This document shows positions 1 to 64,000 of a stretch of 64,000 bases of DNA, one piece after another (within the stretch, counting starts at the first letter, position 1; each line of letters starts with the position of its first letter). Below the pieces are notes generated by a model. The model was not told where the DNA came from. It made no database searches and was given only the letters and a program-made list of their open reading frames with translations. The stretch is from Pseudobythopirellula maris (lineage in GTDB: Bacteria; Planctomycetota; Planctomycetia; Pirellulales; Lacipirellulaceae). The stretch lies in contig NZ_SJPQ01000001.1 of assembly GCF_007859945.1 (NCBI RefSeq), positions 1,178,001 through 1,242,000 on the forward strand. The letters run 5' to 3'. A program made the translations under genes and the position numbers.

Positions 1-2
1 CC

Positions 3-971
3 GCCCGTGAAGCGGCGCGTCGCAACCAGTGCAAGAGCCAGCTGAAGCAACTAGCATTGGGGTCGCTCAACCATCACGACGTGCAGGGCTTTTTCCAGTC
101 GGGCGGCTGGGGCTGGGGCTACGTGGGCGACCCCGACTTCGGATTCGGCGAAGATCAGCCCGGCGGCTGGGTCTTCAGCACGCTTCCTTTCGTTGAGGAG
201 CAGCAACTCTACGACCTCAGCGGCAACGGCGCAATCCACGACGCCACGGGGAGACGGCCCGACCGTACGCAGCTCGAATTCGCCACCGAAGTGGTTCAGT
301 CGATCGTGTCGATCACGAATTGCCCCACCCGACGCCAGCCGATTCTCTACCCTCGCAACGACGGCGCCGGCACGCTCCGCAACGCGAGAACGCCGCTCGA
401 TACCTCGCGGATGGACTACGCCATGAACTCGGGGCACGCTTACAACGAGTTCCCCGATGGGTCCGCTTTCCAAGCGGGGCCGGCAACCTACGCAAGCGCT
501 GATATCAATACCTACAATGCCCAGGTAGACCAGGAGCTTAAGCGAGAAGGGCCCAACGGCAGCCCGCTCTATTCGGGCATCTCCTTCGGACGCAGCGAAA
601 TAAGCCTGCGAAAAATCACCGACGGGACCTCGCACACCTATCTGATCGGCGAGAAGGCCCTGCCCGTGGCCAACTACTCCAACGGCGCCGACCGGGGCGA
701 CAACGAGACCTGGTGCACAGGCTTTAACAACGACAACTTCCGCAAGACGGGCCGCCTGGTTGGGGGAGAGATCGTCGAGGCGACACCGGTTTCCGACACC
801 AACACAGCCGCCGAAAACCACGGCCGTTTCGGCTCCGCCCACCCGGGAGTCTGGCTCGCAGCCCTCTGCGATGGCAGCGTCCACGCCGTGAGCTTCGACA
901 TCGACTGGCAAATCCACCGCGACCTAGGAAACCGCACCGATGGCAACGTCGCCTCGATCGATCAGCTCTAA
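3..971 (+). CDS. DUF1559 domain protein, 5' end outside window
   Basis: The frame is open from the first bases of the window and reads AREAARRNQCKSQLKQLALG, the standard junction right after the pilin-like N-terminal helix of DUF1559 proteins. The true start and the FTLVE-type prepilin helix therefore lie upstream, and the in-frame TTG at 57 is not the start. Family features follow: SLNHHD, the KITDGTSHTYLIGEKAL segment near the middle, and a C-terminal block (HPGVWLAALCDGSVHAVS) close to the usual family ending. DUF1559 proteins are a very large planctomycete family, thought to be pseudopilin-like envelope proteins; the exact role is unknown. The stop at 969-971 is followed by 289 bp before the next gene. 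Confidence 0.9.
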   Translation, partial: AREAARRNQCKSQLKQLALGSLNHHDVQGFFQSGGWGWGYVGDPDFGFGEDQPGGWVFSTLPFVEEQQLYDLSGNGAIHDATGRRPDRTQLEFATEVVQSIVSITNCPTRRQPILYPRNDGAGTLRNARTPLDTSRMDYAMNSGHAYNEFPDGSAFQAGPATYASADINTYNAQVDQELKREGPNGSPLYSGISFGRSEISLRKITDGTSHTYLIGEKALPVANYSNGADRGDNETWCTGFNNDNFRKTGRLVGGEIVEATPVSDTNTAAENHGRFGSAHPGVWLAALCDGSVHAVSFDIDWQIHRDLGNRTDGNVASIDQL

Positions 972-1260
972 GAAATCCCGAGCGTCCTGCTTTTTTTATG
1001 ACACCCCCACGGCCTCACCGGACAATACTGCCGGAGAAGCACCGCCGATAGGTTCCGCAATGCTGGCGTATGAATCACGCCCCATCACGACGCCCCGGCC
1101 GCTACCCAGAACTCCTCTCAAGCACTTTTCCAAGTCATCCAGCGCCCAACGCATCCGTTTTTTTGATGCGGAGCGGACGCCGCAGCTTCGCCCAGCGGTT
1201 CCGCTGAGCACCAGATCGACTGACACACCTTGTCTGAACACATCTCGCTCGGAGCTTTCC

Positions 1261-3174
1261 ATGCCTAAACCCCAGGCTTTCAGCGCAAGTCGCCTCCGGC
1301 TTCTGATCACCACGACCGCACTGCTCGTCGCCACAAACGCCCAAGCCTTCGACGTGTTCTGGACCGGCGGCGTCGGCTCCTGGACCTCCGGGGGCAATTG
1401 GGACGCCCAGGCCGAACCCGACTCCTTCTTCGAAGACGTGCCGATCATCAACAACGGCGGCACGGCGACGCTCAGCACCTCGGCGATCGGCGCCGCCGGA
1501 TTGGTGCTCGGCCAATCGGCGGGCGACTCGGGCACGGTGATCATCCAGCCGGGCGGCGACCTGGAATTGATCGACACGCCGGGAGCGGCGTCGCTCGTCC
1601 CGCCGGACGGCATCGCCAACATCGGCCTCGCCGGCCAAGCCTTGCTCGAGGTTCACGGCGGCGGGTCGTTCAGCTCCACCTCGATCGACATCAACGCCTT
1701 GGGCGCTCTGCGCGTGGGGACCGCCGGGGCGGGCGGCGCCACGGTCGCCTCGACAGGCTCGCTGTTCAACGACGGCGTCCTCGAGGTTCGCGGCGCGGGC
1801 CACGCCTTCACGGTCGCCACCAACGCCTCGCTCGAGGGCAACAGCGTCTTCGTACCGCACCTCACTTCAAGCGTGCACTCCGCCATCGGCGTGACGGGCA
1901 ACGCCGCTCTGGGTGGCGTGCTGCGGCCCATGGCGACCGGCGTTGTCCCGGCGGTTGGCGACAGCTGGGACCTGATCGACGCGGAGACGATTTCGGGCGG
2001 CTTTGCCAATACCGATTTCAGCGCCTTGCCCGCCCTCTCTGGTGGACGCGTTTATCGGGCGAGTGTCGAGGCGGGAGGTTCCGGCCAGGTGCTGCGGCTC
2101 GGCGTCGACCAGTCGCTCACGCTCCGCGTCGACTGGAGCACCAAAGAGGTCACTCTCATGAACCAAGGGACCGACCCGGTCACGCTCGATGGCTACTCGG
2201 TCGCGTCGATCCAAGGGAGCCTCAACGCCGCGAGTTTCAACGGCCTCGACGACCAGAACGTCGGCGGCGCCGACGCTTGGCAAGAGGCCAACCCCACAGC
2301 CAACTCGCTCAACGAGCTCAACCCGCTCGGCAGCCTCTCGATCGCGGGGGGGCAAGACTATCTGCTCGGCGAGGTGTTCGCTCCCGCCCTTTCCCTGCCG
2401 TTTGGCGCCTCGCCCGAAGACATCGGGTTTGAGTACTCGACCCCCACGGGCGAGCTCCTCTCGGGCATCGTGGAGTACGTTGGCGAACGCGACACGAACA
2501 ACCTGCGGCTCACGGTCGACCCCTCAACCGGCCAGGCCCAGCTCCGCAACGACGGCGGGGTTCCGATCGCCCTGGACGGCTACTCGATCCTCTCGGGCAC
2601 CGGGTCGCTGCTGACCTCGTGGCAGAGCCTCGACGACCAGAACGTCGACGGGGCGAACGCCTGGAACGAGGCGGCGCCGACCGCCAACGAGGTCTCGGAG
2701 CTCAACCCCGCGGCGTCGACCACCATCACTCCGAACCAAGGCCACGACCTCGGCGTGCTGTGGGACACTTCGGGCGCCCGCGACTTGCAGCTCGTCTTCA
2801 GCCTGCTCGGCGAGGCCACGCCTCGGACCGGGGCGGTGATCTTCGGCGATCTGCCGGAACTCAGCGACGGCCTGTGGGGCGATTACAACGGCAACGGCGT
2901 GGTCGACGCCGCCGACTTCACCGTGTGGCGTGACCACCTGAACGACCCCGACGAGAGCGCCCTCAACGGCAACGGCAACGGCGGCGGGGTCGACATGAGC
3001 GACTACGACTTCTGGGTCAGCCACTTCGGCGAAACCAATCTCCTGCCCGCCTCTCTCTCGCATTCCGCCTCGGTCCCCGAGCCGACCGGCTTGACCCTCT
3101 TGGCGTTGGCGCTGGGAGCGAGCGGTCTGTCGCGACGCCAACCTCGGGGCCGGCCCCGCAGGGAGGAGAAATGA
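1261..3174 (+). CDS. PEP-CTERM/dockerin-type exported protein with two lamin-tail-like modules
   Basis: A 637-residue exported protein of unknown function. The start at 1261 is chosen because GGAG lies about 6 bp upstream and a signal peptide follows (MPKPQAFSASRL.. to TNAQA). The frame is open further upstream, to 940, without a signal-like start. A beta-rich N-terminal part (FWTGGVGSWTSGGNWD) resembles autotransporter-like repeat proteins. Two related modules follow at about residues 285-413 and 414-535; each contains a DGYS element, a LDDQNV..W element and a NELNP/SELNP element. A dockerin-like repeat starts near residue 539 ([19 protein letters not shown]), and a VPEP tail near residue 605 has a hydrophobic helix and terminal Arg/Lys. 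The stop overlaps a possible ATG of the next gene. Surface display by PEP-CTERM sorting is inferred. Confidence 0.88.
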   Translation: MPKPQAFSASRLRLLITTTALLVATNAQAFDVFWTGGVGSWTSGGNWDAQAEPDSFFEDVPIINNGGTATLSTSAIGAAGLVLGQSAGDSGTVIIQPGGDLELIDTPGAASLVPPDGIANIGLAGQALLEVHGGGSFSSTSIDINALGALRVGTAGAGGATVASTGSLFNDGVLEVRGAGHAFTVATNASLEGNSVFVPHLTSSVHSAIGVTGNAALGGVLRPMATGVVPAVGDSWDLIDAETISGGFANTDFSALPALSGGRVYRASVEAGGSGQVLRLGVDQSLTLRVDWSTKEVTLMNQGTDPVTLDGYSVASIQGSLNAASFNGLDDQNVGGADAWQEANPTANSLNELNPLGSLSIAGGQDYLLGEVFAPALSLPFGASPEDIGFEYSTPTGELLSGIVEYVGERDTNNLRLTVDPSTGQAQLRNDGGVPIALDGYSILSGTGSLLTSWQSLDDQNVDGANAWNEAAPTANEVSELNPAASTTITPNQGHDLGVLWDTSGARDLQLVFSLLGEATPRTGAVIFGDLPELSDGLWGDYNGNGVVDAADFTVWRDHLNDPDESALNGNGNGGGVDMSDYDFWVSHFGETNLLPASLSHSASVPEPTGLTLLALALGASGLSRRQPRGRPRREEK

Positions 3175-3242
3175 ACCACACCACGACCAACCGCACCTCC
3201 CAAGCCCTCACGATCAAAGACCCCTTTCAGAGGAACACGAAC

Positions 3243-4220
3243 ATGCTCTCTCACCTAAACACCATCCGGTTCGTCGCCTTCTCCGCGGCGCTCTGTCTGC
3301 CGCTCTTCGCCCAAGCGATCGTGGTCGAAGACTTCGAGAGTTACGCCACGGGCGACCTGCAAACGGTGGGCGCTCCCACCTGGACGGTCGAGAACGCCGG
3401 CGATTCGACGGTCGGATCGGAGGGGGGCAACCAATACCTCGCCTTCGGCGGCACCGACGACTGGCGCCACAGCTACCGGGCCTCGAACGCGTCGATCCTC
3501 GACACCGGCTCGCTCTCGTTCCGTGTCTACGCCGAGGACGAGGCGACCGACCAGGCGATCGGGCTCACCGACAGCTCCGAGGAGATCGACTGGTACGGCG
3601 ACTACGGCCCCTACATCCGCATCACGGACGACACGGCGGCGGGCGCTGGCGTGGTGAGCCTCGACACCCGCGACGGCGGAGCCTTCGTCGATGACATCGC
3701 CACGCTCAACATCGGTCAGTGGTACGACATCCGGCTCGACATCAACACCGCCGGCGGCGACGCCGGACTGGGTGGTTTCGACATCTACCTCGACGACAAT
3801 CTGGTCTACAGTAGCGCGGATTTCCGTCGCGCCTTCGGCGCCCCGCTCGACAACGTCTTGTTGATGGGCGGCAGCGGCATAGGTCAGACGGTGCGAGTCG
3901 ACGATATCGAGATCGAAGGCGTGGTGCTGCTGCCGGGCGACACCGACGGCGACGGCGTCCTCGAACTCGAAGACGATTACGGCCCGATCCGCGACAACTT
4001 CCAGAAGAACGTCTCGGGCCGCAGCGAGGGCGACCTCGACCTGAGCGGCAAGGTCGACTTCCTCGACTTCCGCGAGTGGAAAACGGCTTACCTGGGAGCG
4101 GGCTTCTCGCTCGCCGGCGTCGATCTCAGCTTCGCCACGGTCCCCGAGCCGGGCGCGTTGAGCGTGGCGCTCAGCGCGGTATTGGCGGGCGCCATCGCAA
4201 GGCGCCGCCGCAACGGGTGA
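3243..4220 (+). CDS. PEP-CTERM exported protein, DFESY family, with dockerin-like repeat
   Basis: A 325-residue protein starting at 3243: AGAGG is about 8 bp upstream and a clean signal peptide follows (MLSHLNTIRF.. to LFAQA). An alternative ATG at 3171 overlaps the previous stop (ATGA) behind a strong GGAGGAG, so translational coupling with a 24-residue longer N-terminus is possible. The mature protein opens with VVEDFESYATGDLQ and contains SSEEIDWYGDYGPYIRI, a concanavalin-like module shared with the gene at 7033 and with an internal part of the gene at 7886. A second-class dockerin-like repeat starts near residue 232 (GDTDGDGVLELEDDYGPIR, then GRSEGDLDLSGKVDFLDF). The TVPEPGALS tail near residue 300 ends in ARRRRNG. 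The ligand is unknown. Confidence 0.85.
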   Translation: MLSHLNTIRFVAFSAALCLPLFAQAIVVEDFESYATGDLQTVGAPTWTVENAGDSTVGSEGGNQYLAFGGTDDWRHSYRASNASILDTGSLSFRVYAEDEATDQAIGLTDSSEEIDWYGDYGPYIRITDDTAAGAGVVSLDTRDGGAFVDDIATLNIGQWYDIRLDINTAGGDAGLGGFDIYLDDNLVYSSADFRRAFGAPLDNVLLMGGSGIGQTVRVDDIEIEGVVLLPGDTDGDGVLELEDDYGPIRDNFQKNVSGRSEGDLDLSGKVDFLDFREWKTAYLGAGFSLAGVDLSFATVPEPGALSVALSAVLAGAIARRRRNG

Positions 4221-4375
4221 GGCTCTCGTGTGGATTGGGAGGCAAGCGGCGTTCTGGCCTGGGGAGCCAGAACGCCCAAGATCGAGCGAAGCGTGGCCGT
4301 GGGTGCGATGCGCCGTGGACGCGATTGGGGAGACGAGGAGTAGGCACAACCGTGAAGTAAACAACGAGATGTAAT

Positions 4376-6955
4376 GTGAGCGCACCGATAACGCACCAAC
4401 GAAGATCCGCCACCCCGCTACTCTCTTTTGCCTGTTTGCTGATCGTCGCCGCGACCGTCCAGGCGCAGATCCCCGGTTCGATCACCAAGCAAGGCTTGCG
4501 GGTTGAGCTCGACGACTTCACGCAGATGCCCGCCACAGCGGGCACCGTGGGCGGCAAGGGCGATCACTCGCCCAACGCGACCGCCAGGATCAACTTCTTC
4601 CGCGAATCGCCCGACGGGCGGCTCTGGGTGAACGACCTCCGCGGCCAGATCTACACGCTGGACGAGGCGGGCGCGCCGCAGCTGTTTGTCGACGTCGACG
4701 CCGCCAACGGCGGACCGTCGTCGATCTTCCCTGCGATGACCACGACCGGCGGTCTGGCCGCCGGCCTCATCGGCTTCGAATTCCACCCGGAGTTTGAGTC
4801 GAACGGGCTGATGTACACGATCCACGGCGAGCGGGCGTCGAACGCCAACGCCACGCCCCACTTCAGCACCGTCGATCAGCGCACGGGATTCCACCCCGTG
4901 AACTACCACACCGTGATCACCGAGTGGGAGCTGCCCGACCCAGACGCGGGAGTCTGGAACGAGGCGGCCGGCGCGCGGCGCGAGGTGCTGCGTGTCGGCA
5001 CGACCGCCGACTCCTACTTCCACCCGTTCGGCGACATCCAGTTCAACCCGACCTCCGAGCCGGGCGACGACGACTACGGGCTGATGTACGTCTCGGGCGG
5101 CGACTGGGGCTACATCAACGGCGCGGGCGCCCCGCAAGGCAGCCCGACCGAGGGCCAGCCGGGACAACTGCAGCGGACCGACACCCTGGCCGGCACGATG
5201 ATCCGCATCGACCCGCGGAGCCCCTCGGTGACCGGCGGCCAAGCGGGCCTCGGCGATTACACCATCCCCTCGGACAACCCGTTCGTCGACGGCGACCCCC
5301 AGACGTTCGACGAGATCTTCGCCTTCGGCTTCCGCAACGGTCACCGCATGGCCTGGGACGAAGACGGCACGCAGTACGTCTCGAGCGTGGGGCACGCCAA
5401 CATCGAAGAGATCGAGCGGATCGTGCCGGGCGGCAATTACGGCTGGGCTCTGAGAGAGGGGACCTTCGTCAACGGCAACGACATCGCCAACGGCGGCAAC
5501 GGCGACGCCGACCGGGTCTTCGCCAACAACGTGCCGGACGCGCTCGACGTCGATTTCCGCGGCGAGGAGTTCCTCTACCCGGTCGCCCAGTACGACCACG
5601 GCGACGGCAACGCCATCGCCGGCGGGTTTGTCTATCGCGGATCGGCGATCCCTCAGCTGTACGGCAAGTTCGTGTTCGGCGACATCGTCAACGGCCGGCT
5701 CTTCGCCGCCGACGCCGACCTGATGAAGACGATAGACCTGACGGACCCGACAACCACAGCCGACATCGAGGAGATCCAGCTCTTCGTCACCGACAACCAA
5801 GGTTCGCAGACCGACGTGAACCTGCGCGGCGACATCCTGCCGGGGCGTGTCGACCTGCGGTACGGCGTCGACGCCGAGGGGGAGATCTACATCCTCACGA
5901 AGACCGACGGCGCGATCCGCCGGCTCGTTGGCAGCGCCGCTTTGCGGCTTTTGGTGGACCGCGGGGCCGGAACGGTGAGCCTGGTGAACGGCTCGGACAC
6001 GCCGGTCGAGATCGACGGCTACTCCTTGCTATCGCAGTTGGGAGCGCTCGACCCGAGCGACGGCGCTTGGAATAGTTTGTCCGAGCAGGGACAGTCGGGC
6101 TGGGACCAGGCGGCGCCGACCGCCAACGCGTTGAGCGAACTGAACCCGCTCGGATCGCTCACCCTAACGGGCGGTCAAAGCATCGATCTCGGCGCGATCT
6201 TCAAGCCCGTGCAGCTCGCGTTCGGCGAGAACGCCGAGGAGCTGGTTTTCGAGTACACCTCGCCCAACGGGTCGCAATTCAATGGCGCGGTGGTGTACAC
6301 GGGCGAAGGGCTCACGAACAACCTGCTGCTCACCGTCGACCCGGCCACCGGCGTGGCGACGCTCGTGAATGCCTCGCAGTTCGATGTCGACGTGGAAGGC
6401 TACACGATTCACTCCGAATCGGGCTCGCTGCTCACGGCCGACGGCGACTGGGCCAGCCTCCAGGACCAAGGCGAAACCGAGTGGGACGAAGCGGGCCCCA
6501 CGCCCTTCGCGCTCTCCGAACTGGTCCCCGAAGGCGTTTCGACGCTCGAGGCGGGCGAGGCGTACAACCTCGGTAAGATCCTCTCGACCTCCGGCGCGCT
6601 CGACCTCCGCCTGGAGTTCTTGCGAGAGGGCCTCGCCGCGTCGCAGGAGGGCGTGGTCCGGTATCTCTTGGCGGGCGACTACAACAACAACGGCGTCGTC
6701 GACGCGGCCGACTTTACCGTGTGGCGCGACTCGCTCGGTGGTTCAGGCGTGCTCGCCGACGCCACGGGGCCCGACCTGGCGGGGGTGCCCGACGGGGTGG
6801 TCGACACGCATGACTACGACTACTGGGTCACTCACTTCGGAAACACGCTGCCAGCGTTGGCCGAGGCGGTTCCCGAGCCCGCCACCGCGTGGCTCGTCGG
6901 CTTGCTGACGCTCGCTTGGGCCACGCAAGGCCGCGACCGCCGGCCGACTAAATAA
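4376..6955 (+). CDS. PQQ-type sugar dehydrogenase with lamin-tail-like modules, dockerin and PEP-CTERM tail
   Basis: 859 residues with a signal peptide ending in VQAQ. Residues about 35-515 form a glucose/sorbosone dehydrogenase-like beta-propeller, seen in WVNDLRGQIYTLD, FAFGFRNGHRMAWDEDG, GGNYGWALREG and GGFVYRGSAIPQLYGK. Soluble enzymes of this family oxidise aldose sugars with PQQ, and a periplasmic or surface location is expected. Two copies of the module seen in the gene at 1261 follow at about 522-650 and 650-760 (each with a GYS/GYT element and an ALSEL element). Then come [19 protein letters not shown] at about 768 and a VPEPAT tail near 831. The gene at 35574 is a shorter paralogue. 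Sugar specificity and cofactor are inferred from the family. Confidence 0.88.
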   Translation: MSAPITHQRRSATPLLSFACLLIVAATVQAQIPGSITKQGLRVELDDFTQMPATAGTVGGKGDHSPNATARINFFRESPDGRLWVNDLRGQIYTLDEAGAPQLFVDVDAANGGPSSIFPAMTTTGGLAAGLIGFEFHPEFESNGLMYTIHGERASNANATPHFSTVDQRTGFHPVNYHTVITEWELPDPDAGVWNEAAGARREVLRVGTTADSYFHPFGDIQFNPTSEPGDDDYGLMYVSGGDWGYINGAGAPQGSPTEGQPGQLQRTDTLAGTMIRIDPRSPSVTGGQAGLGDYTIPSDNPFVDGDPQTFDEIFAFGFRNGHRMAWDEDGTQYVSSVGHANIEEIERIVPGGNYGWALREGTFVNGNDIANGGNGDADRVFANNVPDALDVDFRGEEFLYPVAQYDHGDGNAIAGGFVYRGSAIPQLYGKFVFGDIVNGRLFAADADLMKTIDLTDPTTTADIEEIQLFVTDNQGSQTDVNLRGDILPGRVDLRYGVDAEGEIYILTKTDGAIRRLVGSAALRLLVDRGAGTVSLVNGSDTPVEIDGYSLLSQLGALDPSDGAWNSLSEQGQSGWDQAAPTANALSELNPLGSLTLTGGQSIDLGAIFKPVQLAFGENAEELVFEYTSPNGSQFNGAVVYTGEGLTNNLLLTVDPATGVATLVNASQFDVDVEGYTIHSESGSLLTADGDWASLQDQGETEWDEAGPTPFALSELVPEGVSTLEAGEAYNLGKILSTSGALDLRLEFLREGLAASQEGVVRYLLAGDYNNNGVVDAADFTVWRDSLGGSGVLADATGPDLAGVPDGVVDTHDYDYWVTHFGNTLPALAEAVPEPATAWLVGLLTLAWATQGRDRRPTK

Positions 6956-7032
6956 ACGACCAACGACAGGAACACGGGACGGCGTAGGCATCTGCAGATC
7001 TCTTTTCCCCCACTCTTCAGGAGTTGCATCTA

Positions 7033-7782
7033 ATGAACGTCACACTCACCACTGCCCAGCTGCTGCTCGTCGCGGCCGCGACGGCGATCGCGCCGGCGGC
7101 GCTCGCCGCGCCGCTCGTCGTCGACGACTTTGAGAGCTACACCGCAGGCGACCTCGACGTGGTCGCCACCCCCGCCTGGACCGCCGAGTACGCCGGCCTG
7201 AGCCAAATCGCCTCGGCGGCGGGCAATCAATACATCGTTAACGCGGGCGATAGCGACTGGTCGCACAGCTACCGCTCGCTCGGCGCCTCGGTCACGCAGC
7301 AGGCGGTCCTGTCGTTTGACATCTACGTGGAGGACGACGTTGAGATCGACCACGCCTTCGGCCTGACCGACAGCTCAGAAGCGGTCGACTGGTACGGCGA
7401 CTACGGCCCCTACGTGCGTGTGACGCCTGACGGCCCGGGCGCCGCGGGGATCGCTGGCCTCGACGTCCGCGACGGCGGCGGCTTTGTCGACGACATCGCC
7501 CAGATCACCACGGGAGTGTGGCACAACGTGAAGCTCGCAGTCGACACCGCGGGCGGCGGCTCGTTCGACGTCTACCTGAACGACGCACCGGTCTACTCCG
7601 GCGCCGGGTTCCGCCGCGGCTACGGCGCCCCGCTGGAGAACTTCCTGCTGATGGCCGGGCAAAACACGTCGCCCCTCGTGCGGGTCGACAACGTGACGAT
7701 CGACGTGATCCCCGAACCCGCTTCGCTGATGATCGGGTTCGTTGGCTTGGCGGCGATCGCGGCCGGGCGTCGCCGCGACTGA
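7033..7782 (+). CDS. PEP-CTERM exported protein, DFESY family
   Basis: 249 residues starting at the ATG at 7033, with AGGAG about 10 bp upstream; a TTG at 7024 is the only other in-frame choice. The signal peptide runs MNVTLTTAQLLL.. to AALAAP. The mature protein starts VVDDFESYTAGDLDVVATP and keeps DSSEAVDWYGDYGPYVRV and APVYSGAGFRRGYGAP, so it is a close paralogue of the gene at 3243 without the dockerin-like part. The C-terminus is VIPEPASLMIGFVGLAAIAA followed by GRRRD, a standard PEP-CTERM signal. A strong terminator-like hairpin follows at 7811-7850. Function unknown; the fold is probably a lectin-like jelly roll. Confidence 0.85.
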   Translation: MNVTLTTAQLLLVAAATAIAPAALAAPLVVDDFESYTAGDLDVVATPAWTAEYAGLSQIASAAGNQYIVNAGDSDWSHSYRSLGASVTQQAVLSFDIYVEDDVEIDHAFGLTDSSEAVDWYGDYGPYVRVTPDGPGAAGIAGLDVRDGGGFVDDIAQITTGVWHNVKLAVDTAGGGSFDVYLNDAPVYSGAGFRRGYGAPLENFLLMAGQNTSPLVRVDNVTIDVIPEPASLMIGFVGLAAIAAGRRRD

Positions 7783-7810
7783 TCCGTTGCTCCGGGGCAG
7801 GAGCAACCGA

Positions 7811-7850
7811 CGCTTGCCCGGCCGCCCCCGGCCGGGCAAGCGTGTTTTTT
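7811..7850 (+). terminator. Rho-independent terminator
   Basis: A perfect 13-bp stem pairs 7811-7823 with 7830-7842 around a 6-nt loop, and a run of six T ends at 7850. It lies 29 bp after the stop of the gene ending at 7782 and just before the glucanase gene that starts at 7886. Confidence 0.85.
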
Positions 7851-7885
7851 ATCGTGACACCACAACCACCGCGCACAACCTGAAG

Positions 7886-10525
7886 ATGAGCATCCGACCC
7901 CTCACCGCCGTGCTAGCCGCGCTGCTCGTGTTCGCCACGGCGGCGTGCCCCGCGCAGATCGTGTCGTCGAAGCGCGGCTTCGCCGACGTAAACCCGGGTA
8001 GCAACGAGCTCCAAACGCTCAACGCCGGCTGGTACTACCGCTGGGGCCCCGACAAGCCCTCCAGCGCAGCGGGCTCCAGCGCCCAATTCGTGCCGATGAT
8101 CTGGGGCGGATTCCAAGCGAACACCTCGACGATCAACAACATCCTCAACCAGGATGGCGTGGAGTGGGTCCTCGGGTTCAACGAGCCGGAACGCCCCGAC
8201 CAGGCGAACATGAGCGTCTCGCAGGCGATCTCGTCCTGGCAAACGCTGTCGAGCGGCTTCTCCGGCACGGGCGTCAAACTGATCAGCCCCGGCGTGTCGG
8301 ACACCGGCGAAGGGCAGGCGTGGCTCGCCGACTTCATGGGACAGGCCAACTCCCAGGGGCTGAAAGTCGACGGCGTGGCGTTCCACTGGTATGGCGCGAG
8401 CACGCCGAACGACCCGATCGGCGCCGCCAACAGCTTCATCAGCCGCGTCGACTCTTACCACAACAGCTACGGCCTGCCGGTCTGGATCACCGAGTTCGCG
8501 ATGCACGACTGGGGCGGCAACTACAGCGACCAAGAGATGCGCGCCGCCAATGCGATCTTTCTCGACAACGTGGTCCCACGGCTCGAGAGCCGCAGCTACG
8601 TGGGCGGCTACTCCTTTTACAACTGGTTCGGCGATTCGACCCTGATCGAGGGCAACCCGCTATCGCCCACGAACGTGGGGCTTCCCTACGTCGGGGCGAT
8701 CCGGAACGGCGAGGTCTTCGACCTCGCCGGGCAGGACCTCGGCGACAACATCGCCTACCTCGCCGGCGGCGAACTCACCAGAGGGGGCTCGGCGCCCGGG
8801 GTCGTGCGACGCATCGACGCCCTGTCGGGCGCCAACAAGATCAGCGGCTCGGTCGACTGGGGGCTCGCTCCCGGCGAACGGGCCGACGTGCGCAGCGGCG
8901 CTTCGTTGCGCAAGACCGGCATCAACCGCGTGACGTTCGACCGGATCCGGCTGACGAACGACGGGGTCATCGAGGTCGCCGAGGGCGAGCTGCTCCTGCA
9001 CGACGGCCCGCGGGTGACCGGCGACGGCCGGTTCGTCATCGGCCCCGGCGGCAAGCTCACCTTCGACGGCTCGACCCCCAGCGCGGGCGGAGTGCTTTCG
9101 TACCCCGTCGAGCTGCGCGGCGGGGTGCTCGCCTCGCCGGTGGCCGGCGGTGTGGTCGCCGCCGACGGGTCGCTGCTCTCGGGGCACGGCCGCGTGGAGG
9201 GCGATTTGACGGCCATCGTGGGCTCGACGATCCGGGTCGGCGCCGCCGGGCTATCAGCGCCAGGATGGTTCACGATCGAGGATTTTGACTCGTACGCCCC
9301 GGGCAACGTGCGCGACGTTGCCAGCCCCCCCTGGACCGCCCACGAGAACACCAGCCTCGCCGACATCGAGTCTGTCGGCGGCGACAACGCCCTCTCCTAC
9401 GGGTGGTCGCAAGAATTCCGCGGCGCCTCGCGCGGCCTCGGCGACGGCGGCGCCGTTGAAGAGGACGACACGGCGACGGTCTTCTTCCGCTTCCGCTCCA
9501 AGACCGACGACCCCGACCACAGCCTCGGCCTCGGTGATCAGGCGACCACCGGCGGCGTGCAGTTCGGCGACTACGAGACGCAGATCCGTCTGCTCGACGA
9601 CCCTTCGGCCACCGGCACGTTCCTGATCGACGCCCGCAACGGCGGCGCCTTCACCGCCCCGCTCGCCACGGGGCTAGCCACCGACGAGTGGCACAACGTG
9701 TGGATGGTGATCGACCAAGCGACGGACCAGTACGACGTGTACCTCTCGACCGGCGAAGCCGACGCGGTGAAGCTCAACGCCACGCCGCTCGCCTTCCGCA
9801 ACGGCGCCGACTCGGCGCTCGACTCGTTCTTGGCTCTGGCGGGGGGCTCGCCAATCGACAACGGCGCGTTGGTCGATGACATCGTTTACCTGCATGGCGA
9901 GAACCTGACGAACCCGCTGCTGGGCGGCGACCCCGGCGTCGTTGTGCTGCCGAAAACGCTGACCGTTGAGGGCGATTTCGTCCTCCAGAGCGGCGCCGTG
10001 CTGGAGCTCGACCTGTTCGACGCGGCCTCGCACGACGTTCTGGCGATCACCGGAGAGTTGGCCGCGGGGGGCATGCTGCGGGTCAGCCTCGACCCCGGCG
10101 CCCCCGGCCTCGGCGAAGGCGAGGAGATCGACCTGCTCGATTTCACCACCTGGAGCGGCGGCTTCGACACGATCGAACTCCCGGGGCTCGCTCACGGTTT
10201 GGTGTGGGACGCTTCGCGGCTCGCCACCGACGGGGTGCTCGCAGTCGCCGAGGGCCTCACGGGCGACTACAACGGCAACGGCGTTGTCGACGCGGCCGAC
10301 TTCACCGTATGGCGCGACTCGCTCGGCCAAACCGATCTCATTCCAATGAGCGGCGCCGACGGCGATGGCGACGGCCAAGTCACCCAAGCCGACTACGCCC
10401 TGTGGGTCGCCAATTTCGGCGCCGTGCTCGACGGGGGAGCAGCCGCGATTCCCGAGCCAACCAGCTTAGCCCTCGTTCTGCTGGCCGCTTCGCTGCTCAC
10501 ACGGGGGCGTCGCCGGCAGCTCTAG
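7886..10525 (+). CDS. GH128-like (Asl1-type) glucanase with DFDSY module, dockerin and PEP-CTERM tail
   Basis: 879 residues. The ATG at 7886 is chosen because a signal peptide follows (MSIRPLTAVLAALLV.. to CPAQ); the upstream open frame runs through the terminator at 7811. Residues about 26-260 match the Asl1-like glycosyl hydrolase core (family GH128, clan GH-A, endo-beta-1,3-glucanases). The acid/base candidate is Glu100 in GFNEPE and the nucleophile candidate is Glu203 in WITEFAMHDWGG. Residues about 462-675 contain a concanavalin-like module (IEDFDSYAPGNVRDVASPPW), paralogous to the proteins at 3243 and 7033. [19 protein letters not shown] lies at about 793, a second Ca2+ repeat follows, and an IPEPTSL tail near 855 ends GRRRQL. 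Likely substrate: beta-1,3-glucan (laminarin or curdlan type), from family knowledge. Confidence 0.85.
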   Translation: MSIRPLTAVLAALLVFATAACPAQIVSSKRGFADVNPGSNELQTLNAGWYYRWGPDKPSSAAGSSAQFVPMIWGGFQANTSTINNILNQDGVEWVLGFNEPERPDQANMSVSQAISSWQTLSSGFSGTGVKLISPGVSDTGEGQAWLADFMGQANSQGLKVDGVAFHWYGASTPNDPIGAANSFISRVDSYHNSYGLPVWITEFAMHDWGGNYSDQEMRAANAIFLDNVVPRLESRSYVGGYSFYNWFGDSTLIEGNPLSPTNVGLPYVGAIRNGEVFDLAGQDLGDNIAYLAGGELTRGGSAPGVVRRIDALSGANKISGSVDWGLAPGERADVRSGASLRKTGINRVTFDRIRLTNDGVIEVAEGELLLHDGPRVTGDGRFVIGPGGKLTFDGSTPSAGGVLSYPVELRGGVLASPVAGGVVAADGSLLSGHGRVEGDLTAIVGSTIRVGAAGLSAPGWFTIEDFDSYAPGNVRDVASPPWTAHENTSLADIESVGGDNALSYGWSQEFRGASRGLGDGGAVEEDDTATVFFRFRSKTDDPDHSLGLGDQATTGGVQFGDYETQIRLLDDPSATGTFLIDARNGGAFTAPLATGLATDEWHNVWMVIDQATDQYDVYLSTGEADAVKLNATPLAFRNGADSALDSFLALAGGSPIDNGALVDDIVYLHGENLTNPLLGGDPGVVVLPKTLTVEGDFVLQSGAVLELDLFDAASHDVLAITGELAAGGMLRVSLDPGAPGLGEGEEIDLLDFTTWSGGFDTIELPGLAHGLVWDASRLATDGVLAVAEGLTGDYNGNGVVDAADFTVWRDSLGQTDLIPMSGADGDGDGQVTQADYALWVANFGAVLDGGAAAIPEPTSLALVLLAASLLTRGRRRQL

Positions 10526-11047
10526 CAGCTCGCATTTCGCGCTGGTTCGGGGCGCGATCTAATCCCCAGCTGCTCCATTCCACTTCCCTTTTGAGAAGTA
10601 GGACAGGAGGCTGGTCCCCTCAGTCGCCAACCTGCTTCGAGTGGAAATACCGCTGCTCAAAGCACTTAGAACGCACTACCGCTAGCCGTAGCGTCGTTTT
10701 CGCCTTATCGAAGTCGAATCACCCCGCCACACACGCTACGCATCCGTGCGATTCGCACTAGCCCCCCTGATTCATGCTTAACTCCGGGGCTATTCGTCGG
10801 CTGATTCGCAGGCAGGCTTCTCGCTAGAGACCGTTTGCGCGTGAAGGCCCGAACGGATTGCCAAAGGAATATCAGAAATTTGGCATTTGATTCTTGACTT
10901 ACGGTTGCCCGTGAAAGGAACATGGTAGCACATTAGCTGAAGAGGGCGCCGTGCAGGAGGCGGACGCCCCTCTGCATGCGTTTGCCTGATAAAACAACTT
11001 CTGATTGACGCCACGAGTCGAGCTGACTGCCCTGGGGGGGCGAGCCC
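10526..11047. other. Intergenic stretch, no gene seen
   Basis: 522 bp between the glucanase gene and the small PEP-CTERM-like gene. Short open frames here lack a plausible ribosome site or recognisable protein. The stretch around 10860-10930 is poorer in GC than its surroundings and may carry the promoter of the next gene. No convincing hairpin terminator was seen. Confidence 0.5.
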
Positions 11048-11761
11048 GTGCCTAACAACCAACTGAATCACCACCGACGCATACGGGGCTGGGCGCCCGG
11101 CTTCCTCCTGGCTTTCCTGACTGCGACCGTCTTCTTCGCGGCGGCGCCGGCGCAGGCGTCGATCGAGGGCCTTGGTACCGGCGCGTTCATCGAACAGAGC
11201 GGGTGGTCTGACATCTCGGTTGGATTTGTCTCAGGCGGTTACGACAGCACTTCGGGCGCCCTGACTGCGGCAGGCATGGTCCAGGCCATCGAATTTGGCA
11301 TGGGTGGCGCCGCCGACTACAGCGGCATGCTCGGCGTCTTCAACATCGCCGGATTGATCGTCGATAACTCGGGCACGGTCACCACCGCTGGCTCGCTCGT
11401 TGTCTCGACGATGGGCCCCCTCAGCCCGACCGGCTCGCTGCCCGGCTTCCCGGCAGGTGTGTTGCTCAGCGCCACGGTTACTGAAGCCTTTATCGTTGCG
11501 GCCAACGAGTTGCAGCTCGGCTTCACGGTCACTGGCGGCAGCGCGGCCGAGTACTTCGGCGATCCCGGCGGCATGGGGGGCGTGAAGATCAGTCTGGTCG
11601 GCGTGTCGAGCCCGAGCTTCAGCAACTCGTTCAGCTTCTCATTGCAATCCGCCGACATCCTCGGCGCCCCGATTCCCGAGGCCAGCAGCTGGTTGGTATT
11701 CGCCGGACTTGCGCTCACTCATTGTGGATACTTCGCCAGGAAGTACCGGCGGCTGGCCTGA
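11048..11761 (+). CDS. Exported protein with variant PEP-CTERM-like tail
   Basis: 237 residues from a GTG at 11048. The N-terminus is a long signal peptide (FLLAFLTATVFFAAAPAQA). The body is rich in Gly, Ser and Thr with no motif I can assign. The tail reads PIPEASSWLVFAGLALTHC and then YFARKYRRLA: the position and hydrophobic helix match PEP-CTERM sorting signals, but the motif is IPEAS rather than VPEP and the basic end is split. The start is uncertain because the ribosome site is weak. Function unknown; export is well supported, envelope sorting less so. Confidence 0.7.
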   Translation: MPNNQLNHHRRIRGWAPGFLLAFLTATVFFAAAPAQASIEGLGTGAFIEQSGWSDISVGFVSGGYDSTSGALTAAGMVQAIEFGMGGAADYSGMLGVFNIAGLIVDNSGTVTTAGSLVVSTMGPLSPTGSLPGFPAGVLLSATVTEAFIVAANELQLGFTVTGGSAAEYFGDPGGMGGVKISLVGVSSPSFSNSFSFSLQSADILGAPIPEASSWLVFAGLALTHCGYFARKYRRLA

Positions 11762-12097
11762 GGGTCGAGCGTCGCGACCGACCCGGCGTACGCCGGCGCT
11801 CGAGCGACCGCTTGATTCCGAGGCGCCGTTCAGAGCTCACGGTTCGCGACGCAGCAACACACTCGGGCCCGAACACTGTTGCCGTAAATAGGGCGACGCG
11901 ACGATGGCTGCGCGCAGGGCAAGCAAACGATGCTCGCCCCGCGTGCGCCAGCTTCTCTCGCCTAGAAAACCACGCTAGCCTCGTTCAAATATTGAACGAA
12001 TCGCCACGATCGGCCGCCGCATTGGGCGCCCCCCACTCACTCCACGCTTCGCAACTCCTGACGGCACACCTCTCGATCCCGCACCGGAGCTTTCGTT
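11762..12097. other. Intergenic stretch upstream of the LEPR-XLL gene
   Basis: 336 bp without a supported gene. It carries the palindrome at 11981-11999 and then the leader of the gene at 12098. No terminator-like hairpin with a T tract was found after 11761. Confidence 0.5.
11981..11999. promoter_or_regulatory. Palindromic operator candidate
   Basis: Perfect 8-bp arms TCGTTCAA and TTGAACGA are separated by ATA. The AT-rich dyad sits about 100 bp upstream of the start at 12098 in otherwise GC-rich DNA, the size and place expected for a dimeric regulator site. No cognate regulator is identified. Confidence 0.35.
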
Positions 12098-14704
12098 ATG
12101 TCGCGTTTTGAGCAACGCCCCCATCGATTCGATTTTTTCAACACGGCGGCGCTCCGTAAAGCGAAGCGGGCGGGCTGCTGCAACCGCGGCCGGAGCCTCA
12201 GACACGAGAGTCTGGAAGACCGCCGCATGCTCGCACTGGTGGGCATTCAAGCCCTGCTAGACCAGCCGCTGGTGAGCTACAACAGCGACGGCCAGGTGGG
12301 CTACGACAGCGTGTCGGACGAGTTCTCGCTCAACGCTACGCCGCTGATCTTCCTCGAGTCGGCGACCGACGCCACGCCCGGCGTCTTCTTCACCGGCGAC
12401 CTTGACATCAACATCGAGGTTGACGCTGCGGGATCGCTCATCGGCGGCTCGGCCGGCGACGACTTCATCCTCACCGGCGATCTCGACACGAACGGCGACT
12501 TCGTCCCCGACCTCAGCGGCGTGCTGCTCACCGGCGAGGTGAGCGAGTTCGGCTGGCAAGACCTGGGGACCAGCACCGACAACTACGACTTCCGCTTCAC
12601 GGTCACCGGCGGTTTGCTTGCGCCCGGATTCTTCGCGGGCCGCGACATCGGCGTCTCGGTGGTGAGCGAGAACTCTAGCTTCACCGGCGCGTTCTCAACC
12701 GACTTCGGCGGCGACGCGAAGGGCATCCTCGGAGGCGTCCCCGAGATCCCGCCGCCGCCTCAGTTCGCCAGCCTCTCGGGGGTGAAGTACTACGACCTGA
12801 CCGGCGACGGCATCACGGACGACGACACGCCGCTCGCGGGCGTGACGATCAACCTCTACGCCGACACCAACGGCGACGGGATGCTCGACGGCGGCGACGT
12901 GTTGGTCGACTCGGACGAGACCGGCGTGGACGGCGCCTACGAGTTCGAGGACCTCGACCCGGGCGACTACCTCGTCGAAGAGGTCGTGCCCGAGGGCTAC
13001 GTCGCCACCTCGCCCGTGGTGCAGGCCCTCGCGCTGGCGGCCGGTGAAGACGTCACGACCGGGTACGACTTCTCGAACACCGTCCTGCTGGCCGGCCTGA
13101 CGGGCGTGAAGACGGCCGAGGTCACGGTCTGCGATTGCGACGGCGTGCAGACGATCGAGACCGAAACCGTCAGCGACCTGGTGATCAATCTCTACGCCGA
13201 CGCGAACGGCAACGGCTTGCTCGACGGCGCCGAGGGCGACGCCACGGTGGCCACGACGACGACCGGAGCCGACGGGTCGTACGTGTTCGACGACCTGCTG
13301 CCGGGCGATTACATCGTCGAGGAAGTCGTGCCCGAGGGCTACGTGGCGCTCACCGCCACGTCGATCGCCGTGACGCTCGCTCCCGGCGCGTTCGTCGACC
13401 AGGGCGTCGACTTCAAGAACAAGTTGGTCAAAGCGAGCGTGGGCAACTACTTCTTTGTCGACGCGAACTCCAACGGCCTGCAAGACACCGGCGACCTGGG
13501 CGTGAACGGCGTCACGGTCAATCTTCTGGACGACAGCGGCCAGGTGGTCGCCACGACCGTGACCGCCAACGACGGCGCCGGCAACGCCGGCTTCTACCTG
13601 TTCTTTGATCTGAGCGCGGGCGACTACATCGTGGAGTTCGAGGTCCCCGACCTCGTGCAGTTCACCACCAAGGACGCCGGCGGCAACAGCAACGACACGC
13701 TCGACAGCGACGCGAACTCCAACGGCCGCACCGACGTGTTCTCGCTCGCCGAGAACCAGCACCGCCGTGACATCGACGCGGGCGTGAAGCCCGAGGTTTG
13801 TGTCGAGACCAAGGTCTACAAGGTGAAGGATTACTTCACCAAGTGCCAGAAGGCGAAGGCGGGGCTGATCAAGGGCGTAACGCTAGAGTACGCCGAGGCG
13901 AGCGAGGAGCTGTTCGTCGAGGTACAGATGAAGTCGTACCGCGGCCGCTTGGCCGACGGCTTCACGATCGTGATCAACAACGGCGGAGCGGCTTACGGCG
14001 CCGACGCCGGCGAGCTGGCCATGTTCTACTTCGACGCCACGCGCGACGAACCCGTGCTCAACGTCCTGGCCTACAACGGCGAGGGGGACGCCTCGTCCTA
14101 CAAAGACAGCGACGGCCGCAGCCGCTCGTACGACCCCGACCGTGTGGCGACATCGTACGACAACACGAACGGCTGGCTGAAAGAGATCGACGTCGAGAAC
14201 AACGGCTCGTACCGCACTTTTTCGTTCCGCGTCGACGCCAGCGTGATCAACGACCACCTGCCGCTCAGGAACATCGACTGGCAAGGCTCGGAGATCGACC
14301 GCTACGCGAGCTTCGCGGTCGACACGTACGACGGGCTCTCCACCCGTTACGACAACGAGGGTTTCCTCACCAAGTGGTCGTACTGCACCCACGGCTGGAT
14401 GGACGCCTGCAACATCCGCACGCAGAAGTGCACCGTCGAGGAGTGTGTCGCCATCGACGAGTTCTTCGACGAGTGGGGCTGGGAGACCAGCGACTACGCC
14501 GGCGACAGCGACGGCGACCCGCTCGACGACATCTTCTGGGAGGGCTCGATCGACGCCTGCCACGAGTGCGAGGACGACTGCGACAAGGGCGACCATGACA
14601 AGGACTGCAAAGACGGCAAGCACAAGCACCACAAGAAGAAATGGAGCCCCTGGAAGCAGTGGGGCCACCACGGCTGGGGCGGCGGTTGGGGCGGCAAGTG
14701 CTGA
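12098..14704 (+). CDS. LEPR-XLL surface protein with three SdrD-like B domains and a Cys/His-rich tail
   Basis: 868 residues. Residues 36-46 (HESLEDRRMLAL) form the LEPR-XLL motif, which marks the N-terminus of many giant planctomycete exported proteins. Three SdrD B-like repeats follow at about 223-325, 333-440 and 445-560. Each has a SGVKYYD/GVKTAEV/VGNYFFVDAN opening, a DxNGDG-type Ca2+ loop and a GDYLVEEVVPEGYVA or GDYIVEFEVP end. An unassigned domain (YRGRLADGFTIVINNGGAAY) comes next. The last roughly 100 residues are rich in Cys, Asp, His and Lys (CHECEDDCDKGD, then KHKHHKKKW, ending GGGWGGKC). SdrD-type domains are Ca2+-binding adhesion stalks in other bacteria; an adhesive or matrix role is inferred. 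No PEP-CTERM tail is present. Confidence 0.85.
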   Translation: MSRFEQRPHRFDFFNTAALRKAKRAGCCNRGRSLRHESLEDRRMLALVGIQALLDQPLVSYNSDGQVGYDSVSDEFSLNATPLIFLESATDATPGVFFTGDLDINIEVDAAGSLIGGSAGDDFILTGDLDTNGDFVPDLSGVLLTGEVSEFGWQDLGTSTDNYDFRFTVTGGLLAPGFFAGRDIGVSVVSENSSFTGAFSTDFGGDAKGILGGVPEIPPPPQFASLSGVKYYDLTGDGITDDDTPLAGVTINLYADTNGDGMLDGGDVLVDSDETGVDGAYEFEDLDPGDYLVEEVVPEGYVATSPVVQALALAAGEDVTTGYDFSNTVLLAGLTGVKTAEVTVCDCDGVQTIETETVSDLVINLYADANGNGLLDGAEGDATVATTTTGADGSYVFDDLLPGDYIVEEVVPEGYVALTATSIAVTLAPGAFVDQGVDFKNKLVKASVGNYFFVDANSNGLQDTGDLGVNGVTVNLLDDSGQVVATTVTANDGAGNAGFYLFFDLSAGDYIVEFEVPDLVQFTTKDAGGNSNDTLDSDANSNGRTDVFSLAENQHRRDIDAGVKPEVCVETKVYKVKDYFTKCQKAKAGLIKGVTLEYAEASEELFVEVQMKSYRGRLADGFTIVINNGGAAYGADAGELAMFYFDATRDEPVLNVLAYNGEGDASSYKDSDGRSRSYDPDRVATSYDNTNGWLKEIDVENNGSYRTFSFRVDASVINDHLPLRNIDWQGSEIDRYASFAVDTYDGLSTRYDNEGFLTKWSYCTHGWMDACNIRTQKCTVEECVAIDEFFDEWGWETSDYAGDSDGDPLDDIFWEGSIDACHECEDDCDKGDHDKDCKDGKHKHHKKKWSPWKQWGHHGWGGGWGGKC

Positions 14705-14932
14705 GCGATGAGCCCCCTGCAGGTGGGCTGTACGCAGCAGAGTTCCAACGGGTGTGAAGAGCAGCCGCAGTTAGCCAATTGGGTGTATCCTCCCCATTCG
14801 GTAGGTTCTGGTCCTTGCCCTGTTGAATCGGCCCCGAGCGTCAAGCAGAGTTGATCTCGCCCTCCGCTACCGGAGCGTTGGGCAAGGATGTGATCTCGGA
14901 CGGATTCTGCTCGCTCTGCCGAGGCTCTTGTC

Positions 14933-16594
14933 ATGCGGACCGACGTCCTAAGATCGGCGTGCCGCGGCGCGTTTGCGTTGCTCATCTTTTTTTTCGGCGC
15001 CGAGACGCGGGCGCAGCTGATCGTCACCGAGATCATGCAGGACCCCCACTCGGCGGACGCCACGTGGGAGTGGGTCGAGGTTTACAACCCCGGCTCAACG
15101 GCTGTCGATCTGGCCGGTTACTTGGTCGACCGCGTGGGCGACGCCCCGATCGGCGTGACCCCGGCGCCGGTGGGCATCCGCACGGCGGTGATTGTTGACG
15201 ACGAGATCCTCTCCAACACGACCGTGGTGCCGGCGGGCGGCGTGGCGGTGCTCTACGACGGCCCGGCCCTGGGCTACGACGCCGGGCGTTTCCGCAACGC
15301 TTGGCCGTCGATGCCCGCAGCGGCCGCCCTGATCGGCGTCGAGTCGTGGCCCACGCTCACCAACCAACCGGCGGCGCCGGGGTTGTCGATCGGCTTCTGG
15401 GCCGACGAGGCGGCTTACCGATCGGACGTCGCCGACCTGGGCGAGCCGGCCGATCCGGACTACCGCGTTGCGGGGACCGGCGCGGCGGCGTTCGAGGTCT
15501 CGTACCGAGCCGACGGCTTCTGGCCGCTCGCCAATAACGCGGCGTCGATCGCCTACGACGGCGTCGGCTCGCCCGCCGAGGGAGCGAGTTGGACGCTGAG
15601 CGTGGCGGGCGGCGCCGGCGCAACGAGGAGCACGGCCAGCTTCTTGTCGGAGCCGATCAACGGCCCCGACCGCGGCAGCCCAGGCGTGGCCCCAGCCCAC
15701 GGCCAGGCGCCACGCTCCAGTCTTCAGATCACCGAAGTGATGTACGACCCCGCGTCGAGAACGAGCGGCGAATGGGAGTGGGTCGAGGTCTACAACCCGG
15801 GCGACCCGCTCGACTTCTCTGAAGAGCCGTACTGGATCGACGACGACGATTTTGGTCCGATCCCAGGCCCGAACGTGACGGCGGGCGTTGTCGGAACGGG
15901 CGAGGTCGCCGTTCTGTATAACACCGACGACGCGACCCTCGGCCAGATGCGAGCAGCCTGGCAAACCGACGACGGCCCCGAGATCAACTTCATCCCTGTG
16001 CGCAACTGGCCCGAGTTGGCGAACGGCGGCGACCTGGTGGGGCTGTGGCGCACACCGTTGGGTTACCTCGATGGCCAGGCGGGCGGTGAGTTGCAGTACG
16101 CCACGAGCGGGGTGATCTACGACAACACGGGAGACTGGCCGAGGCCCAACGACGCCGACTCGATCGCCATCGCCGATCTGGGCGCGGACCGTTCGCTGCC
16201 GACGAGCTGGACCCGGGCGAGCGACACCAACTCCCCCGCCCCGGCGAGCTACGTAGCCGCCGAGGTGCTCGCGCCGGGGGGCTTGGCGGACAACCTCGGC
16301 ATGGACGTCGGCAGCCCCGGCGTCGTGCCCGAGACGCTGCTGCAAACCCTGCCGGGCGACTACAACAACGACGGCCGCGTCGACGCGGCCGACTTTACCG
16401 TGTGGCGCGACGGCCTCGGCGTGTTCTACGACGAAGGGGGCTACGCCACGTGGGTCGAGAACTACGGAGAGTCGCTAGGCGAGGCGAACGCGGCGACGGT
16501 CCCCGAGCCCGCGACGGCGGTCCTGGCGAACCTGGCTCTCGCTACTGCTGCTGTTGCTGCTGGTCGGCGTCGAGCCGGAAACCACCGAGCGTGA
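14933..16594 (+). CDS. Lamin-tail domain protein with dockerin-like repeat and PEP-CTERM tail
   Basis: 553 residues from the ATG at 14933 (GAGG 8 bp upstream), with a signal peptide ending in ETRAQ. Two lamin-tail domains are visible: LIVTEIMQDPHSADATWEWV near residue 28 and ITEVMYDPASRTSGEWEWV near 265; both continue with VEVYNPG. In bacteria these domains are found in secreted and surface proteins, often with nucleases. No nuclease domain is present here. [19 protein letters not shown] starts near 475 and a TVPEPATAV tail lies near 523. The last 53 bp overlap the 3' end of the antisense tsaE gene, so the Ala/Val-rich sorting helix is encoded opposite the poly-Gln end of TsaE. Confidence 0.87.
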   Translation: MRTDVLRSACRGAFALLIFFFGAETRAQLIVTEIMQDPHSADATWEWVEVYNPGSTAVDLAGYLVDRVGDAPIGVTPAPVGIRTAVIVDDEILSNTTVVPAGGVAVLYDGPALGYDAGRFRNAWPSMPAAAALIGVESWPTLTNQPAAPGLSIGFWADEAAYRSDVADLGEPADPDYRVAGTGAAAFEVSYRADGFWPLANNAASIAYDGVGSPAEGASWTLSVAGGAGATRSTASFLSEPINGPDRGSPGVAPAHGQAPRSSLQITEVMYDPASRTSGEWEWVEVYNPGDPLDFSEEPYWIDDDDFGPIPGPNVTAGVVGTGEVAVLYNTDDATLGQMRAAWQTDDGPEINFIPVRNWPELANGGDLVGLWRTPLGYLDGQAGGELQYATSGVIYDNTGDWPRPNDADSIAIADLGADRSLPTSWTRASDTNSPAPASYVAAEVLAPGGLADNLGMDVGSPGVVPETLLQTLPGDYNNDGRVDAADFTVWRDGLGVFYDEGGYATWVENYGESLGEANAATVPEPATAVLANLALATAAVAAGRRRAGNHRA

Positions 16595-17015
16595 CCCGGC
16601 GTCGCTCTCCCTCAAGCACCTCGAATCGAACCTCCAGCGCGTCGGGCGGCAGGCACTCGGCCACGCGGTCGCCCCACTCGACGAACGTGATCCCCTCGCC
16701 ATCGAAGTACTCTTCGGGACCGAGTTCGAGAAACTCGTCGGTGTCTTTCAGCCGGTAGGCGTCGAAGTGGTAGACCGGCAGCCGGCCGCCGCAGTACTCG
16801 TTCACGAGCACGAAGGTGGGGCTGGTGACCTCGCCCCGATGGCCGAGCGCCGAGGTCACCGCTCGCACCAAACGCGTTTTGCCAGCGCCGAGCGTGCCGA
16901 CGAGCGACACGACCGCGCCGGGCGGCAACGCCAGAGCGAGCCGCCGGCCCAGCGTGTCGGTCTCGGCTTCGGTCATGATCTCGATTGTTTGTGCATTCAT
17001 CGGCGGCTCGGTCAT
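16542..17015 (-). CDS. tsaE: tRNA threonylcarbamoyladenosine biosynthesis ATPase TsaE
   Basis: 157 residues. TsaE is the ATPase that works with TsaB and TsaD to make t6A37 in ANN-decoding tRNAs. The P-loop is GTLGAGKT (40-47), followed by SPTFVLVNEY (65-74), HFDAYRL (83-89) and FVEWGDR (111-117), in the family order. The start at 17015 overlaps the thiL stop by 4 bp (ATGA), so the two are likely co-transcribed and coupled; a second Met at 17000 is possible. The C-terminus is unusual: six consecutive Gln from CAG/CAA repeats, lying opposite the sorting helix of the convergent lamin-tail gene. The core domain is complete without that tail. Confidence 0.93.
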   Translation of the reverse strand: MTEPPMNAQTIEIMTEAETDTLGRRLALALPPGAVVSLVGTLGAGKTRLVRAVTSALGHRGEVTSPTFVLVNEYCGGRLPVYHFDAYRLKDTDEFLELGPEEYFDGEGITFVEWGDRVAECLPPDALEVRFEVLEGERRRVTLGGFRLDADQQQQQQ

Positions 17016-17941
17016 CGGTGCTCGTAACCCGCGGCTTCGAGGGGCGTTCGTTTCCCCTCGGCGCCTTGCAAGAAGATACCACGCTCGGCGACCACCTCGC
17101 CGATGCGTGTCAGCCCACACGCGAGCGGCGCCTCAGCAAGCATCCGCTCGGCCTCATCCGCGACGACAGCGAGCAGCAGCTCAAAATCCTCGCCGTCGCC
17201 CAGGGCGTGGTCGATCGGCGTGCGCCCCGAGCGGGCGGCCGCCTCGTGGGCGTCGTCGCTCATGGGGATCGCGGCGGCTTCAACGACGGCGCCGACCCCG
17301 CTCGCCGCCGCCAACCGCGGCAGGTCCATCGACAGGCCGTCGCTCAGATCCATGCCGGCGTGCAGGGTGTAGCTATCGGCGAGCCGGAGCGCTTCCTCGC
17401 AGCGTGGCGTGAAGTCGAGGTGCTTGCCCAGCAGGCTGCCACCCAGCGAGCCGGTCACCAGCAGCGCGTCGCCCGGCTTGGCGCCGTCGCGTCGGAGCAC
17501 GCCGTGGGGCGTGGACTCGCCGAGCGCAGTAACAGCCACAACGAGCGGGCCGGCGTGGACGTTCGTGTCGCCCCCGGCGATACAGACCTCCAGGCGTTCA
17601 CACAGCGGCAGCATCCCCTCGATCAGCTGCGCCGCCGTTTCACGCGGGCCTATGCCGGAGACGCCGTCGCGCGGCAGGGCGAGGCTCACCACGGCCGCCA
17701 ATGGCCGGGCGGCCATCGCCGCCAGGTCGCTGAGGTTCACGGCGAGGCACTTGTGCCCGATCCGCTCGAGCGCCGTCTCAGACGCGAGGAAGTGGACGCC
17801 ATCGATCAGCAGGTCGGCCGTGACGACCACCCCTTCGCCCGCCGCCAGCTCGAGCAGCGCGGCGTCGTCGCCCGGACCGATGCGCAGCCGCGGGTGCGGC
17901 GGCAGCCGCTTGGTGAGCCAGCGGACGAATTCGAGTTCCAT
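17012..17941 (-). CDS. thiL: Thiamine-monophosphate kinase ThiL
   Basis: 309 residues. ThiL phosphorylates thiamine monophosphate to thiamine diphosphate in the cytoplasm. The start at 17941 (MELEFVRWLTKRLP) gives the family N-terminus; the longer frame to 18007 adds a proline-rich extension. Family motifs are IGPGDDAALLE near residue 22, VVTADLLIDGVHF, CLAVNLSDLAAMAARPLA, IAGGDTNV and MDLSDGLSMDLPRLA, followed by DGEDFELL. These are the ATP/Mg-binding aspartates of the PurM-like fold. It is the first gene of a two-gene minus-strand unit with tsaE. Confidence 0.94.
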   Translation of the reverse strand: MELEFVRWLTKRLPPHPRLRIGPGDDAALLELAAGEGVVVTADLLIDGVHFLASETALERIGHKCLAVNLSDLAAMAARPLAAVVSLALPRDGVSGIGPRETAAQLIEGMLPLCERLEVCIAGGDTNVHAGPLVVAVTALGESTPHGVLRRDGAKPGDALLVTGSLGGSLLGKHLDFTPRCEEALRLADSYTLHAGMDLSDGLSMDLPRLAAASGVGAVVEAAAIPMSDDAHEAAARSGRTPIDHALGDGEDFELLLAVVADEAERMLAEAPLACGLTRIGEVVAERGIFLQGAEGKRTPLEAAGYEHR

Positions 17942-18148
17942 CGGGCACGACGCGGGGAGAGGGAGAAACGGTCGAATTAGACAGTTTCTCAGCCCGAGCC
18001 CCGCCACTCAAGCCACAGGCTTCCCGCACACCAGCGCGGCAGCCGCCGAGCTACACTCGGCGGGCCTGCCCCAGGCCAGATGATCCGACCCCGCGGGGCG
18101 TCCGACGGCCATGAGCCATCGGCTACGAGGATCGACTAGCGGGCGACT

Positions 18149-19507
18149 TCAGCGGCTCGCTTTTCCGTTGCTGGCGGCGGCGAGGTTCATGTAGCCGAAC
18201 AGCGTGTCGTCGCCGCGGAGGACGTAGAACTTCACGTTGTCCATCGTCGCGATCGTCGAGTGGTCGACGATGTAGCGGATGTCCTCGGTGCTCGAGGTCT
18301 CCCAGCGGTGCATGCCCACCAGGATGTCGCCCGAGACAATGCCCTGCTGGTCGGCCGGGCCGCCGCGGCGGACGTCGACCACCCGCATGCCGCCGCGGTA
18401 ACGCGTCTTGAGGCTGGCGAAAGTGGCCGAAGGTTCGGCGTCGAGCGTCATGCCGAGCAGGCGCCAGGCGCCCTCGTCGGCTGTGGCGATCGCCCGGGCG
18501 CGGGTCCCGCGTTGCGTGATGGCCATGGTCACCTGCATCGGCTTGCCGTCGCGGAGCACCTCGACGCCGATCGGGGCGCCCGAGCGTTGACCGAGCAACG
18601 CCCGCTCGAGGTCGAGCGAGCGGTGCGTGTCGATGTCGCCGACGCGTTCGATCACGTCGCCCACCAGCAGGCCGCTCACGGCCGCCGGGCTGCCGCTCAG
18701 CACACGCCGCACCACCAGTTCGTCGGAGGCGGGGATCGAGGCGGTCTCCAGGCCGTGCCAGTGGTTCTCAAGCTTCTCGACGCTCATCAGCCGGGCGGCG
18801 ATTTCGAGGGCGTCGTCCACCGGTATCGCGAAGCCGATCCCCTGGGCGCCGGCCCGCACGGCGACATTCACGCCGATCATCTTCCCCTCGATCGACAGCA
18901 GCGGCCCGCCCGAGTTGCCCGGGTTGATGCTCGCGTCGGTCTGGATCAGGTCTTTGTAGGCTTGGGTCTCGCTCACCTGCACGTCGCGGTGCAGGGCCGA
19001 GATGATGCCGCGCGTCACGGTGTGGTCGTAGCCGTAGGCGTTGCCCACGGCGATCACCGGCTCGGCGGTCATCAGGTCGCTGGAAGTGCCGATCGTGATG
19101 GTCGGCAGCGGCCGGCCGGCGTCGACCTTGATCACGGCCAGGTCGGTCGTGCGGTCGTGGGCGATCAGCCGGGCGGTGTACACCTGCCCGTCGTCCAGGC
19201 CGACACGGATCCGACGGACGCCGTCGACCACGTGGTGGTTGGTGAGGATGTAGCCGCGGGCGTCGATCACCACGCCGGTGCCCATGCCGTTGACCTGGCG
19301 GCTCGCCTCACCCGTATTGGCGACCGTCTTCTGCCCCTGGATGTTGACGACCGAGGGTCGTACCGCCTCGACCGCGCGAACGATCGGCGTGCGGCGGAGG
19401 TCGGAGACCTCGGCCGACGCGTGTTGCGGCGCAACGGCTCCGGCGGCGACGATCGCCACGAATGCCCATGCGGTGGTCGTGGAGCGGAAAGAGCGTAGGA
19501 GAGGCAT
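18149..19507 (-). CDS. HtrA/DegP-like serine protease with two PDZ domains
   Basis: 452 residues. The start at 19507 is followed by a signal peptide (MPLLRSFRSTTTAW.. to HASAE); an upstream frame exists but is not signal-like. It is a periplasmic trypsin-like quality-control protease. The catalytic triad is His92 in TNHHVV, Asp122 in TDLAVIKV and Ser199 in NPGNSGGPL. A PDZ domain follows at about 260-345 (SGLLVGDVIERVGDIDTH), and a second near 370-440 (RGGPADQQGIVSGDILVG) ends with YFGYMNLA-like sequence close to the C-terminus. The gene stands alone, with 246 bp to the lipoprotein gene upstream. Confidence 0.92.
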   Translation of the reverse strand: MPLLRSFRSTTTAWAFVAIVAAGAVAPQHASAEVSDLRRTPIVRAVEAVRPSVVNIQGQKTVANTGEASRQVNGMGTGVVIDARGYILTNHHVVDGVRRIRVGLDDGQVYTARLIAHDRTTDLAVIKVDAGRPLPTITIGTSSDLMTAEPVIAVGNAYGYDHTVTRGIISALHRDVQVSETQAYKDLIQTDASINPGNSGGPLLSIEGKMIGVNVAVRAGAQGIGFAIPVDDALEIAARLMSVEKLENHWHGLETASIPASDELVVRRVLSGSPAAVSGLLVGDVIERVGDIDTHRSLDLERALLGQRSGAPIGVEVLRDGKPMQVTMAITQRGTRARAIATADEGAWRLLGMTLDAEPSATFASLKTRYRGGMRVVDVRRGGPADQQGIVSGDILVGMHRWETSSTEDIRYIVDHSTIATMDNVKFYVLRGDDTLFGYMNLAAASNGKASR

Positions 19508-19753
19508 GGGCGGCGGCTGGATCGAGCGGGATTCTTGGCGGTTGCCGACGCTGCCTCGCGCCGGGAGACGCCGATCCCCAGGCGGGGAGTCGGCGGCACA
19601 AGTCTCGGATCGGCCTCGCCTCACGACCCGCTCCAACCGCACAACCGGGGGCCGTCACAGACGGCCCAAACTGCCAACGAAACCGCCGAAAACACGTCGC
19701 TTGCCCCTATTGGGGCGTGCGGCGGTGACGACCCGCCAGGAGTTGAGGAGCTT

Positions 19754-20122
19754 TCACCACGGCTGAGGAGTGAAAACGGGCCTGGTCGGAGCCGGAAAAA
19801 ACCGCCCCGGCGGGCCCGGTTCGAGCGGCACCTCGGCCTCGTACATCGACCAGCCGCCATGGCGTCCGCCGCCGCAGCCGTCGAAGAAGCCTTGCTCGCC
19901 ACAAACGCCATCGTCGCCAACGGGCACGGACTCGAGCGCACAGTCGCCACACGAAGCGCGAGCGTCGCCGTCGAGCGGCCACTCACGCTCCAGGTACTCC
20001 GCCGCGTCATGGATCACCGACGGCTCGTGAGAGCCGCTGTGCGCCACCACGCAGCCGCTCGCCAACGGCGCCAGCAGCACGGCGACGGCCGCGATCCATT
20101 TTCGTGGAGCTAACGCTTGCAT
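19754..20122 (-). CDS. Small putative lipoprotein
   Basis: 122 residues. The start at 20122 is chosen because it gives a lipoprotein signal peptide: MQALAPRKW, a hydrophobic core, then the lipobox LASGC. A longer frame extends to 20266 but runs into the 3' end of polX. The mature part has clustered cysteines (ASCGDCALE, DGVCGEQGFFDGCGG) and a proline-rich end. No domain recognised. It lies directly downstream of polX on the same strand. Confidence 0.65.
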   Translation of the reverse strand: MQALAPRKWIAAVAVLLAPLASGCVVAHSGSHEPSVIHDAAEYLEREWPLDGDARASCGDCALESVPVGDDGVCGEQGFFDGCGGGRHGGWSMYEAEVPLEPGPPGRFFPAPTRPVFTPQPW

Positions 20123-20258
20123 TGCTCGCCAATTTTGCCCGGAGGGGAACACTCTCTCAGGGGTGATCGGCGATTCGGGGGCGTTAACTTTGATGCAACC
20201 GGCAAAGTCGTCGCATATTGCCGGCTTCCGATTTCCCTCCTCAGAAGGGGAAGGGAAA

Positions 20259-22022
20259 TTACTCACCGCGGCGGACGAGCTTGCCGAGCTGCTTCCACGT
20301 GCGCGTGTTCGCCACGTCCGACGCCGTCAGCCCAGCGCGGCGGGCCTGCTGCACGCCGTGCCTGAGTACGGCGAGGCCCTCGACGCTGTGGGCGTCGGAC
20401 GAGATGACGATCGGCACGCCCTTGGTCTTGGCGGCCGCGCAGTGCACGTCGTCCAGGTCGAGCCGCGCGGGGTTGGCGTTCAGCTCCAGCAGCTTGCCGT
20501 TCTCCGCCGCCGCGGCGATCAGCTCGTCGACAGCCACGTCGTACGACTCCCGCTTGTTGATCAGCCGGCCGGTGGGGTGGGCGACGATCGACACCCACGG
20601 GTTCTCCAGGGCGCCGACGAGCCGCTTCATGATCTGCGCGCGGGGCTGCTGCTGGCCGTAGTGCAGGCTGGCCACTACCCAGTCGGCCTCGGCGAGCACG
20701 TCATCGGGCAGATCCATCCCTCCCTTTTCGAGGATGTCGCACTCGATCCCCTTGAGCACCGAGAAGCCCTTGGGCAATGTCGCGCGGAGCTCGTCGATCA
20801 TCGCCCACTGTTTGCGCAACCGCTCGGCGTCGAGGCCGCCGGCCATCGACACGCGCTTCGAGTGGTCGGTGATCGCGATGTATTCGAGCCCTCGCTCGCG
20901 GGCCGCCGTGGCCATCTCTTCGAGCGTCGCCTTGCCGTCGGTCGCGGTGGTGTGCATGTGCAGGTCGCCGCGCAGATCGTCGAGCGTGACGAGCTCTGGC
21001 AGCGGGCCCGCTTCGGCCAGCTCGAACTCCCGCCGCGCCTCACGCAGCTCTGGCGGGAAGCGGGGCAGATCGAGGGCGGCGTACACGTCTTCCTCGCTGT
21101 CGCCGGCCACGCGCTCGCCCTGCTCGCCGTCATCGTCGGTCTTGAAAACGCCCCACTCGTTGATTCTCAGACCGCGCTGCTTCGCCCGGCCGCGGACCTC
21201 GACGTTGTGGTCCTTCGACCCGGTGAAGTACTGCAGAGCGGCGCCGTAAGACTCGGTCGGCACGACCCGTAGGTCGGCCTGCAAGCCGCTCGCCATGCGA
21301 ACCGTCATTTTCGTCTCGCCACGGGCGACGACCGAATCGACCGATTCGAACGCCCCGAAGCGGTCCATCACCTTCTCGACAAGCGCCGCGTCGAGCTCCT
21401 CGCCGATGTCGACCAAGAAGTCGAGGTCGCCGACCGTCTCGCGGCCGCGGCGGTAGCTGCCGGCCGGGTCGATGCGCAGCACCTCGTCGAGCGTACCGAG
21501 GTGCTCCAAAACGGCGAGCACGGTCGGCTCGGCGTTCGCCCAGCGGGTCCGCTCCTGGGCGCTGGCCGCGATGGCTAGGCCGGCGAGGATCTTCTCTTCG
21601 GTCTTGGCGCCGAAACCTTTGAGGTCGCGCACCCGATTGCTTTCGCAGGCGGCGCGGAGCTCTTCGAGCGTCGCAACGCCGAGTTCCTTGTGCAAAGCGG
21701 CCGCTTTCTTCGGGCCGAGGCCCGGCACGCGCATCACGTCGAGCACCCCGGCGGGGACCTCGGCCAAGAGCTCCTCAAGCATCTCCAGCCGGCCGGTCTC
21801 AACCAGCTCGGCGATCTTGCCCGCCAAGTCTTTGCCCACGCCGTCGAGCTCGGTGAGCGCCTCGGCCCCGCGGTCGGCGACGATCGCCGCGAGCGATTCG
21901 GGTGAATCGCCCACGCGGCGGGCGCCGCCACGATAAGCCCTCACCCGGAACGGGTTGGCGTTCTGGAACTCGAGCAGGTCAGCGACCCGCTCGAAAACGG
22001 CGGCGATCTCACGGTTGTTCAT
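20259..22022 (-). CDS. polX: PolX family DNA polymerase with PHP 3'-5' exonuclease domain
   Basis: 587 residues. It has the bacterial PolX arrangement: helix-hairpin-helix segments (ELDGVGKDLAGKIAELV; VPGLGPKKAAALHKEL; LKGFGAKTEEKIL), a nucleotidyltransferase palm with GDLDFLVD as the metal-binding Asp pair, and a C-terminal PHP domain from about residue 345 (DLHMHTTATDGKATLEEM, ITDHSK, IECDIL, VISSDAHSVEG). Family role: gap-filling synthesis and end processing in base-excision and break repair. Length is typical. The start at 22022 is the only Met before the conserved N-terminal MNNREIAAVFERVADLLEF. Confidence 0.94.
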   Translation of the reverse strand: MNNREIAAVFERVADLLEFQNANPFRVRAYRGGARRVGDSPESLAAIVADRGAEALTELDGVGKDLAGKIAELVETGRLEMLEELLAEVPAGVLDVMRVPGLGPKKAAALHKELGVATLEELRAACESNRVRDLKGFGAKTEEKILAGLAIAASAQERTRWANAEPTVLAVLEHLGTLDEVLRIDPAGSYRRGRETVGDLDFLVDIGEELDAALVEKVMDRFGAFESVDSVVARGETKMTVRMASGLQADLRVVPTESYGAALQYFTGSKDHNVEVRGRAKQRGLRINEWGVFKTDDDGEQGERVAGDSEEDVYAALDLPRFPPELREARREFELAEAGPLPELVTLDDLRGDLHMHTTATDGKATLEEMATAARERGLEYIAITDHSKRVSMAGGLDAERLRKQWAMIDELRATLPKGFSVLKGIECDILEKGGMDLPDDVLAEADWVVASLHYGQQQPRAQIMKRLVGALENPWVSIVAHPTGRLINKRESYDVAVDELIAAAAENGKLLELNANPARLDLDDVHCAAAKTKGVPIVISSDAHSVEGLAVLRHGVQQARRAGLTASDVANTRTWKQLGKLVRRGE

Positions 22023-22088
22023 GGCCGGCGATTATAAGGCATCGACAAGGCGCCACTACAGGTGGCGGCCCCCCAGGGATGGTGACCT

Positions 22089-22114
22089 GTAGGGAACGCC
22101 CTCTGCGGCGTTCC
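22089..22114 (-). repeat. REP-like palindrome, inverted copy
   Basis: Stem GGAACGCC / GGCGTTCC (22093-22100 with 22107-22114) around CTCTGC. Read on the minus strand it is the same element as the two units at 22191-22270. One base pair differs on both arms, so the stem is preserved. Confidence 0.6.
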
Positions 22115-22190
22115 AGCCCCGGGTACACGGCCACGCCCGTGGCTGAAGGACAGCAGCAAAAGCTCGTTGAAAAGTGCTCGTCCGCCAGGG

Positions 22191-22270
22191 TTCGGACCGC
22201 CACAGAGGGCGGTCCCTACAGAGTGCCCAGTTCGGACCGCCACAGAGGGCGGTCCCTGCAGAGTGCCCAG
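22191..22270 (+). repeat. Two tandem 40-bp units, each with a REP-like palindrome
   Basis: Units 22191-22230 and 22231-22270 differ at a single base (CTACAG versus CTGCAG). Each contains GGACCGCC and GGCGGTCC flanking ACAGA-type spacer sequence, able to form an 8-bp hairpin. Confidence 0.75.
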
Positions 22271-22372
22271 TTGTCCACATATGTGTCTTCGGCCAATCTT
22301 GCTGGACCCCGCAACGTCAGACGGCTACCCTTAAGGTGGAACTATTCAGCAGATCCCGGGGCTTGGACGAAG

Positions 22373-24016
22373 ATGGCCTCTGCTTTTCAGAGATGGCTGC
22401 GTCGCGCGTGGCTGCCGTTTGGCTTGAGCCTGGCGGTTTTGGTCGCGGTATTGATGTCGGGCGCCGCCCGGGCGGACGTCGATATGGGGGCCGCTGACCT
22501 CAACGACGCCCCCGACGAAGACCGTGTGATGATCGCCACGATCGACGCCTCGCTCGCCGAGCACTGGGAGCGTGAGGGCGTCGAGCAGGCGCCCCTGGCT
22601 TCGGACGGCGCGTTCTTGCGCCGTGTTTCGCTCGACCTGATCGGCGTGGCGCCGCGCGTGGCCGAGGCCCGTGCTTTCCTCGCCGACCCGTCGCCCACCA
22701 AACGTAGTGAGCTCGTCCAGCGTTTACTCGCCTCGCCTCGTCACGCCGAGCACATGGCCACGGTGTGGCGGCAGCGACTGCTGCCCGAGGACGACAGCTT
22801 TGGCGCCCGCAACAGCTCGGCCGGCGTTCAGAACTGGCTCCGTGACCGCTTCGCCCGCAACGTGCGGTACGACAACCTGGCGTACGACCTGCTGGTTTCG
22901 ACCAACGGCGACCAGCTGGGGCCGGCCTATTACTTTGCCGCCCACGAGTTGAAGCCCGAGAAGCTCGCGGCCAACGCGACGCGTGAGTTCTTGGGCGTGA
23001 GCCTCGAGTGCGCCGAGTGCCACGACCACCCGTTCACCGACTGGAAGCAAGACGACTTCTGGGCGTTCGCGGCGTTCTTCGCCCGGGTGCGGACCGACGA
23101 TGGCGGCATGGGCGAGGTGGCGATGCGCACCGGCAGACCGCTGCGCATCACGGACGCCGAAGTGGGCGAGCTGACGCCCCCCGACTACGAGGCGGCGGTT
23201 CCGCCGCGCTACCTCGGCGGCGGCGAGCCGGGCGACTCGCCCTACGAGTCGCGTCGCATGCAGTTGGCCCTATGGATGGCCGAGCGCGACAACCCTTACT
23301 TGGCTCGCGCCGCGGTCAATGGCCTTTGGCGGCAGCTCTTCGGCAAAGGTCTGGTCGAGGAGATCAACGCCGACGGCGCCCACCTGCCAGACGATCACGC
23401 CGCGTTGCTCGATGAACTCTCCGATTGGTTCGTCGACTCGGGCTTCGACCTGCGCAGGCTCATGGGCGTGCTGGCCCAGACCGAGGCTTACCAGCTGGCG
23501 AGCCACGGCTCGGAGGGCCAGAAAGTGGCGCCCGGGGCGGTCGGCCATTTCGCGGCCATGAGCCCCAAGACCCTCACGCCCGAGCAGCTCTACGACAGCC
23601 TGGCGCGGATCGCGCCGGCGCCCAACTACGGCAACGGCTCGATGGGGGGCGCCGTGCTGTTCGACCCGCAACGCGACGCCTTCGTCAGCAAGATGCGCTC
23701 GGCGGCCGAAGACCGCCGCGAGTTCGGCGGCAGCACGCTGCAAGCCCTTTACCTGCTCAACGGCGACACGATCGCCCGCGTCACCAACCCCGAGCTGCCC
23801 GGCGCCGTAGCGGCGCTCAAGGCGCCGTTCTACTCGAACAGGGAGCGAGTCGAATCGCTCTTCCTCGCCACGCTCTCAAGACCGCCGCTCGAAGAAGAGC
23901 GCACCGCGGCGCTCGGCTACCTCGAAAAGAACGGCCAAGGAAGCGACCTGCCAGCCGCCTTGTCAGACCTGCTATGGGCGCTGCTGAACAACGCCGAAAT
24001 GGCTTTTGAACCGTGA
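22373..24016 (+). CDS. DUF1549/DUF1553 domain protein
   Basis: 547 residues. The start at 22373 gives a signal peptide (MASAFQRWLRRAWLPF.. to AARAD); the frame is open further upstream through the REP units, which is incidental. The DUF1549 part includes FLRRVSLDLIGVAPRVAEAR, NWLRDRFARNVRYDN and the haem-like motif C213-A-E-C216-H217 in ECAECHDHPFTDW. The DUF1553 part includes RAAVNGLWRQLFGKGLVEE, DEL..WFVDSGFDLRRL and LYLLNGD. This planctomycete/verrucomicrobial family is nearly always next to a DUF1501 gene, as here. The biochemical role is unsettled; an envelope electron-transfer or hydrolytic role has been suggested from the cytochrome-like motif. Confidence 0.9.
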   Translation: MASAFQRWLRRAWLPFGLSLAVLVAVLMSGAARADVDMGAADLNDAPDEDRVMIATIDASLAEHWEREGVEQAPLASDGAFLRRVSLDLIGVAPRVAEARAFLADPSPTKRSELVQRLLASPRHAEHMATVWRQRLLPEDDSFGARNSSAGVQNWLRDRFARNVRYDNLAYDLLVSTNGDQLGPAYYFAAHELKPEKLAANATREFLGVSLECAECHDHPFTDWKQDDFWAFAAFFARVRTDDGGMGEVAMRTGRPLRITDAEVGELTPPDYEAAVPPRYLGGGEPGDSPYESRRMQLALWMAERDNPYLARAAVNGLWRQLFGKGLVEEINADGAHLPDDHAALLDELSDWFVDSGFDLRRLMGVLAQTEAYQLASHGSEGQKVAPGAVGHFAAMSPKTLTPEQLYDSLARIAPAPNYGNGSMGGAVLFDPQRDAFVSKMRSAAEDRREFGGSTLQALYLLNGDTIARVTNPELPGAVAALKAPFYSNRERVESLFLATLSRPPLEEERTAALGYLEKNGQGSDLPAALSDLLWALLNNAEMAFEP

Positions 24017-24143
24017 TCGAGATAGCCATGAAAAAGCACTAAAGTGCACAAGAAAAAAGAGAGCCGTTACAGCAAAATTTTCAGCGGCTTTTCGTCCCCT
24101 TTTGTGGCCATCACAATTCCTCCCTTTCTCCCGAGCGAACACC

Positions 24144-25481
24144 ATGCCGAGCCAAGCCCGACTTTCGCGACGCGACATGATGCGTCTCAGCGGCCTGGGG
24201 CTCGTGGGGGCGAGCTGCACCGGTTGGTTCCCACAGATGGCCGCCGCCGCGGCCGCCGATCCAGGTCGCCGTCGGCAGGCGATTCTGCTCTGGATGTCGG
24301 GCGGGCCGAGCCAGATGGACACGTTCGACATGAAGCCGGGGCACGCCAACGGTGGCGAGTTCAAAGAGATCCAGACCAAGGCGCCCGGCCTCAGGTTCTG
24401 CGAACACCTGCCGCAATTGGCCGAGCAGGCCGACCGGCTCGCTGTGATTAGGTCGCTCAAAACCAAGGAAGGCGACCACGAGCGCGCCACGCACCTGGCC
24501 CGCACCGGCCAGTCGCCCGGCGGCGTGGTGCAGTACCCGTCGATCGCTTGCTCGGTGTCGAAAGAGCTCGAGGCGCCGCGCGTGGCGTTGCCGCAGTACG
24601 TGAGCGTCGGGCCGCCGCGGTTCGCGCCGGCGGCCTTCAGCCCCGGGTTCCTCGGGCCGCGGTTCGCCCCGGCGGTGGTCGGCGGCGACGCCCAACCGGC
24701 GACCGATGGCGGCGAGGGTTTCGCCGAGCTCAAGCTCGACAACCTCTCGCCCCAGCCCGGCGTCGACCCCGAGCGTCAGGCCCGGCGGATGGAGCTGTGG
24801 AACACGATGCAGCAAGGTTTCCTAGGCCGGTCGGCCGGCGGCGCCGAGCCGCAGCCCGTCCACGACGCCCACGACAGCCTCTACCGGCAGGCGATCGAGC
24901 TGATGCGCGGCGACGCCCGCACGGCGTTCGACCTGTCGCAGGAGCCGGCCAAGGTACGCGAGTCTTACGGCAAAGGCCGCTTCGGCCAGGGGTGCCTGCT
25001 CGCCCGTCGGCTGATCGAGCGCGGCGTGCCGTTCGTTGAGGTGGCGCTCGGCGCCGAGGGCCTTGGCTGGGACACGCACGACGACATCTTCAACCAAGTG
25101 AAGGGCCTGTGCGGCCAGCTCGACACGGGCTGGGGCGCCTTGATGCGTGAGCTCGGCGAGCGCGGCCTGCTAGAGACAACCACCATCCTGTGGATGGGTG
25201 AGTTCGGCCGCACGCCGACGATCAACAGCATGGGGGGCCGCGACCACTGGCCCAACGGCTGGAGCTGCGTGATGGCCGGCGGCGGTGTTGCGGGCGGCCA
25301 GGCCTTCGGCAAGACCAGCGCCGGCGGCGAGGCGATCGAGGAAGACCCGGTCGCCATCGGCGATGTGCTCGCCACCTTCTGCCAGGCGGTGGGCGTCGAC
25401 CCCACGAGCGAGAACGTGGGCGTCGGCGGCCGGCCGTTCCCCATCGCCGAGGGGACGCCGATCGACCGGCTGCTCGCCTGA
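24144..25481 (+). CDS. DUF1501 domain protein, Tat-exported
   Basis: 445 residues from the ATG at 24144. The twin-arginine motif is SRRDMMRLSGLG at residues 8-19, followed by a hydrophobic core and an AAAAA cleavage region. Family motifs: ILLWMSGGPSQMDTFDMKPG, SLKTKEGDHERATHLARTG, PSIACSVSKEL, GWDTHDDIFNQVK and TILWMGEFGRTPTIN followed by GRDHWPNGWS. The fold is sulfatase/alkaline-phosphatase-like by family knowledge. It starts 127 bp after the DUF1549 gene and is probably in the same unit. Confidence 0.92.
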   Translation: MPSQARLSRRDMMRLSGLGLVGASCTGWFPQMAAAAAADPGRRRQAILLWMSGGPSQMDTFDMKPGHANGGEFKEIQTKAPGLRFCEHLPQLAEQADRLAVIRSLKTKEGDHERATHLARTGQSPGGVVQYPSIACSVSKELEAPRVALPQYVSVGPPRFAPAAFSPGFLGPRFAPAVVGGDAQPATDGGEGFAELKLDNLSPQPGVDPERQARRMELWNTMQQGFLGRSAGGAEPQPVHDAHDSLYRQAIELMRGDARTAFDLSQEPAKVRESYGKGRFGQGCLLARRLIERGVPFVEVALGAEGLGWDTHDDIFNQVKGLCGQLDTGWGALMRELGERGLLETTTILWMGEFGRTPTINSMGGRDHWPNGWSCVMAGGGVAGGQAFGKTSAGGEAIEEDPVAIGDVLATFCQAVGVDPTSENVGVGGRPFPIAEGTPIDRLLA

Positions 25482-25636
25482 TCGCAGGCCGAGTAGCCCC
25501 CCTTGGAGGAGGGCTAGGATGGGGGCGCCCCGGGCACCCGCTTCACTCCCATCCCAACCCTCCCCCTCGGGGAGAGGGAGTAATTAACATTCTTGCTTCT
25601 ACGACGGCGCCGACTCATCCTCCCGGCGGACGACCT

Positions 25637-27484
25637 ATGCGAATCGGCCTCTGTCTTGCCGCCTTGATGCTGGCCACCGGCTGCTCGAAACCGGCGCCGC
25701 CACCCGATCCGACCCCGCCCGCCGTGGACCAAGCTGCTGTCGACCAAGCTGCTATAGAAGAATTAGAAGAAGCCGCCGAAGACGAAGCCCCTGCGGCCGA
25801 TCCGGTCCCTGAGGTTTTAGCAGCGCCCAGCGACAACGACACCGCCGCCACCCCCGAGCCGGCGACGGCCGACGGCGAGAGAACGGCCGCTGAGACCACC
25901 CCAGATCTCACATCTGAGCCCGAGCCCGCGCCCGCCAACCGGGTCGTGATCCTCACCCCCGAGGGGCCGATGCTCGTCGACGTGCGGATCACGCTCGACG
26001 GGCGGCCGCACGGCTCGGGGGTCGACCGGCTTGTGGAGTTTGTGCTCGCCGCCGCAGACATGGACGGCGATGGCTACCCCAGCTGGGAAGAGCTCGCCGT
26101 GAACGAGGCGCTGCTATCCGGTCCGATCGGCCGATCGGCCGGGGCCGCACCGAACGCCGATGACTTCGACGCCGACCGCGACGGCCGCGTCGACCGCGCC
26201 GAGGCGCGGTCCTGGCTGCGGGGCGGCGCTGGAGCGGCCGCGTTGCGTCTGACCAGCTCACGGGCCTACGCCATCGACCCCCGCCGATCGCCCGTGTGGC
26301 GTGTGCTCGACTCCGACTCGAGCGGCGCTCTCTCGGCCGCCGAGATCGAGTCCGCCCCAACGCGTCTCGCCCGCCGCGACGTGAACGACAATCTGATCAT
26401 CGAACGCGACGAGCTGCTCTCGCTCGCAGACGTGATCGCCTCACGCGATCCCAACGCCGCCATGCAAGGGCCTGCCGACTACGGCGGCGACCACCACGCC
26501 GCCCTGCTGCTCGAGTCTTCGGACGACGCCCAGCGGTTCGGCTACGCCGCCACGCTGCTCTACGGCAAGGGCCGCTGGCTCACACCTTCGGGCTTCGGCC
26601 GCTTCGCCTCGCTCCACCGTGAACTGGACGCGGGGGGTGACGGGACCTTGTCGGATAGCGACTGGCGCGAGGTCACCAAGGCGCCCGCCCCCGCTTCGCT
26701 GCACATCGATTTTGGCCTAGGGGAGGGGGACGGTATTCAGCCTTTCCAGCCGCCCAGGCTCGAGCTCTTGCCTTCCGATCGGGCGCCCATCCGAGCGGAG
26801 ACCATGGCCCCGAACGCCGCCCTCGTTGCGATCGGCGGCGGCGAGTTGTTCTTCGCCGCCGTGGACGAGGCGCCCCAGGGCAACGCAACAGCCGAGGCGG
26901 CTGAGCTGTTTGCCCGACTCGACAGCGACGAGAATGGCTACGTCGACGCCGAAGAGGCGTTCGCCGCGGAGCAGATCGGTGGGCTGTTCGAAGCCTACGA
27001 CCAAGACGGCGATGGCCGCCTCGATTCCAAAGACATCGAGTCCTTGCTGCTCCTGGGTCGCGCGGCGTCGGCCAGCCAGGTGCGTGTCGTGGCGCACGAC
27101 CGTGGCGACGCGCTGTTTGCACGCCTCGACCAAAACGGCGACGGGCGACTCGGCGAACGCGAGGTAGCCGAAACCCCCCAGCGGCTGGCCGAGATCGACA
27201 CGAACGACGACGGGGGCATCTCGCTGCCCGAGTTGCCGTGGCGGATGACCTTCGCTTGCTACCGCACGGCTCGCGATCTCGGCGGCTTCGAAGAACCGGC
27301 GGTCGTTCGCTCAGCCGAGAACACGGGCGAGACCCCCGATTGGTTCGCCGGCGGCGACCTGAACGGAGACGGCGATTTAAGTCGCCAGGAGTTCTTCGGC
27401 CCGATCTCGCGTTTCGATCGCCTCGACCATAACGGCGACGGCTTCCTTGATGCGACCGAGGCTATCGAGCATTCGAGCGAATAG
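25637..27484 (+). CDS. EF-hand repeat lipoprotein
   Basis: 615 residues. A lipoprotein signal peptide (MRIGLCLAALMLATGC, lipobox ATGC) is followed by an acidic, Pro/Ala-rich linker. I count eleven EF-hand-like 12-residue loops, for example DMDGDGYPSWEE, DADRDGRVDRAE, DSDSSGALSAAE, DSDENGYVDAEE, DQDGDGRLDSKD, DQNGDGRLGERE, DTNDDGGISLPE, DLNGDGDLSRQE and DHNGDGFLDATE. Several are degenerate (DVNDNLIIERDE, DAGGDGTLSDSD). Ca2+ binding at the envelope is expected. Planctomycetes carry many such proteins; no enzymatic domain is seen. Confidence 0.9.
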   Translation: MRIGLCLAALMLATGCSKPAPPPDPTPPAVDQAAVDQAAIEELEEAAEDEAPAADPVPEVLAAPSDNDTAATPEPATADGERTAAETTPDLTSEPEPAPANRVVILTPEGPMLVDVRITLDGRPHGSGVDRLVEFVLAAADMDGDGYPSWEELAVNEALLSGPIGRSAGAAPNADDFDADRDGRVDRAEARSWLRGGAGAAALRLTSSRAYAIDPRRSPVWRVLDSDSSGALSAAEIESAPTRLARRDVNDNLIIERDELLSLADVIASRDPNAAMQGPADYGGDHHAALLLESSDDAQRFGYAATLLYGKGRWLTPSGFGRFASLHRELDAGGDGTLSDSDWREVTKAPAPASLHIDFGLGEGDGIQPFQPPRLELLPSDRAPIRAETMAPNAALVAIGGGELFFAAVDEAPQGNATAEAAELFARLDSDENGYVDAEEAFAAEQIGGLFEAYDQDGDGRLDSKDIESLLLLGRAASASQVRVVAHDRGDALFARLDQNGDGRLGEREVAETPQRLAEIDTNDDGGISLPELPWRMTFACYRTARDLGGFEEPAVVRSAENTGETPDWFAGGDLNGDGDLSRQEFFGPISRFDRLDHNGDGFLDATEAIEHSSE

Positions 27485-27493
27485 CGGGGGAGC

Positions 27494-27533
27494 ATAAAAA
27501 AAGCGTCCCCGGCGAGGTTCGCCGGGGACGCTT
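27494..27533 (-). terminator. Rho-independent terminator, minus strand
   Basis: A perfect 15-bp stem pairs 27501-27515 with 27519-27533 around a GGT loop. On the minus strand it is followed by seven T (27494-27500), so it terminates the gene ending at 27604. It also lies just after the + strand stop at 27484. Confidence 0.85.
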
Positions 27534-27603
27534 CGTTCAATCGATCTCATCGCGATGCAGCGCCGCATGGGATAGCGGCGACGGGCATCAGCGATACTTG
27601 GCC

Positions 27604-28461
27604 TCAGCGACGACGGGCGACCAAACCGGCCACAGCGGCCAGCAGGCCGAGCATGGCGGTCGTCGGCTCGGGCACCACGGGGGTGACGTCTCCGAGCGTC
27701 GTACCGATGCGGATCTCGTCGATAGCGAAGAAGGCGGCCGGACCGGCGCTATTCGAACCACCCGCGAACACGCGGATCTGGTTGAACAGGTAGTCGTGGT
27801 TGTTGCCATCCGCTTGGTTCAACTCCACGTCGGCGACGCCGAGCGGTCCGTCGAGGCTCGGGTTGACCCACATGCGGGCCACGTCGCTGCTGACGCCCGG
27901 GCCCTCGCCGTTCGTGTCGTCGGCGACAACGACCTCGAGCAGAATGAAGGCCTGCTCGGTGATCGGCGTGCTCGACTCCTCAAGGAAGTCGCCCGAGCCG
28001 TCCGAGAACGCCGCCCAGTTGTACTTCACGTCCGGCGAAGCGGTCGTGGTCTTGCCGGCGCCGAGACGCTCGTCGCCCGTGCTGTGGTGAATCTGGAAGC
28101 TGCTGGCGCGGATCACGTTCTCATCGAGCGTGGCGTGCGGCGACTGGCGCAGACCGACGAAGCTGATGTAGTAAGTACCAGCGCCGTAAGCGTCGTCGAG
28201 CAGGCGGTAAGAGTTCGAGCCCTCGAAAAGGGCCGAGTTGCCGGTGGTCGTCAGCGAGCCGTAACCGAGGCTTCCCGAGACAACTTCACCGGCGCCCCAG
28301 GAGCCGCCCCAGCCATCGCCGCCGTTCTGACCGCTCAGCGCGCCCGGATCGTAGTCGAACCCTTCGTAAGCGAGCAACTCGGCCGAGGCGTCGTTGGTCA
28401 TGGCCAGCGTGGCGGCGAGCGCCGCAGCGCATGCCGACAGTTTGATGTAACGTCCTATCAT
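27604..28461 (-). CDS. PEP-CTERM exported protein, YEGFDY family
   Basis: 285 residues with a signal peptide MIGRYIKLSACAAALAATL and then NDASAE. The mature part begins LLAYEGFDYDPGALSGQNGG followed by DGWGGSWGAGE, and ends with FFAIDEIRIGTTLGDV, a lectin-like jelly-roll pattern. The C-terminus is VVPEPTTAMLGLLAAVAGL followed by VARRR. It is paralogous to the gene at 29973, which has the same opening and the same AIDEIRIGT strand but adds a dockerin-like repeat. It is followed by a strong terminator. Ligand unknown. Confidence 0.87.
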   Translation of the reverse strand: MIGRYIKLSACAAALAATLAMTNDASAELLAYEGFDYDPGALSGQNGGDGWGGSWGAGEVVSGSLGYGSLTTTGNSALFEGSNSYRLLDDAYGAGTYYISFVGLRQSPHATLDENVIRASSFQIHHSTGDERLGAGKTTTASPDVKYNWAAFSDGSGDFLEESSTPITEQAFILLEVVVADDTNGEGPGVSSDVARMWVNPSLDGPLGVADVELNQADGNNHDYLFNQIRVFAGGSNSAGPAAFFAIDEIRIGTTLGDVTPVVPEPTTAMLGLLAAVAGLVARRR

Positions 28462-29972
28462 TAGAAGTAACTCCAGGTGAAGAGGTGTAACGCCGCGCTA
28501 TGAGGTCAATGACTGTAAGTCAGTCGGGTCCCCCCCCCTGGGGTCTCGCATCGCTAATCAAAATCAGCTAGATGCGCCCACAGTCGCGACAAAAAAGACT
28601 CTCGGTCAAAGATAAGTGCCGCCGTGACCAAGCTTCGTATAGCTGCGGAAACGACCTTTATAAGTTACCTAGGCGTGGCGGGGCTTGTCGACTGGAATAA
28701 TAATAATTTTGTATATTCTTTCCCACAATTTTGCAGAGCTGTGTGATCCGACCTTGGACGCTACGCGTATGTCCCCGCACGCATAGCGGTAATGGCCCAA
28801 CAAGCTAAAGAGCATGCCTGGCTTTCAAACAGAAGCGGATTCAATGGCCAATCAGATGAGAAACCGGGGCAGAATGACCAAGCCTTCTGCCGCTGCCCCT
28901 GTCCTGTTTCAAGGCTTTGACCGCCCCGCCATAGAAGCATCAATGGAGGGACAAGGGGCACACGCTGCGACGTCTTGCCGGGAGGCATTTTAGGGTTCTC
29001 CGCAGCTAACAGCCGCTAAAGCTGTTGATCGCAAATCAGGCCATGCCAGCGGGTCGTTCGTCCCTGACCAGGACTCGACAAGCCCTAAAAGACAGCTCCA
29101 AGGCGCCATTCGCCCGAAACGGGAAACGAGGGCCCCTCAGATTGTCTCAATAGGCACTTTTTACCGGGCGTTTTTGCGAGATTTAGGTATTGCGTTTAGA
29201 TGCCTGCCCAGATTAGTCTGGGGAAGTCGGCTATTGCCGTTCGGCAGCTTCCGCCTAAGGGCGGACCCTGAAGAGCAGCTAACTTTTCGCTTTAGCTCGT
29301 CAGATTACGGAACAAAGCGTTCGATGTGCGGCATCCGGTTGGAAATCTCCGGCCGGCATTTCAAGCAACGGCGGATCGACCGCCGCAACACCTATCCAAG
29401 CGACTTTGTCGAGGCGCGTACCCAATTCAATCCAGTCAATTAATCCCGTTTGGGGATTCTTGCTGAGTTTTGGTATCGGCCATCACTAAGGTGCGCCATG
29501 ACTTTGGTGCATGCGCTCCAAGGGTGATGAACAACGGCTTGATTCGCCCCGCTTCGACCAGTCGTTAAGGACACCTTGTTGTCACACACCTTGCGTGTAC
29601 TGAAGTAGACCCACCCGGCGTAACGACAGCGACTCCTATAGCGGTTCACCGTCTAAAGCACAACCTCGCTCGGCGCACCACGCCGGGCATACCGTGCGTA
29701 GAAGTGAAAATTTTCGCCCAATAAACGCTTGCCTAACGAGCGTGTTTGGGAATTTGTAGACATAATCTTTAGAAACACGTAGTTTACATACACAGTGCGG
29801 ACGCGGGCGGTTGCTCTGCCCACGGACTCTTCCAATTCAGCGATTACGATGACGTTCGGCGTTGTCCTCGGCGGACTTTCCCCTCGCTTACAACCGGTAT
29901 TCGAACCGGTTGGCTTGCGCGAGGGGAGTCTTCGACCGCAGCGTCGGCTCGGCAATCTGGAGAATGAATTCG
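28462..29972. other. Long intergenic region without a supported gene
   Basis: About 1.5 kb between two divergent YEGFDY paralogues, poorer in GC than the rest (notably 28600-28740 and 29640-29800). Short open frames at 29174-29443 and elsewhere have no ribosome site or recognisable sequence. The ends presumably hold the promoters of both paralogues. Possibly remains of decayed genes or an untranslated RNA; nothing specific can be supported. Confidence 0.45.
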
Positions 29973-31058
29973 ATGAAATTGACACCTGCTGTCTTTTGTC
30001 TCATGGGCTGCCTGATCGCCTTGGCCCCCACGGGCGCCCGGGCCGACATCCTCGCCTACGAGGGGTTTGATTATCCCGAAGGAAACCTCATCGGCCAGAA
30101 CGGCGGCTACGGCTGGGATGGCGGCTGGAGCAGCGGCGGCGACGCCGTGGTTGTCGCCGGCAGCCTAGCCTACAACGACGGCTCGACCGACCTGCCGACC
30201 TTCGGCAACCATGCCTTGATCGGTGGTGCAAGCGGCTCGGCCTCGCCGGTCCGGAACATGACTTCCAATCTCGGTCTCGAGGCTGGCACCTACTGGATGA
30301 GCTTTATCGGTGAGCGGCAAACGCCGCACGAAACCGCGGCCGACAACTTCACGCGAGCCGCCATCTTTCAAGCGCGACTCGGTGGAACCGAGCAATTCAG
30401 CGTCGGCAAGTCCACGCGATCGGATGTGGAAGAGTGGGGCGTTTACAGCGGGATCGATATCGATGGCACTTCGGACTACTCCGACATCTCACAATCGGAA
30501 TTGGTGTTCTCTTTGATCAAGGTGGACATCGTCGGCGGCGATGACGGCGTGATGGACGATTCGCTCAGCGTGTGGTTCAACCCCATACTCGATCCGATGG
30601 CGGCTCTCGGCGCTCCTGACGTATCGAACGTCGGCGTCGATGACTACCAATTCGATGGGTTCCGCGTCTTCACGGGTGGCTCAAACGCTTCGGGCCTTTA
30701 CGCCCAAATGGCGATCGACGAGATCCGCATCGGCACCGAACGCGAAGATGTGGTGACCTCCTTTATCTTCAAGGAAGGCGACACCAACGGCGATGGCGTG
30801 GTCAATGCGACGGACCTGACTCCCATCAGGACGAACTACCGCCAGATGGTTGACTTCCGCAGCGAGGGCGACCTGAACGGAGATGGCCAGGTGACTTTCA
30901 CCGACTTTCGACAGTTCAAGACCGGTCTGCTCGCCGAAGGGGGTTCGCTCTCGGAACTGAACATCAGCTTCCTCAGCGTGCCCGAGCCAGCCACATGGTG
31001 CCTCGCAGCAATCGCTGGTTTATTGCTCAGCCGGCGCGGCGTGAAGTCTTTGCAGTAA
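29973..31058 (+). CDS. PEP-CTERM exported protein, YEGFDY family, with dockerin-like repeat
   Basis: 361 residues. The ATG at 29973 is preferred because GGAGA lies 9 nt upstream and the signal peptide starts there (MKLTPAVFCLMGCLIALAP to ARAD). The mature protein opens ILAYEGFDYPEGNLIGQNGG and contains MAIDEIRIGTEREDV, both shared with the gene at 27604. It adds a second-class dockerin-like repeat, GDTNGDGVVNATDLTPIR, then RSEGDLNGDGQVTFTDF, and a SVPEPATWCLAAIAGLLLSR tail. The same repeat class occurs in the proteins at 3243 and 31300. Confidence 0.87.
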   Translation: MKLTPAVFCLMGCLIALAPTGARADILAYEGFDYPEGNLIGQNGGYGWDGGWSSGGDAVVVAGSLAYNDGSTDLPTFGNHALIGGASGSASPVRNMTSNLGLEAGTYWMSFIGERQTPHETAADNFTRAAIFQARLGGTEQFSVGKSTRSDVEEWGVYSGIDIDGTSDYSDISQSELVFSLIKVDIVGGDDGVMDDSLSVWFNPILDPMAALGAPDVSNVGVDDYQFDGFRVFTGGSNASGLYAQMAIDEIRIGTEREDVVTSFIFKEGDTNGDGVVNATDLTPIRTNYRQMVDFRSEGDLNGDGQVTFTDFRQFKTGLLAEGGSLSELNISFLSVPEPATWCLAAIAGLLLSRRGVKSLQ

Positions 31059-31299
31059 CCGCTGACCTGTATCGGAGGCTCCTCCAGAGCGATCGCTTTA
31101 ATTCGTTTGCTAGAGGCGTCTTCTGCTGTGAACTCGATAACCCAGAGCTGTAGCACCCCAATGCATTCAGCTTTCTGATAGTGAACTCGATCAAATTTAC
31201 GAATGACACCAATCGTTGCGTGACCCGTACAACTCAGCCTCCAGGTTAAGCTGGGCTCCGCTACCCACGGAAACACGCATCTCAACGAGGAAACCGACA

Positions 31300-32247
31300 A
31301 TGACCATCAACTGGCAAAACTCCTTGTTCACGGCTGGGACGCGGGCGCTTGTATTCGCCATCGCAACGCTTTTCATGGCGTCTATCGCTCATGCGACCGT
31401 CACGGTCACCGACCCCACCGCGACGTTGCCCGACCCGATGGGCGAAGACGTGTCGGTTTACACCCACAACCCTTACGACGAGGGTAAAAGCACTGCCGCA
31501 CGCAATATCGCCACGACGGGCGATGGCCAGCGCAACCTCCGGCAGACCTTCCAATTGAGCGACACGATCAACGTGGGAGAGATCATCCTGTCGCTCCACG
31601 TCGAAAGGCCGTCCGATGGTCTGAATCTTCGCATCTACGAAGTGGAGGATATCGCGGCGGCGTCTTGGAGCCCTTCGGGCGCGCCGATCTACCAATTCAG
31701 CTTCGAAGAGCTCATCAACACAACGGACTGGATGAGCATCGCGTTCTCCGGCGGTGATGTCTTCACGCTCGAGCAGCGCGACACGGGCACCCAAGGCTAC
31801 GGTTTTGAGTTCTCCGACGCACAGAACGCCAACGGCGCCAACCTGGGCGCCATTCGTTACAACAACGACGGCATGGACGCTTACGCCGCAGGATCATGGT
31901 ACCCCGAGGGGGGTGGGAGAGAAGCTTCGCGTGACATGGGTCTCTACATCATCGGCACGGCTGCGGAGTCGGGCCTTCCCGGCGATGTCGACGGAAGCGG
32001 CGTCATCGACCTTGCTGACCTGCAACTCATCGCCGATCACTTCCGTCAGGGAGTCTCCTCACGTGCGGAGGGAGACCTCACCAACGACGGGTTTGTGGAC
32101 TTTGACGACTTCGACCAGTGGAAACAGAATTACGGCGGCTCGCTCGCTGAGGTGAACCTCAATTTCCTCAGTGTCCCAGAGCCGGCCGCCCTGTCGCTGC
32201 TGTTTGCCATGGCTGGCTTGCTGACCTTGCTGCGTCGCAGCCGCTGA
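31300..32247 (+). CDS. PEP-CTERM exported protein with dockerin-like repeat
   Basis: 315 residues from the ATG at 31300 (GAGG 9 nt upstream). Signal peptide to SIAHATV. The body (QTFQLSDTINVGEIILSLHV, NLRIYEVEDI) looks like a beta-sandwich; no family is assigned. A dockerin-like repeat of the RAEGDL class follows (GDVDGSGVIDLADLQLIADH; RAEGDLTNDGFVDFDDFDQW), then SVPEPAALSLLFAMAGL and LLRRSR. It directly follows the related-tail gene at 29973 and probably acts at the envelope. Function unknown. Confidence 0.85.
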   Translation: MTINWQNSLFTAGTRALVFAIATLFMASIAHATVTVTDPTATLPDPMGEDVSVYTHNPYDEGKSTAARNIATTGDGQRNLRQTFQLSDTINVGEIILSLHVERPSDGLNLRIYEVEDIAAASWSPSGAPIYQFSFEELINTTDWMSIAFSGGDVFTLEQRDTGTQGYGFEFSDAQNANGANLGAIRYNNDGMDAYAAGSWYPEGGGREASRDMGLYIIGTAAESGLPGDVDGSGVIDLADLQLIADHFRQGVSSRAEGDLTNDGFVDFDDFDQWKQNYGGSLAEVNLNFLSVPEPAALSLLFAMAGLLTLLRRSR

Positions 32248-32351
32248 AGCCCGCAGCGATCGCTCAATTGCTGCTAGACCAACTCTTCTTCCAAGAGAAC
32301 CCCGGCAGTATTACCACAATTACGACTCACCCGAACCTGACGGCAACTTTG

Positions 32352-34304
32352 ATGGAATACCTCATCCAACACGTTCCCTGCTCTCGCCTTCGGAACGCTA
32401 TTTGTGTGGTTGGGACTCTGGCCGCTTGCTTGCTTGCATTTAGCCCGGTAGCCCAAGCACAAACCCAATACACGTTCCGGAATCCGAATTCCAACGTCAA
32501 TCCATTGCCGGCGCCCGCCGGCCCGGATGGCGACTACAACGATCCGGACAACTGGTGGGAAAGCCCCTCCCCGGGGGTGCATAACAATTTCGTCCCCGAC
32601 GTGTCGTTCGACGAACAAGCCTTCATCGAGCATGGCGGAGTCGCCTACCTCGACGAGCAGGCGGATGGCGATCCCACCCGTGTGGTGGTCGGCAACGCTG
32701 GAGGATCCACGGGCGGCCTCGAGATCCGCAATGGTGGCGTCCTGAATATCGTGATCGGAGCGAGTTCGCCCGGTGAACTCACGATTGGCAACACCAGCGG
32801 TAACTCGACGAGTTCGGTCACCATCCTTCCGGGAGGCACCCTCACCGCAGAGGGGGGCATCTCACTCCGCGCGGGAGATAACAACATCCTTCGCGTCGGC
32901 GACACCAGCGGCGCCGCTGCGAACCTCGAATCGCTCGGCAATTCCTCAGTGACGCTCCGCGCTCTCACTCAGGTGTACCCCAACGCCAATTTCACGACGG
33001 GCGGCAACGTCTCGTTTAGTGATTCGAGCACTTACCAGGTCGAGGTGATGGGAGCCAGCTCGAACGGCTCGATCTCAGCAGGCGTCAACGCCAACCTGAA
33101 CGGCATGCTCAACCTCAACTTCAACGGACACACGCCCGCCGCCGGCGAGTCATGGTCCGTTATGCAAGCCAATAATATTTTTGGCGATTTCGACTCCTAC
33201 ACGACCAACGTGCCCCTCGCCACCAACGAAACCGTGGTGCTGTCGCAGTCCGATTTGGGTGGCGGACGTACCTCGCTCAACGCCTCGATCGAAGAGGTTC
33301 TCGTGTTGCAGGTGAACCGCAACACCGGTGCGATGACGATCACGCATCCCGGCTCCACGTCGATCGCGTTCGACGGCTACTTCGTCGGCTCGGACGAGGG
33401 CGCCCTCGTGGACAACGCCAGCGAGTGGACCAGCCTCAACGAGTCGGGCCAATACGGCGCTGACTGGGTCGAGACCGCGCAAACCGCTAACAACATCGCC
33501 GAGTTGAAAGTTGGCGCCGACGCCACGTTCAGCGGCGACATCGCGCTCGGCAACCTCTACGACGCTCTCGCGGGGGACTTTGGCCAGTCGAACGAGAATC
33601 TGTCGTTCGGTTACCGCCGCGCTTCGGACGGCACCGAGTTCCCCGGCGTGGTGGAATACGTGGGCGACAAGATCAACTCGCTTGTGCTCTACGTTGACCC
33701 GACCGGCTCGGGCGACGCGATCCTCCGCAACGCCTCGGACACCGCGGTGCAGATCGACGGTTACGAGATCCTCTCGGACGAAGGCTCGCTCTCCACGGCC
33801 GGCTGGGACAGCCTTGACGATCAGGATGACCAGGCGAACGATTGGCTAGAGGCGCTCGACATCAGCTCGAACCTGCTCGCCGAATTCGACTCGGAGGGTT
33901 TCACCGAGCTCGCCCCGGGGGCGACGTTCAACCTCGGCCCGCTGTTTAGCGGTGGCGCCCAAGACCTCGATTTCAACTTCTTGATGATGGGTCAAGAGGA
34001 CGGTATGGCTGGTGTGGTGCTCTACGAGGCCTTCGCCACCCCCGGTGACTACGACCAAGACGGCGACGTCGACATGGACGACTACGACTTCTGGGTCGCT
34101 CACTTCAACGAGTCGAATGGCATTGGCCTGCAAGCCGACGGCAACCTGAACGGGGTGGTCGACGCCGCCGACTTCACGGTCTGGCGCGACAACCTGCAAG
34201 AGATGGCTAGCTCGTCGAATTCGACGTCGATACCCGAGCCCGCTGCAGCTCTGCTGAGCTTGATGGCGATCGTGGCTGCGGGCGCCGCCCGGCGTCGCGG
34301 CTGA
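32352..34304 (+). CDS. PEP-CTERM/dockerin-type exported protein with two lamin-tail-like modules
   Basis: 650 residues; the ATG at 32352 leads to a signal peptide ending PVAQAQT. The N-terminal part has autotransporter-style repeats ([39 protein letters not shown]). Two modules of the type in the genes at 1261 and 4376 follow: [14 protein letters not shown] to NNIAELKVG, and [19 protein letters not shown] to LLAEFDSEG. Two Ca2+ repeats occur ([35 protein letters not shown]), here in the order opposite to most neighbours, then [19 protein letters not shown] and ARRRG. Function unknown; surface display inferred. Confidence 0.87.
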
Positions 34305-34419
34305 GGCGGCACGGATACTTTGCGGCCAGCAACGGCCAGGAACAGGCAACCACGCCCGCGACCAGCGGGCAATCATTTCTAAGAGGTACGGAAAAGTGTT
34401 AAACGCCGGAGGCTACGGA

Positions 34420-35436
34420 ATGTCAAAATCGACCCAAAGGGGCTTCACGCTGGTGGAGCTGCTAGTGGTGATCGCCATTATCGGCATCTTGGTGGCGTTG
34501 CTGTTGCCGGCCGTGCAGTCGGCACGCGAGGCCGCTCGACGCTCGCAGTGCTTGAACAACTGCAAGCAGCTGGGGCTGGCGGTGCACATGTACCACGACG
34601 CGACTAAACACTTGCCCCCGAGCCGGATCGATCCGAATGGTCGAATGACATGGGCCGCCGTGATCTTGCCCTACATGGAGGCTGGTAATATCGCCGATCT
34701 GATGGACATCAACGACGTGTTCGATAACCAATCCCAGCAGTTCCGATTCGCGCCGGTCGCAACTTTCTTGTGCCCGTCCCGGTCGCATGAACCGTCTCTG
34801 AATTATCTCGATAGCGAGCAAATCCCCAACCTGGTCAGCCCAACGGGAGCACCTGTCACTGTCACTGGCAGCGGCTCGGAGAAGGGGATCCGTGGTGATT
34901 ACGCGTGTATTAGTAGCACGTGGCGTCATGCGAAAGGGAAGTACCCAGAGTACCTCGACGGCGCGATTGTTCAGCGTAAGGAAGTAGGAGACCGTTTTGT
35001 AGATCGCCTTTCGCTGTCGAAGATCAGCGACGGCACCTCGAACACACTTATGCTGGGCGAGAACTCCAATTGGATGTCACTCAGCGTGTCAATCTACAAC
35101 GGCGACTTCAACCCGGGGTCGATCTTGGGCACCGCTGCTCCCACACATGTTTTTTCACTCTTCCCCGGCGGAACGCGTGGCGTTCCCTCGGATCTGAGAA
35201 ATTCCATCCAGGGCGGTGGGATTGCCCAGGATAAGTGGCAGTACCAGTCGGATGATTGTGACCCTGACGCCAGCGGTGGTTGCCGTGCGTGGTTTGGTAG
35301 TGATCACGTGGGGATCGTGAACGTCACGCTCTGCGACGGCAGTAGCCGATCGATGAAGAAGGACGCCGACCTAGCTTTCCTTGAGGATTTCGTCACCCGC
35401 GCGGGGGAAGAAGTCGTTAACACCAGTGACCTATGA
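34420..35436 (+). CDS. DUF1559 type IV pilin-like protein
   Basis: 338 residues. The ATG at 34420 has GGAGG 7 nt upstream; a GTG at 34396 is the alternative. The prepilin-type N-terminus is [17 protein letters not shown] with Gly8, Phe9 and Glu13, followed by [20 protein letters not shown], the same junction seen at the left edge of the window. The DUF1559 body has [32 protein letters not shown] and, near the end, [19 protein letters not shown]. These proteins are probably processed by prepilin peptidase and assembled or anchored at the inner membrane; their function is unknown. Confidence 0.92.
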
Positions 35437-35517
35437 GGCTTCGTGCTCTCCCCGGATGAATCCGGGCGATCGCACTGGGCGCGTCTACTCCTAAGACACA
35501 CAGCATTTGAGCTTCTC

Positions 35518-35550
35518 AGCGGCAGCGATCCGACTCGGATCGCTGCCGCT
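35518..35550. terminator. Strong hairpin, possible terminator
   Basis: A perfect 15-bp inverted repeat pairs 35518-35532 with 35536-35550 around ACT. It lies 82 bp after the DUF1559 stop and 24 bp before the next start. There is no T tract, so it may be a processing or attenuation hairpin rather than a true terminator. Confidence 0.5.
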
Positions 35551-35573
35551 AGCGCACCCCGGAACAGGCGAAC

Positions 35574-37283
35574 ATGACCTCTATTTCTTCACGCGTGGCT
35601 TTGAGCCTCGCGATCGTTGTCTCTGTGCTTTCAGTCCGTTCGGCGGATGCGCAGGTCGTGCCGGCGATTGTTCCAGGCCTGACGGTCGAGATCGCCGACA
35701 TCATCCAGATGCCCAACACGCAAGGGCAGGGTCAGGAAGACAGCCGGTCGGGCAATAACGTCGCGCGGATCAACTTCCTGCGCGAAGACCCGAGCGATTC
35801 GAGCAACTGGTTTATCAACGATCTGCGTGGCCAGATTTACCGCGTCGACCCGGCCGCCCAGCAGATCGAGACTTATCTCGACGTCGACACGGTGTTCGAC
35901 GACTTCATCATCGGCGATGGCGGTTTGTCGACCGGCCTGATCACGCTGACGATGCACCCGGACTTCGCCACGAACGGCAAGTTCTACACGATCCACGAGG
36001 AGAAGGCGTCGGGCAACCCGTCGACGCCCGACTTCCAGGCCATTGGCAACGCGGGCAACATCAGCAATGGCCAGCACGGCGTGGTGGTCGAGTGGACCGC
36101 CTCGGACCCCATGGCCAGCACGTTTAGCGGCACGCATCGCGAGATGATGCGGATCGCTCAGCCGTCGGGCAACCTGCACAACATGGGTGACATCGGCTTC
36201 AACCCCCATGCGACCGACCCGAGCCACCCCGATTACGGCATCATGTACCTCGCCGGCGGCGACGCCGGCTACGACTCAGAGGGCAAGGGAAGCGACCAGG
36301 CCCGCGAGTTGAGCTCGATCTTCGGCAAGATCTTGCGGATCGATCCTTCCGGCAACAACAGCGCGAACGGCCAGTACGGCGTGCCGACCGACAACCCGTA
36401 CGCTTCGGACGGCGACGCCAACACGCTCGGCGAGATCTACGCCAGCGGTTTCCGCAACGCCCACCGCATCATGTGGGATATGGACACTGAGACCTTCCTC
36501 ACGACCGACATCGGTCAAGGTTCGGTTGAAGAGATCAACATCCTCGAGTCGGGCGGCGACTACGGCTGGGACAAGTACGAAGGCACGTTCACCCGCGGCG
36601 GAGGCATCGTGCCGCGCGGCGGCGACGTCGGTTACGTCTGGCCTGCCGCTCAATACGACCACGCTGACGGCTTCGCGATCGCAGGCGGTTTCGTCTACCG
36701 AGGCGAGCAGATCCCTCAGCTCGAGGGCAAGTTCATCTACGGCGACATCCGCAACGGCCGGATTTACTACAGCGACCTCGACGAGTTGATCGCCGCCCAC
36801 ACCGACGACGACTTCCTCGCCACCGCCACGGTCTACGAGCTTTTTCTCACGCAGGACCGCGAGCCGGTCTCGCTCGAGAGCCTCGTGATCGAGTCGCGTG
36901 GCCTCAACTCGCTACCGAACAACCGCGTCGACTTGCGGTTCGCGCAAACCTCCGACGGCGAGATCTATCTCACCACCAAGCAGGACGGCTGGGTACGCCA
37001 ACTCGTGGGCAACGCCCACCTGGGCGACTACAACAAGGACGGCCTCGTCGACGCCGCCGACTTCACCGTGTGGCGTGACACGCTCGACATGACCGGCTCG
37101 AACCTAGCCGCCGACGGCAACGGCAACGGCGTGATCGACATGGGAGACTACGACGTGTGGGTCGCCAACTTCGGGATGTCGGCGCCGGGTCTCGCGACCT
37201 CGACCGCCGTGCCTGAGCCCACCGGCGCCGTGCTGCTGCTGGGAGCCGCCTTGGCTTGGCGTCAGCAGCGTCGCCGCCGGTAA
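35574..37283 (+). CDS. PQQ-type sugar dehydrogenase with dockerin-like repeat and PEP-CTERM tail
   Basis: 569 residues with a signal peptide ending SADAQ. The beta-propeller spans about residues 30-480: NWFINDLRGQIYRVD, TLTMHPDFATNGKFYTIHEE, YASGFRNAHRIMWDMD, GGDYGWDKYEG and GGFVYRGEQIPQLEGKFIYG. It is a paralogue of the gene at 4376 but lacks the two lamin-tail-like modules. The propeller ends in LRFAQTSDGEIYLTTKQDG and joins straight to [35 protein letters not shown] and AVPEPTGAVLLLGAALAW. Expected role: extracytoplasmic oxidation of aldose sugars. Substrate not deducible. Confidence 0.88.
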   Translation: MTSISSRVALSLAIVVSVLSVRSADAQVVPAIVPGLTVEIADIIQMPNTQGQGQEDSRSGNNVARINFLREDPSDSSNWFINDLRGQIYRVDPAAQQIETYLDVDTVFDDFIIGDGGLSTGLITLTMHPDFATNGKFYTIHEEKASGNPSTPDFQAIGNAGNISNGQHGVVVEWTASDPMASTFSGTHREMMRIAQPSGNLHNMGDIGFNPHATDPSHPDYGIMYLAGGDAGYDSEGKGSDQARELSSIFGKILRIDPSGNNSANGQYGVPTDNPYASDGDANTLGEIYASGFRNAHRIMWDMDTETFLTTDIGQGSVEEINILESGGDYGWDKYEGTFTRGGGIVPRGGDVGYVWPAAQYDHADGFAIAGGFVYRGEQIPQLEGKFIYGDIRNGRIYYSDLDELIAAHTDDDFLATATVYELFLTQDREPVSLESLVIESRGLNSLPNNRVDLRFAQTSDGEIYLTTKQDGWVRQLVGNAHLGDYNKDGLVDAADFTVWRDTLDMTGSNLAADGNGNGVIDMGDYDVWVANFGMSAPGLATSTAVPEPTGAVLLLGAALAWRQQRRRR

Positions 37284-37340
37284 TCACGCCTAAGATCGGG
37301 CTCGACCCCGAAGCCCCGAGCCTATAGGCCAGACCGACGA

Positions 37341-39728
37341 ATGACGTCTACTTTCTGCTACCGTTGCTTGCCCGCCGCTGGCCTCAAGCACGCTTTGCTG
37401 ATCGCGTCGCTGCTGATCACGCCCTGCTCTTTAGCCGTGGCGCAAACCATCAAGGCTTTCCCTCAGGCCGAGGGCTTTGGCGCCGAGTCCGCCGGAGGTC
37501 GTGGCGGCGACGTCTACCACGTCACTAAGCTGAACGACGACGGCTCGTCGGGCACGCTGCGGCACGGGATCGAGTCGGCGCCCAGTTCGGGCCGGACGAT
37601 CGTCTTCGACGTCGGCGGCTGGATCGACATCAACAGCAAACTCGGCGTCGACACGCACAAACGCAACATCACGATCGCCGGGCAGACCGCGCCCGGTGGG
37701 ATCGGCGTTCGCGGGCACCAGTTCTCGGTCGGCGGCGACGACATCGTCGTGCGTCACATGCGTTTCCGACCGGGCAAGGACTCGGGCCGCAACGATTCGG
37801 TCAACACGAACAACAACGCCGAGCGGGTGATCTACGACCACGTGTCGGCCGGCTTCAGTTACGACGAGAACTTCTCGGTACAGGGGACCAATGTGACCCT
37901 GCAGTACAGCACGGTCTCCCACGGCTTGCACGATCACTCGGCGGGATCGCTGCTCGAGAACGCCCGCAGCGTTTCGATGCACCACAACCTCTACGCGCAC
38001 AACGGCACACGGAACCCCAAGCACCGTGTGTACGACACGCTCGATTGGGTCAACAACGTCGTCTACAACTGGAACTCGCGGGCCTTCTACATGCAGGGCA
38101 CCGACAGCGACGGATTCTACTGGACCTCGAACATCGACGGCAATTACTTCATCGCCGGTCCGAACCACAGCGGCAGGAATCCTCTGAGCGGCGGTTCAGT
38201 GGACGATTACGGCACCTGGTGGGGCGTGAACGCCTACGACTCGGATCGAGACAGCGATCACGACGGCCAGGACTACGCCTTTGGCGGGCGGGGTTTCGGC
38301 AGCGTGTCGAGCGCCTTGTCGACCTGGAGCGACACCCCCTACCCCGTGGCGGACGAGATCTGGAAAGACGCCTCGACCGACGCCGCTTACGAGCGGGTGC
38401 TCAGCGAGTTCGGCGCCACGCCGTGGGACCGCGACGAGGTCGACCAGCTGCTCGAGTCGAACGTCATCAACCGCAACGGCAGCCAGATCTCTCACGAGAA
38501 TCAGCTGGTCGCTTTCGGCGTGTCGAACGGCGGCTTTGGAACGTTGGGCGGTGAGCCGGCGAAGCTCGACAGCGACGGCGACGGCATCCCCGACGCCTGG
38601 GAGGAGAAGCACGGCACCAACGTGTACATCGCTAACAACAACGGCGACTTCGACGCGGACGGCTTCACGGACCTCGAAGAGTACCTGAACGACATCGCCG
38701 CGTTCAAAGCGGTCGGCCCGATCGAGTTCACCGGCTCGGGCCGCTACGCCGCTTGGCAGAATTGGGCCCGCCGCTGGGAGCCCTCGCGGCTCGACGAGGT
38801 TCACATCGACACGGGGGTCGCGACCGTCGACGCCGTGGGGCAAAAAGCGGGCACGCTGCGGATCGGATCGGCGACGGGAACGAGTGCGGAGCTGGGCGTC
38901 GCGAGTGGTTGGCTGGAAGTGACCGACGACCTTCAGGTCGGACCCCTGGGGCAGGGGGTGGTCACTCAAACGGGAGGCGAGGTGCGGGTGCTGGGCGGCG
39001 GCGTTCACATCGAGAACGGCGCCTACACCCTCACCGGCGGCGACCTCGCCACCCCCGCGATCACGCAAGGAGCGGGGGGGGCGTTCACGTTCTCTGGGGG
39101 TCGATTGAAGACGGGCGTCGTGGGGTTCGACCTCCAGAACGAGGGGGGCGCGTTCTCACCGGTCGACGCGTCGACCGTCAGCAGCGTGGGCCAAGCCCTC
39201 GTGCAGGGCGACCTCACCCTCACCGCGGGCGTGCTCGAGATCGAGATCGCCTCGGACGATCTTTCCGACTCTCTCGCGGTTGACGGGCTCGCCACGCTGG
39301 GAGGGAGCCTGGAGGTCGCCTTCGCTCGCGGCTACAGCCCCGAGTCGGGCAGCTGGCTGCTGATGACCGCCGCGGAGGGCTTCGCCGGCGCGTTCGCCGA
39401 ATTGCCGACCGGCTTTGCCGTCCGCCAGCAAGGCAGCGAGCTCTTCCTCGAGCTGGGCGTCGAGACGCTCACCGGCGACTACAACGGCGACGGCGTGGTC
39501 GGCGCCGCCGACTTCACCGTGTGGCGCGACTCGTACCTGCAGAACGTTCCAGCCGGCAGCGGCGCCGATGGCGACGGCAACGGCGTGGTCAACGAGCTCG
39601 ACTACGTCCTGTGGGTCCAGCACTTCGGCGACACGCTCGACGAGCCGTCTGCTTCGGTCCCCGAGCCGACCGCTCTGGGTCTGGCGGTGATGGGGCTGCT
39701 CGCCGCCCGCCGCCGTTTCCGCCGCTGA
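37341..39728 (+). CDS. Pectate lyase (PL1-like) with dockerin-like repeat and PEP-CTERM tail
   Basis: 795 residues; signal peptide to LAVAQT. The right-handed beta-helix enzyme part (about 35-370) opens FPQAEGFGAESAGGRGGDVY and shows the PL1 pattern: TIAGQTAPGGIGVRG, VIYDHVSAGFSYDENFSV, VSMHHNLYAHNGTRNPKHR and LDWVNNVVYNW. These enzymes cut polygalacturonate by Ca2+-dependent beta-elimination. A thrombospondin-3-like Ca2+ segment follows (DSDGDGIPDAWEEKHGTN), then a beta-rich repeat region, [19 protein letters not shown], and a SVPEPTALGLAVMGLLA tail ending RRRFRR. It lies 57 bp after the sugar dehydrogenase gene and may be co-transcribed, fitting a pectin or uronan breakdown theme. Confidence 0.88.
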   Translation: MTSTFCYRCLPAAGLKHALLIASLLITPCSLAVAQTIKAFPQAEGFGAESAGGRGGDVYHVTKLNDDGSSGTLRHGIESAPSSGRTIVFDVGGWIDINSKLGVDTHKRNITIAGQTAPGGIGVRGHQFSVGGDDIVVRHMRFRPGKDSGRNDSVNTNNNAERVIYDHVSAGFSYDENFSVQGTNVTLQYSTVSHGLHDHSAGSLLENARSVSMHHNLYAHNGTRNPKHRVYDTLDWVNNVVYNWNSRAFYMQGTDSDGFYWTSNIDGNYFIAGPNHSGRNPLSGGSVDDYGTWWGVNAYDSDRDSDHDGQDYAFGGRGFGSVSSALSTWSDTPYPVADEIWKDASTDAAYERVLSEFGATPWDRDEVDQLLESNVINRNGSQISHENQLVAFGVSNGGFGTLGGEPAKLDSDGDGIPDAWEEKHGTNVYIANNNGDFDADGFTDLEEYLNDIAAFKAVGPIEFTGSGRYAAWQNWARRWEPSRLDEVHIDTGVATVDAVGQKAGTLRIGSATGTSAELGVASGWLEVTDDLQVGPLGQGVVTQTGGEVRVLGGGVHIENGAYTLTGGDLATPAITQGAGGAFTFSGGRLKTGVVGFDLQNEGGAFSPVDASTVSSVGQALVQGDLTLTAGVLEIEIASDDLSDSLAVDGLATLGGSLEVAFARGYSPESGSWLLMTAAEGFAGAFAELPTGFAVRQQGSELFLELGVETLTGDYNGDGVVGAADFTVWRDSYLQNVPAGSGADGDGNGVVNELDYVLWVQHFGDTLDEPSASVPEPTALGLAVMGLLAARRRFRR

Positions 39729-39773
39729 GCATTCTCTTACTCTGTTCGCCAAACCGCCTTCGGATCTACCGCA

Positions 39774-40976
39774 CTACGGCTTGCGACGTTTCCGCGTGAC
39801 GCCCCAAACGCCTACTGCTAAAAGAGCCCCAGCCGAAGGCTCCGGCGTCGACTGCCCCTGCGAGGCGCTGCTCGGCGATGGCCACGACTTGCCGAAGTTG
39901 TCGAGCCACAGGTCGTAGTCGAGCTCGTTGACCACGCCGTTGTTGTCGCCGTCGGCCCGCAGGTCTCCCGAATGGTCGCGGGTGTCGCGCCACACCGTGA
40001 AGTCGGCGGCGTCGACAACGCCGTCGCCGTTGTAATCGCCCGGCTGGCCGCTGAGTCCCAGGTACAACCCACGAACCTCGCGTGGGTAGACCACGCGATT
40101 GAAGAAGGTCAACTCGTCGATCCGCCCGTTGAACGGGTTCTGCTCCTGCGAGTTGTTCGGATGGCTGCCGCCGATCTTGATGCCCGCCGGGTTGGTCGGC
40201 GAGGTGTGGTTGGTCTCTTCCGGATCGAGATCCCAGTTGTCGGTTTGCGGCTGGTCGGCGGCGAGCGCTAAGCCGTTCTTGTAGAGAAAGATCTCCCCCT
40301 GATCGAAATCAAAGGTGGCCGTCAGGTGCGTCCACTCGCCGGGCGGCATCACCACGTGCCAATCGTCGACCGTCGAAACGCGACCCGATCCACTCTGGTC
40401 GTCGAGCCGGCGTCCGAGGCCGACCACCTTGCCGCCGATTACCTCGAGCAAGGCCCGCACACCGTGGCCGTCGACCCCCACGCCGCCGTCGTCTCCCCGC
40501 AACAACCCGGCCAGGCCGAAGGCGTTGAACGTGTCGAACGGGTCGCCGCTGTTGGTATTGGGGCTCGGGTTGTCGCCCACATCGCCGAGCGGCTTGAACC
40601 AGCCGGCGATCGTGACGCCGGTCACGTGGTTAGACCCACCCAGGGTCGATTCGGCGGAGGAATCGAAGAAAACACCCGCCTTCCAGTCGTCGTTCGGCCC
40701 GCTGTTGTTCTGACGGGTCTCGAGCGCGTAGACGCTGCCGCCCCAAGCGCCGTCGATCACACGCGGGGCGCCATTCAGCAGCTGGATCGGCGTGGCGTCG
40801 AGCCCCAGGTCGAGTTCGGTCGCCGAGCCGGGGTCGCCCCCTTGGGGGTCGTCGAACGTGTAGTGGTTGATGAGATGCGGTTGGAGAGCGGCGGGCACAC
40901 CGGCAGACGCCATCGCAGCTCCCCCAAGTAGCAGGGCGGGGACGGCGACCAACAAACGGACCGAAAGGCGAGGCAT
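39774..40976 (-). CDS. LamG-like lectin domain protein with dockerin-like repeat and PEP-CTERM tail
   Basis: 400 residues from the ATG at 40976 (a TTG precedes it at 40979). Signal peptide to MASAGVP. The LamG/concanavalin-like domain (about 35-300) has INHYTFDDPQGGDPGSATEL, TIAGWFKPLGDVGDN, WTHLTATFDFDQGEIFLYKN and FNGRIDELTFFNRVVYPREV, the standard jelly-roll pattern. [19 protein letters not shown] follows near 312, then NELDYDLWLDNFG and a STPEPSAGALLAVG tail ending RKRRKP. It is convergent with the pectate lyase gene. A carbohydrate-binding role is plausible. Confidence 0.87.
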   Translation of the reverse strand: MPRLSVRLLVAVPALLLGGAAMASAGVPAALQPHLINHYTFDDPQGGDPGSATELDLGLDATPIQLLNGAPRVIDGAWGGSVYALETRQNNSGPNDDWKAGVFFDSSAESTLGGSNHVTGVTIAGWFKPLGDVGDNPSPNTNSGDPFDTFNAFGLAGLLRGDDGGVGVDGHGVRALLEVIGGKVVGLGRRLDDQSGSGRVSTVDDWHVVMPPGEWTHLTATFDFDQGEIFLYKNGLALAADQPQTDNWDLDPEETNHTSPTNPAGIKIGGSHPNNSQEQNPFNGRIDELTFFNRVVYPREVRGLYLGLSGQPGDYNGDGVVDAADFTVWRDTRDHSGDLRADGDNNGVVNELDYDLWLDNFGKSWPSPSSASQGQSTPEPSAGALLAVGVWGVTRKRRKP

Positions 40977-41298
40977 CAAGGTAGTTCCGTAGCGAGGGCC
41001 CGGGGGCGAACGAGACCCTTATTATAGCTCGGCAACGGTCCGCCGTTGAGGGATTGGCCCCTCGCCCGCCGAGCCAAATGCCGACGACGCCTGCATCGGC
41101 CGACTTGCATGCTCGCAGCACCTTCGCGAGTCGCAACCCGCGGGCGTCGAGCGACAAGTGCTTGGCTGGCGAGGCGATAGGGGTTATACCGAGGAAGTTC
41201 CCTCCCCGTGCGTCGCTCCCCCGCCCCCCGCGACGCCAGCACTGCCCCCCGCCATCACTGCCCCCGCCAGCTCCCCCCACTCTCAAGAAGGGACCGCC
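40977..41298. other. Divergent intergenic region
   Basis: 322 bp between the minus-strand LamG gene and the plus-strand oxidoreductase gene. It must hold both promoters; I could not place -35/-10 boxes with confidence. C-rich near 41220-41280. Confidence 0.4.
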
Positions 41299-42273
41299 AT
41301 GCGCGCCGCCGTTTACACCGAGTACGGGCCCCCCGAGGTTGTGCGGGTCATCGACGTCAACAAGCCGACCGTCGGCAAAGGCGAGATGCTCGTTCGCGTC
41401 CACGCCACCACCGTCAACTCGGCCGACTGGCGGTTCCGCGCCGCAAATCCGTGGCTCATCCGGCTATTCAATGGGCTGCTCAGCCCCAAGAACCAAGTGC
41501 TCGGTGTCGAGCTCGCGGGCGTGGTGGAGGAGGTCGGCGAACCGACCAACGGCTCGCCGCCGCGGTTCAAGCCGGGCGACTGGGTCTTTGGCGAGGTGGC
41601 CAACCATGGAATGGGGGCCCACGCCGAGTACAAGCGCCTTAGCCAAGACGCCCCGCTCGTCGCTACACCGGCGGGCCTCGACCACCACGAGGCGGTCGCC
41701 ACCCCCTTCGGCGCCCTCGCCGCCATCGTCTTCTTGCGCGACAAGGCGAAGCTGCAGCCGGGTGAGCGGGTGCTGGTCAACGGCGCGTCGGGCGCCGTCG
41801 GCGTGTTCTGCGTGCAGATCGCCAAGCTGCTCGGCGCCGAGGTCACGGCCGTCACCAGCACCAAGAACCTCGAGCTCGTCCGCTCGCTCGGCGCCGACCA
41901 CGCGGTCGACTACACCCAAGGTCCCGCCCTGGCCGACGGCGAGCGCTACGACCTGATCATCGACACGGTCGGCCTGCTCGACACGGGCCATTGCCTCGCC
42001 GCTCTCACGCCCAAAGGGCGGTTCCTGCCGGTCGCCTTCGGGCCGAGCCACATGCTGCGTTCGATCTTCAACCGGCTGACCGGCGGCCGGCCCGTGTTGT
42101 GCAACGTGGCCGAGGCCACGCTCGAAAACACCGAGCAGCTGGCCGCCTGGCTCGCCGAGGGCAAGCTCCGGCCGGTTATCGACCACCGGGCGCCGCTCGA
42201 CGATATCAGCGAGGCCCATCGCTACGCCGAGGCGGGCCACAAGGTTGGCGCCGTCGTGATCGACGTCGCATGA
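41299..42273 (+). CDS. NAD(P)-dependent zinc-independent alcohol dehydrogenase / quinone oxidoreductase-like
   Basis: 324 residues from the ATG at 41299 (MRAAVYTEYGPPEVVRV); the open frame upstream to 41158 is proline-rich and not protein-like. It belongs to the medium-chain dehydrogenase/reductase group: GroES-like N-terminal half (GVELAGVVEEVG, FKPGDWVFGEV), then a Rossmann half with LVNGASGAVGVFCVQIAKLLGA (nucleotide binding, about 160-181) and LIIDTVG. No catalytic-zinc Cys/His set is present. The C-terminus (GKLRPVIDHRAPLDDISEAH) is typical. Cytoplasmic; substrate unknown. Confidence 0.9.
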   Translation: MRAAVYTEYGPPEVVRVIDVNKPTVGKGEMLVRVHATTVNSADWRFRAANPWLIRLFNGLLSPKNQVLGVELAGVVEEVGEPTNGSPPRFKPGDWVFGEVANHGMGAHAEYKRLSQDAPLVATPAGLDHHEAVATPFGALAAIVFLRDKAKLQPGERVLVNGASGAVGVFCVQIAKLLGAEVTAVTSTKNLELVRSLGADHAVDYTQGPALADGERYDLIIDTVGLLDTGHCLAALTPKGRFLPVAFGPSHMLRSIFNRLTGGRPVLCNVAEATLENTEQLAAWLAEGKLRPVIDHRAPLDDISEAHRYAEAGHKVGAVVIDVA

Positions 42274-42480
42274 GCGAGCCGAGGCGGCGGCTCGAGCAAC
42301 GCTGACGACACGTAGTTTCCAGTTCGGTGAACTGTGGCGCCGCGCCGTCTCAAAACGAGCCGTGCTGCGGCTCTGCGGCGCGCTTCTGGGCGGAGTATGC
42401 GTGGGGTGCTCGTTGTAGAATGGGGGGGAATCGATCATCCTCTTCCCCCCGTTCTTCTATCTCGCAATCGGAGTCCATCT

Positions 42481-43248
42481 GTGCGAAACAGCCGCGTCTT
42501 AGCCTCATTTACCCTTGCGATGGCGTCGGCCGTCGTCGCGCTCGCCGCTAGCCCCGCCCTCGCCGACACGGCCGCCATGGTCGCCGCCCGCTCGCAGGCC
42601 GCCATCGACGGCGATCAGCCCCCCAGCTGGTGGGACGCCTCGCTGCCCGACGAGGTTCAACGCGATGTCGACCGCAAGGGAAAGCAACTGGCCGAGCGGC
42701 TGGGTCTCGACGACCCGTCGAAGACCGACGCGGTCGCCAAACTGGTGAGCGACCACTACGGCAAGGTCTGGGCGTGGCACCAAGGGATCGACCCCGAACT
42801 CGACGCCGCCTGGGACGCCTGGGACGCCGCCCGCGACAACACGGGCGGCAAGGAGAAGGACGAACTCAAAGCGCTCACCGTGATGACCGAGCAGATCGAC
42901 CCGATCTACGCCGAGTTCGCCCCGCAGATCGACAACCTCATCGACGGCCTCAACGAGCTGGTCGGCGAGGAGAAGACCATCGACCTGCTCGACCGCGTCA
43001 CCCGTTCGCCCGGCGCCCCACGCACCTACAACGCCTACGTCGAGATGGTCCCGCAGATGACCGACGAGGAGAAGGCGATCATCTGGGACCGCATGGCCCA
43101 GGCGCGGCGCGACTCGATGGCGGCTTGGAGCGACAAGCGAGTGGTGAAGATCTTCAAGAAGTACAAGGTCCGCAACGAGTTCTCGCTCGACTACTTCGGC
43201 TACGGCTACCAGAAGCATTACCGCGCGTGGATCAACAGGAACAAGTGA
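42481..43248 (+). CDS. Exported helical protein, DUF3826-like
   Basis: 255 residues from a GTG at 42481 (GGAG about 8 nt upstream), with signal peptide VRNSRVLASF.. to PALAD. The body is helical and charged: AERLGLDDPSKTDAVAKLVS followed by DHYGKVWAWHQ resembles the DUF3826 family, known from Bacteroidetes and Planctomycetes with unknown function. The C-terminus (KIFKKYKVRNEFSLDYFGYG) is basic and aromatic. No catalytic motif. A good terminator follows at 43277. Confidence 0.75.
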   Translation: MRNSRVLASFTLAMASAVVALAASPALADTAAMVAARSQAAIDGDQPPSWWDASLPDEVQRDVDRKGKQLAERLGLDDPSKTDAVAKLVSDHYGKVWAWHQGIDPELDAAWDAWDAARDNTGGKEKDELKALTVMTEQIDPIYAEFAPQIDNLIDGLNELVGEEKTIDLLDRVTRSPGAPRTYNAYVEMVPQMTDEEKAIIWDRMAQARRDSMAAWSDKRVVKIFKKYKVRNEFSLDYFGYGYQKHYRAWINRNK

Positions 43249-43276
43249 GCCTATCGGCCCTTAGCGATTGACCTAT

Positions 43277-43320
43277 AGCCCCGGCTCACGCGCAGTAGCG
43301 CGTGAGCCGGGGCTTTTTCG
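43277..43320 (+). terminator. Rho-independent terminator
   Basis: A perfect 16-bp stem pairs 43278-43293 with 43298-43313 around AGTA, followed by TTTTT. It lies 29 bp after the stop at 43248. Confidence 0.9.
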
Positions 43321-43366
43321 TTGCTCGGCGCCGGCGACCGATCGGCTCCCGCGCACGCCACGAACG

Positions 43367-43398
43367 AAAAACGCGAGCCGGCTTGAGCCGGCTCGCGT
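43367..43398 (-). terminator. Rho-independent terminator, minus strand
   Basis: A 12-bp stem pairs 43371-43382 with 43387-43398 around TTGA. On the minus strand it is followed by TTTT. It lies just beyond the stop (43426) of the minus-strand PEP-CTERM gene. Confidence 0.75.
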
Positions 43399-43425
43399 GG
43401 AGTGGTTCGTGGTTCGCTTCGCGCC

Positions 43426-43959
43426 TCAGCGGCGGCGGGTCGTCCACATCGCCATGGGCGCCAGGAGCAACGCGCTGGCCGGTTCGGGGACGGTGAGAGC
43501 GAAGCCCTGCAAGCCGCCGCCCGGGGCGGGGAACAGGTCGGTGGCGATCACCAGAGCGTCGACGCGGGGGGCGTCGATCTCGACCAGGTTCTGGATCTCG
43601 AAGCCGACCTCCGATACGACCAAGTCGATAAAGACAGGCTCGAAGTCCTCGAACAGCAGCTCAGGGAACGCGTCGAAGTCGATGTCGTCCGCCTCGGTGA
43701 AGAGCTGGCCGAGGATCGTCATCTCGAGCGTGAGATTGCCGAAGGTGGGGCTGAGCACTTCGTCGCCGAAGAAGACGAAGCTCGGGTCGTAGCTGATCGA
43801 GCCGACGCCAATCTCGCCGTCGTAGGGACCGCCCAAGATCTCGACCGTCCAAGGGACCGTGACCTCACCGATCGGGGCACCGGCCGAAGCGGGCGATACG
43901 CAGCTGGCCGCAACCGCCAGAGTGGCGATGGCGAGGCCGAAGAACGATTTCCGGGTCAT
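43426..43959 (-). CDS. Small PEP-CTERM exported protein
   Basis: 177 residues from the ATG at 43959 (MTRKSFFGLAIATLAVAASC.. to PASAG). The longer frame up to 44199 has no signal-like start. The body is acidic, with alternating hydrophobic residues (LTLEMTILGQLFTEADDIDF), suggesting a single beta-sandwich; no family assigned. The tail is TVPEPASALLLAPMAMW followed by TTRRR, a minimal PEP-CTERM signal. It is convergent with the DUF3826-like gene, and the two terminators lie back to back. Confidence 0.8.
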   Translation of the reverse strand: MTRKSFFGLAIATLAVAASCVSPASAGAPIGEVTVPWTVEILGGPYDGEIGVGSISYDPSFVFFGDEVLSPTFGNLTLEMTILGQLFTEADDIDFDAFPELLFEDFEPVFIDLVVSEVGFEIQNLVEIDAPRVDALVIATDLFPAPGGGLQGFALTVPEPASALLLAPMAMWTTRRR

Positions 43960-44668
43960 TAGGCTGGCTCGAAGGTGGGGCGTTTCTGGAGGGGTTGATC
44001 GGCGAGGCCGGATGGTTGGGTACGAGTTTAACCCGAACTGGGGTGAATCCGTCAAGGATTTACCGATTGGCGATTCTGTAACGGCCGATATCGCCGCTGG
44101 ATGCCGCTGGCGAAAAGGCGGCGCGGCCAAGAATGGTTGCCGAGTCCGCGCCGCGAGCGTTCTGTGAGAGTTTTTGAGGGGGCGGACCCCGAAGAACACG
44201 CCCGAAAAACGCAGCGGCGGGGGGTAGAATGGCTGGTTCTTCTGCTATTGCGCAGGGGGCGGGGGCGAAAACGACCCCCTGCGGCGCCCAATTATCTTTG
44301 TAGCAGGCGTTTTACCTAATTTCGACAATCGCTTTTGGGCCAGCGCGCAGCAGCGATTCTTGGCCGCGCGCTGCTTTGTTGTAAGTCTCTTCTGTGCTGG
44401 GTTTTAGGTCCGCGTCGCGGGGCCCCTTGGGCGGGCCGATTCTTGTGGCATTTTGCCGGCTTGCGTTTTTGAGCGCTCCATCGAGGGGAGGGACCACGAC
44501 GGAGCGAAGGAACGACGTGCGAGCGAGAGATGAGAGGGGAGAGAGGCATAAGAGCGGGCCGGGGTTGCAGCCGCGGGCTGATGAGCCGCTCGCCCTCACA
44601 CGGATCCGCGGCTGGCGGCGCTTTGCAGCGGACCTGCCGGCCGTGGGCCGCCCTGCTGGGGGAGTGCG
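43960..44668. other. Intergenic region, no gene supported
   Basis: 709 bp between the small PEP-CTERM gene and clpS (both minus strand). A hairpin with arms CGCAGGGGG and CCCCCTGCG lies at 44251-44282. Overlapping open frames on both strands at 44300-44860 look like GC-driven shadows. No RNA gene was recognised. Confidence 0.45.
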
Positions 44669-45106
44669 TCAGGTCGGGGTGGTTGGCTCGACGCTCACGC
44701 TGAGCGGCTGCGCCCCGCGGCTGGCGGTGAGCGGGTCGGCGCCGCACGCCTCGAGTTGCTCGGCCTTGAGCTCGGCCAGCTCGCGTGTGCCGGTCCAAAC
44801 GCGGGCTTTGCCGCCGAAGTGGACCCGCATCATCAGCCAGGTCGCCCGCTGCGCGGTGTAGCCGAACACCTTGCGAAGGGCGCCGACGACGAACGGCATC
44901 GAGTTGAGGCTGTCGTTGTGCAGCACAACGGCGTAGGGGGGCTGCTTCTTGGTCTTCTTCTTTTGCTTGGGCCGCACCACCGTAGCGGCGGCCGGCGTGG
45001 AGTCAGACGCCGACTCGTCCAGCGCGGGGGCGTCCCACCCGTCGGGCGGGGCCATGGGGTCGTCGGGCGGGGCCACGGGGGCTTCGGCTTCTTTGGTTCC
45101 GGGCAT
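44669..45106 (-). CDS. clpS: ATP-dependent Clp protease adaptor ClpS
   Basis: 145 residues. ClpS delivers N-degron substrates to ClpAP/ClpCP. The core is at about 55-130: PPYAVVLHNDSLNSMPFVVG, VFGYTAQRATWLMMRVHFGG, WTGTRELAELKAEQLEACG. The N-end-rule pocket residues Asn64 and Asp65 (HND) and His96 (VHFGG) are in place. An approximately 50-residue N-terminal extension rich in Pro, Asp and Lys (KQKKKTKKQ) precedes the core and is longer than in proteobacterial ClpS; long disordered leaders are common in the family. Confidence 0.92.
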   Translation of the reverse strand: MPGTKEAEAPVAPPDDPMAPPDGWDAPALDESASDSTPAAATVVRPKQKKKTKKQPPYAVVLHNDSLNSMPFVVGALRKVFGYTAQRATWLMMRVHFGGKARVWTGTRELAELKAEQLEACGADPLTASRGAQPLSVSVEPTTPT

Positions 45107-45476
45107 GGCGCCTTGGTTAGGATCGGAGGCTAAGTACGGATCGGAGACCAGATTCGGATCGGAAGCCAGCTCGTATCAATAGCCGGCCAAGCACGCCCCG
45201 ATTTTAAAGCGAATCGCGCCGATGTGAAGCGTTTTCGGCTGCGTGAGTCGGCGCCGACAGGGCGAAAGAGACGCGGCGGCCAGGGGCCGTGCGTTCTAGC
45301 GAAGAAAGGGCGCCCTGGTGGTTCGTCCGGGGGCTGCGCTTCGCTGTGACCCCGGGCGCCCGGCGCCCATTCTGAGTGGCCGCCATGAATGTTGGGTGGC
45401 CGGGGTCGAAGCCGTCAGGCGTAGCCCCCGGCATTGAGCAAGAGGACGCCGCCCCGGTGATTCGCCGGGGGCTGCG
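45107..45476. other. Intergenic region with dispersed repeats
   Basis: 370 bp between clpS and the next minus-strand gene. It holds one full copy (45303-45365) and most of a second copy (45437-45503) of a roughly 65-bp repeat, and upstream of clpS four tandem near-copies of GGATCGGA-type sequence (45120-45165). Confidence 0.5.
45303..45365 (+). repeat. 65-bp dispersed repeat, copy A
   Basis: Shares the segments GCGCCCTGGTG, GGGGCTGCGCTTCGCTG and GGGCGCCCGGCG with copies at 45437-45503 and 46611-46678. Internal self-complementarity suggests a folded element. Confidence 0.65.
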
Positions 45477-45503
45477 CTACGCTGCGACCCCGGGCGCCCG
45501 GCG
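45437..45503 (+). repeat. 65-bp dispersed repeat, copy B, overlapping a gene end
   Basis: Begins AGCAAGAGGACGCCGCC like copy C. Its right half runs across the stop codon (45477-45479) of the gene at 45477-46325 and encodes that protein's last residues. Confidence 0.7.
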
Positions 45504-46325
45504 CCGGCGGCGGGCTAACAGCGCCGCGGCTACGGGGACGATGATCAACGCGGTCGCCGGCTCGGGGATGGTAGCGGCGGGCTGGTAGGTTTCGCCGTAG
45601 TTGGCTCGCCAGGTCTCGTAGTCCGCTTGGCTGTAGCGGTCGCCCAGGCCGTCTCTCCAGACCGTGAAATCGGCGGCGTCGACCACGTGGTCGTTGTTGA
45701 AGTCGCCGGCGAGGAGTGGGGGGAGCTCGATCAGAAAGATCTGGTCGGCGCCGCCGGAGACGCGCGTGGAGATCCACGTATCGCCCTCGCCCCAGCCGGT
45801 GATCCACTCACCGTTCTTCATCAGGTCGCGTCCGTAGACACGCAAGGTGCTCTGATCAAGAAGGTAGAGGTGCTCGATATCGCCGCCGTAGACGTCGACC
45901 TGGGAGTTGTCTTCCGCAAAAATGAACCCGTAATAATTGATCCAAACGCAATCGATCTCGCCGCACGAGGCGCGACCGGAGCGCATGGTGAGCTTCGAGC
46001 TGTCGTGCAGCTCGCTCAGGAAATTGACGGCGCCGCCGTCGACAATCAGCTCGCTGTTGTCGCTCAGCACGAACCCGCTGACCTCACCGCCGGCGACAAG
46101 CCGGACCTCGGTGTTGTTGCGGACATCGATCTTCGAGCCGCTGTAGGAATTGGCCGCACTGATCACCGTGTCCGACGGCACGTAGCGAGTCGGAAAGAAC
46201 TGGGCGTGGGCGGTCCCGACCATCGCCAAAGCGGGCAACAGGACCGAAAGTGCGGCCAGCGCCGCTCGGGACGCCGCCGCGAGCGCTGGCGTGCGGCGGT
46301 CAAGCCGAGTAACTGGAAAGCTCAT
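45477..46325 (-). CDS. PEP-CTERM/dockerin-type exported protein
   Basis: 282 residues from the ATG at 46325 (GGAGGG just upstream); signal peptide to GTAHAQFF. The body has short beta-repeats (IDVRNNTEVRLVAGGEV, FVLSDNSELIVDGGAVN, DNSQVDVYGGDIEHLYLLD), as in pectin-lyase-like or autotransporter folds. [19 protein letters not shown] follows, then ATIPEPATALIIVPVAAALL and RRRRR. The tail after the Arg run (APGVAA) is encoded by repeat copy B, so the original stop codon was probably displaced by the repeat. Function unknown. Confidence 0.83.
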   Translation of the reverse strand: MSFPVTRLDRRTPALAAASRAALAALSVLLPALAMVGTAHAQFFPTRYVPSDTVISAANSYSGSKIDVRNNTEVRLVAGGEVSGFVLSDNSELIVDGGAVNFLSELHDSSKLTMRSGRASCGEIDCVWINYYGFIFAEDNSQVDVYGGDIEHLYLLDQSTLRVYGRDLMKNGEWITGWGEGDTWISTRVSGGADQIFLIELPPLLAGDFNNDHVVDAADFTVWRDGLGDRYSQADYETWRANYGETYQPAATIPEPATALIIVPVAAALLARRRRRAPGVAA

Positions 46326-46610
46326 GGGATTCCCTCCGCGTGCAAGAACCGAAAACCGCTCCCAGAGCAACCTTTCTGAGAGTCGCCACACGAGCGAAGG
46401 CAGCGGCAGAGCAGCCGGGCCTGGTTGAGCAGGTGGGCGCCGCGTGGCCCCGCCCCGACATCGCATGACACCACCTACATCGCACAAAAGAGCCCGATTA
46501 TTGCCTCCATGCCGAAAGAACCGGCAATATCCGCGGTGAAAGCATAAAAAAAGCGACCCGGCGGGGGCGGGCCTCTGGCTGCGGAGCCGATGGCGAAGCC
46601 CCCAGCTTTT

Positions 46611-46678
46611 AGCAAGAGGACGCCGCCCTGGTGATTCGTCCAGGGGCTCCGCTTCGCTGCGACCCAGGACGCCCGGCG
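46611..46678 (+). repeat. 65-bp dispersed repeat, copy C
   Basis: AGCAAGAGGACGCCGCCCTG to GACGCCCGGCG; matches copy B along its length with scattered changes, several on both sides of potential stems. It lies 30 bp before the first palindrome. Confidence 0.65.
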
Positions 46679-46709
46679 TAAGGCGGCTACGAGGGCTAGG
46701 AGGCCTGAG

Positions 46710-46743
46710 GCTTATGCGGTAGTATATATACTACCGCATAAGC
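46710..46743. repeat. Palindrome P1 of array
   Basis: A perfect 34-bp palindrome centred between 46726 and 46727. The inner core is GTAGTATATATACTAC; the outer arms are GCTTATGCG and CGCATAAGC. Confidence 0.9.
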
Positions 46744-46829
46744 GTCTCGCCATCAATGAGGCGTGTTTCGCAAGTCTCTTCACCGAAAGGGTTTACGTCG
46801 ATTCTTTGCCGCTCTCAGCTTGACCAACA

Positions 46830-46863
46830 ACAGTGGCTGTAGTATATATACTACAGCCACTGT
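46830..46863. repeat. Palindrome P2 of array
   Basis: A perfect 34-bp palindrome with the same GTAGTATATATACTAC core but different arms (ACAGTGGCT / AGCCACTGT). Centre 120 bp from P1. Confidence 0.9.
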
Positions 46864-46905
46864 GCCTCAATGCGTTCTCGTTTTGGGTCGGGAAGAAACG
46901 CATTC

Positions 46906-46959
46906 GGACAGGAACGCAGCACCGGTAGTATATATACTACCGGTGCTGCGTTCCTGTCC
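46906..46959. repeat. Palindrome P3 of array, longest
   Basis: A perfect 54-bp palindrome: the same 16-bp core with 19-bp arms on each side (GGACAGGAACGC.. and ..GCGTTCCTGTCC). Centre 86 bp from P2. Confidence 0.92.
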
Positions 46960-46979
46960 CGATCCGGCATATCGTCGTC

Positions 46980-47013
46980 TACGTGGGCGTAGTATATATA
47001 CAACGCCCACGTA
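46980..47013. repeat. Palindrome P4 of array, one mismatch
   Basis: 34 bp, arms TACGTGGGC / GCCCACGTA. The core is GTAGTATATATACAAC, with a single mismatch at 47002. Centre 64 bp from P3; the right end is 104 bp before the AbiEi-like start. Confidence 0.88.
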
Positions 47014-47117
47014 CCCCACGAAACTCCAACAATGCCGCAAGTCGTTACCGATCCGTGACTTAAGCGACTACACGTCTAGCATTCGGGGTCCGAGCCACCC
47101 ACTACGCAGAGTTTTCA

Positions 47118-48008
47118 GTGCTGCTCTCCAAACAGAAGATTGCCGAGTCCTTCGACGGTGCCGAGGCCACAACAATCTGGCCACGTCAGTCCGTCCTTAA
47201 GTTCATCGAGGAGAACCGGCACGGATGGAAGATGGAAGACGGAGCACCGGACTGCATCCGGATCGCTTCCTCTGCGTCCAGTACTCAAATACTCAATGCG
47301 GTAGTGCGAGAAACATCACTCCAGTCCGTCAAACTGGCGTTCCCGTACCGCAGCGTTACACGGTTTGTCTGGGGCAACGCACCAACCTACAGCATCATCC
47401 AATCAGTGGACCAGCAAGGCTACTTCAGCCACTACACGGCAATGCAAGTCCACAACCTCACGGACCAAATCCCTAAGGCTGCTTACTTCAATGTCGAACA
47501 GCCTGCCACCGGTGGAGGAGGTTCGCTGTCACAAGCTGGGATAGATAGGGCGTTCAAAGGTAGATGTCGAGTCACCAACAACGTCCTTGAGTTCCGTGGC
47601 ATGACCATCCACAAGATCAATGGCCAGAACACAGAACGACTCGGAGTGACTCAGGCTCAAATGAAGGATGGGGCCGATATCTTCGTTACCGACATTGAGC
47701 GAACCTTAATCGACATCGCGGTGAGACCAATCTATTCCGGCGGTATTAGCGAAGTAGCTGGAGCCTATAGAGAGGCAGCAGAGCGAGTGTCTGGCAACCG
47801 GTTAGCAACTTATCTGAAATCACTCAACTACACGTATCCATACCACCAGGCCATCGGATACTACATGGAAAAGGCTGGGAACTACACCGAGTCCCAGATG
47901 AAACGCATCAAGGCAATTCCCAGAGAGTTTGACTTCTACATCAACTACCAAATCAAGAATCCAGCATTAAACGAGGGGTGGAGGCTATTCATCCCAAAGG
48001 GGTTCTAG
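47118..48008 (+). CDS. AbiEi-like antitoxin / transcriptional regulator
   Basis: 296 residues from a GTG at 47118; the ribosome site is weak and the start not certain. The middle and C-terminal parts show the AbiEi pattern: GYFSHYTAMQVHNLTDQIP (101-119), then the conserved TDIERTLIDI (191-200) with RPIYSGGISEVAGAY and a following helical region. The N-terminus may be a winged helix. In AbiE type IV toxin-antitoxin systems, AbiEi neutralises AbiEii and represses its own promoter by binding inverted repeats. Here the partner gene is on the opposite strand and overlaps by 24 bp at the 3' ends. Base composition is lower in GC than neighbouring genes, suggesting transfer. Four palindromes lie upstream. 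Confidence 0.8.
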   Translation: MLLSKQKIAESFDGAEATTIWPRQSVLKFIEENRHGWKMEDGAPDCIRIASSASSTQILNAVVRETSLQSVKLAFPYRSVTRFVWGNAPTYSIIQSVDQQGYFSHYTAMQVHNLTDQIPKAAYFNVEQPATGGGGSLSQAGIDRAFKGRCRVTNNVLEFRGMTIHKINGQNTERLGVTQAQMKDGADIFVTDIERTLIDIAVRPIYSGGISEVAGAYREAAERVSGNRLATYLKSLNYTYPYHQAIGYYMEKAGNYTESQMKRIKAIPREFDFYINYQIKNPALNEGWRLFIPKGF

Positions 48009-48866
48009 AACCTCACACTCATTACACAGCCAATCGAAGTAGAAATCAAAATCCTGCAAATCGTAGGTCGGGCTGACCGTATCTTTTACCGAGGCGAACG
48101 ACGTTTCATGTGCCTCCCGGTGCTCGCCAATTCTTCCAATTAGGGAAAGAGGCACCTTCTTCTGCTCAAAGGTTCTACGAATGATGTCGTGGAACCCACT
48201 TGAGGAAAAGTCGACTCCGTAGTGACTCACAATCACGTGAATGTCGACAAAATCACGAGCACGTGACGCAGGATCTCTCGTCCTATGAACCACTGGGGCG
48301 TATTCTGGCATTTGCTGGCAGATGGCCCGGATCTTCTCTGCTACGAACATTCGAGGTGAGTAACCGTTCACCGTGTATCCATCTATAACAAATTCTTCCT
48401 TGTCTTCGCAGAACTCGTGCCGGCTAAAATCAACCTTGAAGACCGGTGAGCCGTTGTAATTTACCGGAGTTGCAGAGCGGCGAAGCAGCTCCGGCGAATC
48501 GGCGGATTTGGCATACTTCTCTTCTTCTACCAGCTTGAACTCACAGGCGTAGCCGCCCCAGAAATCCTCTAGGTCTGCCGAAATCCTTGAGGGCTTCTTG
48601 GAGAACCTGAAATCGAGGAGCACGTACCCATCTGCCTTAAATGCCTTTGACAGGCACTGATTGATCTTCTTTCCGATCGATTCAGTATCTGTAAAGTCGC
48701 CATCGACTGAGATATCCACATCCTTAGACGCTCGATAGGAAATCTCGTAGGCGAATTGCAGCAGATTGCCACCTTTTAGCACAAGCTGGTCAGCCAAATC
48801 GTCGTCTCCCAGAATGGCGACGATCACCTTGCGTTTTACGTCATTGAAAAACTGCAACTGCTCCAT
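47985..48866 (-). CDS. AbiEii-like nucleotidyltransferase toxin
   Basis: 293 residues. The nucleotidyltransferase signature is VLKGGNLLQFAY (29-40), then RASKDVDISV (46-55) with metal-binding Asp49 and Asp51, as in AbiEii/DUF1814 toxins. It continues with the AbiEii-type segments VFKVDFSRHEF, YSPRMFVAEKIRAICQQ and RARDFVDIHVIV. Toxins of this group transfer nucleotides to RNA targets and arrest growth; the target here is unknown. The gene ends inside the convergent AbiEi-like gene (overlap 47985-48008), unlike the usual co-directional operon. Low GC, as in its partner. Confidence 0.85.
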   Translation of the reverse strand: MEQLQFFNDVKRKVIVAILGDDDLADQLVLKGGNLLQFAYEISYRASKDVDISVDGDFTDTESIGKKINQCLSKAFKADGYVLLDFRFSKKPSRISADLEDFWGGYACEFKLVEEEKYAKSADSPELLRRSATPVNYNGSPVFKVDFSRHEFCEDKEEFVIDGYTVNGYSPRMFVAEKIRAICQQMPEYAPVVHRTRDPASRARDFVDIHVIVSHYGVDFSSSGFHDIIRRTFEQKKVPLSLIGRIGEHREAHETSFASVKDTVSPTYDLQDFDFYFDWLCNECEVLEPLWDE

Positions 48867-48932
48867 TACGTGCTCCCAGCAGCGTCGGTTCTACACGGCG
48901 TCTTTGATCTCTCCCCATAGGGTTTCAATAAG

Positions 48933-48958
48933 TCGGCCTCCCCTTTCGGGGAGGGGAA
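48933..48958 (-). terminator. Hairpin between toxin gene and icd
   Basis: CCTCCCC / GGGGAGG arms around TTTCG just beyond the icd stop on the minus strand. There is no clean T tract; one of several CCTCCCC-type hairpins in the window (also near 25545 and 58960). Confidence 0.4.
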
Positions 48959-48998
48959 TATGAAGGCCCTCTCCCCTAAAATCCTGACCACTCACCCC

Positions 48999-50243
48999 TC
49001 ACATGTGCTTCACAATCGCCTGGCCGAACTCGCTGCATTTGACCAGCGTGGCGCCCTCCATCTGACGCTCGAAGTCGTACGTGACGGTTTTCGCGCCGAT
49101 GGCGCCGTTCAGGCCTTTGATGATCAGGTCGGCCGCCTCGGTCCAGCCGAGGTGGCGGAGCATCATCTCGCCCGACAGGATCACGGAGCCGGGGTTCACC
49201 TGGTCCTTGCCGGCGTACTTGGGCGCGGTGCCGTGCGTGGCCTCGAAGATGGCGTGGCCGGTGTCGTAGTTGATGTTGCCGCCCGGGGCGATTCCGATGC
49301 CGCCGACGCAGGCGGCCAGGGCGTCGGAGATGTAGTCGCCGTTGAGGTTCAGCGTGGCGAGCACGCTGTACTCGGCGGGGCGGGTGAGGATCTGCTGGAG
49401 CATCGCGTCGGCGATCACGTCCTTGATGACGATCTCATTGCCGGTCTTGGGGTTCTTGAGCGTGCACCAGGGGCCGCCGTCGAGCTCGGTGGCGCCGAAG
49501 TCGTTCTTCGCGCACTCGTAGCCCCAGTCGCGGAAGGCGCCCTCGGTGAACTTCATGATGTTCCCCTTGTGGACCAGCGTGACCGACGGCTTGTCGTTGT
49601 CGATCGCGTACTGGATGGACGCCTTCACGAGCCGGGCGGTCCCCTCTTGGCTGACGGGCTTGATGCCAAAGCCGGTCGTGCCAGGGAAGCGGACCTTCTT
49701 GAACCGCTCGGCGAAGTTCTCCTCGAAGAGCTTCTTGAACTTCTCGCAGTCGTCCGAGCCGTGCTCGAACTCGATGCCGGCGTAGATGTCTTCGCTGTTC
49801 TCACGGAAGATGACCATGTCGGTCAGTTCCGGCTGCTTGACGGGCGAGGGGACGCCGCTGAAGTACTGCACCGGGCGGAGGCAGGTGTATAGGTCAAGGA
49901 TTTGCCGCAGCGCGACGTTGAGCGAGCGGATGCCGCCGCCTACGGGCGTGGTGAGCGGGCCCTTGATGCCGACCAGGTACTGGCGGAAGGCGTCGAGCGT
50001 GGCGTCGGGGAGCCACTCGCCGGTTTCGTTGAACGCCTTCTCGCCGGCGAGGACCTCCATCCAGGCGATCTGCTTCTCGCCGCCGTAAGCCTTCTCCACC
50101 GCGGCGTCGAGCGTCGCCTGGCTGGCGCGCCAGATGTCGGGGCCGGTGCCGTCGCCTTCGATGAACGGGATGACGGGCGTGGAGGGAACTTGCAGTTGGC
50201 CGTCCTGCATGGTGATCGGTTGGCCGGTGGCGGCGGTTGCCAT
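48999..50243 (-). CDS. icd: NADP-dependent isocitrate dehydrogenase
   Basis: 414 residues, the size of the E. coli-type homodimeric enzyme, which converts isocitrate to 2-oxoglutarate in the TCA cycle with NADP+. Conserved: [12 protein letters not shown] (28-39), [20 protein letters not shown] with Ser107 at the substrate-binding and phosphorylation position, [32 protein letters not shown], and VTYDFERQM near the end. The Lys-Tyr in APKYAG and the Arg in FERQM match NADP specificity. No aceK is visible nearby, so control by phosphorylation cannot be inferred. Confidence 0.96.
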
Positions 50244-50509
50244 AGGGAGGGACTCTTTCGCTGCGGGCGGGAGGGAGATCGTTAGCTAGAGAGGGCGATT
50301 CTCGGCAGTTGGCCCGCTAGGGTCAATCCGCAGGGGGGATCGGACGAAAAAAGGGGGAGGATCCGGCCCCGATCGAGGCAAAAAGTTGCGGCGCCACGCG
50401 GCGGGGGCCACAATGCGGCGGATCGCTGCCGACGGCCGCCCGGGGCGCGATCGCTCCTGCCCCACTCTCTTCAGCGAGCTCCCAACCCCCGAACACGAGG
50501 AAGCACCCC

Positions 50510-51547
50510 ATGGCCGAGAGCCCCGACCGGCAGTCTTCTCCCCTGGACCCGCCGATGGCCGACCCGCAGGTAAATAAGCCCCCGCAAGCCGCCGCGGCGG
50601 TGGGACGCCGAGAGTTCCTGGCGGCCTCGGTCGCCGGGGCGGGCATGGCGACGATGGGGGCGTCCAGCCCCGCCGCCGCCCAGCAGCCGGCTACGGGCTC
50701 GGCCCCAACGAGCGGCGGCCCGCGGGCGCCGTTCAAGATCTCGCTCGCCGAGTGGTCGCTGCACCGGTCGATCCGGGGCGGAGAGATGACGAACCTCGAT
50801 TTCCCGAAGGTCACCCGCCAGGAGTTCGGCATCGAAGGCGTGGAGTACGTCAGCCAGCTGTTCAAAGACAGCACGTTCGACCAGGCCTATCTCGATGACC
50901 TGAAAACGAGGTGCGACGACCACGGCGTCGCGAGCCTGCTGATCATGATCGACCGCGAGGGCGACCTCGGCGCCCCGGACGACGGGGCCCGGACCACGGC
51001 GATCGAGAACCACCACCGCTGGATCGACGCGGCGGCGACGCTCGGCTGCCACTCGGTGCGGGTGAACGCCGCCAGCAGCGGGACGTACGACGAGCAGCTA
51101 ACACTGGCGGCGGACGGCCTCGCCCGGCTGGGCGAGTACGCCGCCGGGCGGGGGCTCAACGTGATCGTGGAGAACCACGGCGGGCTGAGCTCGTGCGGCA
51201 TGTGGCTCAAGGGGGTGATGCGGCGGGTGGCGATGCCGAACGTCGGCACGCTGCCCGACTTTGGCAACTTCCGGATCGGCGTGCCGGGTCAGCCGGAGTG
51301 GTACGACCGCTACCGCGGGGTCGAGGAGCTGATGCCGTACGCCAAGGCGGTGTCAGCCAAGGCGTACGAGTTCGACGAGAACGGCGACGAGCTGCGGACC
51401 GACTTCGAGCGGATGATGCGGCTGGTGCTAGCGGCGGGCTACCACGACTGGGTCGGCATCGAGTACGAGGGCGACGACCCGGACGAGCTGGCGGGGATTC
51501 GCAAGACGCAGTCGCTTCTGGAGCGGCTGCAGGCGGAGCTTGCCTAA
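50510..51547 (+). CDS. Tat-exported sugar phosphate isomerase/epimerase-like protein
   Basis: 345 residues. The twin-arginine signal GRREFLAAS (Arg33, Arg34) is followed by a hydrophobic stretch and SSPAAAQQP. The body is a xylose isomerase-like TIM barrel: FKISLAEWSLHRSI, FGIEGVEYVSQLF, CHSVRVNAASS, VIVENHGGLSS, LPDFGNFRIG, VSAKAYEFDENG and WVGIEYEGDDPDELAG. The metal-ligand Glu and Asp positions of the family look intact. Such exported isomerases are abundant in planctomycetes. Substrate unknown; probably carbohydrate metabolism at the envelope. Confidence 0.9.
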   Translation: MAESPDRQSSPLDPPMADPQVNKPPQAAAAVGRREFLAASVAGAGMATMGASSPAAAQQPATGSAPTSGGPRAPFKISLAEWSLHRSIRGGEMTNLDFPKVTRQEFGIEGVEYVSQLFKDSTFDQAYLDDLKTRCDDHGVASLLIMIDREGDLGAPDDGARTTAIENHHRWIDAAATLGCHSVRVNAASSGTYDEQLTLAADGLARLGEYAAGRGLNVIVENHGGLSSCGMWLKGVMRRVAMPNVGTLPDFGNFRIGVPGQPEWYDRYRGVEELMPYAKAVSAKAYEFDENGDELRTDFERMMRLVLAAGYHDWVGIEYEGDDPDELAGIRKTQSLLERLQAELA

Positions 51548-51931
51548 ACCCCCTCGGCGAGAAGCGACTTTCGAGACCCGATTCGGGGCGGGGTGGTGTC
51601 CAGTGACATCGCCACGCCCCGATTTTTTTGGATAATCGTCTTAAGTCGTTGCCAGCATTGGGGTGTGAAACTTTGCGGCCTGCTTGCCGCTAGCTGGACA
51701 TCACCCCGCGATGGGAAAACGGCCGTGCACAAGGATTATGCACGACGATCGTGCTGCGAAACCGTGCACGCCATGCACGAAGATAGGCAGCCGGAACGAA
51801 TCGCTGTAAGTGCAAGCAGTGCAACGATCTGCGACGACAGGTTGACCGGGGAAGCAACATGCAACAAACGCGAGGGCTGGAGTCGGCCCCCGTCCTCCCA
51901 TTCGCACGCCCCTCGGAAGGAAACCATCGCC
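51548..51931. other. Leader region with repeated TGCAC motifs
   Basis: 384 bp before the ribbon-helix-helix gene. Between 51724 and 51823 the motif GTGCA/TGCAC recurs at least five times, three of them within the palindrome-like GTGCAC or ATGCAC. It is a candidate operator array; no gene is supported, although the frame is partly open. Confidence 0.45.
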
Positions 51932-52483
51932 GTGCATACCGATACCTCCATGTCTTCACCCCTTTCTGCTAGCAACGGCGCCGTTGGCGCCAACCCGCAG
52001 TACCAGCAAGTTCTCCAGCAAGCCGAGCAGCTGTTCGGCGCGAGCCCCGACTGGGTGACGTTCTTCCGCGAGATCCTCGGCATCGAGGGCGTCGCCCGGC
52101 AGACGTTTCCGAACTTCGAAGACCTCGCCGCGTTCGAGAAGAGCGACGAGTTCGACCAGATCCAGAAGATGGTGGTCCGCCTGCGTGAAAACAAAGCGAC
52201 CGCCGACGCCGAGAGCGAGCCGACCCGCGTGATCACCGTGCGTCTGCCCAAGAGCATGCACGAGTACCTGCGGACCGAGGCTCACGACCTGCGGACGAGC
52301 ATGAACAAGCTCTGCATCTCGAAGCTGCTGCAGGTGATTGAGCAGGACCTGATCCCGGCCGAGAAGACGGCCCCGCCGAAGCGTCGGAACCTGAACTCGG
52401 CCCCCGCCGCCACGACGCCGGCCCAGCAGACCGTGGGCAGCTCGATGGGCGCCGCGCCGACGCCGTTCAAGTCGCAGTTCTGA
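51932..52483 (+). CDS. Ribbon-helix-helix DNA-binding-like protein
   Basis: 183 residues from a GTG at 51932 with GGAAGG 11 nt upstream; the ATG at 51950 is the alternative. Residues 98-136 (TRVITVRLPKSMHEYLRTEA then HDLRTSMNKLCISKLLQ) look like the beta-strand and two helices of a HicB/Arc-type ribbon-helix-helix fold. The N-terminal half (QVLQQAEQLFGASPDWVTFF) is helical, and the C-terminus is Pro/Thr/Ala-rich and probably disordered. No toxin partner lies next to it. Autoregulation through the TGCAC-rich leader is possible. Confidence 0.7.
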   Translation: MHTDTSMSSPLSASNGAVGANPQYQQVLQQAEQLFGASPDWVTFFREILGIEGVARQTFPNFEDLAAFEKSDEFDQIQKMVVRLRENKATADAESEPTRVITVRLPKSMHEYLRTEAHDLRTSMNKLCISKLLQVIEQDLIPAEKTAPPKRRNLNSAPAATTPAQQTVGSSMGAAPTPFKSQF

Positions 52484-52527
52484 TCGCTGCGGGAAACGAC
52501 ACCGGGAACAGAGGAACGAATCGCCCA

Positions 52528-52568
52528 AGCCGCCCCGGCGCTCCGCAGCGAGCGCCGGGCGGCTTTTT
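52528..52568 (+). terminator. Rho-independent terminator
   Basis: A GC-rich stem pairs 52529-52542 with 52551-52563 with one bulged base, followed by TTTTT. It follows the stop at 52483. Confidence 0.8.
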
Positions 52569-52597
52569 GCTGCGCGCGTGGCGCACCGCCGCCGAAT

Positions 52598-53074
52598 AAA
52601 AAAGCCCTCGGAGTGGGTCTGTAAGCCGGGTCTTGTGCGGCTTGCTTGCGCGAGCCGTGGCAGCCATTCCTCTAGGGCGACGATTGCTCGCCGCCTCGAG
52701 CGGCCTACCCGAGAGTCGTCACGAGCCGGGCCGGCTCTGCTCTCTGCTTGGCCTTGCGCCGGGTGGGGTTTACCAAGCCGACCGGGTCACCCCGGTCGCT
52801 GGTGCGCTCTTACCGCACCTTTTCACCCTTACCTGTGGTGGGGGAGGGGCTAGGAGTTAGGGACTAGGGGCTAGCGAAAGAGTCGTTTACACCCTTCTAG
52901 CCCCTAGCCTCTAGCCCCTAACCCCTCCCCCACCCATCGGCGGTTTGTTTTCTGCGGCACTTTCCCTGGCCTCGCGGCCGGTGGGCGTTAGCCACCACCC
53001 TGCCCTGCGGCGCCCGGACTTTCCTCCCGTTCGCGTTGTGCGAACCGGCGGCTGCCCGACCCACTCCGAGGGAC
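52598..53074 (-). ncRNA. rnpB: RNase P RNA (bacterial class A) with extended P12 arm
   Basis: Recognised from universally conserved segments on the minus strand: GAGGAAAGTCCGGGC (complement of 53012-53026), the GCAGGGTGGTGGCTAACGCC region, ACAGAAAACAAACCGCC-type J11/12, GGTAAGGGTGAAAAGGTGC, GGTAAACCCCACCCGG and the 3' segment ending CCCGGCTTACAGACC. Its P1 helix is a perfect 15-bp pairing of 53058-53072 with 52605-52619, which fixes both ends, and a T run (52598-52603) follows on the minus strand as terminator. The P12 position (52837-52935) is expanded into a helix of about 38 bp. RNase P matures the 5' ends of tRNAs. Confidence 0.95.
52837..52935 (-). repeat. Expanded P12 helix inside rnpB
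   Basis: Arms 52837-52875 and 52897-52935 are nearly complementary and built from repeated GGGGCTAG / CTAGCCCC units, with a loop of about 21 nt. The arms are probably repeat-derived. Confidence 0.75.
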
Positions 53075-53423
53075 AGCAATCAAGTATAGCGGCAGCGGCC
53101 CTCCCACACCGGCCCCCAGCGCTCTCGGCAGAAGAGCGGTTAGCTACAGAAAGCCGAACCACCACGCCCACAAAGCGACCAACGGCGCGCGGGTTGCTCA
53201 ATCGCCCCATGATCACCACAGCATTGGCACGAAACGCCCAGCCGGCGCCCCCGCACCCGTCGGGAACCGGAAAAACCTTGTTTTTCCAGCAAGTTGACGC
53301 AATACCTGAGCGTTCGTAGAGTAAATAGAGACATTCGCCGTGCGGGCCAGCACGGCTTTTGTCACGACCTTTGATACCGATTCAGCTACGGGGAATCCTC
53401 GACTCGAGAGAGGCGCTTGCACT
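53075..53423. other. Intergenic region between rnpB and the FHA gene
   Basis: 349 bp holding the rnpB promoter (minus strand) and the FHA gene promoter (candidate at 53294-53322). No open frame is convincing. Confidence 0.45.
53294..53322 (+). promoter_or_regulatory. Sigma-70-like promoter for the FHA gene
   Basis: TTGACG at 53294-53299, a 17-bp spacer, then TAGAGT at 53317-53322, about 100 bp before the FHA start. Fits the consensus but is unproven in this lineage. Confidence 0.4.
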
Positions 53424-53900
53424 ATGTACGGAGAACTCATCCCGCTCGGAGGCGGCGACCCCATCCCCCTGCTCAAGAAGCGCTTGCTGATCGGCCGCCG
53501 CGAGAGCTGCGACATCGTGCTCCGCTTCGCCAATGTCTCGGCGCACCACTGCCAGCTGTCGATCGACGGCGGCTACCTCTACGCCCGCGACTTGCAGAGC
53601 CGCAACGGCATCAAGATCAACGACGTGCGGACAACCGACGGCCGGCTCGACCCGGGCGACGTGCTCTGCGTGTCCAAGCACAAGTACAAGGTTTACTACT
53701 CGCCGGCCGAGCTGGGCGCCGTTGGCCCGCCGCCGACCGAGAACCGCGCGAAGGAGATCATGAGCGAATCGCTCCTCGCCCGCGCCGGCCTGCAATCGGC
53801 CACGCCCAAAGACAAAGCCTCGGCCAAGGCCGCCGCGGGCCGCTACGACCCGGCGAACATGGAAGCCGGCCAAGTCAAGCTGCCCGACGAGGCCCTCTGA
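53424..53900 (+). CDS. FHA domain protein
   Basis: 158 residues from the ATG at 53424 (GAGAGG about 11 nt upstream). The FHA fold covers residues about 1-100: LLIGRRESCD (21-30), NVSAHHCQLSIDGG (37-50), RDLQSRNGIKIN (55-66), with the phosphothreonine-binding Arg, Ser and Asn in place, and LDPGDVLCVSKHKY. The C-terminal 50 residues are Ala/Lys-rich and unstructured. FHA proteins bind pThr peptides, usually products of Ser/Thr kinases; no kinase gene lies nearby. Confidence 0.9.
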   Translation: MYGELIPLGGGDPIPLLKKRLLIGRRESCDIVLRFANVSAHHCQLSIDGGYLYARDLQSRNGIKINDVRTTDGRLDPGDVLCVSKHKYKVYYSPAELGAVGPPPTENRAKEIMSESLLARAGLQSATPKDKASAKAAAGRYDPANMEAGQVKLPDEAL

Positions 53901-53908
53901 TTTTTTTT

Positions 53909-54045
53909 GAACCGCCAAGACGCCAAGGACGCCAAGCGAAAAGCCAGACAGGATTGACTCGATTAACAGGATCGATTTCTCGTCATCCGGTTGATCCAGT
54001 CAATCCTGTCTCGAATTCTTGGCGGCCTTGGCGTCTTGGCGGTTC
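53909..54045. repeat. Nested inverted repeat, MITE- or REP-like
   Basis: Outer arms of 28 bp (53909-53936 and 54018-54045) match with one mismatch and carry the repeated unit CGCCAAG. An inner pair of perfect 12-bp arms (GACAGGATTGAC at 53947-53958 and its complement at 53999-54010) sits inside. A T run precedes it right after the FHA stop, so it may also act as a terminator. Confidence 0.75.
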
Positions 54046-54064
54046 CCTCTGATGCGGAACCAAC

Positions 54065-55246
54065 GTGGCGAAGAAGAAGCACAAACCTCGCGCCACCTTC
54101 CGCAAGAACAGCCAGACCTCGGCGCGTGAGAACGATCTGACGCGCGGCTACCACGGCGACGGCGAGTCGGACGCCGCCGCCGAAGACGCCCCCTCCCACG
54201 AGCGCGTGTCGGGCAAGGGACGCTTCACCCGCAAGCGGACCATCTCCGGCGCCGAGCTGGTCGAGGGCGAGTCGGGCCCGCAGCTGCTGCCCGACTTCGA
54301 CCGCGAGCTCTGTGTCGCCGGTCGCGTGCTCCGCGTGCAAGGCTTGGTGAGCACCGTGCGTGGCGACGACGGCCGGTCGTACGCCTGCGCCACGCGTCAG
54401 CTGCTCAAGCAGATAGCGATCGACGCCCGCCACGCGGTCGCCGCCGGCGACCGCGTGTGGCTACGCCCCGAACGCTCCTCCGGCATCCGCCAAGAGTCCG
54501 AGTGGCACGAGGGGATCATCGAACGCGTCGAGCCGCGCCACGGCGCGCTGAGCCGCACGAGCCGCAACCGGCGCCACTTGATCGCCGTGAACCTCGACCA
54601 GCTGGTGATCGTCACCAGCGCCGCCGAGCCGCGCCTCAAGCCGCACCTGGTCGACCGCTTCCTGATCACGGCCGAGAAGACCGGCCTGAAGCCATTGGTG
54701 GTGATCAACAAGGTCGACCTCATCGACCCGGCCGACCTGATGCCGCTCGTGGGAGTCTACGCGCAGCTCGGCTACCGGGCGCTGCTGGTCTCGGCCCAAA
54801 CGGGGTTGGGTGTCGACCGGCTGCGCGAGCGCCTCGCCGGCCGGGTGAGCGCCTTGAGCGGCCAGAGCGGCGTCGGCAAGTCGTCGCTGCTGAACGCCGT
54901 GGAGCCGGGCCTCGGCCTGCGCGTGGGCGCCGTCAGCAACGAGACCCAAAAGGGCAAGCACACGACCACCACCGCCGAGCTGCTGCCGCTCGAGAGCGAC
55001 TGGGCCGACGGCGGCGCGGTAATCGACACGCCCGGCATCCGGCAGTTCGCCCTGTGGGACGTGGAGCCCGAGGAGGTGGCCGGCTTCTTCCGCGACCTGC
55101 GTCCCTACGTCAGCCGCTGCCGTTTCCCCGACTGCACCCACACGCACGAAGACTTCTGCGCGGTCAAGGACGCCGTGGCCGACGGCTGGATCGACAGCCG
55201 CCGCTACGAGAGCTATGTGCAGACGCACGCGGGGGACGAGGCGTGA
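54065..55246 (+). CDS. rsgA: Ribosome small subunit-dependent GTPase RsgA
   Basis: 393 residues from a GTG at 54065. RsgA is a late 30S assembly GTPase. Circularly permuted motifs appear in the expected order: NKVD (215-218), GQSGVGKSS (266-274), the KGKHTTT switch (297-303), DTPG (321-324). The C-terminal zinc site is Cys352, Cys357, His359 and Cys365. The N-terminal OB domain (about 80-160) follows a basic, disordered leader (MAKKKHKPRATFRKN) typical of the family. Complete, and normal in length. Confidence 0.95.
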   Translation: MAKKKHKPRATFRKNSQTSARENDLTRGYHGDGESDAAAEDAPSHERVSGKGRFTRKRTISGAELVEGESGPQLLPDFDRELCVAGRVLRVQGLVSTVRGDDGRSYACATRQLLKQIAIDARHAVAAGDRVWLRPERSSGIRQESEWHEGIIERVEPRHGALSRTSRNRRHLIAVNLDQLVIVTSAAEPRLKPHLVDRFLITAEKTGLKPLVVINKVDLIDPADLMPLVGVYAQLGYRALLVSAQTGLGVDRLRERLAGRVSALSGQSGVGKSSLLNAVEPGLGLRVGAVSNETQKGKHTTTTAELLPLESDWADGGAVIDTPGIRQFALWDVEPEEVAGFFRDLRPYVSRCRFPDCTHTHEDFCAVKDAVADGWIDSRRYESYVQTHAGDEA

Positions 55247-55621
55247 CGCCTAGGTTCTTCCGTGGATTGCGGTAGGGGAAGCGTTTTCAATCGGGCGCTG
55301 GCCATCGATCGACAGGCTGCTTCGAACGAGGAAGCCGCGCGAGCCTGAGCAGATCCCCGAATCGCGCATCGGCCGGATCCACTCCAGCACTTCAGGAAGA
55401 CGTCATCTAGCGAGCAGCTGGACCAACCTCAACACCGTGGCAACATGCCTAATACTCTGTGTGTGTCGACCTCCGAGGCGTCGCCTGCGGTTTCCAAACA
55501 CGCTCAACCTTAGCCTAACGATTACGTCAATCGGGTGGCGGCGAAAGGCTTTTCATGGAAATTCCGAGCTAAACCGCCACTCCGGTTCAACGCTTTGTTA
55601 TCCGCCGATACGTTCGTTCGA
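55247..55621. other. Region between rsgA and the integron-like array
   Basis: 375 bp without a gene. The right part holds the attC-like site 55513-55603; base composition falls from about 55430 onward, marking the left edge of the accessory segment. Confidence 0.5.
55513..55603 (-). repeat. attC-like site 1
   Basis: Starts with GCCTAAC (fits RYYYAAC) and ends at GTTATCC (imperfect GTTRRRY). Inner arms GTGGCGG (55535-55541) and CCGCCAC (55574-55580) pair perfectly, next to TCGG / CCGG with one unpaired base. It differs in sequence from the other two sites. Confidence 0.5.
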
Positions 55622-56152
55622 CTATCGCACATAAGGTTGCAGCCTGTATCCGGTCACCCAGCCGCGCAGGTTATCGTGCAAGCGTCGCACCAACGGCTTT
55701 TGCTGTCGCCTTTGCCTATAATATTCATTAATCACATCAGAGCAGTCGCTTCCAGGTATATCGCCTTCCCCAATCTCAATTTGCGCTAAACCCTCGGGTG
55801 ATGCACCCAACACTGCACACCTTATGCTGCAACCATTCTTGCCATCTAGTGTAACGCGTGAAACGCTGGATTGTTCCGGATATTCAGTTCGAAAAATCGA
55901 GCGATAGTGATTGACGATGATTCCAGAGAAGTAGAGAGGGAACGGGACACACCCTACCAACCCGTCATTCATTCGAACAAACGTATTGCACAAGAACTGG
56001 TCGTGTGTGTCTCGCCGGAAAAGCAACAAGTCCGACCGATCGCGGATTGCCATCAAAAGCTGCAGCTCCGCCATTGCCTTCAGTCCACTGTTGCGCAAGC
56101 CATTGGAGTGAAGTAAAGCTAGCGGGCTAAGCAATACGTCTTTGTCATGCAT
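55622..56152 (-). CDS. Hypothetical cassette-encoded protein
   Basis: 176 residues. Lower GC and a codon pattern unlike the core genes. No domain recognised; it contains the stretches LLMAIRDRSDLLLFRRDTH, GCVPFPLYFSGIIVNHYRS and EYYRQRRQQKPLVRRLHDN. It sits between attC-like sites 1 and 2 with its stop 19 bp from site 1, the usual cassette layout. It may be expressed only from an upstream integron promoter. Confidence 0.6.
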   Translation of the reverse strand: MHDKDVLLSPLALLHSNGLRNSGLKAMAELQLLMAIRDRSDLLLFRRDTHDQFLCNTFVRMNDGLVGCVPFPLYFSGIIVNHYRSIFRTEYPEQSSVSRVTLDGKNGCSIRCAVLGASPEGLAQIEIGEGDIPGSDCSDVINEYYRQRRQQKPLVRRLHDNLRGWVTGYRLQPYVR

Positions 56153-56173
56153 GATTCTACTGCTGAACTAGGC

Positions 56174-56282
56174 GGACAACGTAAATCGGCTCAGTTGCCG
56201 GCCGCCCGCGGGAGCGGGCGTTGAACCGACCCCACCACTCTACTCGCGGGCGTCGCCGGTCAACTGCAGCCGGTGGTTAGCT
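56174..56282 (-). repeat. attC site 2
   Basis: 109 bp, closely similar to site 3. The left inner arm GGCTCAGTTGCCGGC pairs with the right arm GCCGGTCAACTGCAGCC except for two unpaired bases, like the extrahelical bases of attC single-strand hairpins. The core GTTAGCT at 56276-56282 includes the stop codon of the neighbouring cassette gene. Confidence 0.75.
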
Positions 56283-56711
56283 GCCGCTCGTCCGAATCAT
56301 TCCTCGGGCTTGGGGATCAAAGCCATCCGGAAAAATAGTTGAAGAATCATACTCTGCACAATTGAAATCTGTACCAGTCACATCAGTCATACCGTTGAGG
56401 TTATCGCGGCCGAAATCCGCTCCCTGCAACTTAGTGTATGCAAAATTGGCGTCGATGATGTTGCCTCCGCGGAGACTTGCTCCACGCAAATCAGCCCGTT
56501 CGAGGTTGGCTTCGAAAAGCGAAACCCAATACATGTCCGCTCCACTTAAATCTGCATCGCGGAGGTCGGCACACATCAGGCTGATTCCCACAAGATTGGC
56601 ACAATTCAAGTCGGCGTTGCGTAGGTCGGCGTCATCGAAGAAACCGTCGTCCGTGGTGAAGATAATCTTGCCGGAACGGTCGCGCACCTCTTTGGGAAGA
56701 TGGTCAAGCAT
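56277..56711 (-). CDS. Pentapeptide-repeat protein, integron cassette
   Basis: 144 residues. At least ten A(D/N)LXX-type pentapeptides run from about residue 26 to 115 (DADLRNADLNCANL, CADLRDADLSGADM, ANLERADLRGASLRGG, TKLQGADFGRDNLNG), forming a right-handed quadrilateral helix. Some pentapeptide proteins protect gyrase (Qnr, MfpA), but the short length and lack of a conserved loop do not show that here. The TAA stop lies in the core of attC site 2, and the start is 6 bp from attC site 3, so this is a complete cassette. Confidence 0.85.
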   Translation of the reverse strand: MLDHLPKEVRDRSGKIIFTTDDGFFDDADLRNADLNCANLVGISLMCADLRDADLSGADMYWVSLFEANLERADLRGASLRGGNIIDANFAYTKLQGADFGRDNLNGMTDVTGTDFNCAEYDSSTIFPDGFDPQARGMIRTSGS

Positions 56712-56716
56712 TAGGC

Positions 56717-56824
56717 AGCTAACGTAAAAGGCTCAGTTGCCGGCCGCCCGCGGAGAGCGGGCGTTCAACCAACAACAACATCATATCGCGGGCGTCGTCG
56801 GTCAACTGCAGCCGGTGGTTAGGT
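56717..56824 (-). repeat. attC site 3
   Basis: 108 bp. Starts AGCTAAC and ends GTTAGGT (56818-56824, fits GTTRRRY). It has the same inner arms and two unpaired bases as site 2; the variable centre differs (ATCATATCG in place of CTCTACTCG). Confidence 0.8.
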
Positions 56825-57100
56825 CGTGGTCTTTTTCAATACCGAGAACCTCGCCGCCAAATCGCTTGCGACGGATTCCGACGCTGTTATTTTCCACTCA
56901 AACCAGTTGTCCCACTCCATGTCAATCCGATCACTGCCATGCTTCAACGTATAGGCATCAAAGTCGATACCTTTGTCGAACATCTGATCACTGTACTCAG
57001 ACGTAACGCGCCACCCATCTTGTAGAAGTGCTTTCAAGATGGCATTCCCAGATTCAGTCTCGATGTTTTCGATTTGGATCTTCTTAGGAAAAGGCCACAT
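56819..57100 (-). CDS. Hypothetical cassette-encoded protein
   Basis: 93 residues (MWPFPKKIQIENIETESGN), helical and acidic with a Trp-rich segment (MEWDNWFEWKITASES). No family recognised. The TAA stop is part of the GTTAGGT core of attC site 3, and the start lies about 65 bp from the attI-like core at 57166. It is therefore the first cassette next to the integrase remnant. Low GC. Confidence 0.65.
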   Translation of the reverse strand: MWPFPKKIQIENIETESGNAILKALLQDGWRVTSEYSDQMFDKGIDFDAYTLKHGSDRIDMEWDNWFEWKITASESVASDLAARFSVLKKTTT

Positions 57101-57105
57101 GTCTG

Positions 57106-57185
57106 GAGTCGACCTAACTTAGTTATAGGTTGATCAGTATATCACCTGTAGGCAGCAAGGTTGTCAACCTAACGCGCCGTACGCC
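57106..57185 (-). other. Candidate attI site
   Basis: On the minus strand GTTAGGT (complement of 57166-57172) lies between the integrase remnant and the first cassette, followed by GACAACC. A second ACCTAAC / GTTATAGGT pair is at 57114-57132. Position and core fit attI; no functional evidence. Confidence 0.45.
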
Positions 57186-57260
57186 GATCCTTGTAAATAG
57201 TTGCCTGTTCTTTGGTTGCGTCTAAATCGCGATTGTCACGGCGTGATAGGATGTTTCCGT

Positions 57261-57458
57261 CTATCGCTCCACTGGCCCGGGAGCCAGGCCGTCTGCCGGG
57301 CTGCGGACACCACGGCCGCCTCGATTGAGGGCATGCGTATAGATCATGGTCGTGCGAACGTCCTTGTGGCCCAGCAGTTCTTGCACCGTCCGGATGTCGT
57401 AGCCGTCGGCCAGCAGGTGCGTGACGAGCGAATGCATAACCAAACATCGCCGGGATCG
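57261..57458 (-). pseudogene. intI: C-terminal remnant of integron integrase IntI
   Basis: 65 codons open between a TAA (57459-57461) and the stop at 57261. The translation contains [40 protein letters not shown] and GVRSPADGL, matching the end of integron-type tyrosine recombinases including the IntI-specific GVRSP ending. The box-II His, the box-III His and the catalytic Tyr (TTMIYTH) are present. The preceding box-II Arg (LRH in IntI) is Met (VMH), and everything upstream is missing. It is therefore not a working recombinase. It lies on the same strand as the cassettes, with its 3' end toward them. Confidence 0.88.
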
Positions 57459-57891
57459 TTAAGGCCAGCAGGATCGGAGGAAGCAGACCGAGCATGAGGC
57501 AGCTAACAAGTAGTGGGTGGGGCTTACCTTCACCTACATACGCATTCTAGCAATCCCTGCCGGATGCGCAGGGTATTTCTGGACAATGGGTGACGGCGGT
57601 CGTGGAGCATTAGCTTCAGAAACTGGCCGGATTCCAGAGCAACAGCGATGCTCGCCAATCAAACGGCGAGCCGCGGTGCAGCGGTAGTTTTCTCCGCGTT
57701 CGACTCTGAAGAGCGTCCAACGCGGCTCGATGAGAAGCGAGCCCGCACCGATCGACGCGTGTTATAAGTACTGCAACAGTGGCTACGGCGTGCACGCCGA
57801 ATCTATCCGCCAACAAGGCGAAAACACCCACCCCCTCGCATCGCGGGCGCTGCTATCCCATCGCCGATGATCGGGAGCGAGAAAGCCGCTC
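57459..57891. other. Right edge of integron remnant, no gene supported
   Basis: 433 bp. At 57490-57505 the sequence GAGGCAGCTAAC repeats the boundary seen at 56712-56723 (TAGGCAGCTAAC), perhaps another cassette junction or a recombination scar. Beyond it, open frames are short and overlapping and none is supported. Confidence 0.45.
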
Positions 57892-58863
57892 TCACTCCCC
57901 GTGCGTCGGCACCAGGTCCTGCTCGGCCCGCGTGATCAGTGCGAACAGCGCCTCGCGTTCGATGCTCTCCGGGATGAAGCGGACCGAGCCGTCCAAGAGC
58001 ACGAACTGCACGCCCCCCGGGTGGTCGCTGCGGAACGTGGTCCGCTGGCGGATGTCGTACGGCGCGTCGGTCTCGTTGAAGTGGTACTTCGAGTCTTGGC
58101 CTTTGGTCCAGCCGGTGTGGCCGAAGGCGTTGATCCAGTAGCCGGCCGCCCACTTGAAGTCGCCCCAGCAGGGGCCGCTCTTGTCGTTACAGCCGCTCGA
58201 GGGGTGCTCGTCCCACGTGTAGTTCGCCAGACCGTAACTGGTCTCGCCGATGAGCAGCGTGTGTGACACGCCGTCGGTGATCTTTTCCAGGCCGAGGTCG
58301 TACCGCTTGCCGGCGCCGGGCGGGGCGGCGAACGCGCCGTTCAACGCGAACTGCGGCTGGTAGTGCGTGCGGGTACTGATCAGGTAGCTGCCCGGGCCGA
58401 GGCTCTCGCCGCACGGGTCGGGCGCGGTGCGCGGCATGTGCATCGAGGGGCACTGGTAGTCGGGCAGCGCCGTCTGGGTGACGCTCAGGTTGTCGGCTCC
58501 CGGGCCGGAGTGCTCGGGCGGCTCGGTCAGGTCGTACGTGTCGAACCGGGCGCCTTGCTCCAGATAAGGGAGCAGCAGCACCAACGCGCCGCCTAGGTGG
58601 CCGTAGAACTCGTTGTTCTCGGCGGCGACTAGGCCGCCCCCCTTGGACAGCACGTGCGGCGGGGGGAGCGTCTTACGCGTGCTCTCGAACAGATGCGTCG
58701 CCAGGCCGATCTGCTTGAGCTTGTTGCGGCAGGTGCAACGCCGCGCCGCCTCGCGGGCCGACTGCACCGCCGGCAGCAGCAGGGCGACCAAGATGCCGAT
58801 GATCGCGATCACGACCAGCAGCTCGACGAGTGTGAACGCCTTGGGCGGATTCTTGGTTCTCAT
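57892..58863 (-). CDS. DUF1559 type IV pilin-like protein
   Basis: 323 residues from the ATG at 58863 (GAGG about 8 nt upstream). The prepilin-type segment [17 protein letters not shown] starts at residue 9, followed by [23 protein letters not shown]1559 features: ALVLLLPYLEQGARFDTYD, EKITDGVSHTLLIGETSYG, CWGDFKWAAGYW and HPGGVQFVLLDGSVRFI. Third DUF1559 gene in the window. It lies downstream of the PEP-CTERM gene at 58996 on the same strand and may share its transcript. Confidence 0.92.
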   Translation of the reverse strand: MRTKNPPKAFTLVELLVVIAIIGILVALLLPAVQSAREAARRCTCRNKLKQIGLATHLFESTRKTLPPPHVLSKGGGLVAAENNEFYGHLGGALVLLLPYLEQGARFDTYDLTEPPEHSGPGADNLSVTQTALPDYQCPSMHMPRTAPDPCGESLGPGSYLISTRTHYQPQFALNGAFAAPPGAGKRYDLGLEKITDGVSHTLLIGETSYGLANYTWDEHPSSGCNDKSGPCWGDFKWAAGYWINAFGHTGWTKGQDSKYHFNETDAPYDIRQRTTFRSDHPGGVQFVLLDGSVRFIPESIEREALFALITRAEQDLVPTHGE

Positions 58864-58954
58864 CGACTGCCTCGCTTGAGCTTGCGTGGTATTTCCCTCC
58901 ACCTAGGGGGAGGGATTTTTTTTGGGGGGGCGGCCCGGGTACACGGGTTCCGCC

Positions 58955-58991
58955 CCCTCCCCTAGCCCCTCCCCCCTTGGGGGAGGGGGAT
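58955..58991 (-). terminator. Hairpin between two minus-strand genes
   Basis: CCCCTCCCCCC and GGGGGAGGGGG arms around TTGG just past the stop at 58996, preceded by a related C/G-rich segment. No clear T tract on the minus strand; possibly a partial terminator or a spacer repeat. Confidence 0.4.
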
Positions 58992-58995
58992 ACGT

Positions 58996-60354
58996 TCAGC
59001 GCCGCCGGCCGGACACCAGCCAGTGCTGCCAGCCGCAGAACGCACCGGTCGCCAGCGCGATCAGCAGCACCTGGGCGCCGCTCGGCTCGGGGACCGCGAT
59101 CGCCTGCGAGGCGGGCGTGTAATGGTCGCGCCACACGGTGAAGTCGGCCGCGTCGACCAGGCCGTTGCCGTTGCCGTCGGCTTCGGGGCCCGTCGTGCCG
59201 AACTGCTCGACCCAGCGGTCGTAGTCGGAGGTCGTCACTTGGCCGTCGCCGTCGTAGTCGCCCGGCAGCGGGTCGAGGATCGACACCACGAGCTCGATCG
59301 TCGGGGCGGCGCCGTCTGGGTTGTCGCCGACATCGAGATCGTCGAGGTAGAAGTCGGGGTACGGCACAGCGCCCTCGTTGTCGTGCCCCGCCGCCTCGTG
59401 CAGCGAAGAGAAAGAGAACCCGAGCCATCCCTCCGAGAGCGCCCCGCGGACGTAGTCAAGCACGCCCGGGTCCGACAGGTTGGGCTCGAACACGAACACG
59501 TCGCCGCTCCGCATATAGTCGCCCGGCTCGAACTCGGCGCCCTCGTCGTCGTAGAGCTTGCCGATCGCCATCGGCGCGGGCGTGAACTGCTCGGTCTCGC
59601 CCGATGGCTCGGTGGCGCTGTAGCCGCCGGCGACCGAGTTCTCGGCGTCGCGTCCCAGGGCGTCGACGGCGAAATACGGGTACGGCGCGATCGCCTGCTC
59701 ACCCGCGGGCAGTTCGGGGTCGTAGCCCGCCTCGCCCTCGCGGTACTGCCGCCAACGCGCGTCGCCCAATTGCAGCGCCGCCTCGTCGGCCGCGGCGGCG
59801 AAGCTGATCGTCTCGAAGTCGCCCTGCAGGCCAATGCCGTACATCTCGATCGGCCGGCCGGGGTCGTCGCCGCCGCCGGTGGTGAGCGCCAAGTGGTCGT
59901 CGAGCGTGTTGTCGTAAGGCAGCACGTAGCCCAAGGGCTCGTAGATCAGGTTGCCGAGCAGCGTCGCCGTCACGCGGAGCGATTCGACCTGGTAGCGAGC
60001 GGGGGCGAGCCCCGCCGGGACGTCGGCCGACGTGTCACTCGCAACGATAAAGCTGCCGCGCCGCGAGGGGTCGGCGCCCGAACCGGGAAAGAAGACGCTC
60101 TGGCCGGTCTCCGAGTCGACGCCCGAGAACGCGCCGAACGTCGGCGCCCGGTCACGCACCGAGCCGGCGCCGTTGGACGACCCGGCGGGGTAGGAGTACA
60201 TCTGGATCTCGGCGTGCTCGTTCGTGTGCAGCAGTGACTCGCTCGCGGCCGCGCCGCAGGGCGGCGTGGCGAACAAGAGCGCCGAGAAGGGCAATGCTGC
60301 GAGCGGCAAGCACGCCAGCCGCCGCCGGCCGCCGTGGGTATTCATTCGGTCCAT
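58996..60354 (-). CDS. PEP-CTERM/dockerin-type exported protein
   Basis: 452 residues from the ATG at 60354 (GGAG 8 nt upstream). The signal peptide is long, with basic residues (MDRMNTHGGRRRLACLPLAA.. to CGAAAS). The body has no domain I can name but contains well-ordered segments (EIQMYSYPAGSSNGAGSVRD, YGIGLQGDFETISFA, YFAVDALGRDAENSVAGGYS). Two Ca2+ repeats follow ([37 protein letters not shown]), then AVPEPSGAQVLLIALATGA and a short tail ending SGRRR. Function unknown. Confidence 0.85.
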   Translation of the reverse strand: MDRMNTHGGRRRLACLPLAALPFSALLFATPPCGAAASESLLHTNEHAEIQMYSYPAGSSNGAGSVRDRAPTFGAFSGVDSETGQSVFFPGSGADPSRRGSFIVASDTSADVPAGLAPARYQVESLRVTATLLGNLIYEPLGYVLPYDNTLDDHLALTTGGGDDPGRPIEMYGIGLQGDFETISFAAAADEAALQLGDARWRQYREGEAGYDPELPAGEQAIAPYPYFAVDALGRDAENSVAGGYSATEPSGETEQFTPAPMAIGKLYDDEGAEFEPGDYMRSGDVFVFEPNLSDPGVLDYVRGALSEGWLGFSFSSLHEAAGHDNEGAVPYPDFYLDDLDVGDNPDGAAPTIELVVSILDPLPGDYDGDGQVTTSDYDRWVEQFGTTGPEADGNGNGLVDAADFTVWRDHYTPASQAIAVPEPSGAQVLLIALATGAFCGWQHWLVSGRRR

Positions 60355-60545
60355 CGGATGACTCCGTGAAGCTTGTGGTTGGGGAGGAAGCTGTAGTGAA
60401 AAACAGGTCCCGCCAGTGCTGGCGGCGGCTGGCAGCTGGCGGGACTTCGATATCCGCGGGGCTTGGGGGCCGTTCATCGGGGGTGCAACATCGGGCCCCG
60501 CGGTAACTGACTAAATGCGCCTCCGTGCGCGGCGGTCGTCTGCCC

Positions 60546-61310
60546 CTACGACCGCAGGGCCTCCTGGCGACGCGAGCGGTTCGCGGCCAGGCAACCGCAG
60601 CACCCCAAGCCGATCATCGCGAGCGCGGTCGGCTCGGGCACCTGGCTCGGCGTGGCGGCGACGTAGGCGCCGTCCGTGTTGAAGTAATCGACCCGCACCT
60701 GCGTGAAGCTGGTGTGCGTGCCGAGGTGGCTGAACTCGACCAGGTAGTCGGCGTCGGCCGCCACGCGCCACTCGGCCCAGTAGAAGAACGTGTCGTTCGG
60801 CGAGCCCGGTCCCTCGTCGATGTTGGACAACACGCCCGGCGCCAGGCCGCGGTCGATGAAAGTGGTTGGCGCCGCGCCGTCGAGCAGCACCGAAGCCGGG
60901 TCGATCCCGCCCTGCCCGCCGCTGCCGTGCGTGGCGGCGACCTGCAGCACGACGGTCGTGTCGGCCTCGGTTGTGTCGAGTCCCGAGAGGTTCAGGTCCC
61001 AGTCGATCAGTGTGCCGCCGGCGTAGACGTTGTCGGTCGACGTGACGAGGGCGAAGCCGGGGCCGTCCATCGGCTGCGCCGTGAAGTCGGCCGCCGACAG
61101 CGCGGCGGAACCGGCGCCCGTGCTCGCCGCGTCGGGAGCGAACGGTGCGAACACCGAGCCGCCGAACTCGTCCCACTCGAAGTGGCCCGTGCTCGCCGTG
61201 GGCTCTTCGCTCATCAGATAAGGGCTCGTCTCGAGACCGGCGTGGGCCGACAGGGCCACGAGACTCAGGGCCGAGAACAACGCGATCGGAAACAGTTGTT
61301 GGGTCTTCAT
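60546..61310 (-). CDS. PEP-CTERM exported protein
   Basis: 254 residues from the ATG at 61310 (MKTQQLFPIALFSALSLVAL to SAHAG); an upstream start at 61322 adds four residues. Beta-rich body (YLMSEEPTASTGHFEWDEFG, TLIDWDLNLSGLDTTEADTT, VRVDYFNTDGAYVAA) with no assigned family. The tail QVPEPTALAMIGLGCCGC is unusual in having three Cys in the hydrophobic helix, then RSRRQEALRS. It is transcribed in the same direction as its PEP-CTERM neighbours on both sides. Confidence 0.82.
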   Translation of the reverse strand: MKTQQLFPIALFSALSLVALSAHAGLETSPYLMSEEPTASTGHFEWDEFGGSVFAPFAPDAASTGAGSAALSAADFTAQPMDGPGFALVTSTDNVYAGGTLIDWDLNLSGLDTTEADTTVVLQVAATHGSGGQGGIDPASVLLDGAAPTTFIDRGLAPGVLSNIDEGPGSPNDTFFYWAEWRVAADADYLVEFSHLGTHTSFTQVRVDYFNTDGAYVAATPSQVPEPTALAMIGLGCCGCLAANRSRRQEALRS

Positions 61311-61374
61311 TAAATCACTCAATTAGAAGTGGTTAGGTTTTAGTAGCAGGGGTTACGGAGAATCTCGGGCGGGT

Positions 61375-62088
61375 TCAGCGGCGACGACGCACAACGCCCG
61401 CCACGAGCGACACGACAACGAGCGTCAGAGCGCTCGGCTCGGGAACGATCGAGATGAAGTGCGACACGCCGGGCGTCTCGCTGTTGTTGGCGACGCCGTG
61501 CAGGACGTTGCCGTCGCTGAGCGTGTCGTTCTTGCCGGTGAGCGCGAGAGCGAACACGCTGTTGGCGCCCGACAGCCAGTCGTTCACGACCTCGGTGACG
61601 TCGAACTTGAGCGTCCCCGTGCCGCTGACCACCGTGGTGGCGAGGCCGCTGGCCGGCAAGATTTGATTGGCGAAGAAATCGGTCCAGGCGATCGGGCCCG
61701 CGGGGTTCGTGTCGTCCGTGATCGACGCGAGTGGGTCGAGCGCCACGCCGTGAGCCGACATCTGGAACGGGTTCGCCGGGCTCGCCTCGGCGCCAAAGCC
61801 GCCCGCGACGCTCTCCACGCTCAAGATCGCCTGCGGCGCCGACGAGCCGAGCGGGGCGAACAGCGACGGATCGAACGTGAGGTAGACCGTCTCCGGCCCG
61901 GCGCCGAATGCGTTGTCGCTCGCCACGCGGTGCGGCGGGCGGTCGTCGATGTCGTAGCCGCGGACGAGGTTCGTGCCCTGGAAGAACGCGCTGGTCATCA
62001 CGTCCTCCAGAACCGGGATGGTCGTCGCGCTGGCAGCGCTCGGCAAGGCCGCCACGGCGGCGGCAAGCAGGATCAAGGTGCGTCTCAT
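61375..62088 (-). CDS. PEP-CTERM exported protein, DNRLRE-like
   Basis: 237 residues with signal peptide MRRTLILLAAAVAALPSAAS to SATTIP. The body (IPVLEDVMTSAFFQGTNLVR, VYLTFDPSLFAP, FDVTEVVNDWLSGANSVFAL) resembles the DNRLRE/disaggregatase-type beta-sandwich of secreted proteins, in which a V..DVT..V..W motif precedes the last strands. The C-terminus is SIVPEPSALTLVVVSLVAG and VVRRRR. Function unknown; the family assignment is tentative. Confidence 0.8.
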   Translation of the reverse strand: MRRTLILLAAAVAALPSAASATTIPVLEDVMTSAFFQGTNLVRGYDIDDRPPHRVASDNAFGAGPETVYLTFDPSLFAPLGSSAPQAILSVESVAGGFGAEASPANPFQMSAHGVALDPLASITDDTNPAGPIAWTDFFANQILPASGLATTVVSGTGTLKFDVTEVVNDWLSGANSVFALALTGKNDTLSDGNVLHGVANNSETPGVSHFISIVPEPSALTLVVVSLVAGVVRRRR

Positions 62089-62569
62089 GAGGTCTCTCCA
62101 AAAACAGGGCGCCGGGGGCGTGAGGTTGATGCGCGGCGCCGCAATGGCCCCCGGAGTCGGGGCGGCGTCGGATTGAACGCGGGGTCTGGGTAGCCACTTC
62201 GTGGGAAGCGATCCCTGAAGCGACGCCGACTTGTCGGCGGCGATGCGACGCGCCTTGATTCACCGCCGAGCGGTATGGGCGTCGCCTGAGTGGCTGGCTG
62301 GGAGGCGAGAGAAACGCCTCGTGGCGGGCTGCCTGGGCAGGAGCATGACTTCGGGAGGGCTGAGAGTTGGGTCGCCTGGTGGGCGTGGCTGGCAAAAACG
62401 TGCCAAAAAGCCATCCCATGTATTGCGACTGCGTCTCAGTATCTGTAGGTTATCGACCTGCCGCATTTACGCAAGGGGGCATGCCTAAATTAATCGTGAT
62501 TCAGCGGCGCCCTGCGATGCCCCTCCATTTACAGGCTCCATCCAACCTCGCTACCCGAGGAACAATCTC
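62089..62569. other. Divergent intergenic region
   Basis: 481 bp between a minus-strand PEP-CTERM gene and the plus-strand TPR gene. It is lower in GC near 62460-62520, where the TPR gene promoter probably lies. Nothing else could be supported. Confidence 0.45.
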
Positions 62570-63346
62570 ATGAATCCCACGACACAGGACGTCGAAACAC
62601 GGGCACAGAGCCTGCTGAAACGAGGCTATTACAGCCAAGCGCGTGAGCTGCTCCGCACGCCGCTTCGGCTCGAACCGAACCGCGGCTCGCTCCGGCTGCT
62701 GCGGGCGATGTCGCACCACGCCGAGGGCAACTGGCGGGAAGCGCTTGAAGACGCCGAGACGGCGATGCTGCTCATGCCGCTGCCCGCCGCCGGCACGCTG
62801 GTTTTGGGAGACGCCTATGCCCACAGCGGCCGGACGGAGCTGGCGATGGTGGCCTACGAGCACCTGTTAGCCGGTGGGCCCCACCCGGCCGACTTCTATG
62901 CCGGCCTTTACGCGGGCTTCCGGCAGTGCGGGCGAGTGGACCGGGCGATGGAAACGTGCCGCGTTGCCTGCGAGGCGGACCCCGACAACCACGAGGCTCG
63001 CTACGGCATGGCCCATTGCATGTCGGAGCTCGGCTACGCGGCGTCGTTCATCGCCGGGGTGCTGAAAACGGTGGTCGAGGCGGCGCCAGATCGCGAGATT
63101 TACCGCCTGTCGCTCGCCTTGCAACTGGTGCGAGCGGCATCGCCCAGCGAGGCGTACGAGCAACTTCAACAGCTGCCCGCCGAGTCGCTCGGGCAGATCG
63201 GCTGCCGCTGCTCGGCCCGCACGCTGCTCGAGCTGTGCGCCTGGGCCCACGACACGCAGCGGACGAGGATTCTTGGCGATGTGCTCCGCTGCCTGCCCAC
63301 GGCTAACAGGCTTTCAAACGACAAGAATGAGGGGGAAAACCCATGA
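62570..63346 (+). CDS. Tetratricopeptide-repeat protein
   Basis: 258 residues, no signal peptide. Repeating helix pairs of the TPR type: GYYSQARELLRTPLRLEPNR, SHHAEGNWREALEDAETAML, AYAHSGRTELAMVAYEHLLA, GFRQCGRVDRAMETCRVACE, each followed by the next helix. The C-terminal part (SARTLLELCAWAHDTQRTRI) departs from the repeat. Likely a protein-protein adaptor; partner unknown. Its stop overlaps the HemP start (ATGA), so the two are translationally coupled, which hints at a role in the haem or iron module. Confidence 0.85.
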   Translation: MNPTTQDVETRAQSLLKRGYYSQARELLRTPLRLEPNRGSLRLLRAMSHHAEGNWREALEDAETAMLLMPLPAAGTLVLGDAYAHSGRTELAMVAYEHLLAGGPHPADFYAGLYAGFRQCGRVDRAMETCRVACEADPDNHEARYGMAHCMSELGYAASFIAGVLKTVVEAAPDREIYRLSLALQLVRAASPSEAYEQLQQLPAESLGQIGCRCSARTLLELCAWAHDTQRTRILGDVLRCLPTANRLSNDKNEGENP

Positions 63347-63510
63347 GTGCGAGCACACCCAACAAGGCAACGCCGGAGCCCCCCGCCGAGCCGCGCCAGA
63401 TCGACTCGACCGAAATCTTGCGAGGCGAAAGAGCGGTGGTGATTGCGCACTCGGGCGAGCAATACCGGCTGTCGGTCACACGCAACGGCAAGCTGATTCT
63501 GCAAAAGTAG
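63343..63510 (+). CDS. hemP: Hemin uptake protein HemP
   Basis: 55 residues (ATG at 63343, TAG at 63508-63510), short enough to be missed by length cut-offs. The C-terminal half, STEILRGERAVVIAHSGEQY then RLSVTRNGKLILQK, matches the HemP family, which is defined by LLRGxxxVxIxHxGxxYxLRxTRxGKLIL. HemP proteins are small and linked to haem uptake or its regulation; the mechanism is not settled. The 4-bp overlap with the TPR gene and the downstream haem-protein gene support a shared iron/haem role. Confidence 0.88.
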   Translation: MSASTPNKATPEPPAEPRQIDSTEILRGERAVVIAHSGEQYRLSVTRNGKLILQK

Positions 63511-63711
63511 CCCCGGCTGCGGTTTGCGGCGCCCCATTTAGGTTATGCGAGCGGGTGGTCACCGCTTAAAATGCTGGGGGGCGTAATCCTTCATTAGCTG
63601 CCAAGTAGCATATAGACTGCAGGATTGAAGCCTCGCTTCCTCCTCTGCCCAGTGACCGGAGCCGCCGATTGCGCTCCTGCCCGTGGTACTCGCCTTGAGA
63701 AACCTGACTCG

Positions 63712-64000
63712 ATGACGCCCCACCCAGCCCGCCTAGTCTCGCGTTGCGCGCGAGCTCTCGCTTTCCGCTCGCAGCGGTTGCTCCTCGCCACCCCCCTGTT
63801 TGCAGGAACCTTGGCCCTGAGCAGCCCCGCCATGGCGGGGCCCGGCGTGCCGGCGTTGCCGTCGATCGACGCTGATTATGTGGGCTACGCGGTCACCGAC
63901 TTGCCCGACCACTTCGCCACCGGCCCGGTGGCGGCGACGAACAACACGCCGCTCGACAACCCGATCACCAACGCCGGCGCCACGCTCGGCCGGGTGCTGT
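63712..64000 (+). CDS. Probable di-haem cytochrome c peroxidase family protein, 3' end outside window
   Basis: The frame from the ATG at 63712 runs to the window edge without a stop (96 codons). A signal peptide is clear (RLLLATPLFAGTLALSS then PAMAG). The mature start, GVPALPSIDADYVGYAVTDL, is followed by LDNPITNAGATLGRVL. The NPxTNAGAxLGRVLF pattern is the conserved entry to the first haem domain of the MauG/CcpA-type peroxidase family, where a CxxCH motif follows soon after. That motif would lie outside the window, so the assignment rests on this one segment. Confidence 0.6.
   Translation, partial: MTPHPARLVSRCARALAFRSQRLLLATPLFAGTLALSSPAMAGPGVPALPSIDADYVGYAVTDLPDHFATGPVAATNNTPLDNPITNAGATLGRVL

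Follow-up and report, generated by a model that had tools for sequence, protein, structure and literature searches.

Palindromes with a common core and freely varying, self-complementary arms upstream of AbiEi-like genes: putative antitoxin operators that may also work as DNA hairpins

The window, i.e. the whole stretch of 64,000 nucleotides from Pseudobythopirellula maris that was analysed here, contains two convergent genes related to the AbiEi and AbiEii genes of AbiE toxin-antitoxin systems, and an array of four palindromes directly upstream of the first one. In window positions, the features are as follows.

46710..46743, no strand assigned: P1, a perfect palindrome of 34 bp centred at 46726/46727; folding energy as DNA -15.6 kcal/mol (mean of shuffled sequences -2.8)
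46830..46863, no strand assigned: palindrome P2, 34 bp, perfect; DNA fold -15.8 kcal/mol
46906..46959, no strand assigned: palindrome P3, 54 bp, perfect; DNA fold -32.8 kcal/mol
46980..47013, no strand assigned: palindrome P4, gene-proximal, 34 bp long with a single A/A mismatch in its core; DNA fold -14.0 kcal/mol
47118..48008, plus strand: AbiEi-like antitoxin gene, 296 aa, GTG start; N-terminal winged-helix-like and C-terminal AbiEi domain
47985..48866, minus strand: AbiEii-like nucleotidyltransferase toxin gene, 293 aa; convergent with the AbiEi-like gene, overlap of 24 nt

The AbiEi-like protein was matched by the PADLOC AbiEi model (E 5e-21) and by Pfam AbiEi_1 with 21.9 bits (E 2e-4), slightly below the cut-off of 22.2, while its profile reached solved relatives weakly by sequence (6y8q, E 0.08). 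Its predicted structure (pLDDT 94.7) aligned with 6y8q, AbiEi of S. agalactiae (Z 14.3, 185 residues aligned, 4.4 A), and with 1zel, Rv2827c (Z 13.8, 243 residues aligned, 4.5 A). Judged by this model, the protein has the fold of AbiEi antitoxins, with an N-terminal winged helix and a C-terminal AbiEi domain. The C-terminal part of the model (residues about 88-250, window 47379-47867) also aligns with nucleotidyltransferase folds, e.g. that of the MenT1 toxin (Z 10.3); a degenerate version of the toxin fold may thus be present within the antitoxin. The second protein is an AbiEii (DUF1814) nucleotidyltransferase with the GG and DxD residues: it was matched by Pfam AbiEii (E 1.2e-25), K31-G32-G33 and D49/D51 are invariant in 22 aligned rows, and its model (pLDDT 93.8) matches the fold of MenT3/TglT. 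NCBIfam models matched neither protein.

Rechecking of coordinates and pairing bore out the perfect palindromes P1 to P3 (34, 34, and 54 bp) and the single mismatched pair in P4, A46991/A47002, which lies within the core. The first-pass annotation had described one core common to all four; three of the copies have the 16-bp core in its exact form, and in P4 it is changed at one position. Folded as single-stranded DNA, each palindrome forms a single hairpin closed by a loop of 4 nt, with energies between -14.0 and -32.8 kcal/mol (shuffled means -2.8 to -6.1). Seven repeats with a stem score of at least 12 and a centre of 0-2 nt were detected in the window, four of them P1 to P4, compared to 0.0 in five block-shuffled windows; these shuffles, like those of the relatives' loci mentioned below, preserve single-base content only. 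The three further repeats, centred at 35533, 43383, and 54443, are GC-rich with arms of 13-16 bp and centres of 1-2 nt, and have no core in common. Allowing up to three mismatches, the core is found five times in the window (0.01 expected), the fifth match with three mismatches at 63605. In the whole 5.07-Mb genome, the core with up to two mismatches is present at four places, all within the one 304-bp array and not at random genomic positions, and the reversed control pattern gave no match. The outer 19 bases of the P3 arm occur in this genome only in P3 (up to two mismatches), and an origin of the arms as copies of other genomic sequence was therefore rejected.

The array and both genes are located in a low-GC stretch, as had been noted before: the GC content is 0.48-0.56 in 500-base steps from 46500 to 48999 and 0.59-0.72 across the rest of the region from 40 to 55 kb. 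A second low-GC stretch starts near 55.3 kb. P4 is separated by 104 bp from the GTG start at 47118. The centre-to-centre distances of 120, 86, and 64 bp are correct, but their shrinking toward the gene is not a rule, since among 27 rows with at least three repeats distances shrink in 15, grow in six, and do neither in six.

The exact 16-mer core was found in 117 stretches of a species-level genome collection, and 37 of these contain an AbiEi relative detected by tblastn. In these 37, the window, and L005, the array is located upstream of AbiEi. Defining repeats by a stem score of at least 12 and a centre of 0-2 nt, all 39 core-found loci (window included) have at least one repeat between -500 and +60 of AbiEi, and 35 have at least two. 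To reduce the circularity of this set, a protein search was added. Among 40 distinct additional loci found by protein, which are not fully independent (L143 is a near-copy of the core-found L022, and L169 a close relative of L020), 38 harbor at least one repeat in the same interval and 27 at least two. Repeats thus precede AbiEi in 77 of 79 distinct loci from several phyla, and the proposed linkage of the array to the AbiEi-like gene is confirmed, relatives having kept the palindromes. Rows from duplicate contigs were left out (L002-L004, L006-L012, L133, L135, and 11 of L164-L181). The two misses are L136, which remains negative, and L146, which is the same plasmid as L135 and carries an imperfect repeat. 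Five other loci considered as palindrome-less (L134, L140, L167, L173, and L175) were rejected as such, because their repeats have unpaired centres of 2 nt (1 nt in L175). L193, which was fetched later, has two repeats upstream of AbiEi. In L166, the AbiEi reading frame is interrupted by three stops, yet two palindromes are present before it (arms of 20 and 22 bp with two mismatches and one mismatch, respectively).

Such repeats were absent between -900 and +60 in all eight canonical AbiEi_3 plasmid loci inspected as a control, which were taken from 216 plasmid records and include two, L186 and L188, without an annotated AbiEii in the stretch. Canonical AbiEi_3 is rare in the phylum sample (1/149, L184), too few for a control, and L184 also lacks such a repeat. 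L084 (1-2083) harbors a canonical AbiEi_3/AbiEii pair beside a truncated hairpin-type AbiEi with two palindromes. Mononucleotide shuffles of the loci yielded 0.0 repeats per set, and in 34 convergent loci no repeat was found upstream of AbiEii.

The family is patchy and rare. Searching by protein, AbiEi relatives were detected in 12 of 392 genomes of the window's phylum, in 10 of 246 of its order, and in 2/299, 2/299, 5/132, and 3/149 genomes of the phyla of L022, L043, L013, and L065, respectively, counts that take in the window's or centre genome and some genomes already found by the core. Relatives were also detected in 38 plasmid records and one IMG/VR viral contig; 20 plasmid loci from 38-39 records were chosen for different organisms before palindromes were examined. 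According to record titles, the family extends over Planctomycetota, Zixibacteria, Binatota, Aminicenantes, Acidobacteriota, Bacillota, Bacteroidota, Campylobacterota, and Pseudomonadota. Among 81 rows (the 79 distinct loci plus L133 and L135), 64 gene pairs are convergent, five divergent, and one codirectional; 11 rows contain one gene only, one of them, L175, being codirectional when judged by reading frames. The co-directional bicistronic operon with the antitoxin gene first is absent from the window, and so is a spaced inverted-repeat pair with conserved half-sites, abutting palindromes with free outer arms being present instead. The window pair, a predicted toxin-antitoxin system, would work in the manner of AbiE autoregulation; because these two features of described AbiE loci, operon order and spaced repeat pair, are missing, we call it an AbiE-like variant. 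Type IV systems such as AbiE are characterised by toxin-antitoxin activity in which the two proteins make no contact.

Among the 117 core stretches, many of those without AbiEi have arms of only 0-3 bp. In 23 loci (L014, L018, L023, L030, and 19 more; two bins of one dive), the core with 3-bp arms is part of a repeated terminus ending GCAGGCCC near contig ends; one of the 23 is an alphaproteobacterial contig (L088). This terminus probably belongs to an insertion sequence and has no relation to AbiE. Core palindromes with longer arms are accompanied by a truncated AbiEi at the contig edge in L047 and L084, and in L050 and L087 the array is at the contig start, which may have cut off the AbiEi gene. 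Further core palindromes with longer arms and no AbiEi in the fetched DNA are those of L017, L019 (contig end), L025, L029, L038, L064, L081, L094, L108, L121, and L125.

Every GTAT-NN-ATAC within 600 bp upstream was collected with no condition on the arms, resulting in 165 sites from 70 loci (L143 was left out here, and also from the within-locus agreement and arm GC counts below). Half-positions 10, 11, 12, 13, and 14 are paired in 158, 157, 156, 156, and 148 of these sites, compared to 42-51 when right arms were shuffled, and all four Watson-Crick pair types are used; taking one site per locus (68 loci, true palindromes) gave an agreeing result. Beyond half-position 14 pairing declines, to 106/165 at 15 and 87/165 at 16, which sets the unit of the site at 28 bp; some copies have a longer tail. 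The paired outer bases show little or no conservation: in the core-exact set (n=140), the information of the left base is 0.14 bit at half-position 10, 0.02, 0.01, and 0.04 bit at 11-13, and 0.07 bit at 14, while some conservation is seen at half-positions 6-9 (1.07 to 0.35 bit). Loci found via the 16-mer are biased at half-positions 6-8, and the argument rests on 9-14 and on the protein-found loci. Copies within a locus agree by 0.85-0.87 at half-positions 1-5 and by 0.30-0.36 at 12-14, values conditioned on pairing since the repeat finder demands at least 12 net paired positions. A conserved centre with unconserved and yet paired arms, first noticed in the four copies of the window, is borne out across the 165 sites, and the arms covary among relatives. 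By eye, one pair has changed from G-C to T-A in step between L020 and L169, where L020 also has a mismatch at a pair intact in L169, and a compensatory change from C-G to T-A is visible between L153 and L154. As distant relatives keep a common centre with differing self-matching arms, the comparison suggests that the ability of the DNA to fold back, rather than its letters, has been preserved.

Deviations from this scheme are present. Nine of the 165 core sites are not palindromic, including both sites of L136, and in some Bacillota plasmids the arms are identical in all copies, as in an ordinary operator. Unpaired centres were found in 19 of 173 repeats (17 with 2 nt, two with 1 nt), and either orientation occurs (ac as well as gt, tt as well as aa). 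The core itself differs between lineages: GGTACGCGTACC in Hymenobacter, AGCGTTAACGCT in Paraburkholderia, and TCATATATGA in two flavobacterial plasmids. On the AbiEi tree, core types are clustered, with seven changes versus a shuffled mean of 9.9 (as low in 0/200), a result to which near-copies contribute; the most frequent core type does not form a single clade. Clustering is expected if AbiEi reads the core. Arms and flanks have the same GC content (0.406 vs 0.407, n=167), so there is no sign of selection for GC-rich or stable stems. Helical phasing of the spacing gave R 0.24 at 10.75 bp, with a p of 0.005 that is uncorrected for five periods and for related loci, and it is given no weight here.

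Promoters were predicted by consensus scoring with a general sigma-70 matrix in 16 loci hand-chosen for AT-richness. In nine of the 16, the best -10 is centred 8-12 bp to the left of the midpoint of the proximal palindrome and thus in its left arm, which places the predicted start near that midpoint; in the other seven it is elsewhere. AbiEi of S. agalactiae, a winged helix-turn-helix protein, represses its own promoter via inverted repeats near the start according to the available text of the report (PMC3985639).

From these data it appears somewhat more probable than not, at about 0.56, that the array consists of autoregulatory AbiEi operators which also work as DNA hairpins or cruciforms. 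At these sites the AbiEi-like antitoxin would bind its own promoter and the region ahead of it, a function favoured because the homologues AbiEi of S. agalactiae and Rv2827c bind promoter repeats. At each site, a lineage-specific core (here AGTAT-NN-ATACT) would be read by the antitoxin, while the arms have to pair and may have nearly any sequence. Since pairing of arms without a defined sequence should be unreadable in B-DNA, the site is probably a DNA hairpin or an extruded cruciform at some step, with some 12 bp of stem and a closing loop of about 4 nt. In AT-rich relatives, the predicted -10 and start tend to fall within the proximal site, so that binding or extrusion should shut off transcription of the antitoxin gene, additional sites tuning this repression. 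The toxin gene, on the opposite strand and with no such sites found before it, would be under separate control. Release might be triggered by a change in supercoiling, by single-stranded DNA, or by resolvase attack. Of the roles suggested by the first-pass annotation, that of operators is the best supported. Counting against operator hairpins are the equal GC content of arms and flanks, the non-palindromic core sites, the core mismatch in P4, the identical arms in some Bacillota plasmids, and the predicted -10 positions elsewhere in 7/16 loci. A bolder version, to be regarded as tentative and rather doubtful, is an operator class defined by self-complementarity of the DNA more than by its sequence, the antitoxin recognising an extruded hairpin with a sequence-specific tip.

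The palindromes could also be ordinary B-DNA operators in which AbiEi reads the core only, and template switching (quasipalindrome correction) would keep functionless arms complementary. This is the main alternative, if an unlikely one. Perfect stems reportedly arise and are maintained through template switching, as far as the available part of the source goes (PMC8794818), and arms at local GC would fit. Between L020 and L169, arms changed faster (9/32) than flanks (20/348) with an unaltered core (0/24; Fisher p 2e-4). Very long arms point in the same direction: the arms of the middle palindrome upstream of AbiEi in L069 extend at least 40 bp past the core and engulf the neighbouring palindromes, as though the entire stretch had been duplicated in inverted form, and one repeat reaches at least 60 bp per half. 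On the other hand, L022 and L143 show no arm excess (1/64 vs 3/293), and broken arms persist, in the degraded second site of L169 and in L136. The sharp limit at 14 bp per half and the repeats in nearly all loci of several phyla also speak against this alternative. Comparable palindromes are also rare elsewhere. Of the 795 kb in the fetched loci, 22.6 kb lie before AbiEi and contain 73 perfect palindromes of at least 28 bp; the remaining about 773 kb yielded 119 matches, of which 102 are N runs, 16 contain the core, and just one of the 17 real palindromes (L017) does not, a count resting on loci gathered by the core. As the arms change fast, stay paired, and are neutral in composition, template switching may well move them. 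The abrupt end of pairing at 14 bp per half, together with palindromes that are nearly universal in these loci and so scarce outside them, argues that pairing is also required.

Action of the palindromes in the transcript, as a structured leader, a toxin decoy, or an RNA antitoxin, is improbable. Any perfect palindrome yields an RNA hairpin too, and repeats before a toxin-antitoxin gene resemble the arrays of RNA antitoxins (type III-like), in which multiple repeats preceding a toxin-antitoxin gene are transcribed and stems tolerate G-U. An RNA stem on one strand should show this tolerance, but at half-positions 6-14 of all 165 sites nine G-T mismatches in the sense strand face 16 A-C mismatches. 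For the 156 sites with at least 7/9 paired, 35 mismatches were counted in 1,404 pairs: three G-T, nine A-C, and 23 others. Since G-T is no commoner than A-C and unpaired centres exist in either orientation, even within L167, the constraint looks like one at the DNA level, not on RNA, and the earlier suggestion of RNA hairpins is disfavoured. A -10 within the left arm, as predicted in the nine AT-rich loci, would result in a transcript lacking this arm and leans to DNA as well. Rfam identities were rejected for P3, as its seven matches are all miRNA hairpin models below the gathering score.

Very improbable are sites for single-stranded DNA in plasmid transfer, rolling-circle or phage replication, e.g. 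hairpins serving antitoxin expression or titration on entry. Relatives on plasmids (38 records, 20 fetched) and on the viral contig, and hairpins found before the antitoxin only (34 convergent loci), are in line with such a function, but no bias of G-T over A-C marks one strand. Recombinase genes are annotated near the AbiE-like pair in eight of the 20 plasmid loci (L143, L145, L147, L148, L149, L151, L155, and L157). With these genes and a 28-bp unit equal to dif in length, recombination or transposition sites (dif/Xer-like, attC-like, or REP-like) come to mind and are the least credible explanation, since dif/XerCD and attC sites have conserved arms or ends and a variable centre while here the centre is conserved and the ends are free, REP/RAYT elements are dispersed in many genomic copies while the four copies of this genome all precede one gene, and in 34 convergent loci no site was detected at the opposite end of the gene pair.

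What usually defines an operator is its sequence. In these arrays, the outer bases vary almost freely, and their pairing has been retained in several phyla at the level of DNA. If the hairpin is functional, the sites would be a DNA analogue of covarying RNA stems and a genetic handle on whether bacterial promoters use extruded DNA in vivo. If the extruded hairpin is real, a toxin-antitoxin switch sensitive to supercoiling, single-stranded DNA, or the Holliday-junction resolvases of phages that cut cruciforms would result, a DNA-shape tripwire upstream of an antitoxin gene. Should template switching be the cause, the arrays would document that process in nature at a site putatively bound by a protein. 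The array also marks a mostly convergent AbiE-like branch whose members in the window are unrecognised by NCBIfam models.

No description of convergent AbiE genes or of hairpin-type AbiEi operators was found in the literature searched, which comprised open-access journal articles. The papers cited for comparison are used as far as their available text extends. AbiE of S. agalactiae, a type IV toxin-antitoxin system of AbiEi and AbiEii, has related protein folds in common with the window pair. It is encoded by a co-directional bicistronic operon, whereas the genes of the window are convergent and overlap, and it has one pair of 11-bp repeats (extending to 23 bp) with 27 (3) bp between them, in contrast to the separate abutting palindromes with free arms (PMC3985639). 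Rv2827c/Rv2826c of M. tuberculosis is similar in having several repeats before the antitoxin gene and an AbiEi fold (1zel). These are four alignable 23-bp repeats in two pairs, with 13 bp within and 4 bp between pairs, and unlike the window palindromes they are not described as self-paired hairpins in the text available (PMC7319586). AbiE on ICESsuHN105 of Streptococcus suis is similar in that AbiEi binds two palindromic promoter sequences, IR1 and IR2. It differs in that AbiEi binds a sequence like these at oriT as well, and free pairing arms are not described in the accessible part (PMC11062541). Template-switch hairpins share perfect stems of changing sequence with the arrays and differ in belonging to RNA genes, with no conserved protein-linked core (PMC8794818). 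RepD/oriD of pC221, a rolling-circle origin, differs in being a site of replication without an antitoxin, and according to the text available it resembles the operators proposed here in that a protein acts at a structure of the DNA tied to supercoiling and cruciform extrusion (PMC5775427).
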